From positions 1 through 34,893 of the forward strand of contig JAFPEE010000253.1 in the NCBI GenBank assembly GCA_017389705.1: a stretch of 34,893 nt of DNA, written 5' to 3'. The DNA comes from Prevotella sp. GTDB lineage: Bacteria; Bacteroidota; Bacteroidia; Bacteroidales; Bacteroidaceae. The notes beneath the pieces were generated by a model. That model made no database searches, had not been told where the DNA came from, and worked only from the letters and a program-made list of their open reading frames with translations. The translations under genes and the position numbers were made by a program. This document shows, piece after piece, positions 1 to 34,893 of the stretch (position 1 is its first letter; the number at the start of each line of letters is the position of its first letter).

Positions 1-1041
1 GCCAACCTTCAGGAATTCCTGAGCTGAACGGAGGTGCTGGCTCCATGACATTTCGCTAACGTGGATCAGACCCTCAACACCAGGCTGAATCTCAACGAAT
101 GCACCGTAGTCGGCAATAACGACTACCTTACCCTTTACGTGGTCGCCCACCTTGAGGTTAGCATCCAAAGCATCCCAAGGATGAGGAGTGAGCTGCTTCA
201 GACCCAGAGCGATGCGCTTCTTCTCCTCATCGAAGTCGAGGATAACGACGTTGATCTTCTGGTCGAGCTCAACAACCTTGTGGGGATCGTCTACGCGGCC
301 CCAAGAGAGGTCTGTAATGTGGATCAGTCCGTCAACACCACCCAAGTCTACGAATACGCCGTAGCTGGTAATGTTCTTAACGGTACCTTCAAGAATCTGA
401 CCCTTCTCGAGCTTAGACATAATCTCCTGCTTCTGAGCTTCAAGCTCAGCCTCGATAAGAGCCTTGTGTGATACAACTACGTTGCGGAACTCCTGATTGA
501 TCTTCACAATCTTGAACTCCATGGTCTTGTCTACGAACTGATCGTAGTCGCGTATTGGGTGAACGTCGATCTGTGAACCAGGAAGGAATGCCTCGATGCC
601 GAATACGTCGACAATCATACCACCCTTTGTGCGGCACTTGATGTAGCCGTTGATAACCTCCTGACTCTCAAGAGCTGCGTTGACACGCTCCCAAGACTTC
701 GACATGCGTGCTTTCTTGTGTGACAGGACGAGCTGACCCTTCTTGTCCTCAGCGTTCTCTACGTATACCTCTACGATATCACCGGCTTTCAGCTCGGGGT
801 TGTAGCGGAATTCGCTGGCGGGGATAATACCGTCGCTCTTGTAGCCGATGTTAACGACTACCTCTTTCTTGTCGACGCTGATAACCTTACCGTCAACAAC
901 CTGATGCTCGCTGACCTTGTTAAGGGTTTCGTCGTACGCCTTGTCAAGCTCTTCCTTGCTGACATTGGCGCTCGTGCCATTCTCGTACTGTTCCCAGTCG
1001 AAGTCCTGTAATGGCTGGACGTTCTTTGTTAATTCTGACAT
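1..1041 (-). CDS. rpsA: 30S ribosomal protein S1, N-terminal 347 residues (cut by window edge)
   Basis: The reverse strand stays open from an ATG at 1041 to the window edge without a stop, giving 347 residues of a protein usually near 590. At least four S1 (OB-fold) repeats are visible. Their signatures include GGMIVDVFGIEAFLPGSQ near residue 140, YGVFVDLGGVDGLIHITD near 227 and YGAFVEIQPGVEGLIHVSE near 312. S1 binds mRNA on the 30S subunit; in Bacteroidetes, where Shine-Dalgarno sequences are rare, it is expected to matter strongly for initiation. The start is fixed by the usual MSELTKN-like opening and a promoter about 80 bases upstream. The C-terminal repeats lie outside the window. Identification is firm. 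Confidence 0.97.
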   Translation of the reverse strand, partial: MSELTKNVQPLQDFDWEQYENGTSANVSKEELDKAYDETLNKVSEHQVVDGKVISVDKKEVVVNIGYKSDGIIPASEFRYNPELKAGDIVEVYVENAEDKKGQLVLSHKKARMSKSWERVNAALESQEVINGYIKCRTKGGMIVDVFGIEAFLPGSQIDVHPIRDYDQFVDKTMEFKIVKINQEFRNVVVSHKALIEAELEAQKQEIMSKLEKGQILEGTVKNITSYGVFVDLGGVDGLIHITDLSWGRVDDPHKVVELDQKINVVILDFDEEKKRIALGLKQLTPHPWDALDANLKVGDHVKGKVVVIADYGAFVEIQPGVEGLIHVSEMSWSQHLRSAQEFLKVG

Positions 1042-1128
1042 AATTTTAATAAAAGTTTTGTTTGTAATTAATAAAGTTAGACTTTATGTTTATTCGCGCC
1101 TGCGCCCATATATGCGCAAAAGCGGCTG

Positions 1129-1160
1129 CAAAGGTACGCATTTTTCTGTTTACCACCAAA
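1129..1160 (-). promoter_or_regulatory. Bacteroidetes-type promoter of rpsA
   Basis: On the reverse strand TACCTTTG (1136-1129) matches the -7 consensus TAnnTTTG exactly, and TTTG (1160-1157) matches the -33 element with a 20-base spacer. The predicted start of transcription is near 1125, leaving an untranslated leader of roughly 80 bases. That leader contains GC-rich complementary stretches (1096-1126) that could fold. I cannot tell whether it is an autoregulatory leader. Confidence 0.7.
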
Positions 1161-1274
1161 TATTTACCTTATTATTTTCTGTTTTCCTTAGGCGCCATGC
1201 ACTTTGTATCGTTATGAAGAGTTACTGTTAATACAGCAAATTGTTGCTTTTTTGCAAAAAAGTGTGAGATTTAT

Positions 1275-1305
1275 TTTGTTGTTTCATGGAAAATACGTAC
1301 TTTTG
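1275..1305 (+). promoter_or_regulatory. Promoter of the leu/ile operon
   Basis: TTTG at 1275-1278 and TACTTTTG at 1298-1305 fit the Bacteroidetes -33/-7 consensus with a 19-base spacer. The predicted start of transcription is near 1309, 23 bases before the leader peptide ATG at 1332. The spacing makes the whole attenuator part of the transcript. Confidence 0.75.
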
Positions 1306-1331
1306 CAACCGAAATAAGCGAAATAGTGACA

Positions 1332-1409
1332 ATGACGAGTCTTCATCTGATTAGCAACCTGATTATTATTCGACTGCGTAAAGTAGTCGGAAGTGATAGG
1401 GCATGCTAA
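1332..1409 (+). CDS. Leader peptide of the branched-chain amino acid operon (25 codons)
   Basis: This short frame opens with ATG at 1332 and ends with TAA at 1407. Ten of its 25 residues are branched-chain: Leu at 4, 6, 10 and 15, Ile at 7, 11, 12 and 13, Val at 18 and 19. The densest run is L-I-I-I at residues 10-13, followed by R-L. Its 3' half overlaps the pause hairpin and the antiterminator strand, as in classical ribosome-mediated attenuation of leu and ilv operons. The peptide is expected to have no function beyond stalling the ribosome when charged Leu or Ile tRNA is scarce. It has no Shine-Dalgarno sequence, which is normal for the phylum. It was identified by codon content and position relative to the terminator at 1445-1488; it is not a homology call. 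Confidence 0.8.
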   Translation: MTSLHLISNLIIIRLRKVVGSDRAC

Positions 1410-1463
1410 TAATAAAGGTATAGACAAGATAGATACAAACAACGCGAGCCTTTCTCACTTCCG
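1371..1463 (+). promoter_or_regulatory. Attenuator: pause hairpin and antiterminator
   Basis: Two mutually exclusive structures can be read. The pause/protector hairpin pairs 1371-1377 with 1383-1389 (seven pairs, one G-U, five-base loop) inside the leader peptide frame. The antiterminator pairs CGGAAGTGA (1388-1396) with TCACTTCCG (1455-1463), nine perfect pairs, using the ascending arm and loop of the terminator. A ribosome stalled on the Leu/Ile codons at 1359-1376 would cover the 5' arm of the pause hairpin and free 1388-1396 for antitermination. A ribosome that reaches the stop codon would favour the terminator. The regulatory logic is inferred from the known leu/ilv/his type. Confidence 0.75.
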
Positions 1464-1488
1464 AGTGCGAGAGGCTTGTTTCGTTTTT
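1445..1488 (+). terminator. Intrinsic terminator of the attenuator
   Basis: Arms 1445-1459 and 1464-1478 form a 15-position stem with a single U-C mismatch and two G-U pairs around a four-base loop TCCG. The U-rich tail TTTCGTTTTT follows at 1479-1488. It stands 68 bases before the leuA start codon, the right place to abort transcription of the whole operon. Confidence 0.85.
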
Positions 1489-1555
1489 GGAAAATAAGTT
1501 CACGACATCGATATGACGACATCACTCAAATAAAACAAAATAGACAACAACAACA

Positions 1556-3052
1556 ATGACAGACAGACTTTACATTTTTGACACGACGCTTCGCGACGGC
1601 GAGCAGGTGCCTGGATGCCAGCTCAACACGATTGAGAAGATTCAGGTAGCCAAGGCGCTCGAACAGTTGGGCGTCGATGTCATCGAAGCAGGATTTCCAG
1701 TATCAAGTCCTGGTGATTTCAATTCCGTTATAGAGATTTCAAAAGCCGTCACGTGGCCTACTATTTGTGCCCTGACTCGTGCCGTCCAACACGACATCGA
1801 CGTAGCTGTTGAGGCTTTGCAATATGCCAAACACAAGCGCATCCACACAGGTATTGGCACCAGCGACGAGCACATCAAGTATAAGTTCAACACAACTCGT
1901 GAGGACATCATCGAAAGAGCTGTGTGGGCCGTTAAGTATGCTCGTCAGTTTGTCGACGAGGTCGAGTTCTATGCCGAGGACGCTGGACGTACGGACAATG
2001 AGTATCTGGCGCAGGTCATCGAGGCTGTCATCAAGGCAGGTGCCACCGTAGTTAACATTCCAGACACTACGGGCTATTGTCTTCCCCTCGAGTTTGGCGA
2101 CAAGATAAAGTACTTGAAGGAACACGTCGACAACATCGACAAGGCCATCATCTCCACCCATTGCCACAACGACCTCGGAATGGCTACAGCTAATACGCTG
2201 GAGGGTGTGCTGAACGGTGCCCGTCAGGTAGAGGTGACTATTAACGGTATTGGTGAGCGTGCTGGCAATACCTCGCTTGAAGAGATTGCAATGATTCTGA
2301 AGTGCCACAAGAATATCCACATCGAGACCAATATCAACACTACGAAGATTTATCCCGTTAGCCGCATGGTGTCGAGCCTGATGAACATGCCTGTCCAACC
2401 GAACAAGGCCATCGTGGGTCGTAACGCTTTTGCTCACTCCTCAGGCATTCATCAGGATGGTGTGTTGAAGAATGTGCATACCTATGAAATCATCGACCCG
2501 AAGGATGTTGGCATCGACGACAATTCGATAGTGCTTACAGCCCGTTCTGGTCGTGCAGCATTAAAGTACCGTCTGGCCGCTAATGGCGTAGAACTATCGG
2601 AGGAGAAATTGGACAAGGTTTACGAGAACTTCCTCCAGCTGGCCGACCAGAAGAAGGAGGTGACCGATGCTGACGTGCTGATGCTGGCAGGTGCCGATAT
2701 GGCCGATGCTCATGCCGTAAGGCTTGATTTCCTGCAGGTGACGACGGGCAAGGGCGTGAAGAGTGTGGCCTCCATCGGACTCGATATATCAGGTCAGAAG
2801 TTCGAGGCTGCCGCATCAGGTAATGGCCCTGTCGATGCTGCCATCAAGGCATTGAAGAAAATCATCATGAAGCAGATGACGCTGAAGGAGTTTACCATCC
2901 AGGCCATTTCTAAGGGCTCGGACGACGTAGGTAAGGTGCACATGCAGGTGGAGTACGACGGAAGCCTGTACTATGGCTTTGGAGCCAATACGGATATCGT
3001 GACGGCCTCAGTAGAAGCATACATCGACTGTATTAACAAGTTTAAGAAATAA
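1556..3052 (+). CDS. leuA: 2-isopropylmalate synthase
   Basis: This 498-residue enzyme condenses acetyl-CoA with 2-oxoisovalerate, the first committed step of leucine synthesis. The DRE-TIM barrel opens with D9-T-T-L-R13-D14-G-E-Q. The metal site H202-x-H204-N205-D follows, then the conserved NGIGERAGN loop near residue 225. Residues from about 370 to the end form the LeuA dimer/allosteric domain that normally senses leucine, with [14 protein letters not shown] visible in it. Length is normal for the family. It is the first structural gene behind the attenuator and lies five bases from leuC. A paralogue two genes downstream differs in the substrate pocket (see cimA), so this copy is the better leucine-branch enzyme. 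Confidence 0.93.
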
Positions 3053-3056
3053 TGGT

Positions 3057-4451
3057 ATGAATACGCTATTCGACAAGATATGGGACCGGCACGTGGTGCA
3101 GGTAGTGGAGGACGGTCCAACTCAGCTCTACATCGACCGACTTTACTGTCATGAGGTGACTACGGCTCAGGCCTTCGACGGCATGAAGGCTCGCGGGCTG
3201 AAGTGTTTCCGTCCTGACCAGATTTTCTGCATGCCCGACCACAATACGCCTACGCACGACCAAGATAAACCCATTGCTGACCCTACGTCAGCCAAGCCTG
3301 TGGCTGTGCTGGAGCAGAATGCTCGTGAGTTCGGACTGACGTACTATGGCATGAATAGTAAGGACAACGGCATCATTCATGTCGTGGGTCCGGAGAAGGG
3401 GCTCTCGCTGCCAGGCATGACCATCGTTTGTGGCGATTCACACACATCGACGCATGGTGCTATGGGAGCTGTGGCTTTCGGCATCGGTACTTCGGAGGTA
3501 GAAATGGTACTGGCGTCGCAATGTATCCTGCAACAGAAGCCCCAGTCGATGCGCATCAGCATCAACGGACAGTTGGGTAGGGGAGTGACCCCCAAGGATG
3601 TAGCCCTATACCTGATGGCCCAGTTGACAACCTCTGGGGCTACCGGCTACTTCGTGGAGTATGCCGGCGACGTGGTGAGCTCGATGTCAATGGAGGGTCG
3701 ACTGACGCTCTGCAACCTTTCTATCGAGATGGGAGCACGAGGCGGATTCATCGCTCCCGACGAGACTACCTTCGAGTATATCAAGGGACGTGAGTATGCC
3801 CCAACAGGCGAAGCCTGGGATCAGGCTGTCAGTTATTGGAAAACGTTGCGTAGCGGCGACAATGCTGTCTTCGATAAGGAGCTGGTATTCAGCGCAGAAG
3901 ATATAGAACCGAGAATCACTTATGGAACCAATCCGGGTATGGGTATTGGTATTACAGAGGCGATACCAGCTACAGCTGAAGAGGCCCGTTCACCTCAGCA
4001 AAGCTTTGAAAAGGCTCTCTGTTACATGGGTTTCAAGGCTGGTGAGAAACTGCTGGGCAAGAAGGTGGATTACGTTTTCTTGGGTGCCTGCACCAATGGT
4101 CGCATTGAGGACTTCCGTGCTTTTGCCTCGATGGTGAAAGGTCGTAGGAAGGCCGATAGTGTGGTGGCCTGGCTGGTTCCTGGCTCGTGGGCTGTCGACA
4201 AGCAGATTCGTGAAGAAGGACTCGACAAGGTGCTTCAGGCATCAGGTTTCGAGATACGTCAACCTGGTTGTTCTGCCTGTCTGGCTATGAACGACGACAA
4301 AGTGCCTGCTGGCAAGCTCTGCGTTTCGACTTCGAATCGTAACTTCGAGGGGCGTCAGGGCCCAGGATCGCGTACCATCCTCGCTTCACCATTAGTAGCC
4401 GCAGCCGCAGCAATAACAGGAGTAATAACCGACCCAAGAGAGCTATTATGA
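3057..4451 (+). CDS. leuC: 3-isopropylmalate dehydratase, large subunit
   Basis: This 464-residue protein of the aconitase family carries the 4Fe-4S cluster that isomerises 2- to 3-isopropylmalate. The cluster cysteines are C345 in GACTNG and C405/C408 in GCSACLAMN. The substrate-binding block [19 protein letters not shown] is also intact. It works as a heterodimer with LeuD, whose start codon overlaps the leuC stop by four bases (ATGA), indicating translational coupling. In this operon the same enzyme should also convert citramalate to 3-methylmalate if the downstream synthase is a true CimA; that dual use is known for LeuCD in citramalate-pathway organisms and is inferred here. Confidence 0.96.
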
Positions 4452-5044
4452 AACAGAAATTCAACGTTATAACAAGCACCTGCGTTCCTCTGCCGTTAGA
4501 GAACGTAGATACCGACCAGATTATCCCGGCCCGATTCCTGAAGGCAACGACAAGGGAAGAGAAGTTTTTTGGTGATAACCTGTTTCGCGACTGGCGATAC
4601 AATGCTGACGGAACGGTAAACGAACATTTCGTGCTCAACGACCCTACTTACTCAGGTTGCATCCTCGTGGCTGGCAAGAACTTCGGAAGCGGAAGCAGTC
4701 GCGAGCATGCCGCATGGGCCATTGCAGGCTATGGTTTCCGTGTGGTCATCAGTTCGTTCTTTGCTGATATCCATAAGAACAACGAACTCAATAACTTCGT
4801 ACTGCCTGTAGTGGTCAGCGAAAGCTTCTTGAAAGAGCTTTTCGACAGCATTCAGAACGACCCCAAGACATTGGTCGAAGTTGATTTGCCTCGCCAGACC
4901 GTGACCAATAAAGCCACAGGCCACTCTGAGCAGTTTGAGATTAACGGCTATAAGAAACATTGTCTGATGGAAGGACTTGATGACATAGACTTCCTCGTTC
5001 AGAACAAAGAGAAGATAGAACAATGGGAACAGCACAACAAGTAA
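4448..5044 (+). CDS. leuD: 3-isopropylmalate dehydratase, small subunit
   Basis: The 198-residue swivelling domain of isopropylmalate isomerase. Characteristic blocks are [14 protein letters not shown] near the N terminus, [15 protein letters not shown] near residue 75 (the substrate-recognition loop) and FADIHKNN near 100. It starts on the ATGA shared with leuC and ends inside the start of the next gene, which begins 22 bases before the leuD stop. The tight overlaps indicate a single coupled message. Confidence 0.95.
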
Positions 5045-6606
5045 ACAGCTACAAGCGCATCGCACCCTTCATTGAGATTATGGACTCGACGTTGCGCGAT
5101 GGCGAACAGACCAATGGCGTCTCGTTCTTGCCCCATGAGAAGCTGGTCATGGCCCGCAAACTGCTCTATGATGTCAACGTAGACCGTATCGAGGTGGCTT
5201 CGGCACGTGTCTCTGAAGGCGAACGCGAGGCCGTGACCAAGATATGTACCTTTGCCGAGAAGACAGGCCTGCTGGAGCGTGTCGAGGTGCTGGGCTTCAT
5301 CGATGGTGGTAAGAGCATCGATTGGATAGCTGAGTGTGGTGGCCGTGTCATCAACCTGTTGGCCAAGGGCTCGCTCAAGCATTGCACCCACCAGTTGCAC
5401 AAGACTCCTAAGGAGCACATTGCCGACATTAAGCGAGAGTTGGAGTATGCCGCCAAGCGCGGTATCAGCGTCAACCTCTACCTGGAGGACTGGTCGAACG
5501 GTATGAAGGATTCTCCTGAGTACGTCTACCAGCTGATGGATATGCTGACCGTCGATAGTCAATTGCCAACAACCATCAAGCGTTTCATGCTGCCTGACAC
5601 CTTAGGCGTGATGAATCCTCTGCAGGTGGTGGAGTACTTTCGTAAGATGGAAAAACGCTACCCACAAGTACACTTCGACTTCCACGCTCACAACGACTAC
5701 GACCTGGCAGTATCCAATTCGCTGGCAGCTGTATTGAGTGGTGCCAAAGGATTGCATGTGACAGTTAACGGGTTGGGAGAGCGATGCGGCAATGCGCCGA
5801 TGGCCTCTGTGCAGGCTATTCTGAAAGACCAGTTCCATGCAAAGACCAATCTAGTGGAGAGTCAGCTGAACGACCTCTCGCGAATGGTCGAGAGTTTTAG
5901 CGGTATCAACGTGGCCCCCAACCAGCCGATAGTAGGCGAGAATGTGTTCACGCAGGTTGCTGGTGTGCATGCCGATGGCGACACGAAGGACCAGCTCTAC
6001 TACAACGAGCTGATGCCAGAACGCTTTGGTCGAAAGCGTGAATATGCCTTGGGCAAGCAGAGCGGACGTGCTAACATTGCCAAGAATCTGGAGGAACTGG
6101 GTTTGGAACTGACTCCTGAACAGACACGTCGAGTGACTGAGCGTATTACCGAGTTGGGTGACAAAAAGGAGATTGTCACTCAGGATGACCTTCCTTACAT
6201 CGTCAGCGACGTGCTGAAACATGACGGTTCGGAGGATAAAGTGAAACTCATCAGCTACGTGGTCTCAACGGCTTACGGCCTGAAGCCTGGAGCCAATGTA
6301 CGAGTAGAGATTAATGGACAGCAGTATGAGGCAGGTGCTACAGGCGACGGCCAGTACGACGCCTTTGTTAAAGCCCTGCGCTTCATTTATAAGAAGTACC
6401 TTGACCGTACGTTCCCCATCCTGGCCAATTACCAGGTTTCCATTCCTCCTGGCGGACGTACGGATGCCTTGGTGCAGGCGGTTATCTCGTGGCACTATAA
6501 GGATGGATTGCTGCGTACCCGTGGCTTGGATGCCGACCAGACGGATGCAGCCATCAAGGCAACGTTCAAGATGCTGAATATTGTAGAGAACGAAACAACG
6601 AAATAA
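5023..6606 (+). CDS. cimA: Probable (R)-citramalate synthase, Leptospira type
   Basis: A 527-residue member of the LeuA/homocitrate synthase family, clearly distinct from the leuA at 1556. The DRE-TIM barrel has D21, R25 and the metal site H221-x-H223-N224-D. A C-terminal LeuA-type regulatory domain covers about 385-527. From memory of the Leptospira interrogans enzyme, its three hydrophobic pyruvate-pocket residues (L81, L104, Y144) align here with L90, L113 and Y153, and long blocks such as YLEDWSNG, VGENVFTQ and GVHADGD match. It would join pyruvate and acetyl-CoA to give citramalate, which LeuCD and LeuB carry to 2-oxobutyrate, a threonine-independent route to isoleucine. A second isopropylmalate synthase is the alternative; an assay would decide. 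Confidence 0.75.
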   Translation: MGTAQQVNSYKRIAPFIEIMDSTLRDGEQTNGVSFLPHEKLVMARKLLYDVNVDRIEVASARVSEGEREAVTKICTFAEKTGLLERVEVLGFIDGGKSIDWIAECGGRVINLLAKGSLKHCTHQLHKTPKEHIADIKRELEYAAKRGISVNLYLEDWSNGMKDSPEYVYQLMDMLTVDSQLPTTIKRFMLPDTLGVMNPLQVVEYFRKMEKRYPQVHFDFHAHNDYDLAVSNSLAAVLSGAKGLHVTVNGLGERCGNAPMASVQAILKDQFHAKTNLVESQLNDLSRMVESFSGINVAPNQPIVGENVFTQVAGVHADGDTKDQLYYNELMPERFGRKREYALGKQSGRANIAKNLEELGLELTPEQTRRVTERITELGDKKEIVTQDDLPYIVSDVLKHDGSEDKVKLISYVVSTAYGLKPGANVRVEINGQQYEAGATGDGQYDAFVKALRFIYKKYLDRTFPILANYQVSIPPGGRTDALVQAVISWHYKDGLLRTRGLDADQTDAAIKATFKMLNIVENETTK

Positions 6607-6631
6607 GCGAATATAGTTAAAAGATAAAGTT

Positions 6632-7693
6632 ATGAGACTGAAAATTGCCGTATTGCCAGGTGATGGCATAGGACCAGAGATTATGAGGCAAGGTGTCGCA
6701 GTAATGGATGCAATAGCAGCCAAGTTCGGACACGAGTTTGAATACGAAGAGGCCATAGTGGGAGCCTGTGCCATTGAAGCCTGTGGTGACCCCTATCCAG
6801 CATCTACCCATGAGGTATGTATGAAGGCCGATGCGGTACTCTTTGCTGCCGTGGGCGATTTGAAATACGACAACAATCCCACGCTTCCCATTCGTCCTGA
6901 GACGGGCTTGCTGGCTATGCGCAAACAGCTGGGACTGTTTGCCAACGTTCGTCCGGTTGCTACCTTCGACTGCTTGTTGCACAAGTCACCCCTGAAGGAC
7001 GAACTGCTGCGAGGTGCTGACTTCATCGTGTTGCGTGAGTTGACAGGAGGTATGTATTTTGGTGAGAAGTATCAGGACAATGATAAGGCCTATGATACCG
7101 ACATTTACACCCGTCCTGAAATTGAGCGTATCCTGAAGCTGGCCTTCGAGATGGCTATGCAACGCAAGCGTCATCTTACTGTCGTTGACAAGGCCAACGT
7201 GCTGGCATCAAGTCGTTTGTGGCGTCAGATTGCACAAGAGATGGAACCTCAATATCCAGATGTAAAGACAGATTATATGTTCATTGACAACGCTTCGATG
7301 CGAGTGTTGACCGAGCCTCGCTACTTTGATGTTATCGTGACAGAGAACACCTTTGGCGATATCTTGACGGACGAAACCTCGTGCATCACAGGTTCTATGG
7401 GTCTGCAACCTTCATCGTCGCTGGGTGAGCACACGCCACTCTTCGAACCCGTTCACGGCTCATGGCCACAAGCAGCAGGTCAGAATCTGGCAAACCCGTT
7501 GGCACAAATTCTCTCAGCTGCCATGCTCCTTGAGCATTTTGGGCTGAACAAGGAAGGCGCCTTGGTGCGCGATGCTGTCAACGCCTCACTCAATGCCAAT
7601 GTCCGCACCCCTGAGATTCAGGTAGAAGGTGGCGAAAAGTATGGAACAAAAGAAGTAGGACAATGGATTGTAGACTATATCGAAAAGGCTTAG
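6632..7693 (+). CDS. leuB: 3-isopropylmalate dehydrogenase
   Basis: A 353-residue NAD-dependent beta-decarboxylating dehydrogenase that makes 2-oxoisocaproate from 3-isopropylmalate. It has GDGIGPEI at the N terminus, the conserved DNASMRVL and [15 protein letters not shown] regions and the nucleotide-site block EPVHGSWP. The start lies 25 bases after the cimA stop. In this operon it could also oxidise 3-methylmalate for the isoleucine branch. The last 31 bases overlap the proposed start of the TPR gene. Confidence 0.95.
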
Positions 7694-8376
7694 GCTTTTG
7701 GCTGTTAGCTATAGGCTTTTGGCTTGCTCCGCAGGCAGCAGATGGCCAAGAGCTGAATGTCGCCACTCCCAACTGGCGTGACACGCTGAACATGCTGAAC
7801 AAGCAGATTAATGAGTCGCCCTGGTCTACCGACTTGCACCTGCGCAAGGCTGCGGCCAACCTGGAGTTGAAGCAATGGCAGTATGCCGTCGACGAGTATG
7901 CCCTTATTCTGCAAAAGGATTCACGCAACCCTGCCGCTCTGTTCTATCGGGCCTATGCCAACACCCATCTGCGTCGCTTCGACCTGGCTCGCAACGATCT
8001 GAACGACCTGCTGACCTTCCTGCCGCGACATTTTGAGGCCCGTCTCTCGCTGGCTGTCGTATTGCAGCAGTTAGGCAAGAAGCAAGAAGCACTCGACCAG
8101 CTGAACCAGACCATCGAGATGTATGCTGACTCAGCTGTGGCCTATGCCGCTCGAGCTAATCTGGAGCGCCAGATGAAGCAGGACGAGGCTGCGTTGTATG
8201 ACTGGGAATGTGCTGAGAAGTTGTCACCTCGCGATCCGACCTATGTCGTCTCGCATGTCGACTTGCTGCTGGTGCTTGAGCGTCGTCAGGAAGCCCGTCG
8301 TGTGCTCGATGCAGCCGTCAAGCGAGGCATTCCCAAAGGAATGTTGCTCGAATGGTACGATAAGACGAAAAGGTAA
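7663..8376 (+). CDS. Secreted tetratricopeptide-repeat protein
   Basis: A 237-residue protein with a Sec signal peptide: basic MDCRLYRK, hydrophobic [12 protein letters not shown], then a likely signal peptidase I site near AADG-Q at residues 26-29. About four helical TPR units follow from residue 37, with visible repeats around [27 protein letters not shown] and [16 protein letters not shown]. It probably acts in the periplasm as a binding scaffold; its partner is unknown. The start is placed inside leuB (31-base overlap) because only that start supplies a complete signal peptide. The signal peptide core is encoded by a heptanucleotide repeat (7691-7725). It is likely co-transcribed with the leu operon. 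Confidence 0.75.
7691..7725 (+). repeat. Heptanucleotide tandem repeat inside the TPR gene
   Basis: Five consecutive seven-base units: TAGGCTT, TTGGCTG, TTAGCTA, TAGGCTT, TTGGCTT. The array begins on the leuB stop codon and encodes the hydrophobic core of the TPR protein's signal peptide. It belongs to the same TTRGCTT-like family as the array at 12009-12036. Confidence 0.7.
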
Positions 8377-8398
8377 ACGCTAAACACATTGCATTTCC

Positions 8399-9091
8399 AT
8401 GAAGAAAAAGAAGAAAAGTCTGACCAAACGCCAGTTTGTATTGTTGTTTTTCGCCATTGTCGTCTTGTTGGCAGTGGCTAAAAAGTTCTCGTATAGCTCC
8501 AGCCATCCCCAACCTGTCAGCAGCTCTTTGAACATTACTACCCCTCATCGCATTTTGAGCGTCCCTAACTACAAGGCCGCTTTCCCCGATAGCCAGAGTG
8601 TACAGATAGTAGCCGCAGAACGCTGGGGTGTGCGGCCCGTCAAGAACCGTGAGGATGCTGAGAAGCGCAAGAAAGAGTTGGTGTATGTCGGCGAGAGTCC
8701 CTACTACCATGTTGACCGCCTGAACAGCAGCATTCCCTATCTGGTACCACGTGCTGCCGTCCTGTTGCAGGACATCGGCAAGGCGTTCTACGACAGCCTC
8801 TACGTCAAGGGTATTCCCATGAATCAGCTCATCGTCACCAGCGTGTTGCGCTCTATGGACGACGTGGAAAAGCTGCAGCGCCACAACCAGAATGCCACAG
8901 AACGTTCATGTCACCTCTTTGGAACCACCTTCGACATCTGCTACAACCGGTATCATCCTGTGGTGCAACCTGTTCGCGACGATACGCTCAAGTGGGTGCT
9001 TTCCGAGGTGCTTCGTGACAAGCGACAAGAGGGACGTTGCTACATCAAATACGATGTCAAGCAAGGTTGTTTCCACATGACCGTCAGGTAA
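8399..9091 (+). CDS. DUF5715-family protein with an M15-peptidase-like metal motif
   Basis: A 230-residue membrane-anchored protein: very basic N terminus (MKKKKKSLTKR), one transmembrane segment at about 12-29 and a periplasmic domain. I recognise the overall type as DUF5715 of Bacteroidetes. Residues S170-x-H172-x2-G175-x3-D179 follow the zinc motif SxHxxGxxxD of M15 (VanY/DD-carboxypeptidase) enzymes. H226 near the C terminus, in CFHMTVR, could be the third ligand, and R151 in the preceding TSVLRS strand resembles the M15 substrate arginine. A peptidoglycan hydrolase role is therefore plausible but inferred. It sits 22 bases after the TPR gene and is probably the last gene of the transcript. 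Confidence 0.75.
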   Translation: MKKKKKSLTKRQFVLLFFAIVVLLAVAKKFSYSSSHPQPVSSSLNITTPHRILSVPNYKAAFPDSQSVQIVAAERWGVRPVKNREDAEKRKKELVYVGESPYYHVDRLNSSIPYLVPRAAVLLQDIGKAFYDSLYVKGIPMNQLIVTSVLRSMDDVEKLQRHNQNATERSCHLFGTTFDICYNRYHPVVQPVRDDTLKWVLSEVLRDKRQEGRCYIKYDVKQGCFHMTVR

Positions 9092-9131
9092 GAGGTGTCT
9101 GATTTATCAAGAAAAAGTACGTTCTCCTGAT

Positions 9132-9214
9132 TCACATGCCGACAAAGCAGCAGTTACATTACGACAAACGGGTGGTTACATTACGAGAAACCGATGCTTA
9201 CATTACGAGAAACT
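9132..9214 (+). repeat. 22-base direct repeats, three good copies plus one degenerate
   Basis: Units start at 9154, 9176 and 9198 with the shared core TTACATTACGASAAAC. A degenerate fourth copy covers 9132-9153. The array fills most of the 162-base gap between the convergent DUF5715 gene (+) and the cobalamin block (-). No U-rich hairpin terminator was found in this gap for either strand. Confidence 0.65.
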
Positions 9215-9243
9215 CGAAGTCTGCTCCGAAGGTACCATTCTGA
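9136..9243 (+). CDS. Possible 35-codon small ORF built on 22-base repeats
   Basis: An ATG at 9136 opens a frame of 35 codons ending in TGA at 9241, read through three 22-base direct repeats. Because 22 is not a multiple of three, the same DNA unit is read in three different frames (as LHYDKRV, VTLRETD and AYITRNS). The product is basic and has no recognisable domain. It is more likely that the repeat is the real element and the frame is incidental, but the frame is open throughout, so it is recorded with low confidence. Confidence 0.2.
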   Translation: MPTKQQLHYDKRVVTLRETDAYITRNSKSAPKVPF

Positions 9244-9253
9244 GCCCCCTAAA

Positions 9254-11020
9254 TCAATTGCGGTAAAGGTGCGAAAACCCTTTAGAATAAAGCTTTGAGC
9301 GCCCTTTTCGGTTGTCGATAGCCTCACCAACAACGATCATGGTGGTCAATGTCAAATTATTGTCATGAACGATTCTGGCCAGGTCTTTCAGCTGACCACG
9401 ATAGATGTGCTGGTCGGGCCAGGTCAGATGATAGCATGCTGCTACGGGCGTATCCTCAGGATATTCCTGTAGCAGTTCTTTTTGCACTTCGTCGACAATA
9501 GCTGCTGAGAGGAAGATGCACATGGTGCTTTGACTGCGCGCCAATAGGTGTAGCTGTTCCTTCTCCGGCATGGGAGTCTTGCCTTCGCCACGGGTCAGGA
9601 TAATGGTCTGGGTGCGTTCCGGGATGGTGAACTGCGAGCGCAGCTCAGCAGCAGCAGCCAGGAAGGAGGAGATGCCCGGGGTGATGTGATAGGACATGCC
9701 CTCAAGGTCGAAGAACGCCATCTGTTCCTGTATAGACCCGAAGATGCAAGGGTCGCCAGTATGCAGGCGGACGATGTACTTGCCCTCGTCGTAGAACTGC
9801 TTCATCAGCAGACATTGTTCTTCAAGGGTCATGTCGGCCGACGAACGTACTGTAGCGCCAGGCTTGTGGCATTCGGTAAGCGCCTTGGGCACCAGCGAGC
9901 CAGCATAGAGTATCAGGTCTGCCCGCTCCAGCATCTTACGGCCACGGACCGACACCAGGTCAGGGTCGCCAGGGCCGGCACCTACTATCTCTATATGGCC
10001 CTTCTGCTCACGCAGGTATTGGTAGTCAATGGCCAGGGCTGCAGTCCAGTTTCTGCCCTTCACCTTGGGAACGATGAGCTTGCCGTTGTTAGAGCCCAGG
10101 ATGGCTGCTGCCTCGCAAACGCTAGGCGTCCCCACATGCTTCTCAACCGTCTTGCTGGGATTGGGCACTTCTACCTTTGCCAGTTCCTCGGCAGCGTAGA
10201 ACACCAGCTCTTCTCCCAAATCGTCTGTAAGCATGGCACAGAATTCCTCGTCCTTCTTCACGTCAATCGTACAATAACGCTTGTAGCAGGGCAATACTCC
10301 AATACGGCTCATGGCCTCGTCTATCTCGTCGTAGATGTCCTCATAGTCGTCAGGGTGGTTGGCCAGGCCGAAACCCAGAGAAGCTATCATGGGTACGAAA
10401 TGCAGCTCAAGCAGGCCTGCAGGAGCACAGAGACTGTAGGGTGTCACCATGATGAGCAGGCTGTACTTCTTGGGATCAACCTCTTCGAGGCTCTTGACGA
10501 TGGTGACATGCTCCGGCAGCGTCTTCTCCAGATAGGTCGTACCCTCGTCGCAAATCTCCATCAATAGGGCGGTAGGCTTGCGGTTGACAAAGGCAAAGAT
10601 GCATTCATTCATGTCGTCGTCGCCGGCGATGGCCCAACCGAAACGTTCTGCAAAGGTATCGAGCGCCCATAGTCCGGCGTTGTCACTTTGGGTGGTGATG
10701 ACGGCATGAGCACCCAAGATGGCTGCAACCTCGTTGGTCAGCTCGTTGGCTCCCCCCACATGCCCCGAGAGTACGGAGACGGCATGCAGTCCGAGGCTGT
10801 CGACACACACTACGGCAGGGTCTTCGTGCTTGTCCTTGATGAACGGGGCAATGGTGCGTATGCAAATGCCCATGGCGCCTATGAAGACAAAGGCATCAAA
10901 CTGTTGCCACTTCTTGCTGACCTCCGAACGGTTGATAATTTTGGCATGGAGCTCGCGCTGGAGCACGTTGGCTATGTCGCTGCCTTGCTCGCTAATGGGG
11001 ATAATAGCTATCTTCTGCAT
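9254..11020 (-). CDS. cbiGF: Fusion: cobalt-precorrin-5A hydrolase (CbiG) and cobalt-precorrin-4 C11-methyltransferase (CbiF/CobM)
   Basis: A 588-residue bifunctional enzyme of anaerobic cobalamin synthesis. Residues 1 to about 330 are CbiG, with FIGAMGICIRTIAP near 46-60 and the SGHVGGAN signature near 85-92. Residues from about 341 to the end are CbiF, with the SAM-binding IEIVGAGPGDPDL, LYAGSLV and RLHTGDPCIFG. CbiF methylates C11, and CbiG opens the ring-A lactone in the product, so the two domains catalyse successive steps. The frame is open 30 codons further upstream, but the start at 11020 (MQKIAIIP) is chosen because it begins the CbiG fold and leaves only a 13-base overlap with cbiET. 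It is the last gene of the downstream cobalamin block. Confidence 0.9.
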   Translation of the reverse strand: MQKIAIIPISEQGSDIANVLQRELHAKIINRSEVSKKWQQFDAFVFIGAMGICIRTIAPFIKDKHEDPAVVCVDSLGLHAVSVLSGHVGGANELTNEVAAILGAHAVITTQSDNAGLWALDTFAERFGWAIAGDDDMNECIFAFVNRKPTALLMEICDEGTTYLEKTLPEHVTIVKSLEEVDPKKYSLLIMVTPYSLCAPAGLLELHFVPMIASLGFGLANHPDDYEDIYDEIDEAMSRIGVLPCYKRYCTIDVKKDEEFCAMLTDDLGEELVFYAAEELAKVEVPNPSKTVEKHVGTPSVCEAAAILGSNNGKLIVPKVKGRNWTAALAIDYQYLREQKGHIEIVGAGPGDPDLVSVRGRKMLERADLILYAGSLVPKALTECHKPGATVRSSADMTLEEQCLLMKQFYDEGKYIVRLHTGDPCIFGSIQEQMAFFDLEGMSYHITPGISSFLAAAAELRSQFTIPERTQTIILTRGEGKTPMPEKEQLHLLARSQSTMCIFLSAAIVDEVQKELLQEYPEDTPVAACYHLTWPDQHIYRGQLKDLARIVHDNNLTLTTMIVVGEAIDNRKGRSKLYSKGFSHLYRN

Positions 11021-12228
11021 CGTAGTATTTCTATGGGATGGTTGTCGTTGAGTATGATTCTTGTCGGGTTGTCTTGAGTTAGATGCAGCTCCTGACAAGT
11101 CTCGTCCCAAAGCTGGTGGCTGTCGACGAGTACTTTGGGAGCCTTCACGCTGTTCATCACTATACAGCCATGGGGAGCCAGCACGGTCAGTACCTTGGCC
11201 ATGATGTCCTTCAGCTGGCCTCCATGACCTCCGATGAAGACGGCATCAGGCCGGGGGAGCGTGCTGATGTCGGCAGCAAGGAAGTCGCCGATGTGTACCT
11301 CAATGCCTGGTGCTCCGTGGCGACGGGCATTCTCTTGAATGATGGCCTCGCATGCTGGACGTATCTCAAAGGCCTCGATGTGCAAGTGGGGAAACTGCAG
11401 ACGGGCCTCTATGCTGACGCTGCCCGTGCAGAAGCCAATGTCCCACAAGACCTGGCGATGAGGCAAGTCAAGCGCCTGAAGCGTCAGCAGTCGGACGGGC
11501 ATCTTGGTAATCATCTTCTCCCGTCTGTCGAGCAAAGCAAAGTCACGCTCGGGAATGCCAAAGGGAGGTGCTGAATCAACAGTCGTGGTAGATACCAATA
11601 TCAGACAATTCGGATAATCGAATGCCTGCTGAGCGGCTTCTTCAAGTGTCAGGGTGGTGATGCGCTCCCGTTCTGGATTTCCTAAATGTTCACCCATATG
11701 CATGGTGTAGTCCTTGTAGCCGTAGTCCAACATGCGTTGGGCAATAGCGGCAGGGGTATGCTCACGGTCGGTTAGCACGCCTATCTTCCTGGTTCTCTCA
11801 ATAAGTGCACGGTCGAACTCAGGCCAGGGACGACCTGTTAGTGAGACGATGCGCATATCGTGATAGGGCATCACCAACCCATGAGCCAGCATCTGCAAAC
11901 TGTTGAAAGCAGGATAGAGCACGATTTCCGCATCTGCCATCTTGCGCTGAATGGTATTGGCAAAACCATAGAACAAAGGGTCGCCGCTGGCGAAGATGAT
12001 GATGGCAGTTAGCTTTTGACTTTTAGCTTTTAGCGTGTATTGCTCGAAGACGTCGTCGAGTGGGGTAGTGATGTCTATCCATTCCGCATCAGCAGGCAGC
12101 AAGGAGCCTACTATCTTGTGATGGCGCTTGCCACCAGAGAAAATCTTCCCATGCCTGATGGTGTCGAGCACCTCAGGAGGAAAGAATGGCTTCGGATGGT
12201 CTGTGATACCAATTACGATAAACTTCAT
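11008..12228 (-). CDS. cobL: Precorrin-6Y C5,15-methyltransferase, decarboxylating (CbiE-CbiT fusion)
   Basis: A 406-residue two-domain enzyme. The CbiE domain (about 1-213) is a tetrapyrrole methylase with FASGDPLFYG at 79-88. The CbiT domain (about 236-406) is a Rossmann methyltransferase with DIGFCTGSVSIEA at 263-275, slightly unlike the usual DxGxGTG because of F-C. Together they methylate C5 and C15 and decarboxylate the acetate at C12. It overlaps cbiHC by four bases (start) and cbiGF by 13 bases (end). A loop at residues 64-75 (containing KAKSQKLT) is encoded by a heptanucleotide repeat at 12009-12036, which looks like an insertion into the CbiE domain between otherwise conserved strands. 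Confidence 0.92.
   Translation of the reverse strand: MKFIVIGITDHPKPFFPPEVLDTIRHGKIFSGGKRHHKIVGSLLPADAEWIDITTPLDDVFEQYTLKAKSQKLTAIIIFASGDPLFYGFANTIQRKMADAEIVLYPAFNSLQMLAHGLVMPYHDMRIVSLTGRPWPEFDRALIERTRKIGVLTDREHTPAAIAQRMLDYGYKDYTMHMGEHLGNPERERITTLTLEEAAQQAFDYPNCLILVSTTTVDSAPPFGIPERDFALLDRREKMITKMPVRLLTLQALDLPHRQVLWDIGFCTGSVSIEARLQFPHLHIEAFEIRPACEAIIQENARRHGAPGIEVHIGDFLAADISTLPRPDAVFIGGHGGQLKDIMAKVLTVLAPHGCIVMNSVKAPKVLVDSHQLWDETCQELHLTQDNPTRIILNDNHPIEILRCRR
12009..12036 (-). repeat. Heptanucleotide tandem repeat inside cobL
   Basis: Four adjacent seven-base units on the plus strand: TTAGCTT, TTGACTT, TTAGCTT, TTAGCGT. Read on the coding strand they give a Lys-rich loop of CbiE. Unit length is not a multiple of three, so gain or loss of one unit would shift the frame. 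Confidence 0.7.
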
Positions 12229-13625
12229 AGGTCGCGACCGGGCTTTAGTTGTGCGGCATCGTCAAAGGTCAGGATGGCATTGCATAGTGTGGCAGCAAGG
12301 TTAGAGCCACCTTTGCGACCTTCAACAATAATCTTGGGAATGTGGTGGAAAGGCTTCACCATGTGTTTCGACTCACAAACATGGACGAAACCTACCGGGG
12401 CAGCAATGATGCCTGCAGGGTGGGCCTTCCCCTTGCGAATCAGGTCGCAGAGTTCCATCAGGGCCGTAGGTGCGTTGCCAAAGGCAAAAAGCGCATCGGG
12501 GTGCTCTTCAACAGCCAGACGGATGCCAGCCTGCGTTCGGGTGATGTCTAAGGTGGAGGCCATCTCAGCTACCCTTGGGTCAGCGAGATAGCATTTGGCT
12601 TCGATGCCCAGTCGGCCGAGGGCACCTTTCCGGATGCCGCTGGTCACCATGGTGACATCGGAGATGATGGTCTTTAGCGTGCCATTGTTTACCTGTTGAT
12701 AGAGGGTCTCGACAGCATCGTCGTCAGTATGCAAAATGTTCTCCATGTCGAAGTCTGCCGTGGTATGAATAGCATGCAGCAAGGCCCACTTGTGACCAAG
12801 GGGATAGTCCTGGCGTTTCAGCTCACGGCTAATGGTGCGGAACGACTCCATCATAATCTGCTGCCCTTTCTTTTCTGCCTCAGAGGAGGTGTTGCGATAG
12901 TAGCCTCGGGGCGTGATGAACTTGCCGTCAGCGATGTACGATTGGGAGTTGCCGATGATGATGACCGTAAACATATCGACATCCTCAGGGTCGAACGTGC
13001 CAAGGGTGGTAACCTTCACCTGCTGTTCGTCGCGTCCGGCCTGACGGACATAACCTACAGGAGTGTCAGCTGAGCGCTCTTGCAGAAAGAGCTCCTGCAA
13101 ACGGTAGAGTTGCCAGTAACGGTCGTGCGACTTGGGATTGTAGACGGCAGTAACGAAGTCGCCTGTTGCTGCAGCATGGATGCGTCGCTCTATCGCCTCC
13201 CAAGGTGTCATGAGGTCTGATAGCGAGATGAGACATAGATCATGACCGATGGGTGCTCCCAGCAACGATGCAGCCTTTTGAAAGGCCGAGATGCCTGGCA
13301 GTACCTCGATGGGAAGTTCCTTGTGGTGCTGACGACTCATCTCATAGACCAAGGGTGCCATGCCGTAGATGCCGGCATCGCCTGAGGAGATGACCACGAC
13401 GGTCTTGCCTTGCTCGGCCAGCAGGAAGGCTTGCTCGGCACGTTCTCGCTCGCGTTTCATTCCGGTATCGATGCACTCACAGCCTTCCTTTATATAAGGC
13501 GTCACGAACTGGAAGTAGTATTTGTAGCCTACTACGGCATCAGCTTCGCCAACTGCCTGGAGTACGGCGGGGGTGATGTCTTCCTTGCTGCCAGGACCAA
13601 TGCCTGCTATGATGATTTTTCCCAT
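12225..13625 (-). CDS. cbiHC: Fusion: precorrin-3B C17-methyltransferase (CbiH/CobJ) and precorrin-8X methylmutase (CbiC/CobH)
   Basis: A 466-residue bifunctional enzyme. CbiH (about 1-245) is a tetrapyrrole methylase with GIGPGSKEDIT at 8-18, SSGDAGIYGMA at 80-90 and YNPKSHDR at 162-169; it contracts the ring while methylating C17. CbiC (about 255-466) has the catalytic His in HAIHTTADFD (H287), SDVTMVTSGI and the C-terminal EGRKGGSNLAA; it moves the C11 methyl to C12 to make cobyrinate. The two reactions are not consecutive in the pathway. It is the first gene of its block, overlapping cobL by four bases. A promoter directly before the ATG implies an almost leaderless message. Confidence 0.93.
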   Translation of the reverse strand: MGKIIIAGIGPGSKEDITPAVLQAVGEADAVVGYKYYFQFVTPYIKEGCECIDTGMKRERERAEQAFLLAEQGKTVVVISSGDAGIYGMAPLVYEMSRQHHKELPIEVLPGISAFQKAASLLGAPIGHDLCLISLSDLMTPWEAIERRIHAAATGDFVTAVYNPKSHDRYWQLYRLQELFLQERSADTPVGYVRQAGRDEQQVKVTTLGTFDPEDVDMFTVIIIGNSQSYIADGKFITPRGYYRNTSSEAEKKGQQIMMESFRTISRELKRQDYPLGHKWALLHAIHTTADFDMENILHTDDDAVETLYQQVNNGTLKTIISDVTMVTSGIRKGALGRLGIEAKCYLADPRVAEMASTLDITRTQAGIRLAVEEHPDALFAFGNAPTALMELCDLIRKGKAHPAGIIAAPVGFVHVCESKHMVKPFHHIPKIIVEGRKGGSNLAATLCNAILTFDDAAQLKPGRDL

Positions 13626-13633
13626 ATTGGTGA

Positions 13634-13664
13634 CAAAGTTACAAAATAAGTGAGAGAAACGAAA
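13634..13664 (-). promoter_or_regulatory. Near-leaderless promoter of the cbiHC-cobL-cbiGF block
   Basis: On the reverse strand TAACTTTG (13641-13634) matches the -7 consensus. TTTC (13664-13661) is a three-of-four match to the -33 element, with 19 bases between them. The predicted transcript starts about 5 bases before the ATG at 13625. No B12 box lies between this promoter and the gene. Confidence 0.5.
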
Positions 13665-13739
13665 GAAAAAATGGCGTTTTTTCTTTCATTTCCGAGCGAA
13701 AGGTAAGTTCGATGAAGTCAGAGTTACAAATTTAAATTG

Positions 13740-13772
13740 AAAAAGGAGGCATAATCTCACGACAATCCTCCT
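13740..13772 (-). terminator. Possible terminator after the btuB-cbiK-btuB block
   Basis: On the reverse strand AGGAGG (13772-13767) pairs with CCTCCT (13749-13744) across a 17-base loop and is followed by TTTT. It stands 26 bases past the btuB stop. The stem is short and the loop long, so termination may be partial and some riboswitch-controlled transcript may continue into cbiHC. Confidence 0.4.
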
Positions 13773-13797
13773 ATCTTTATATAATAATACACGTTTT

Positions 13798-15864
13798 TTA
13801 CTTCACTTTCAGCCTCAGTCCTACCACCAGCATACGTCCTGGACTGTAGAGGGCATACTTCCTGTTACTGGAGTCTATGCGACGGTCCACCCGGTCGAAG
13901 ATGTTCTCAATGCCAATGCTGGGCTCTATGTCGGCCCACTTGACAACCCGGAAGGTATGGATGGTATTGATGTTCCAGATGCCGAAGCCTGGTGCATCCT
14001 CATAACTGGTGTAATAGGTCTTCGATTGCAGTTTTCCATTCAGGTTGACGTGCAGGTCGTACCAGTTCCAAGTATGGTGGTAGTTGGCGGCAATGGTAGC
14101 AGCATGCCGGATGCTGCGCTCCATGGTAACCCACTCGTCGTCAGTATTGTTGCGGGCATAGGTGTATGCGTAGTTAGCAGAGAGGTTGAATCCTTGGAAG
14201 ATGTTGGCCGAGACATTCAATTGCAAGCCCTTGACATCCCCCAGGTCGCTATTCTGATAGAGCGAGTAGCGCTCCAGCTTGGCGGCCTGATCGTCAGTCA
14301 TCTCAGGAAACTCGCCACGCAGCATCTTCAAGGAAGCTTCATCCACCTTGATGTCCTTTCTGACTACCATGTCGTTGATGCGGTTGATGAATCCTGTCAC
14401 GCTGACGGCAATGAGGTCACTACGATATTCAGCATTGAGCGATGCGTAGTGGCTGTGTTCTGCCTTCAGGTCACGATTGCCGAAGATGATTTGTGCCTTG
14501 CCGCGATTGACGGAAAAGTAGTGATAGTATATCTCGTCCAGTCCTGGGGCGCGGAAGCCTGTAGAGTAGGTGGCACGGAAGCGGAAATTGCCGGGTGCAT
14601 ACATCAGTACGGTCTTGGGCGTCAGCTGGTTGCCGAAGGTTTCATGATGGGTATAGCGCAGCCCGACGGTTGCCGTGACGTCTTTCAGCAAGCGATGCTC
14701 ATGCTGGGCATAGGCTGCCAGGGTATAGACATGCTGATTGATATTGCCTGAGGTAGCTGTCAGGTAGTCTTTGCGCCAGTCGGCACCAAAGATAGTGGTG
14801 CTGTTTTCCAGCAGTCCAAGGATGGCTTTTACCTCACCGTCCATGGTGCGTTGTTTCTTCGACTGCACATAGTCGCCTACTGCATAGGTCTTGGTGGCTA
14901 CGTCATACTCCTTGCCATAGCGGAACCGGTCAACGGTAAAGTGGGCCTGTAGAGAGTTGCGGTTGGTGAACTTATAGATGCCGCAAATGTTCCAGCGCAG
15001 GCCCTTATAGCGCATCTCGTAATCAGTACCGCCTGTGATGTCCTCACGAGTGTCGGGACGGTCTGTTATCTTGTATGAATAGTCTAAGCCCGCATTCAGC
15101 GCCAGATGCTGGTTGGGGGAATAGGTAAATTTCTGTCCTATGATGCTGGAGCGATAGCCTGTAAAGTAGGGAGCTATGGTCTCCTGCGTTTCTGTGTCGG
15201 AGCCTTTCTTGTACTCCAGGTTGTTGTTTTGATAGCTGTTGGCACGGTCATGGGCGAAAGAGGTATAAGAGCCAAAGCCGTTCTTGTAGATATCCAGGTT
15301 GACGCTTTGCGTCAGCGTGCCATATCCGCCAACCTTGGTGTTGCTGGTAGCGCTGACAAGCGAACTGGTAGGCTGGTCGGTAATAATGTTGATGACACCA
15401 CCAATGGCATCACTACCATAAAGCGAGGAAGCTGCTCCGTCCAAGATCTCGATGCGCTTGACACGAGACATGTTGATACGGTTCAGGTCTACATTGTTGG
15501 AAATGTCGCCCGAGAGCTTCTGGCCGTTGATGAGAATTAGAATGTACTTGTTGCCCAAACCGTTCAGACGGAGGAAAGTACCCATGGAATTGGGGGCCAT
15601 CGATACTTGGGGCAACATACGGGTCAGGGCAGCATCGAAGGTGGTAATGCCCTGTTCGCTGATTTCTTGTGCTGAGAGCACATGGACGGGAGTGGCTGTC
15701 GACTTCAGACGCTGATGGTGGCCAGAGCCTGTGACTACCACGGGGTTCAGATTGTAGGAGTGTGCTATGGTATCGCTCCGCTCCATCTTGTGGATTTGGG
15801 AGAAGGCGGTACTCCCCGAGAGGAGTACCACCGTCAAGGTTGCTATTATCTTATTATGAGTCAT
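13798..15864 (-). CDS. btuB: TonB-dependent outer-membrane receptor, BtuB-like (second copy)
   Basis: A 688-residue receptor. A signal peptide covers about 1-22 (cleavage near AFS-Q). The TonB box/plug region begins around NPVVVTGSG at 39-47 and continues through the conserved plug block SSLYGSDAIGGVINII near 145. A 22-strand barrel is expected from about 165 to the C-terminal strand ending LRLKVK. STGFRAP is kept, but the NPDLKPE box common in this family reads GNRDLKAE. The gene lies nine bases after cbiK and belongs to the cobalamin-riboswitch operon, which makes corrinoid or cobalt-complex uptake the best guess. It is quite diverged from the other receptor in the operon, suggesting different ligands. 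Confidence 0.85.
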   Translation of the reverse strand: MTHNKIIATLTVVLLSGSTAFSQIHKMERSDTIAHSYNLNPVVVTGSGHHQRLKSTATPVHVLSAQEISEQGITTFDAALTRMLPQVSMAPNSMGTFLRLNGLGNKYILILINGQKLSGDISNNVDLNRINMSRVKRIEILDGAASSLYGSDAIGGVINIITDQPTSSLVSATSNTKVGGYGTLTQSVNLDIYKNGFGSYTSFAHDRANSYQNNNLEYKKGSDTETQETIAPYFTGYRSSIIGQKFTYSPNQHLALNAGLDYSYKITDRPDTREDITGGTDYEMRYKGLRWNICGIYKFTNRNSLQAHFTVDRFRYGKEYDVATKTYAVGDYVQSKKQRTMDGEVKAILGLLENSTTIFGADWRKDYLTATSGNINQHVYTLAAYAQHEHRLLKDVTATVGLRYTHHETFGNQLTPKTVLMYAPGNFRFRATYSTGFRAPGLDEIYYHYFSVNRGKAQIIFGNRDLKAEHSHYASLNAEYRSDLIAVSVTGFINRINDMVVRKDIKVDEASLKMLRGEFPEMTDDQAAKLERYSLYQNSDLGDVKGLQLNVSANIFQGFNLSANYAYTYARNNTDDEWVTMERSIRHAATIAANYHHTWNWYDLHVNLNGKLQSKTYYTSYEDAPGFGIWNINTIHTFRVVKWADIEPSIGIENIFDRVDRRIDSSNRKYALYSPGRMLVVGLRLKVK

Positions 15865-15873
15865 CAGGAAATA

Positions 15874-16995
15874 TTATTCTTCTGTTGATGTTGTGGGGGT
15901 AGACAGGGCTTCGTCAGTACCCAGCTTAGCGATAGCATCCTTGGTGTGCTGAATCCAGAGGGCGCGCACCTTAGAGCGCTCAGCCAGGCCAGGGATATAT
16001 TCTTCGCCACTCTTGTGCTTTGACCAGCAAGGCTCGGTGAACAGCGTCTCGTAGGCTTCCACTTCATAACCGGCAGCTTCGAAAGCATCGACCCAGTCTA
16101 CGCACATGTCGTTATGTGCATGGTCTCCGGCAATAGACATCAGGGGGAACAGCTGTACGTCACCCTTGGTGAAACCTAAAGCCTTTGCACGCATGATGAC
16201 ATCTGCTACGTAGTTGTCCTCCATGTCGACAGTACCCACGAAGAAGCGAGGATACATAGTCTGGAGGGCAATCTCGAGTTCGCTGTAGCGGATATTGGCT
16301 CCGAAGTAGTCGTAGTTCTCAGGATTGCCATGGCCCATGAAGGCAATGATGCTGCCGTTGTCGATGAAACTCCGGATGTCGCTCTCTTGTACCAGCGTCG
16401 TTGCCAGTTTGGCTACATCCTGGTCTTCACCCATCAAGGGCACACCAACGACAACCTGCTTGTCAATGCTGTGCATGTAGTCCGTAGTGAAGTCGCCGTT
16501 GCGGTTGTTCATGAAGTCCTTGACATAGCTGTCGCGAACACGACGGTACTCCTCTCCAGGAATCACCTGCAGCGACTGCACTGCAATCTGCTTATAGCCA
16601 GCCAGACCGATAGCAGTCAGGAAGTGCTCGGGGTCATAGTAGTCGCGTGGTGCTACATTCTCGCCGGCACGGGCGTTGTTGATGCAGATTGCACTTGAGA
16701 AAGAGAGGAACACGTCCCATCCGGGGAACTGAGCCTTGTAGTCGCTCACCACCTTGTCGAAGGTGTCGTAAGCCTGCTCCCAGGTTGAACCGAAGGCCAC
16801 CACCAGGATCACCTTGTTGCTCGACTTCTGGGTGTTCACAATGTTGTTGACAGCCTGCTGATACTTGTCGTAGTTAGACTGATTGTTACCATTGTTGTTA
16901 CCATTGTTGTTGTCATCGTCACTACCACAGGCAGTAAACGTAGCACATGCGATGATGGTCAGCATCACCAGCATCATACTTTTAATCTTGTTCAT
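15874..16995 (-). CDS. cbiK: Lipoprotein CbiK-type sirohydrochlorin cobaltochelatase homologue
   Basis: A 373-residue protein with a lipoprotein signal (lipobox FTAC, Cys23) followed by G-S-D-D-D and an Asn/Gly-rich linker (28-40). S-D-D-D right after the lipidated Cys resembles the Bacteroidetes surface-export signal, so the protein may face outward. Residues 61-350 are a CbiK chelatase: FGSTWEQ at 68-74, metal-site H222 in FMGHGNP and H292 in AGDHAHND. The third ligand, normally Glu in GTVEG, reads D257 in GTVDMED. Known homologues insert Co2+ (or Fe2+) into sirohydrochlorin, and a periplasmic form exists in Desulfovibrio. It overlaps the upstream receptor by 14 bases. Whether it chelates metal or binds an imported tetrapyrrole cannot be told from sequence. 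Confidence 0.85.
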   Translation of the reverse strand: MNKIKSMMLVMLTIIACATFTACGSDDDNNNGNNNGNNQSNYDKYQQAVNNIVNTQKSSNKVILVVAFGSTWEQAYDTFDKVVSDYKAQFPGWDVFLSFSSAICINNARAGENVAPRDYYDPEHFLTAIGLAGYKQIAVQSLQVIPGEEYRRVRDSYVKDFMNNRNGDFTTDYMHSIDKQVVVGVPLMGEDQDVAKLATTLVQESDIRSFIDNGSIIAFMGHGNPENYDYFGANIRYSELEIALQTMYPRFFVGTVDMEDNYVADVIMRAKALGFTKGDVQLFPLMSIAGDHAHNDMCVDWVDAFEAAGYEVEAYETLFTEPCWSKHKSGEEYIPGLAERSKVRALWIQHTKDAIAKLGTDEALSTPTTSTEE

Positions 16996-19093
16996 TGTTT
17001 TGATGTGAATTAAAGTTAGACTTATATTTGTTTGTGAGTTTCTTTCCTTGGTTCAGCCTTACCGTCAACGAGGCATAGACTGTACGCCCCGGAGTAGTAG
17101 TACCCAGATGCAGACCATGAGGGGTACGGTCTACATAGTCAAAAATGTTGTCCATGCCTGCTTCTATGCGCACGTTCTTGCCCAGCTGGTGGGTAGTGGA
17201 GAGGCGCCATAGCTGATAGCCCTTGCCATCGCCGTTTATCTGGTAGTAGCGCTTCGAACTAATACGTCCATAGATGCCGATGCCCAACTGGTAGAATTTA
17301 GTGAAGTCGTGTTGCCAGGTGGCATAGATATTGGCTTTATGGTGGGCCATGCCGTCAATGGTAACACGTTGCATCATGTCGTTCTCGGAGTCGTATTGGT
17401 TGGCCTTGGTGTCCAGATAGCTGTAGGAACCACCAGCAGTAAAGAAACGTCCCTGATAGCGGATGGTGAAGTCTACACCATAGGTCTTGGCATCCTCGAT
17501 GTTCTGATACTGGCGTACACGATGTGGGTCGTATTGCACAATCAGATCGCCTGGAGCCTGGCTGTTAGGGATGGTGACCAATGCTATCATGTCATCCACC
17601 TTATTATAATAAGGAGAAAGCGTCATGGTCAACTTACCGATGGTGTACTCTGCACTCAATCCGAAGTAGTTGCTGGTCTGGGCCTTCAGGTTGGTGTTGC
17701 CCAGATAGAGGTATACGCCACTCATGTTGCGGATGTACTGATAGTGCAACTCCTTGGGTGTTGGGGTCTTGTAGCCTTGGCTCCAGGTGGCTCGCAGTCG
17801 CAGCTCACCAATCTTCAGCATAGCCGACAGTTTAGGGGTAAGGCGTGTGCCGAAGCCTTGGTTACGGGTCAGGCGCAATCCTGCGGTCAGGTATAAGGGC
17901 TTCAGCATCGACCATTCGTCTTGAACATAGAGGGCCTGCGTGTTGTCAGTAGCCTTGCCGCCCTTGACACGCATAGGAGCTTCAAGCCAGTCGTAGCGAT
18001 ACTCCAGACCAGCTGACAACTGCTGGTCATAGGGTAGGGCAAAGATACCTTTGAGCGACACTTGCGTCAGCCTTTGGTCACTTTGCAGCTCCTTGTCGCC
18101 CGGGAAGTAGGGATAGTAGTTGGTGAAGCGCCCGTTGACGTATCCATCCGTCAAGGTCGTGTCGGTATAGGCATACCGGTAGGCATGTCGCTTCCAGTCT
18201 GCATCCAACGTCAGCACATCCGTATCGTTCAGCTTCCACTTGCCACCTGCAGAAATGGAGGCATTGTTGTATTGCAAGTCGTAGGTCCTGACGTCTACAC
18301 CAGGATGATGACCGCAAGGACGGTAGATGCGCTTCCAATAGATGCTGCCCGCGGCATAGAGCTCAATCTGTGGTGTCAGCTGGTAGTTCAGCTGCTCGGC
18401 CAGCTGCCAGTTGGTATGACGATTGACCGTCTTGTTCCTTGAGTCTGTGATGTGGTACTCGGTCTGCGCAGGGTCTTCCTCGCTGGTGTTCTGCCATCCG
18501 TCAGAATGTTGAAGCTGAAAGTTAGTATAGCTCGATAACTTGCCGTATTTTAACGCAATACCGTTATGCTGACGAATGTCTCCGTAAGAGCCTACACGAC
18601 TGGTATTCTCCACCATTACCCCTTGCTCACGATGCTTGCGGGTAATGATGTTGATGACACCTGCTATGGCGTCGCTGCCATAGAGTGCGCTGGAGGCACC
18701 CTTCACAATTTCTATACGTTCAATGTTGTGTGGGTCGATGAGTGAGAGATCGTTCTCGCCACCATTGTCGCCATGCAGTCTGCGACCGTCAATCAGTATC
18801 AGCACATACGAGTTGCCCAGACCATTCATCTGCAGGTGGGACCCCATATCGTTCTCGTTGAAGTCGAACGAGGCTGTCAGTCCGCTCAGGATATCCTCTA
18901 TCGAGCGACCTGCGTACTGTTGTAGCTGACGATGGCTGATGACCTCCGTCTGTACAGGAGCGTCCTTCAGCAGGTGCTGGGTACCAGTACCTGTCACGAC
19001 CACCTCCTGGATGGAATCCATCTTCAGGACGTCTTGCGCCGATTGTGTCTGGGCCAGGCACAATGATGCCATCCCCAGCAATAGTTTCTTCAT
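16982..19093 (-). CDS. btuB: TonB-dependent cobalamin receptor, BtuB-like (first gene after the riboswitch)
   Basis: A 703-residue outer-membrane receptor. The signal peptide is MKKLLLGMASLCLAQTQSA, cleaved before QDV. The TonB box region IQEVVVTGTG lies at about 28-37 and the plug core SSALYGSDAIAGVINII around 135-150. The barrel includes SQGYKTPTPKELHYQY in place of the usual FRAP block. The expected last strand (YASLTVRLN) is followed by 22 extra residues rich in Lys, Asn and Gln, reaching into the cbiK start. Such tails are uncommon because the barrel assembly signal normally sits at the very end. Direct control by the cobalamin riboswitch at 19150-19313 makes vitamin B12 or another corrinoid the likely ligand. 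Confidence 0.9.
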   Translation of the reverse strand: MKKLLLGMASLCLAQTQSAQDVLKMDSIQEVVVTGTGTQHLLKDAPVQTEVISHRQLQQYAGRSIEDILSGLTASFDFNENDMGSHLQMNGLGNSYVLILIDGRRLHGDNGGENDLSLIDPHNIERIEIVKGASSALYGSDAIAGVINIITRKHREQGVMVENTSRVGSYGDIRQHNGIALKYGKLSSYTNFQLQHSDGWQNTSEEDPAQTEYHITDSRNKTVNRHTNWQLAEQLNYQLTPQIELYAAGSIYWKRIYRPCGHHPGVDVRTYDLQYNNASISAGGKWKLNDTDVLTLDADWKRHAYRYAYTDTTLTDGYVNGRFTNYYPYFPGDKELQSDQRLTQVSLKGIFALPYDQQLSAGLEYRYDWLEAPMRVKGGKATDNTQALYVQDEWSMLKPLYLTAGLRLTRNQGFGTRLTPKLSAMLKIGELRLRATWSQGYKTPTPKELHYQYIRNMSGVYLYLGNTNLKAQTSNYFGLSAEYTIGKLTMTLSPYYNKVDDMIALVTIPNSQAPGDLIVQYDPHRVRQYQNIEDAKTYGVDFTIRYQGRFFTAGGSYSYLDTKANQYDSENDMMQRVTIDGMAHHKANIYATWQHDFTKFYQLGIGIYGRISSKRYYQINGDGKGYQLWRLSTTHQLGKNVRIEAGMDNIFDYVDRTPHGLHLGTTTPGRTVYASLTVRLNQGKKLTNKYKSNFNSHQNNEQD

Positions 19094-19096
19094 AGT

Positions 19097-19135
19097 CCAA
19101 AAAGTCTTTTCGGCGTTGCTTAATCCTGAGCACGC
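19097..19135 (-). promoter_or_regulatory. Putative expression platform of the cobalamin riboswitch
   Basis: Between the B12 box and the btuB ATG the transcript can form two small hairpins: GCGTGCT (19135-19129) with AGCAACGC (19120-19113), and CCGAAA with TTTGG within 19113-19097. The second ends three bases before the start codon, so control of ribosome access is more likely than termination. There is no GC-rich stem followed directly by a U-tract. The mechanism is inferred. Confidence 0.4.
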
Positions 19136-19149
19136 TTACTTTGATTTTC

Positions 19150-19313
19150 AAGGCAGGTCTTCTGACTTTCCCCAGTCTGCTCTACCTTCCCGACGAATGC
19201 GCCAGTGGCGTTATACGAGCAAACCCTTTTGACGGGGATTACAGCTGCAGGTACAGTTCTGGACTCTCACCAGATTCCCTTGCATCAGGCGGCATCTGCC
19301 GCCAGATTGCCTT
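19150..19313 (-). ncRNA. Cobalamin (B12) riboswitch
   Basis: On the reverse strand the element begins and ends with a P1 stem, AAGGCA (19313-19308) pairing with TGCCTT (19155-19150). In order it contains GGGAATCTGGTGAGAGTCC, the ACTGTACCTGCAGCTGTAA segment, GCCACTGG, GGGAAGGT and the B12 box AAGTCAGAAGACCTGCC (19168-19152). These are the conserved core pieces of adenosylcobalamin-class riboswitches. It starts about seven bases after the predicted transcription start and ends 57 bases before the btuB ATG. It should reduce expression of the receptor-cbiK-receptor operon when B12 is plentiful. Confidence 0.95.
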
Positions 19314-19323
19314 TAACTGGCGA

Positions 19324-19356
19324 CAAAGGTACAACTTTTTTCTGAGATAGTGCAAT
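19324..19356 (-). promoter_or_regulatory. Promoter of the riboswitch operon
   Basis: On the reverse strand TACCTTTG (19331-19324) is an exact -7 match. ATTG (19356-19353) is a three-of-four -33 match with a 21-base spacer. The predicted start near 19320 places the riboswitch at the very 5' end of the message. The divergent cbiA promoter is only about 45 bases away. Confidence 0.65.
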
Positions 19357-19374
19357 TAAAACGAATATTTTTTC

Positions 19375-19382
19375 TAATTTTG
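19375..19382 (+). promoter_or_regulatory. -7 element of a leaderless cbiA promoter
   Basis: TAATTTTG matches the -7 consensus and ends four bases before the cbiA ATG at 19387, so transcription should start at or one base before the start codon. No convincing -33 TTTG is present at 19352-19355 (gcaa). This arm carries no riboswitch, so cbiA-cbiP appear to be outside direct B12 riboswitch control. Confidence 0.5.
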
Positions 19383-19386
19383 CAGC

Positions 19387-20040
19387 ATGAAACCAAGTTT
19401 TATGGTAGCAGCTCCTACGAGTGGCTCAGGCAAGACAACCGTTGCCAGAGGCCTGATGGCTTTGCTGACGCAGAAAGGCTATAAGGTTCAGCCCTTCAAG
19501 TGTGGCCCTGATTATATAGACACCAAGTTCCATGAAGCTGTATGTGGACGCCCCAGCATAAACCTCGATACCTTCATGGCGACCCCGCAACATGTGTCAG
19601 ACCTGTTCCGTCGCTACTCTCAGGATGCCGATGCCTGTGTGGTAGAGGGTATGATGGGCTTGTTCGATGGCTATGACCGTGACAGAGGCTCGTCTGCTGA
19701 GATAGCCCGTGTACTGGGTATTCCTGTCGTGCTGGTGGTCGACGCCCGTTCTGCTGCTTATTCCATGGCAGCACTCCTGTCCGGCTTTGTCCATTTCCGT
19801 CCTGACGTCCACATTGCCGGGGTACTATATAATAAGGTGGGAAGTGAGCGGCATCGTCAGATGCTGCAACAGGTATCCGACGACTTACAGGTGGAGTGCT
19901 TCGGCATGCTGCCTAAAACGGTCGAGTTGGAGCAAGGCTCGCGATATCTGGGCCTCGACTTTTCTGAAACAAAAGAAACAGGTACTTTGGTGCCGTTAAT
20001 AGAGGAGCACGTAAGATGGAAAAGACTGTTAGCGCTTTGA
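19387..20040 (+). CDS. cbiA: Cobyrinate a,c-diamide synthase, N-terminal ATP-binding half
   Basis: A 217-residue frame covering the dethiobiotin-synthetase-like half of CbiA. The P-loop is APTSGSGKTT at 9-18, then FKCGPDYIDTKFH at 38-50 and GMMGLFDG near 88-95, followed by the VLVVDARSAAYS strand. CbiA amidates the a and c side chains of cobyrinate using glutamine and ATP. The usual single protein (about 430-460 residues) is here broken: this frame stops at TGA 20038-20040, and the glutaminase half continues in the -1 frame from an ATG at 20016. All motifs of this half are intact. The break could be genuine gene fission, a one-base deletion or a sequencing error. Confidence 0.88.
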   Translation: MKPSFMVAAPTSGSGKTTVARGLMALLTQKGYKVQPFKCGPDYIDTKFHEAVCGRPSINLDTFMATPQHVSDLFRRYSQDADACVVEGMMGLFDGYDRDRGSSAEIARVLGIPVVLVVDARSAAYSMAALLSGFVHFRPDVHIAGVLYNKVGSERHRQMLQQVSDDLQVECFGMLPKTVELEQGSRYLGLDFSETKETGTLVPLIEEHVRWKRLLAL

Positions 20041-20579
20041 TAGCACGCAACCAGGAGTCGTTCTCTTTCCTTTATCAGGAAATCATCGACGGCTTCAGCC
20101 AGGTTCGCTTCTTCGACCCGGAGATGGAGATACCCTGCTTCGACGGTATCGACTTGCTGTATCTGCCAGGTGGCTATCCCGAGAAACACCTCCAGGCGCT
20201 AGTAGCCAACGAAGCCTGTCGCCAGGCCATCCGTTCCTTTGCTGAACGTGGAGGTCGCATCCAGGCTGAGTGTGGAGGCATGATGTACCTCTGCCAAAGT
20301 ATAGTTACCGACGAGGGCGAATATCCTATGTGTGGCGTCCTGCCTTATACCATAACAGCCCGCAAGGCAGACAGAAAGTTGTCGTTGGGCTATCGTCGTT
20401 TTGAGCTTGACGGCTATGAGTACCGTGGCCATGAGTTCCACTATACCCAGTTCATGGGCGATGTGCCTCAAAGCATCGTACAGGTGTATGACGCCAAGGA
20501 CAGGCCTGTTGTCACACCCGTCTTCAGATATAAGAATGTTTTAGCCAGCTATATGCATTTGTATGGAATCGTTAAATAA
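20016..20579 (+). CDS. cbiA: Cobyrinate a,c-diamide synthase, C-terminal glutaminase half
   Basis: A 187-residue frame containing the CobB/CobQ-type glutamine amidotransferase half of CbiA. LPGGYPEKH lies at 50-58, the nucleophile C86 in AECGGMMYL, GHEFHYTQF near 139-147, and the C-terminal LASYMHLYG includes H181. It supplies ammonia to the synthetase half. It overlaps the upstream half by 25 bases in the -1 frame. Reading directly from CTT (20035-20037) into TTG (20037-20039) would restore a continuous product near 397 residues with LLAL followed by IARNQESF, which is the expected junction. No slippery heptamer of the X-XXY-YYZ type precedes the stop. A start at 20016 with coupled translation is possible. 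Confidence 0.88.
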   Translation: MEKTVSALIARNQESFSFLYQEIIDGFSQVRFFDPEMEIPCFDGIDLLYLPGGYPEKHLQALVANEACRQAIRSFAERGGRIQAECGGMMYLCQSIVTDEGEYPMCGVLPYTITARKADRKLSLGYRRFELDGYEYRGHEFHYTQFMGDVPQSIVQVYDAKDRPVVTPVFRYKNVLASYMHLYGIVK

Positions 20580-22041
20580 CATCATGTTTGTCGGAACAGG
20601 TTCTGACGTAGGTAAGAGTGTCATTGCCGCTGCGTTCTGTCGTATCTTTAAGCAGGACGGCTACCAGCCGGCACCCTTTAAGGCACAGAATATGTCGCTC
20701 AACTCCTATGCCACTCCCGAGGGCTTGGAGATAGGGCGTGCCCAGGCTGTACAGGCTGAGGCTGCCGGCATTCCGTGCCATACAGATATGAATCCCATCT
20801 TGCTGAAGCCCCAGTCCGACCATACCTCACAGGTGGTGCTGAACGGACGCCCTGCGGGCAACCAGAGTGCAGGAAGCTATTTCCGTCGTGAGGGTAGGGA
20901 GGAGCTGCGACAGGTGGCCTGCGAGGCTTTCGACCGCCTGGCCCGGCGCTATAACCCTATTGTGCTGGAAGGTGCAGGCAGCATCTCCGAGCTGAACCTT
21001 CGCGATGTTGACCTTGTCAATATGCCCATGGCGCTTCATGCCCATGCTGATGTCATACTGGTGGCCGATATAGACCGCGGAGGAGTCTTTGCCTCCGTCT
21101 ATGGCAGCATCATGTTGCTTTCTGAGGAGGAGCGCAGGCACGTCAAGGGCATCATCATCAATAAGTTCCGCGGCGACCTGACGCTCTTCGACAAGGGACG
21201 TCAGATACTGGAAGAGCTCTGCCAGGTGCCGGTACTGGGCGTGGTGCCTTACTTTACGGATATCCACATCGAACAGGAAGACAGCATGTCGCTCTCCGAG
21301 AAGTCTCATAGCTCCAAGAGCTCATCAGCCACGTCGCAGGTGCATGTCGCCGTGGTGCTGCTTCGGCATATCAGCAACTTCACCGACTTTGATGTCCTGG
21401 AGCGCGACCCTCGCATCCATCTCTATTATACCAATAATCCCGGCGACTTCGAGGAGGCCGACATCGTCATCCTGCCTGGCAGCAAGTCAACCATTGACGA
21501 CCTGTACCAGCTTCGTCGGAGTGGGGTTGCTGAGGCCATTATCCGTGCTCGTCGAAGAGGAGCCTCTGTCTTAGGCATTTGTGGCGGTTACCAGATGATG
21601 GGGCGTGAGGTCTGTGACCCCAACCATGTGGAGGGCGAGACAGAGCGTATGCCGGGTCTTGGTCTCTTGCCTGTCACCACAACCATGAGTGGCGAGAAGC
21701 GCACACGTCAGGTAACCTGCGAATATGGGCAGGGTTATGAAATCCACATGGGTGCCACCACGCCTTTGGAGAATCCTCAGCCTTTGCTCCATCTGCACGA
21801 CGGCACGACCGATGGCTACCTGGTGGACCAGAAGTGCATGGGAACCTACGTGCATGGCATCCTGGACAACCAGCCCTTCATCGACTACCTCCTTCAGCCT
21901 TATGCTGAGAAGCTGCAACAGACGGAGGCCTTCGACTATGCTACCTATAAACAACAGCAGTATGACCTTCTGGCCGACCATGTGCGTCGTTATGTCGACA
22001 TTCCTGCCGTCTATCGCCTGTTAAATTTGAAAAAGCATTAA
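20563..22041 (+). CDS. cbiP: Cobyric acid synthase
   Basis: A 492-residue glutamine-dependent amidase that amidates the b, d, e and g side chains to give cobyric acid. The synthetase domain has the nucleotide loop GTGSDVGKSV at 11-20, KAQNMSLNSY at 40-49 and VLEGAGSISELNL at 134-146. The glutaminase domain has C340 in GICGGYQMMG and H431 in YVHG. A serine-rich linker (about 241-258) separates the two, longer than in many homologues. It overlaps the glutaminase half of cbiA by 17 bases, so the three frames form a coupled cassette. Later genes for the nucleotide loop (cobD, cobU, cobS) are not adjacent. Confidence 0.95.
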   Translation: MESLNNIMFVGTGSDVGKSVIAAAFCRIFKQDGYQPAPFKAQNMSLNSYATPEGLEIGRAQAVQAEAAGIPCHTDMNPILLKPQSDHTSQVVLNGRPAGNQSAGSYFRREGREELRQVACEAFDRLARRYNPIVLEGAGSISELNLRDVDLVNMPMALHAHADVILVADIDRGGVFASVYGSIMLLSEEERRHVKGIIINKFRGDLTLFDKGRQILEELCQVPVLGVVPYFTDIHIEQEDSMSLSEKSHSSKSSSATSQVHVAVVLLRHISNFTDFDVLERDPRIHLYYTNNPGDFEEADIVILPGSKSTIDDLYQLRRSGVAEAIIRARRRGASVLGICGGYQMMGREVCDPNHVEGETERMPGLGLLPVTTTMSGEKRTRQVTCEYGQGYEIHMGATTPLENPQPLLHLHDGTTDGYLVDQKCMGTYVHGILDNQPFIDYLLQPYAEKLQQTEAFDYATYKQQQYDLLADHVRRYVDIPAVYRLLNLKKH

Positions 22042-22045
22042 TAAA

Positions 22046-22077
22046 TTTGGTTTTTTATTCAGATATTCTTAATTTTG
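22046..22077 (+). promoter_or_regulatory. Promoter of the 22121 TPR gene
   Basis: TTTG at 22046-22049 and TAATTTTG at 22070-22077, 20 bases apart, are perfect matches to the Bacteroidetes consensus. The predicted start is near 22081, giving a 40-base leader. The -33 element begins four bases past the cbiP stop. Confidence 0.75.
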
Positions 22078-22120
22078 CAGGCGCTTATAATAAAATAAGG
22101 TATAAAAGATAAAAAACTAA

Positions 22121-23326
22121 ATGACAACAATACGAGTTTTCATGATAACATGCGCCAGCCTGTCTTCTATGGTATGCCTGGGTCAGAAGAAAGAGCTGAA
22201 CCAAGCCGAGGCTTACCTGAAGAGTGGCAAGGATTTTGACAAGGCTGAGAAGCTGATGACCGACCTGCTGAAGAAGCCGGAGCATCGCAGCAACAAGAAG
22301 ATTTATCTCATGTGGTATCGCTCGGTAGTGGCCCAGTACGAGGCTGCTAACGAGAAGCTCTACCTCAGGCAGAAATGCGACACGGCCCAGTTCTTCGGAC
22401 TGATACAACGCATGTACCACGTAGCGGAGACCCTGGACTCCATAGACGCCCGTCCCGACAAGAAGGGTAGGGTGCGCCCCGACTATCGCAAGCGCCATGC
22501 AGAGTACCTGGACCACATGCGCAAGAACCTCTATTTCGGAGGTACCTACCACGTCCGCAAGGCCGACTACGACAAAGGCTACGGCTTCTTCAATACCTAT
22601 CTGGACGCAGCCCGTCAGCCCTTGTTCAAAGACTACGACTACGCGGTCAAAGACTCGCTCATGCCTACCGTAGCCTATTGGGCTACCGTCTGTGGCTACC
22701 AGCTCCAACGTCCTGACTCGCTGTTGCATTATTCAGAAATAGCCATGGCGGATACTGCCCGACGTGAGTATGTGCTGCAATACATCTGCGAGGCCCATCG
22801 TTGGCAGAAGAACGACTCGGCCTATGTGGCATCCCTCAACCGCGGTTTCGACGAGTTCCCCGAGCATCTCTACTTCTTCCCCCGTCTGGCTGACTGGTAT
22901 ACCGCTCACGTCATGCCTGACTCCGTGCTGCAGGTGGCCAATCGTGGACTGAAGGTGAATGCTGACAACCAACTGTTCCTGCTGGCCAAGTCGGTAGCCC
23001 AGCTGAACCTGAGCGACGACGAGGGGTGCATAGCGACCAGCGAAAGGCTGATAGCCCTGAACGACACCCTGCCTGAGGCATACTTCAACATCGCGACGGT
23101 CTATCTGAACCAGGCCCTGGCTATAGAGATGGAGAATGAGCCTCGCAAGAACCACTCCCGCCTGGTTGGGATCTACCGGCAGGCTCGTCCCTACATGGAG
23201 GCTTACCGCAAGCTGGCAGCTGACGACAAACGCCGCTGGGCACCTGCTCTCTACCGCATTTACCTGAACCTGAACATGGGTAAACAGTTTGAGGAGATAG
23301 ACAACGTGCTGAAGAAGATGAAATAG
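22121..23326 (+). CDS. Secreted TPR-like protein of unknown role
   Basis: A 401-residue protein with an N-terminal signal peptide (hydrophobic to about residue 20, likely cleaved near CLG-QKK). The rest is all-helical with TPR-type spacing: units are visible near AEAYLKSGKDFDKAEKLM (about 28-45) and again from about 255 to the end, around DSVLQVANRGLKVN, NLSDDEGCIATSERL and EAYFNIATVYLNQA. It resembles periplasmic tetratricopeptide proteins common in Prevotella. I do not recognise a more specific family. It has its own promoter and is flanked by unrelated genes, so context gives no function. Confidence 0.8.
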   Translation: MTTIRVFMITCASLSSMVCLGQKKELNQAEAYLKSGKDFDKAEKLMTDLLKKPEHRSNKKIYLMWYRSVVAQYEAANEKLYLRQKCDTAQFFGLIQRMYHVAETLDSIDARPDKKGRVRPDYRKRHAEYLDHMRKNLYFGGTYHVRKADYDKGYGFFNTYLDAARQPLFKDYDYAVKDSLMPTVAYWATVCGYQLQRPDSLLHYSEIAMADTARREYVLQYICEAHRWQKNDSAYVASLNRGFDEFPEHLYFFPRLADWYTAHVMPDSVLQVANRGLKVNADNQLFLLAKSVAQLNLSDDEGCIATSERLIALNDTLPEAYFNIATVYLNQALAIEMENEPRKNHSRLVGIYRQARPYMEAYRKLAADDKRRWAPALYRIYLNLNMGKQFEEIDNVLKKMK

Positions 23327-23365
23327 CGAAAACATTAAAAAAATTAAAAAGAATAGGCCAAAGGT

Positions 23366-23388
23366 ACTGACTTTGCGAAAAAGTCAGT
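23366..23388 (+). promoter_or_regulatory. Perfect inverted repeat in the promoter of the phosphohexomutase gene
   Basis: ACTGACTTT (23366-23374) and AAAGTCAGT (23380-23388) form nine perfect pairs around GCGAA. The right arm ends on the first base of the -7 element TATCTTTG (23388-23395), so the repeat fills the space between the -33 and -7 positions. It could be an operator, or a weak 3' hairpin of the upstream TPR gene, although no U-tract follows. Confidence 0.45.
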
Positions 23389-23395
23389 ATCTTTG
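23388..23395 (+). promoter_or_regulatory. -7 element of the phosphohexomutase promoter
   Basis: TATCTTTG matches TAnnTTTG; the predicted start is near 23399, with a 39-base leader before the ATG at 23438. No TTTG is seen at the expected -33 distance (the only nearby TTTG, 23372-23375, is 12 bases away), so activation or regulation through the overlapping inverted repeat is possible. Confidence 0.5.
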
Positions 23396-23437
23396 CGTTT
23401 AGTATGAACTAAATCTAAAACATATCATTTTTTAATT

Positions 23438-25183
23438 ATGGAAAATAACGCTCAGCTCATTGCTACGTGCGAGGCACAGGCAAAGTTATGGCTCTCTCCG
23501 GCCTTTGACGAGGAGACACGTAAGGAAGTTCAGGCTATGTTGGACAATCCCGACAAGACAGCCCTCATCGATGCATTCTACCAGAACCTGGAGTTTGGTA
23601 CTGGTGGCCTGCGTGGCATCATGGGTGTAGGTACCAACCGCATGAACAAGTACATCGTAGGTATGGCTACCCAGGGTTTTGCCAACTACGTGCTGAAGGC
23701 TTTCCCTGGCAAGCAATGTTCTGTAGTGGTAGGTCACGACAACCGTAACAACGGACGTATGTTTGCTGAGACCGTAGCAGACATATTCTCTGCCAACGGC
23801 ATCAAGGTATATCTCTTCGAGAGCCTGCGTCCTACTCCTGAGATTTCATTCGCCATCCGTCAGCTGGGCTGTCAGGCTGGTGTCAACGTGACGGCTTCTC
23901 ACAACCCACGCGAGTACAACGGTTACAAGGCTTACTGGGACGACGGTGCCCAGGTGCTGGCTCCCCACGACAAGGGAATTATCGACGAGGTGAACAAGGT
24001 CACCATCGACCAGGTGAAGTTCGAGGGCAACAAGGAGCTCATCGACATCATTGGTGGTGAGATGGACTGGGACTACCTGACAGCTGTCAAGGAGGCCATG
24101 GTCGACCAGGATGTCATCTTGCGCCAGAAGGACCTGAACATTGTCTATTCTCCTATGCACGGCACAGGTCGCGTCATCATTCCCGAGGCCCTGCGCTCCT
24201 GGGGTTTCCAGAACATCCATGTGGTGCCCGAGCAGATGGTTATCGACGGTAACTTCCCAACTGTTGTAAGCCCCAATCCTGAGAATGCCGAGGCTATGAC
24301 CTTGGGTATGAAGCTGGGTACACGCCTGAATGCTGACCTCGTGATAGCCTCCGACCCCGATGCTGACCGTCTAGCTATTGTCTGCCGCAACGACAAGGGC
24401 GACTGGGAAATCCTGAATGGTAACCAGACCGCCATGATGTTCTCGTGGTACATCATCACCAACAAGAAGAAGCTGGGTCAGCTCAAGGGCAACGAGTTCA
24501 TGGTGAAGACCATCGTTACCAGCGAGATGATTGCTGACATTGCCAAGAAGAATGGCGTGGAGATTTTCGACGAGTATACGGGCTTCAAGTGGATTGCCTA
24601 CCGCATCCGCGTCAACGAAGGCAAGAAGAAGTACATTGGTGGTGGCGAGGAAAGCTTTGGTTTCCTGCCGTTTGATAAGGTAAGGGATAAGGACTCCCCC
24701 GCATCTATCTGCCTTATCTGCGAGATTGCCGCCTGGGCTAAGGACAACGGCATGACGCTGTACGACCTGCTGATGAACATCTACGCCGAGTATGGCTTCT
24801 CTAAGGAGACCACCATCAACGTGGTGAAGCCCGGTAAGAGCGGTGCTGACGAGATTAAGCAGATGATGGCCGACTTCCGCAAGAACCCGCCAACGGAGCT
24901 GGGTGGCTCGAAGATCGTGCTGTGGAAGGACTACCAGACGCTGGAGGCTGTCAAGGCCGATGGCTCTAAGGAGAAGCTCGACATGCCCGCTACCTCTAAC
25001 GTGCTGCAATGGTTTACCGAGGACGGCATCAAGATTTCTGTACGTCCTTCAGGAACGGAGCCTAAGATCAAGTTCTACTGCGAGATCAAGGATGCTTCCT
25101 TCAAGTGCGCAGGCTGCTACGAGCGTTGCACCAATGCAGCCATAGAGAAGATTGAGGCCATCAAGAAGAGCCTGAATCTGTAA
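23438..25183 (+). CDS. pgm: Phosphoglucomutase/phosphomannomutase (alpha-D-phosphohexomutase)
   Basis: A 581-residue cytosolic enzyme that interconverts hexose 1- and 6-phosphates, using a phosphoserine. The four-domain signature is complete: catalytic S154 in TASHNPREYNGYK, the Mg-binding D306-P-D308-A-D310 loop, the sugar-specificity loop GGEESFGF at 402-409 and the phosphate-binding RPSGTEPKIK near the C terminus. Length suits the long PgcA/phosphoglucomutase-like group. A small Cys-containing stretch (KCAGCYERC) lies just before the end. It is a monocistronic unit between its own promoter and the terminator at 25228-25263. Substrate preference (glucose or mannose) cannot be read from sequence. 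Confidence 0.93.
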   Translation: MENNAQLIATCEAQAKLWLSPAFDEETRKEVQAMLDNPDKTALIDAFYQNLEFGTGGLRGIMGVGTNRMNKYIVGMATQGFANYVLKAFPGKQCSVVVGHDNRNNGRMFAETVADIFSANGIKVYLFESLRPTPEISFAIRQLGCQAGVNVTASHNPREYNGYKAYWDDGAQVLAPHDKGIIDEVNKVTIDQVKFEGNKELIDIIGGEMDWDYLTAVKEAMVDQDVILRQKDLNIVYSPMHGTGRVIIPEALRSWGFQNIHVVPEQMVIDGNFPTVVSPNPENAEAMTLGMKLGTRLNADLVIASDPDADRLAIVCRNDKGDWEILNGNQTAMMFSWYIITNKKKLGQLKGNEFMVKTIVTSEMIADIAKKNGVEIFDEYTGFKWIAYRIRVNEGKKKYIGGGEESFGFLPFDKVRDKDSPASICLICEIAAWAKDNGMTLYDLLMNIYAEYGFSKETTINVVKPGKSGADEIKQMMADFRKNPPTELGGSKIVLWKDYQTLEAVKADGSKEKLDMPATSNVLQWFTEDGIKISVRPSGTEPKIKFYCEIKDASFKCAGCYERCTNAAIEKIEAIKKSLNL

Positions 25184-25227
25184 TCTAGAATCTGATTAGA
25201 TAATATAATTATAATGTTTTTTTGGGT

Positions 25228-25263
25228 GGGGGCATCCGATGTGAATCGGGTGTTTCCTTTTTT
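25228..25263 (+). terminator. Intrinsic terminator after the phosphohexomutase gene
   Basis: Arms 25228-25240 and 25245-25257 pair over 13 positions (including four G-U pairs) around the loop GTGA, followed by TTTTTT at 25258-25263. It stands 45 bases after the stop codon. Confidence 0.75.
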
Positions 25264-25291
25264 GCTGTCATGAAAATCCCTATAAATGGGG

Positions 25292-25323
25292 ATTGTGGGG
25301 TAGGGGATAATGTTGTACCTTTG
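25292..25323 (+). promoter_or_regulatory. Promoter of the M28 peptidase gene
   Basis: ATTG (25292-25295) and TACCTTTG (25316-25323) fit the -33/-7 pattern with a 20-base spacer. The predicted start is near 25327, 24 bases before the ATG at 25351. This also supports the later start codon over the longer open frame. Confidence 0.65.
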
Positions 25324-25350
25324 TACCCGAAATCAAATCATGGACTATTT

Positions 25351-26628
25351 ATGAAGAACAGATATTGTTTGTTGTCCCTGGCTCTTGCGCTCTCTCTGCA
25401 GTCATGGGCCCAAAAGCAGGATGACATGAAGCAGACCGTGGAATACCTGGCTTCACAACAACTGGGTGGCCGATACCCTGGTACTGCTGGTGACACCCTT
25501 GCCTCGGAGTTTATCACCAAGAAGCTTTGCGACCTGAGGCTCAAACCTATTGTCAAGGGTAAGAAGAAGATAGGCTACTTTCAGGACTTTACCTATGGTA
25601 AGACCAAAGAGGAGGAGCGGACTACCCATAACATCATTGCCGTTCTTCCGGGAAAGGACAAGAAGCTGAGGAATGAATTTATCGTTGTCGGCTCGCATTA
25701 CGACCATTTGGGCATGGGAGGAAAGGGCTCTGGCTCGCGTCGTCCTGATACCCTTGGCGTGCATCCTGGAGCCGACGATAACGCCAGCGGCGATGCCGTC
25801 GTACTCGAACTGGCTAAGTATTTTAAAAAGGAACGCGCGAAGCGAAGTATCATTTTCGCCTTCTTCGGGGCTGAGGAACAAGGCCTGATCGGTTCGAAGA
25901 ACTTCCTGGAGTGGATGAAGAAGGACGATGCCAAGCGTATCAATCTGCCTGCCGACAAGAAAGGTGTTGTGGCGATGGTGAATCTCGACATGGTAGGCCG
26001 CATGCGCGACAACGCCATGAGTGTTTCCGGTACTGGCACCAGCTCTGACTTCAAGGCGATGGCTGAGGCTGTGGCTGAGCAGACCAAGCTGAATATCTCG
26101 TGTACCCCCGATGGCTATGGCCCCAGCGATCATGCCTCGTTTGTGGCGCAGGAGATTCCTGTACTCTTCCTGACCACAGGTGGCCACATGGAGTATCACA
26201 CGCCCGACGATGTACCTGCAACGCTGAATTACGACGGTATGCAGCAGACATTCGACTTTTCTAAGGAGCTGATAACGCGGATAGCCAACATGCCCACGAC
26301 GCCCAATTATATCAGCGTGCCGAGTACCAACAAGATGAAGCACGGCAGGTTTAAGGTGACGTTAGGACTGATGCCCGACGTGATGGGTGCCAGTCGTATT
26401 CCTGGTCTTCGTGCCGATATCGTGGTGGCTGGTAAGTCGGCCCACAATGCCGGAATCCGTAGTGGTGACATCATTCAGGAGATTAACGGCAAGCCTGTTA
26501 CCAATATGGACGACTATATGCAGCGCCTTTCGGAACTCGAGCCCGATACGACCGTGCCCGTGAAAGTGCTTCGTAACGAAGAGACCTTAACGTTTGACGT
26601 TTACCTGATGCCCGCAAAGAAGAAATGA
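25351..26628 (+). CDS. M28-family zinc aminopeptidase with C-terminal PDZ domain
   Basis: A 425-residue secreted metallopeptidase. The signal peptide MKNRYCLLSLALALSLQSWA is cleaved before QKQ. The catalytic domain shows the M28 metal ligands: H116 and D118 in GSHYDHLG, D142 in GADDNASG, the E175-E176 pair in GAEEQG, D213 in NLDMVGR, and a late His in EYHTPDD. A PDZ domain follows from about 330 to 420 (AGIRSGDIIQEINGKPV). It would trim N-terminal residues from peptides in the periplasm or at the surface. The frame is open 43 codons further upstream, but that region holds the promoter and terminator, so 25351 is chosen. It is coupled to the next gene by a four-base overlap. Confidence 0.9.
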   Translation: MKNRYCLLSLALALSLQSWAQKQDDMKQTVEYLASQQLGGRYPGTAGDTLASEFITKKLCDLRLKPIVKGKKKIGYFQDFTYGKTKEEERTTHNIIAVLPGKDKKLRNEFIVVGSHYDHLGMGGKGSGSRRPDTLGVHPGADDNASGDAVVLELAKYFKKERAKRSIIFAFFGAEEQGLIGSKNFLEWMKKDDAKRINLPADKKGVVAMVNLDMVGRMRDNAMSVSGTGTSSDFKAMAEAVAEQTKLNISCTPDGYGPSDHASFVAQEIPVLFLTTGGHMEYHTPDDVPATLNYDGMQQTFDFSKELITRIANMPTTPNYISVPSTNKMKHGRFKVTLGLMPDVMGASRIPGLRADIVVAGKSAHNAGIRSGDIIQEINGKPVTNMDDYMQRLSELEPDTTVPVKVLRNEETLTFDVYLMPAKKK

Positions 26629-27416
26629 AGAAATTTGTCTATTGGCTTCTGGCCATTGTCATCACCTTGGCGCTGAGCATCTATCAGCGCATGACGGGAC
26701 CCACGCATCCCATGAAGGTCGATATCGAGCTGCGTGGAGAAAGCTACAAGGTTAAGCTGCCCAGAAGTGGCGTGCAGAAGGATGAGGTCGTGATGCTGAA
26801 AGTCGTGCCCTCGACTGCTAAAGCCCAACTGCATTACCGCCAGTATCCTACAACGAACGACTACACGACCGTTGATTTCGAATGGAAAGATGAGGTGTGG
26901 CAGGCTGCTTTGCCCGTACAGCCTATCGCGGGGAAACTGCAGTATTATCTTACTGTCGATGGCAAGGACTATCTGAAGGATGAGCCCGTGGTCATTCGTT
27001 TCCGCAACGATGTGCCTGCCTATATCCTGATTCCCCACATCCTGCTGATGTTTGGCGCTATGTTGTTTGCCGTCTATACTTTCCTGCTGGCTTTTACGCG
27101 CAAGGAGTATGGCAAGTGGCTGAAAATCACGGTGGCCACCTTGTTCGTGGGCGGATTCATCTTCGGCCCACTCGTTCAGCATGCGGCCTTCGGACCCTGG
27201 TGGACGGGATTCCCCTATGGTACTGACCTCACGGACAACAAGACGCTCATCTCCTTCCTGTTCTTCCTGGCAGCCTTGGCTACCTTGAAGTGGAAGTACA
27301 ATAAGTGGATGGTCGGTCTGGCTGTCTTGGTGATGATAGCCGTTTTTACGATTCCGCATAGCGCTTTCGGCTCGGAGTATGATTATGAGAAGCAGGAGCT
27401 GGGAACGGCGAGGTAG
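26625..27416 (+). CDS. Integral membrane protein of unknown function
   Basis: A 263-residue protein: one N-terminal transmembrane segment (about 3-20), an extracytoplasmic beta-rich domain (about 30-128) and four more hydrophobic segments in the C-terminal half, including IPHILLMFGAMLFAVYTFLLAF and LISFLFFLAALATL. I do not recognise a characterised family. The ATGA overlap with the M28 peptidase gene suggests that the two proteins act together or are at least made together. The stop codon leads directly into the heptanucleotide array at 27416. Confidence 0.8.
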   Translation: MKKFVYWLLAIVITLALSIYQRMTGPTHPMKVDIELRGESYKVKLPRSGVQKDEVVMLKVVPSTAKAQLHYRQYPTTNDYTTVDFEWKDEVWQAALPVQPIAGKLQYYLTVDGKDYLKDEPVVIRFRNDVPAYILIPHILLMFGAMLFAVYTFLLAFTRKEYGKWLKITVATLFVGGFIFGPLVQHAAFGPWWTGFPYGTDLTDNKTLISFLFFLAALATLKWKYNKWMVGLAVLVMIAVFTIPHSAFGSEYDYEKQELGTAR

Positions 27417-27485
27417 CTTACGGCTTACAGCTTACAGTTTATAGTTTAGAGTTTATAGTTTAGAGTTTATAGTTTAAAGTTTATA
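27416..27485 (+). repeat. Heptanucleotide tandem repeat, ten units
   Basis: Ten uninterrupted seven-base units: GCTTACG, two GCTTACA, then GTTTATA and GTTTAGA alternating twice, GTTTATA, GTTTAAA and GTTTATA. The array starts on the last base of a stop codon and ends four bases before the ATG of the calycin-like lipoprotein, so it forms the whole upstream region of that gene. No TAnnTTTG element is found here. Confidence 0.85.
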
Positions 27486-27489
27486 GAAT

Positions 27490-27975
27490 ATGAAAAAGAA
27501 GAGTATTATGATGATGATGGCCGCAATGGCCTTCGTGTTTGGGATGAGTTCATGTGGTAGTGACGACGATGCACCTGAGGCACCTTTAGCTACCCAGGTG
27601 GCAGGTTCGTATAGTGGTAATGAGGTGGTTATAGTCGATAACGAGGAATCGTCAAACGAGACCAAGACTTACCAGATTAACAAGGCTTCTGATACGAGCA
27701 TCGACATCGTGATTCCTAGTGTGGGAATGGGCATGATGACCATCCCCGCCGTTACTGTGAAGAATATTCCGCTCGTGAAGGATGGCAACACCATTAAGGG
27801 TGCGCTTGCTAATTACGAAGGCACTTTGACGGCCGACGACGGTACTGAGAAAGCCTATACCGTCAGCAATCTGGTCATCTTGTTCAGCGACAAGACCGTT
27901 GTTGCTACATTCGCGGAGAAGTATGGTAGGATGCCCTTCAGCCTTTATACTACATTCACAGGAACCCAAAAGTAA
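27490..27975 (+). CDS. Calycin-like surface lipoprotein
   Basis: A 161-residue lipoprotein. The signal peptide ends in the lipobox MSSC (Cys about 21), followed by G-S-D-D-D, the same type of surface-export signal as on CbiK. The mature part is a small beta-rich domain (YSGNEVVIVDN, YQINKASDTSIDIVIP, VSNLVILFSDKTVVATF) that I read as the calycin-like barrel family found beside TonB receptors in Bacteroidetes. With the receptor 14 bases downstream it probably forms a ligand-capture pair at the outer membrane. The ligand is unknown; heme is a possibility because of the receptor type. The upstream region is a heptanucleotide repeat array. Confidence 0.75.
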   Translation: MKKKSIMMMMAAMAFVFGMSSCGSDDDAPEAPLATQVAGSYSGNEVVIVDNEESSNETKTYQINKASDTSIDIVIPSVGMGMMTIPAVTVKNIPLVKDGNTIKGALANYEGTLTADDGTEKAYTVSNLVILFSDKTVVATFAEKYGRMPFSLYTTFTGTQK

Positions 27976-27989
27976 TTCATAATTGACAA

Positions 27990-30023
27990 TTGATTAATAG
28001 GTTTTTACATATCCTCTTAGCTGGCATGGTGCTTACTATGCCAGCTATTACACTCTCTGCACAGACCAAGCAAGAGTCAGCCTTCCGCGACTCTGTGGAG
28101 CTGGACCAGGTGGTGGTCACGGCATCCTATACCCCTAAGGCCCTGAAGGATGCTCCCGTGGTGACGCGACTGATTACCCTCCGCGACATCAAGATTACCG
28201 ATGCCACCAATATCCAGGACATGCTCACGCAGGAGATGCCCGGCCTGGAGTTCGGCTTTGCCATGAGTCAGGAGACGTCGCTCAACATGAGTGGCTTCGG
28301 GGGCAATGCCGTGCTCTTCCTCGTCGATGACGAGCGCATGGCAGGCGAGACGATGGACAACGTCGACTACAGCCGTCTGAACCTCGACAACGTTGGGCGT
28401 ATCGAGATCGTGAAAGGAGCTTCGTCGGCCCTCTATGGCTCGAATGCCGTGGGTGGGGTGGTGAACATCATCAGCCGCGAGAGTCTCGAACCGTGGACTG
28501 CCAACGTCAACTCGCGCTACAGCACCTTCGGCCGCGAATGGCGCAACGGAGCCAGCTTCTCGTTTAATACGAAGAAATGGAACTCGCAGACCAATTTCCA
28601 GCACACGAAGATTGACCCGATAGACCTGCCTAAGCCTTACTCCTCTGAAGAGATTGCGATGGAGCTGCTGAAGAAGGCACAGGGACTGCCCTATAACGAA
28701 GCCGTGCTCAGCGACGACGACTCCAACCTGAGCCGTCTCTACGGACAGAAGACCTATAACATCAAGGAGCGGCTGACCTGGCGTGCTACCGACCGCCTGA
28801 CGCTCATCGGACGCGGCAGCTACTTCTTCCGCACCAGCGAGCGCGACACCCACAACTACCATTTCAATGCCTTCAGCGCCGGTCTGAAGGGCAAATGCGC
28901 GTGGGAGACGGGGCGCAACCTCGAATTCTCCTATGCCTACGATCAGTACGACAAGGCCAACTTCCAGCCCGACGGCACCCGTACCCACGACCACGACTAC
29001 ACCAATCGGCAGCATGTCGTCCATGCCCTCTACCATCATGCCTTCGGTAAGAACAGCCTGATTCTGGGAGCCGACTACATGCACGACTATCTGTCTACCT
29101 ATCAGTTCATCGATAATACCAGCCATGCGCAGGACAATGTCGACGGCTTTGCACAGTTCGACTGGAACATTACCGACCGTCTGAACATCGTGGGTAGTGT
29201 GCGCTACGACTACTTCTCGGCCTCTTCGAAGAAGGCCTTTACCGGGCGACTGGCCGTCGTCTATAAGTTTCCGTGGATGACCTTCCGGGCCAACTATGCA
29301 AGCGGCTTCCGTGCACCTACGCTCAAGGAGATGTATATGCACTTCGACATGGGCAACATGGGCTATATGCTGATTGGAAACCCTGACCTCAAGCCTGAGA
29401 AGAGCAACAACTTCAACATCGCCTTCGAGCGACAGCATCGTGTCAGGAAGGGAAGCATCGTCGATGGTGTCTACAGCTTTACCCTCATGGGTTCCTGCAA
29501 CATCTTCGACAAGCGTATCACCACAGCGGACTATGATTATATCAATCCGCAAACCAACGAGAAGACGCCTGGCGCACTCTACGTCAACGCTGACGGCATC
29601 ACGGTATGGGGCATCGATGCCAGCCTGGGGCATGTGCTCGACTGGGGACTGTCGCTCAAGCTCAACTACTCGTGGATGTACGAGAAAGGCGACGCCTTCT
29701 TCTCGCAGTTCAACCAGCCACGTAATCACTCCATGACCTGGCGCGTGGGCTACAACCATCGTTTCACAAGCTTCTACGCCCTCGATGCCGCCCTCTCGGG
29801 CCGTTGGCAGGGTAAGCCCCAGTCGGGACGTACCGATGTCGACCAGGGTTATACCATCTGGAAGCTGATGCTGCAGCACCACCTCTGGCGCGGCATTCGT
29901 CTGAATACCGCCATCGACAACCTCTTCAACTACAAGCCCAGGGTGTACTACTACAGCTCCCCGCTAACCACAGGGACATCGTTCAGCATAGGTTTGTCTG
30001 TTGACTTGGATAAGGTTATCTGA
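27990..30023 (+). CDS. TonB-dependent receptor, heme-receptor-like
   Basis: A 677-residue outer-membrane receptor starting at TTG. The only in-frame room upstream is one codon before a TGA, and the TTG start gives a proper signal peptide (MINRFLHILLAGMVLTMPAITLSA). The TonB box region is VELDQVVVTASY at about 36-47, the plug core is SSALYGSNAVGGVVNII near 145-160 and the barrel ends at SIGLSVDLDKVI. ASGFRAPTLKEMY and GNPDLKPE correspond to the FRAP and NP(D/N)L boxes described for heme receptors such as HmuR, though BtuB-like proteins share them. It is most likely co-transcribed with the calycin-like lipoprotein. Substrate assignment to heme is tentative. Confidence 0.85.
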   Translation: MINRFLHILLAGMVLTMPAITLSAQTKQESAFRDSVELDQVVVTASYTPKALKDAPVVTRLITLRDIKITDATNIQDMLTQEMPGLEFGFAMSQETSLNMSGFGGNAVLFLVDDERMAGETMDNVDYSRLNLDNVGRIEIVKGASSALYGSNAVGGVVNIISRESLEPWTANVNSRYSTFGREWRNGASFSFNTKKWNSQTNFQHTKIDPIDLPKPYSSEEIAMELLKKAQGLPYNEAVLSDDDSNLSRLYGQKTYNIKERLTWRATDRLTLIGRGSYFFRTSERDTHNYHFNAFSAGLKGKCAWETGRNLEFSYAYDQYDKANFQPDGTRTHDHDYTNRQHVVHALYHHAFGKNSLILGADYMHDYLSTYQFIDNTSHAQDNVDGFAQFDWNITDRLNIVGSVRYDYFSASSKKAFTGRLAVVYKFPWMTFRANYASGFRAPTLKEMYMHFDMGNMGYMLIGNPDLKPEKSNNFNIAFERQHRVRKGSIVDGVYSFTLMGSCNIFDKRITTADYDYINPQTNEKTPGALYVNADGITVWGIDASLGHVLDWGLSLKLNYSWMYEKGDAFFSQFNQPRNHSMTWRVGYNHRFTSFYALDAALSGRWQGKPQSGRTDVDQGYTIWKLMLQHHLWRGIRLNTAIDNLFNYKPRVYYYSSPLTTGTSFSIGLSVDLDKVI

Positions 30024-30077
30024 ATGCAACTTAATAATTCTGTATTTTGAATTAAAATAGCTGATTTTTGTTAAAGT

Positions 30078-30091
30078 CGTTAAATTTAACG
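30078..30091 (+). promoter_or_regulatory. Perfect 14-base palindrome upstream of rprX
   Basis: CGTTAAATTTAACG is its own reverse complement. It lies about 54-67 bases before the predicted rprX start, a usual distance for an OmpR-family activator site. The sequence TAACGG occurs at its right edge (30087-30092) and again at 30119-30124, about three helical turns later. Autoregulation by RprY is a guess. Confidence 0.4.
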
Positions 30092-30133
30092 GAAATTATT
30101 AACCAAAAGACTTTCTCGTAACGGTAAATACAT

Positions 30134-30141
30134 TAACTTTG
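30134..30141 (+). promoter_or_regulatory. -7 element of the rprX promoter
   Basis: TAACTTTG matches TAnnTTTG and ends eight bases before the rprX ATG, predicting a leader of about five bases. A TTTC at 30112-30115 is a weak -33 candidate with an 18-base spacer. Confidence 0.55.
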
Positions 30142-30149
30142 CACTCGTT

Positions 30150-31712
30150 ATGAGAAAGTCTACTATTTGGATTATAGCCATCATCATGGGATTCTCGTTC
30201 CTGGCCTTGCTTTATCTGCAGTTCTCCTATGTCGAGGAGATGGTCAAGATGAAGAAGGAGCAGTTCGACGAGAGTGTCAACCGTTCACTCTACCAGGCGT
30301 CACACAACCTGGAGATGGACGAGACCTTGCGCTATTTGGAGAAGGATGTTAACGAGACAGAACGCAGAGCCTTCCAGCAAGACTCAGTCACGGTCGACGG
30401 TATTGGTGGTACCATCAAGCATAGTCACCAGTTTGCCGTAGCAGCCGACGACGGAACGGTTTACTCGTCGTTCCAGGTGAAGGCCTTCCAGATGAAGCCA
30501 TCCAGCGTGCCCAAGGCCATGATACTGCGCAAGGACAAGAACTCGCTGGTCGATGCCACCAGGTCCATGCAGGAGATTGTGCGCAACCGCTACGTCTACC
30601 AGAAAGCTCTGCTCGACGAGGTCGTCTACAACATCCTCTATACCGCCAGCGACAAGCCCCTCAAGGAGCGCGTCAACTACCGCATGCTCGACCAGGACAT
30701 CCGCAACGAGCTCTCCAACAACGGCGTGAACATACCCTACCATCTGAAGGTGTCAACAGCCGACGGACGCGAGGTTTACCGTTGTCCTGACTATAGCGAC
30801 GAGGGCGAGCAGTACACCTACAGCCAGGTGCTTTTCCGCAACGATCCGCAGTCCAAGATGGGCGTGGTGCGCATCCACTTTCCCGAGATGAGCAGCTACA
30901 TCTTCTCCTCCGTTCGCTTCATGATTCCCAGCATCATCTTCACCATCGTGCTGCTGCTGACCTTCCTCTTCACCCTGGTGGTCATCTTCCGTCAGAAGCG
31001 CTACTCGGAAATCAAGAACGACTTCATCAACAACATGACGCACGAGCTGAAGACACCTATCGCCTCCATCTCGCTGGCAGCACAAATGATGAACGACGAC
31101 TCCGTCACTAAGTCGGAACAGATGACCAAGCACCTCGGACAGATCATTACCGACGAGTCAAAACGCCTCCGCTTCCTGGTGGAGAAAGTGCTGCAGATGT
31201 CCATGTTCGACAAGAAGTCCGTGGTCTTCAAGAAAAAGGAGCTCGACCTCAACGAGATGGTGGAGCAGATAGCCCAGACCTTCACCCTCCGCGTGGAGCA
31301 TACCGGAGGCAAGATATATACCCAGATAGAGGCCGTCGACTCGGCCATCTACGTCGACGAGGTGCACTTCCAGAACGCCATCACCAACCTCATGGACAAC
31401 GCCGTGAAGTACCGCAAGCAGGACGAGCCCATCGACATCTATATCCGCACTTGGAACGACGAGCACAACCACCTCTGCCTCTCTATCCGCGATACAGGAC
31501 AGGGCATCAAGAAGGAAAATCTGCGCAAGATATTTGACAAATTCTATCGCGTGCATACTGGCAACAAGCACGACGTCAAAGGCTTCGGCCTCGGACTGGC
31601 CTACGTCAAGAAGGTCGTCGACCTGCATCAGGGCGACATCAAGGCCGAGAGCGAACTGGGCAAGGGTACCAAGTTCACCATCCAGCTGCCCGTATTTAGC
31701 GAAGAGTCATAA
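30150..31712 (+). CDS. rprX: Sensor histidine kinase RprX
   Basis: A 520-residue membrane kinase. TM1 covers about 5-24, a periplasmic sensor domain about 25-255 and TM2 about 257-281. The HisKA domain carries the phospho-accepting H298 in NMTHELKTPIASI. The ATPase domain has the N box NLMDNAVKYR, G1 DTGQGI, the F box IFDKFYRV and G2 GFGLGLAYV. The pair with the following OmpR-type regulator and the overall layout match RprX/RprY of Bacteroides fragilis and Porphyromonas. In those species the system is linked to envelope and stress responses; the signal here is unknown. There is no HAMP domain between TM2 and the His box, as expected for RprX. Confidence 0.9.
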   Translation: MRKSTIWIIAIIMGFSFLALLYLQFSYVEEMVKMKKEQFDESVNRSLYQASHNLEMDETLRYLEKDVNETERRAFQQDSVTVDGIGGTIKHSHQFAVAADDGTVYSSFQVKAFQMKPSSVPKAMILRKDKNSLVDATRSMQEIVRNRYVYQKALLDEVVYNILYTASDKPLKERVNYRMLDQDIRNELSNNGVNIPYHLKVSTADGREVYRCPDYSDEGEQYTYSQVLFRNDPQSKMGVVRIHFPEMSSYIFSSVRFMIPSIIFTIVLLLTFLFTLVVIFRQKRYSEIKNDFINNMTHELKTPIASISLAAQMMNDDSVTKSEQMTKHLGQIITDESKRLRFLVEKVLQMSMFDKKSVVFKKKELDLNEMVEQIAQTFTLRVEHTGGKIYTQIEAVDSAIYVDEVHFQNAITNLMDNAVKYRKQDEPIDIYIRTWNDEHNHLCLSIRDTGQGIKKENLRKIFDKFYRVHTGNKHDVKGFGLGLAYVKKVVDLHQGDIKAESELGKGTKFTIQLPVFSEES

Positions 31713-31759
31713 CCAACAATTATACAGAAATTTAGTATTAACATTTAAAGATAACTATT

Positions 31760-32458
31760 ATGGACGAAAAACTGAAAATTCTTCTTTGTGAAGACGACGA
31801 GAACCTCGGAATGCTGTTGCGTGAGTATTTAGCAGCCAAAGGCTATGTTGCCGAGCTCTGCCCTGACGGCGAAGCAGGATACAAGGCTTTTCTGAAGACA
31901 AAGTTTGACATCTGCGTGCTCGACGTGATGATGCCCAAGAAGGACGGCTTCACCCTGGCGCAGGAGATTCGTCAGGCCAACCCCGACATCCCCATCATCT
32001 TCCTCACCGCCAAGACCCTCAAGGAAGACATCCTCGAAGGCTTCAAGATTGGTGCCGACGACTACATCACCAAGCCCTTCTCCATGGAGGAGCTCGTGTT
32101 CCGTGTAGAAGCCATCCTGCGCCGCGTGCGTGGCAAGAAGAACCGCGAGAGCTCAGTATATCGTATCGGCAACTTCACCTTCGACACCCAGAAGCAGCTG
32201 CTCATCATCGGCGACAAGCAGACCAAGCTCACCACCAAGGAGAACGAGCTCCTGGGACTGCTCTGCTCGCACGCCAACGAGATACTGCAGCGCGACTTCG
32301 CCCTGAAAACCATCTGGATTGACGACAACTACTTCAACGCCCGCTCCATGGACGTCTACATCACCAAGCTGCGCAAGCACCTCAAGGACGACCCGCAGAT
32401 TGAGATTATCAACATCCACGGCAAGGGCTACAAGCTCATCACCCCAGAGGAAGATTAA
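31760..32458 (+). CDS. rprY: Response regulator RprY, OmpR family
   Basis: A 232-residue regulator. The receiver domain (1-120) has the acidic pocket E11-D12-D13, the phosphorylation site D55 in CVLDVMMPKKDG, the conserved Thr in FLTAK and the Lys in ITKPFSM. The C-terminal winged-helix DNA-binding domain (about 132-228) ends in the typical INIHGKGYKLI. It is the cognate partner of RprX, 47 bases upstream, and is followed by a strong terminator. The target sites are unknown; the palindrome before rprX is a candidate. Confidence 0.93.
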   Translation: MDEKLKILLCEDDENLGMLLREYLAAKGYVAELCPDGEAGYKAFLKTKFDICVLDVMMPKKDGFTLAQEIRQANPDIPIIFLTAKTLKEDILEGFKIGADDYITKPFSMEELVFRVEAILRRVRGKKNRESSVYRIGNFTFDTQKQLLIIGDKQTKLTTKENELLGLLCSHANEILQRDFALKTIWIDDNYFNARSMDVYITKLRKHLKDDPQIEIINIHGKGYKLITPEED

Positions 32459-32481
32459 CCGCACACACCTCGATACACGAT

Positions 32482-32517
32482 AAAAGAGACACAAGCCCGC
32501 GCCTGTGCCTCTTTTTT
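32482..32517 (+). terminator. Intrinsic terminator after rprY
   Basis: Arms 32482-32496 and 32501-32515 pair at 13 of 15 positions around CCGC. T-rich sequence runs 32512-32517 and the A-rich left arm would serve the opposite strand too. It stands 23 bases after the rprY stop. Confidence 0.85.
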
Positions 32518-32552
32518 CACTCGTAATACGAAGGCTATTCGTATTACGAGTG
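32518..32552. repeat. Perfect 15-base inverted repeat
   Basis: Arms 32518-32532 and 32538-32552 are perfect reverse complements around GGCTA. It follows directly on the rprY terminator. There is no U-tract on either side, so it is not an ordinary terminator; it may be a protein site or the end of a repeat element. Confidence 0.7.
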
Positions 32553-32830
32553 AGCAAAACTTTGTCGGAGGTGGGGTTCGGGCTTATCTGACCACATGTT
32601 TCGAGCCATTGTCCGCTTGAGTACTGAAACTTTGCATTCGTTTTTTCGCCCCCCAAGGAGCGTAAAGCATGGGGTGTTCGGGCCGAAACATGCCTTTTTG
32701 TGGCTTGCGTGAGCAGGATTTTGATGCATTCTGTCCCTTTTCCAAGGTTTGGCATCGCGGGTGTTGTTGGTTTTGAAATGTCGTATCTCATTGATTTTCA
32801 GCTTTTTAGATGAATTACTAATGGCTGAGT
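32553..32830. other. Gene-free stretch between repeat elements
   Basis: No convincing coding frame, RNA gene or promoter is visible here. Short frames exist on the reverse strand (for example 32544-32729, 61 codons), but they run into the inverted repeat at 32518-32552 and have no recognisable protein features. C- and G-rich patches (32650-32690) stand out from the surrounding AT-rich DNA. Confidence 0.4.
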
Positions 32831-32977
32831 ATTCCAGTTATTCCAATTCCAGTTTATTTTTTTGATACCCCCACTCCTCTTATAATACTTATAACTATCT
32901 ATATATCAATTAGTTATATAATAAATAAAGAGGAGTGGGGTGCTCATATTTTTAATTGGAATTGGAATAATTGGAAT
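32831..32977. repeat. 147-base compound hairpin element
   Basis: Outer arms 32831-32854 and 32954-32977 pair over 24 positions with two G-U pairs. Inner arms 32869-32881 and 32928-32940 are perfect over 13 positions. The innermost pair 32890-32897 with 32911-32918 adds eight more. The two outer mismatches are G opposite T on the plus strand, so an RNA copied in that direction pairs fully, whereas the reverse transcript would have two A-C mismatches. The outer arms are made of nine-base ATTCCRRTT-like units. Confidence 0.75.
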
Positions 32978-33046
32978 TTCACTTCTCTACCAGGCCCTCC
33001 AGCGCCCACAGCAGTTCGTTACTCACGTTGATAATCAGACACAAAC

Positions 33047-33081
33047 AAAAACGTGACAGTTAGTAATTACCAACTATCACG
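33047..33081 (-). terminator. Terminator of the valS-ptp operon
   Basis: Read on the reverse strand, 33081-33052 is a 30-base near-palindrome whose 15 positions all pair once two G-U pairs are allowed (the innermost few must form the loop). It is followed by TTTTTGTTTG. It lies 54 bases past the ptp stop. Confidence 0.65.
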
Positions 33082-33090
33082 ATCTATCGT

Positions 33091-33126
33091 AATCAGAATA
33101 ATCAGAATAATCCGAATAATCTGAAA
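33091..33126. repeat. Nine-base tandem repeat, four units
   Basis: Units AATCAGAAT, AATCAGAAT, AATCCGAAT and AATCTGAAA run head to tail between the terminator and the ptp stop. The reverse complement (ATTCTGATT) resembles the nine-base units in the arms of the 147-base hairpin. Confidence 0.75.
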
Positions 33127-33134
33127 TAATAAGC

Positions 33135-33599
33135 TCAAAGGACTTTGTTGGGGGAGGTTTGCTGGAGGAGGGCCTGGCAGCCTTCGAGGACGTCGCGCCA
33201 GGTGGCTTCGAAGTCGCCTGTGTACCAGGGGTCGGCCACGTCGGCAGGCCGTGTGGTGTAGTCGAGCAGCAGGCGTATCTTGCCCTCGGGGTCGTTGCCG
33301 CAGATGCGCAGCATGTTGCGGAGGTTCCAGGAGTCCATGCCTATGAGCAGGTCGAAGCGGTCGTAGTCTGCACGGGTCATCTGGCGTGCCGTCTTGCCTT
33401 TGCAGCTGATGCCGTGCTGGGCCAGCTTGCGCTTGGCAGGGGGATAGACCTCGTTGCCAATCTCCTCGGTGGAGGTGGCTGCCGACTCTATGTGATAGTG
33501 TTGGCTGAGGCCTTCCTTGCTGACAAGGTCTTTCATGACGAACTCTGCCATTGGACTGCGACAGATGTTGCCGTGACAGACAAAGAGTATGCGCTTCAT
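33135..33599 (-). CDS. Low-molecular-weight protein-tyrosine phosphatase
   Basis: A 154-residue cytosolic phosphatase. The P-loop C8-H-G-N-I-C13-R14-S15 is the family signature, with C8 as nucleophile and R14 binding phosphate. The general acid is D123 in ADPWYTG. Length and the DPW motif match bacterial LMW-PTPs that act on tyrosine kinases of capsule synthesis or on small substrates. Its ATG at 33599 abuts the valS stop codon (33600-33602), so it is translated from the valS message. No exopolysaccharide genes are next to it, so its partner is unknown. Confidence 0.93.
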   Translation of the reverse strand: MKRILFVCHGNICRSPMAEFVMKDLVSKEGLSQHYHIESAATSTEEIGNEVYPPAKRKLAQHGISCKGKTARQMTRADYDRFDLLIGMDSWNLRNMLRICGNDPEGKIRLLLDYTTRPADVADPWYTGDFEATWRDVLEGCQALLQQTSPNKVL

Positions 33600-34893
33600 T
33601 TACTTCTTCTGGGCTTTGAGGGCTGCCAGCGATTCCTTGAGGGCTGCAATCTTCTCCTCGGAGTCGCTCTGCTTCTTGCGCTCGAGGGCTACTACCTGCT
33701 CGGGGGCATTGGCTACGAAGCGCTCGTTGGAGAGCTTCTTCATGACGCCGGCGAGGAATCCTTCAAGGTGCTTGAGCTGGGCCTCCTGCTTCTCAATCTC
33801 TGCGTCGACGTCAATCATGGCGCCCAGGGGCACGGCAAACTCGTCGGTTCCTACCATGAAGGCGCTGGCCGTGGCGTCTTTCTCTGTCACCACGCTGATG
33901 GCAGAGACGTTGGCCATCTTCTGGACGGCAGCTGCGAAGTGGGCATAGTTGAAGGCGTTGACGGCCTGCAGCTCGAGTGCTTCCTTGGGTGCGATGTTCT
34001 TCTGTGAGCGCACCATGCGGACGCCTGAGACAATCTGCTTGACCTGCTCGAAGCTGTCGATGAGCTGCTGCTCGTCCTTGGTGTGGGCATCAAGACGGAG
34101 ACTCTCGCGCATGATGCTCTCGCCTGCCTGACGCTCGCAAAGCGCCTGCCAGAGCTCTTCGGTAATGAAGGGCATGAAGGGGTGGAGCATCTTGAGCAGC
34201 ACGTCGAAGTAGTGCAGCGTCTGGTCGTAGGTCTGACGGTCGATGGGCTGCTGCTGGCCGTTGATGTAGGCTGGCTTGACCATCTCGAGGTACCAAGAGG
34301 AGAACTCGTCCCAGAACAGCTTGTAGACGGCCATGAGGGCCTCTGAGATGCGGTATTTTGAGAAGAGGTCGTCGAGTTCGGCATTGACTGCCTTGAGCTT
34401 GGCGTCGAACCAGGCTACTGCTGTCTTCGAGGCCTCGGTCTGCTCGACGTCGGCTACCTGCCAGCCCTTGACGAGTCGGAAGGCGTTCCATATCTTGTTG
34501 TTGAAGTTGCGTCCCTGTTCGCAGAGTGCCTCGTCGAAGAGGATGTCGTTGCCGGCAGGTGCTGAGAGCATCATGCCCATGCGCACACCATCGGCGCCGA
34601 ACTTCTCGATGAGCTCGATGGGGTCGGGCGAGTTGCCGAGCGACTTGGACATCTTACGTCCCAGCTTGTCGCGCACGATACCTGTGAAGTAGACGTGGCG
34701 GAAGGGCATCTTGCCTACATACTCGTAGCCGGCCATGATCATGCGGGCCACCCAGAAGAAGATGATGTCGGGAGCCGTCACGAGGTCGGAGGTGGGGTAG
34801 TAGTAGTTGATCTCCTCGTTGCCCGGGTTGTTAATACCGTCGAACAGCGAGATAGGCCACAGCCATGAGCTGAACCATGTGTCGAGGGCATCC
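33600..34893 (-). CDS. valS: Valyl-tRNA synthetase, C-terminal 431 residues (cut by window edge)
   Basis: The reverse frame is open to the window edge without a start, giving the C-terminal half of a class I synthetase of about 880 residues. It starts within the catalytic domain ([14 protein letters not shown]), includes the KMSKS loop in [11 protein letters not shown], the anticodon-binding helical domain, and ends in the ValS-type coiled-coil arm (from [16 protein letters not shown] to KAQKK). The tail coiled coil distinguishes it from IleS and LeuS. It charges tRNA-Val in the cytosol. The phosphatase gene follows with no gap. Confidence 0.95.

Follow-up and report, generated by a model that had tools for sequence, protein, structure and literature searches.

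A probable ribosome-mediated leucine/isoleucine attenuator upstream of the leu operon in Prevotella and other Bacteroidales

Introduction

Attenuators of leu and ilv operons are known from enterobacteria, where they comprise leuL, ilvL and the ilvB leader, and where Rfam holds the Leu_leader family. In the Bacteroidetes, the Bacteroid-trp RNA (RF01692), which we take to be a Trp attenuator, belongs to an operon other than leu, and a comparative survey by Lopatovskaya and colleagues from 2010 reportedly predicts attenuators in several phyla, which may include the Bacteroidetes. In the excerpted source, the Bacteroid-trp RNA figures as a candidate cis-regulatory RNA of this phylum (PMC2864571), a status that it shares with the element described below; it has no match in the DNA analyzed here. 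The transcriptome of Flavobacterium psychrophilum, likewise a member of the Bacteroidetes, gave strong clues for leader-peptide attenuation before amino-acid operons, with no leu-operon element among the candidates reported in the excerpted text (PMC9723704), and an excerpt on B. thetaiotaomicron describes small ORFs reminiscent of leader peptides (PMC7366714). In the Corynebacterium ilvB/ilvBNC leader, an upstream ORF precedes the ilv genes (PMC10272879 and PMC11857589), and the title of the latter source announces that mutations support an attenuator model with three hairpins. The upstream ORF is shared with our element, although the organism belongs to another phylum and the likeness is drawn at the level of description. 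Our literature search, whose scope did not include the 2010 survey, turned up no publication that deals with a leu attenuator in the Bacteroidetes. Within the literature searched, the mechanism is known, while the family, its breadth in the Bacteroidales and the tracking of operon genes by leader codons appear to be undescribed.

The element treated here lies ahead of the leu operon in a contig of a Prevotella sp. genome that is 85.8% complete; we refer to the whole stretch of 34,893 nucleotides as the window. Like the enterobacterial attenuators, it has a leader peptide rich in the codons to be sensed, together with mutually exclusive helices for protector, antiterminator and terminator; the rare Leu codon CTA is likewise enriched across the locus set, although it is absent from the window itself. 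Unlike those attenuators, the Bacteroidales leader has neither an Rfam match nor a Shine-Dalgarno sequence, and it unites Leu and Ile in one leu leader, a combination for which the presence of a cimA-like gene among those of the operon accounts. A further difference is that arm 2, the 5' arm of the antiterminator, lies mostly within the leader ORF, the stop codon following at a median of 21 nt after the start of the arm.

The leader element and its operon

A profile search gave the operon order leuA-leuC-leuD-cimA-like-leuB, at positions 1556-7693 of the window. The leader element and the genes, all on the + strand, are as follows:

1275..1278, +: TTTG, the -33 box of the promoter that precedes the leader
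1298..1305, +: -7 box TACTTTTG (TAnnTTTG; base-level reading)
1332..1409, +: leader ORF of 25 codons, MTSLHLISNLIIIRLRKVVGSDRAC (ATG at 1332, stop TAA at 1407-1409; homologous leaders in relatives)
1359..1376, +: predicted sensing codons Leu10-Ile11-Ile12-Ile13-Arg14-Leu15 (from ribosome-mask folding and codon profile)
1369..1391, +: protector (1:2) hairpin (9 pairs, 1369-1377 with 1383-1391, -12.3 kcal/mol)
1388..1396, +: arm 2, the antiterminator 5' arm, CGGAAGTGA (9 perfect pairs with 1455-1463)
1455..1463, +: arm 3, the antiterminator 3' arm, TCACTTCCG (also within the terminator)
1444..1479, +: terminator hairpin (15 pairs, 1444-1459 with 1464-1479; then GUUUCGUUUUU)
1480..1488, +: U-rich tract of the terminator
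1556..3052, +: leuA, 2-isopropylmalate synthase (NF002086, 741 bits; TIGR00973, 673 bits; both above cut-off)
3057..4451, +: leuC (TIGR00170, 620 bits, above cut-off)
4448..5044, +: leuD (TIGR00171, 181 bits, above cut-off)
5023..6606, +: second LeuA-family gene, of the putative citramalate-synthase (CimA) type (searched as 5080-6606)
6632..7693, +: leuB (TIGR00169, 426 bits, above cut-off)

The element is confirmed as real, and the anatomy given by the original prediction, made from the sequence before any comparison, is correct within a few bases. The Bacteroidetes -7 promoter consensus is TAnnTTTG, and the consensus promoter of that prediction was found as Bacteroidetes-type boxes at 1275-1278 and 1298-1305; in 62 of 65 loci, a TAnnTTTG box stands 15-90 nt 5' of the leader ATG. 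Reading at base level bore out a leader peptide of 25 residues with 4 Leu, 4 Ile and 2 Val as well as the antiterminator of nine perfect pairs between 1388-1396 and 1455-1463. The terminator, placed at 1445-1488, agrees within a few bases with a hairpin at 1444-1479 plus a U tract to 1488, and the terminator region (1442-1492) has a fold energy of -21.6 kcal/mol. A pause hairpin had been assigned to 1371-1377 and 1383-1389; the hairpin exists, but its extent had to be revised to nine pairs (1369-1377 with 1383-1391), and it shares 4 nt with arm 2. A short ORF with codons for the products of the operon is thus followed by a terminator, both ahead of the first gene. A generic sigma-70/terminator scan of the window reported neither the leader promoter nor the leader terminator, probably because simple patterns do not fit them. 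The sole Rfam match at gathering score in the window is a cobalamin riboswitch (RF00174, 19135-19329, - strand, 85 bits).

The second LeuA-family gene may encode a citramalate synthase of the isoleucine pathway. Its best model is the CimA model NF042433, at 610 bits; since this score is under the cut-off of the model (950), the name serves as a lead and not as a firm assignment. A CimA-type role is backed by the way in which Ile codons and this gene track each other across loci, as described further below.

Distribution among relatives

The leuA locus set consists of the window and 77 of 80 fetched loci, which gives 78 readable regions; L023, L062 and L077, with upstream DNA that is too short, were left out. 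A search rule that combines a Leu/Ile-rich leader ORF, a terminator and a complementary arm matched 65 of the 78 upstream regions, as against 1, 0 and 0 matches in three dinucleotide-shuffled sets of the same regions. Three further loci (L024, L058, L073) carry the element when inspected by eye, for a total of 68/78. Of the ten loci that lack it (L079, L007, L008, L012, L015, L022, L041, L042, L044 and L065), nine show no part of it and L079 has the terminator alone, which looks like a decaying copy of the attenuator. In seven of the loci without attenuator, the LeuA motif DTTLRDGEQ is preceded, at a distance of about 50-90 nt, by a TAnnTTTG box.

Beyond this set, we sampled the order (48 of 57 genomes that match LeuA besides that of the window, 8 not being fetched and 1 unreadable) and other orders and classes of the phylum (28 of 29 loci besides that of the window, from 124 matching genomes among 198), the latter by the DNA directly before leuA. 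The rule matched 28/48 regions of the order sample, with 0, 0 and 0 matches in shuffled copies, and 1/28 of the phylum sample, with 2, 0 and 0 in shuffled copies. Strict cut-offs left 60/78 in the leuA set, 20/48 in the order sample and 0/28 in the phylum sample, where leuA may not head its operon and the count covers the DNA directly before leuA. When the same strict cut-offs were applied to the entire 34.9-kb window, tiled along each of its strands, matches appeared only at starts 1101 and 1201 of the + strand. Two loci have an unreadable leuA start (L160, L110), and three leaders were dropped as doubtful (L137, L139 and also L292, with 1 Ile, 2 Leu and no cimA seen). A covariance model, R1, matches 157/301 family genomes, leu and ilv together, with filters that lose weak matches. 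Judged by sequence, the putative attenuator is widespread in the Bacteroidales.

Sensor codons and operon content

A few leu leaders with little or no Ile (L121, L206, L207) suggested a test against the presence of cimA, which follows leuD in 74/80 leuA loci, 3 more being cut off too early. In the pooled leu leaders, at least two Ile codons occur in 134/134 loci with cimA in the operon vs 2/14 without it (Fisher 6e-16, uncorrected for kinship and with the loci that gave the idea included in the pool). Four loci of unknown operon status (L020, L027, L035, L264) were left out of this test, and five (L220, L222, L249, L339, L340) were labeled as having leuA split from leuCD after their gene order had been seen. 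Among 59 loci that were added once the idea had arisen, 32 have a called leader: all 28 with cimA contain 2-7 Ile codons, and L339, L340 and L342, which lack cimA and represent two lineages, contain none, the doubtful L292 being dropped. On a LeuA tree of 109 rows, which includes every third member of the 80-locus set, cimA status changes at least six times; in independent pairs, Ile codons change in the same direction 4.7 times on average and in the opposite direction 0 times. The corresponding sign test (p 0.0625, or 0.125 with fewer rows) is, taken alone, suggestive.

The two exceptions that lack cimA and still hold at least two Ile codons are L226 (4 Ile; its sister L225 retains cimA) and L249 (2 Ile). 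Gene relocation gives further cases. In G391 and G503, leuA stands apart behind a Leu leader with one Ile; in G391, the separate leuC-leuD-cimA-leuB cluster has an Ile-rich attenuator of its own with the leader MTMYSTIINSGIILSLRISCSE, of which G503 has a near copy. Such a second, Ile-rich attenuator, ahead of leuC-leuD-cimA-leuB split from leuA, is seen in L281 (about 1228-1380) and L282. In G374, cimA-ilvE-ilvD (ilvE and ilvD named by eye) is preceded by a Leu/Ile/Val leader. Upstream of the relocated cimA of G425, G485, G457, G499 and G478 no leader was seen; G499 has a 20-codon Ile-rich ORF there, which lies before the likely cimA promoter and has no visible terminator behind it. In the window, the leader would sense Ile because the operon holds a citramalate-synthase-like gene, which the original prediction had overlooked.

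Valine codons behave in a parallel manner. All 16 script-called ilv leaders have 4-7 Val codons in the sensing part, and all 153 leu leaders have 0-2, a count that rules out Val as a sensed residue of the leu leader. The original prediction had counted two Val codons in the leader of the window; both lie downstream of the sensing part. Ten weaker second R1 matches were fetched, and all proved to be leaders before ilvD-ilvB; 14/30 ilv loci misfit the IlvD pattern and were read by eye. Val-run attenuators of the same architecture were called by script before the ilvD operons of L191-L200, L203, L204, L208, L230, L350 and L362, all Bacteroidales, and by eye in L360, L361 and L363. For ilvD of the genus of the window, inspection by eye found no such leader in roughly 330 nt (11/11 loci, own genome included).

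These patterns bear on the possibility that the element only resembles an attenuator and that general translation or some other factor, instead of the codons, now exerts control. Streptomyces offers a precedent for this: in the excerpted account, mutated candidate codons in a similar-looking ilvB leader were without effect, and leuA leader mutations were inconsistent with classical attenuation (PMC1262725). Here, however, 12 of the 14 loci with cimA away from leuA have at most one Ile, and the leaders of ilv operons abound in Val codons, which renders such control highly unlikely. Selection seems to act on the codons, since Ile and Val content follows the operon.

Codon position and folding around a ribosome

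The distance from the codon in the A site to the leading edge of the ribosome is about 13 nt. In 66/91 loci, 13-15 nt separate the start of the last Leu/Ile codon from arm 2, and over the same 91 loci, the combined Leu and Ile fraction is 0.73 at codon -5 before arm 2, 0.20 at -4 and 0.04 at -3, the Val fraction near -5 to -3 being 0.00 to 0.03. Leu/Ile codons thereby stop abruptly at the point where a stalled ribosome would start to cover arm 2.

Folding of the window without a ribosome gives a terminator probability of 0.97, and this probability exceeds 0.5 in 89/91 loci. When a ribosome is masked with its leading edge at +13, the only A-site positions that favor the antiterminator are Leu10-Ile11-Ile12-Ile13-Arg14-Leu15; moving the leading edge anywhere between +10 and +16, at either 37 or 39°C, shifts the ends of this permissive set by at most one codon. 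The original proposal that stalling at the Leu-Ile-Ile-Ile run would open the operon is in keeping with this result, as masked folding flips only at about Leu10-Leu15. In an equilibrium ribosome scan of the 91 loci, 209 of 315 permissive codons were Leu/Ile (66%) vs 586 of the 1964 other codons (30%). In 42/91 loci the scan yielded no permissive codon because the full terminator is too stable at equilibrium, which limits its use as a clean test to the window and some of its relatives; in those 42 loci, the switch would have to be kinetic.

A riboswitch, a T-box or a protein-binding leader that senses leucine or isoleucine directly, with the short ORF as an incidental feature, might account for the strong conservation of arms 2 and 3 in primary sequence in the Prevotellaceae set. 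An Rfam search of the leader, however, found no family at gathering score, including the leucine leader, T-box and riboswitch families, and returned just two sub-threshold matches (E 7.4 and 9.8). The identity of the codons, moreover, tracks operon content, and their position is fixed relative to arm 2; as an incidental ORF explains neither, we regard direct sensing as even less probable than codon-independent control.

Codon choice within the leaders differs from that of the genes that follow. Across 65 loci, CTA makes up 28% of leader Leu codons vs 1.5% in leuA, and in the order set 37% (26 leaders) vs 3.1% (19 leuA genes); none of the four Leu codons of the window leader is CTA. Leaders also strongly favor the Ile codon ATT over ATC, two codons that are expected to share one tRNA: ATT accounts for 84% of leader Ile codons vs 32% in leuA (65 loci), and for 77% vs 37% in the order set. 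A leader start without Shine-Dalgarno sequence, as the original prediction had it, is supported by A-rich leader starts and by an SD-like motif in only 3/65 loci. The excerpt of PMC7366714 quotes an adenine rule for Bacteroidetes, and this A-richness agrees with it.

Covariation and the reading of arm 2

The original prediction had staked itself on conserved Leu/Ile codons and on compensatory changes in the three stems of related genomes; both were found, and all three stems covary over an alignment of 68 sequences. Controls consisted of 500 shuffles, which keep relatedness, and of slid versions. Of the antiterminator cells, 95.2% are paired, and double changes occur in 11 vs a shuffled mean of 3.9; the terminator (13 pairs counted) is paired in 93.9%, with 29 vs 6.6; and the protector is paired in 86.0%, with 17 vs 2.8. 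For all three stems, paired share, double-change cells and covariation score were matched by 0/500 shuffles and by no slid version. Two measures are weak for the antiterminator, namely its 3 pairs with double change, reached by 15/500 shuffles, and its 9 further pair types, reached by 258/500. In the protector, column pair 18/33 is unpaired in 44/68 sequences.

In other families of the order, arms 2 and 3 differ in sequence and yet still pair. When arms were swapped within the order sample, own pairs had a mean of -15.4 vs -12.5 kcal/mol for swapped ones, 11/28 own pairs fell in the best tenth, and the median z against shuffled leaders was -2.4; the contrast is only moderate because arm 3 is similar between families. 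In 6/61 loci, which form four groups (L029; L033/L038/L063; L035; L080), arm 2 is read in another frame, the 61 being the 65 script-called loci minus 4 whose arm 2 misfit the pattern used. Since arm 2 is kept in another frame, the conserved end of the leader is under selection there as RNA, not as peptide. Arrest of the ribosome on a free amino acid by the C-terminal GSD-type sequence of the leader peptide, to which the seemingly conserved end RLxxxxGSDxxC of many loci might point, is rejected on account of these six loci, which keep arm 2 with a different peptide end, and divergent loci alter both arms together, so that this reading retains a negligible probability.

Proposed mechanism

The results fit three-helix attenuation, and no rival fits nearly as well. 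We put at roughly 0.93 the probability that the element belongs to the classical attenuators of transcription that act through a ribosome, here serving an operon for both leucine and isoleucine. Anatomy, conservation, covariation, codon geometry and the tracking of operon genes by codons are established by computation, and from them we infer actual stalling, read-through and ribosome-polymerase coupling.

In this attenuation model, RNA polymerase would transcribe the leader, and the first ribosome would initiate at AUG 1332 with no need of a Shine-Dalgarno sequence. When Leu- or Ile-tRNA runs short, the ribosome would wait with Leu10-Ile13 or Leu15 in its A site, breaking the protector (1369-1391) and leaving arm 2 (1388-1396) free. 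Free arm 2 would then pair with arm 3 (1455-1463), no terminator would form and leuACD-cimA-leuB would be transcribed. With both charged tRNAs plentiful, the ribosome would proceed over arm 2 and the terminator would form; it would likewise form if there is no translation, as the protector hairpin would then hold arm 2.

Implications

We consider it reasonably probable, with less assurance than for the attenuator itself, that a Bacteroidales family of leu and ilv attenuators re-tunes its sensor codons to the genes of the operon, and that transcription and translation are tightly coupled at these leaders. Such coupling would have to work there because the device needs the first ribosome close behind RNA polymerase. 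If this is true, the products of an operon are read out by its leader, and the coupling operates in a phylum whose translation starts do not rely on Shine-Dalgarno sequences. The reach of classical attenuation would thereby extend to leu and ilv operons in an order common in gut and rumen, and the comparative support for this is unusually rich. The family may also be viewed as a natural codon-swap experiment, in which, over at least six changes of operon content, Ile codons follow or stay and never move in the opposite direction, and it aids in placing the second LeuA-family gene, whose identity is ambiguous, in the isoleucine pathway as a putative citramalate synthase. Ultimately, these leaders would make ribosome-polymerase coupling directly testable in the Bacteroidota, which lack Shine-Dalgarno initiation.
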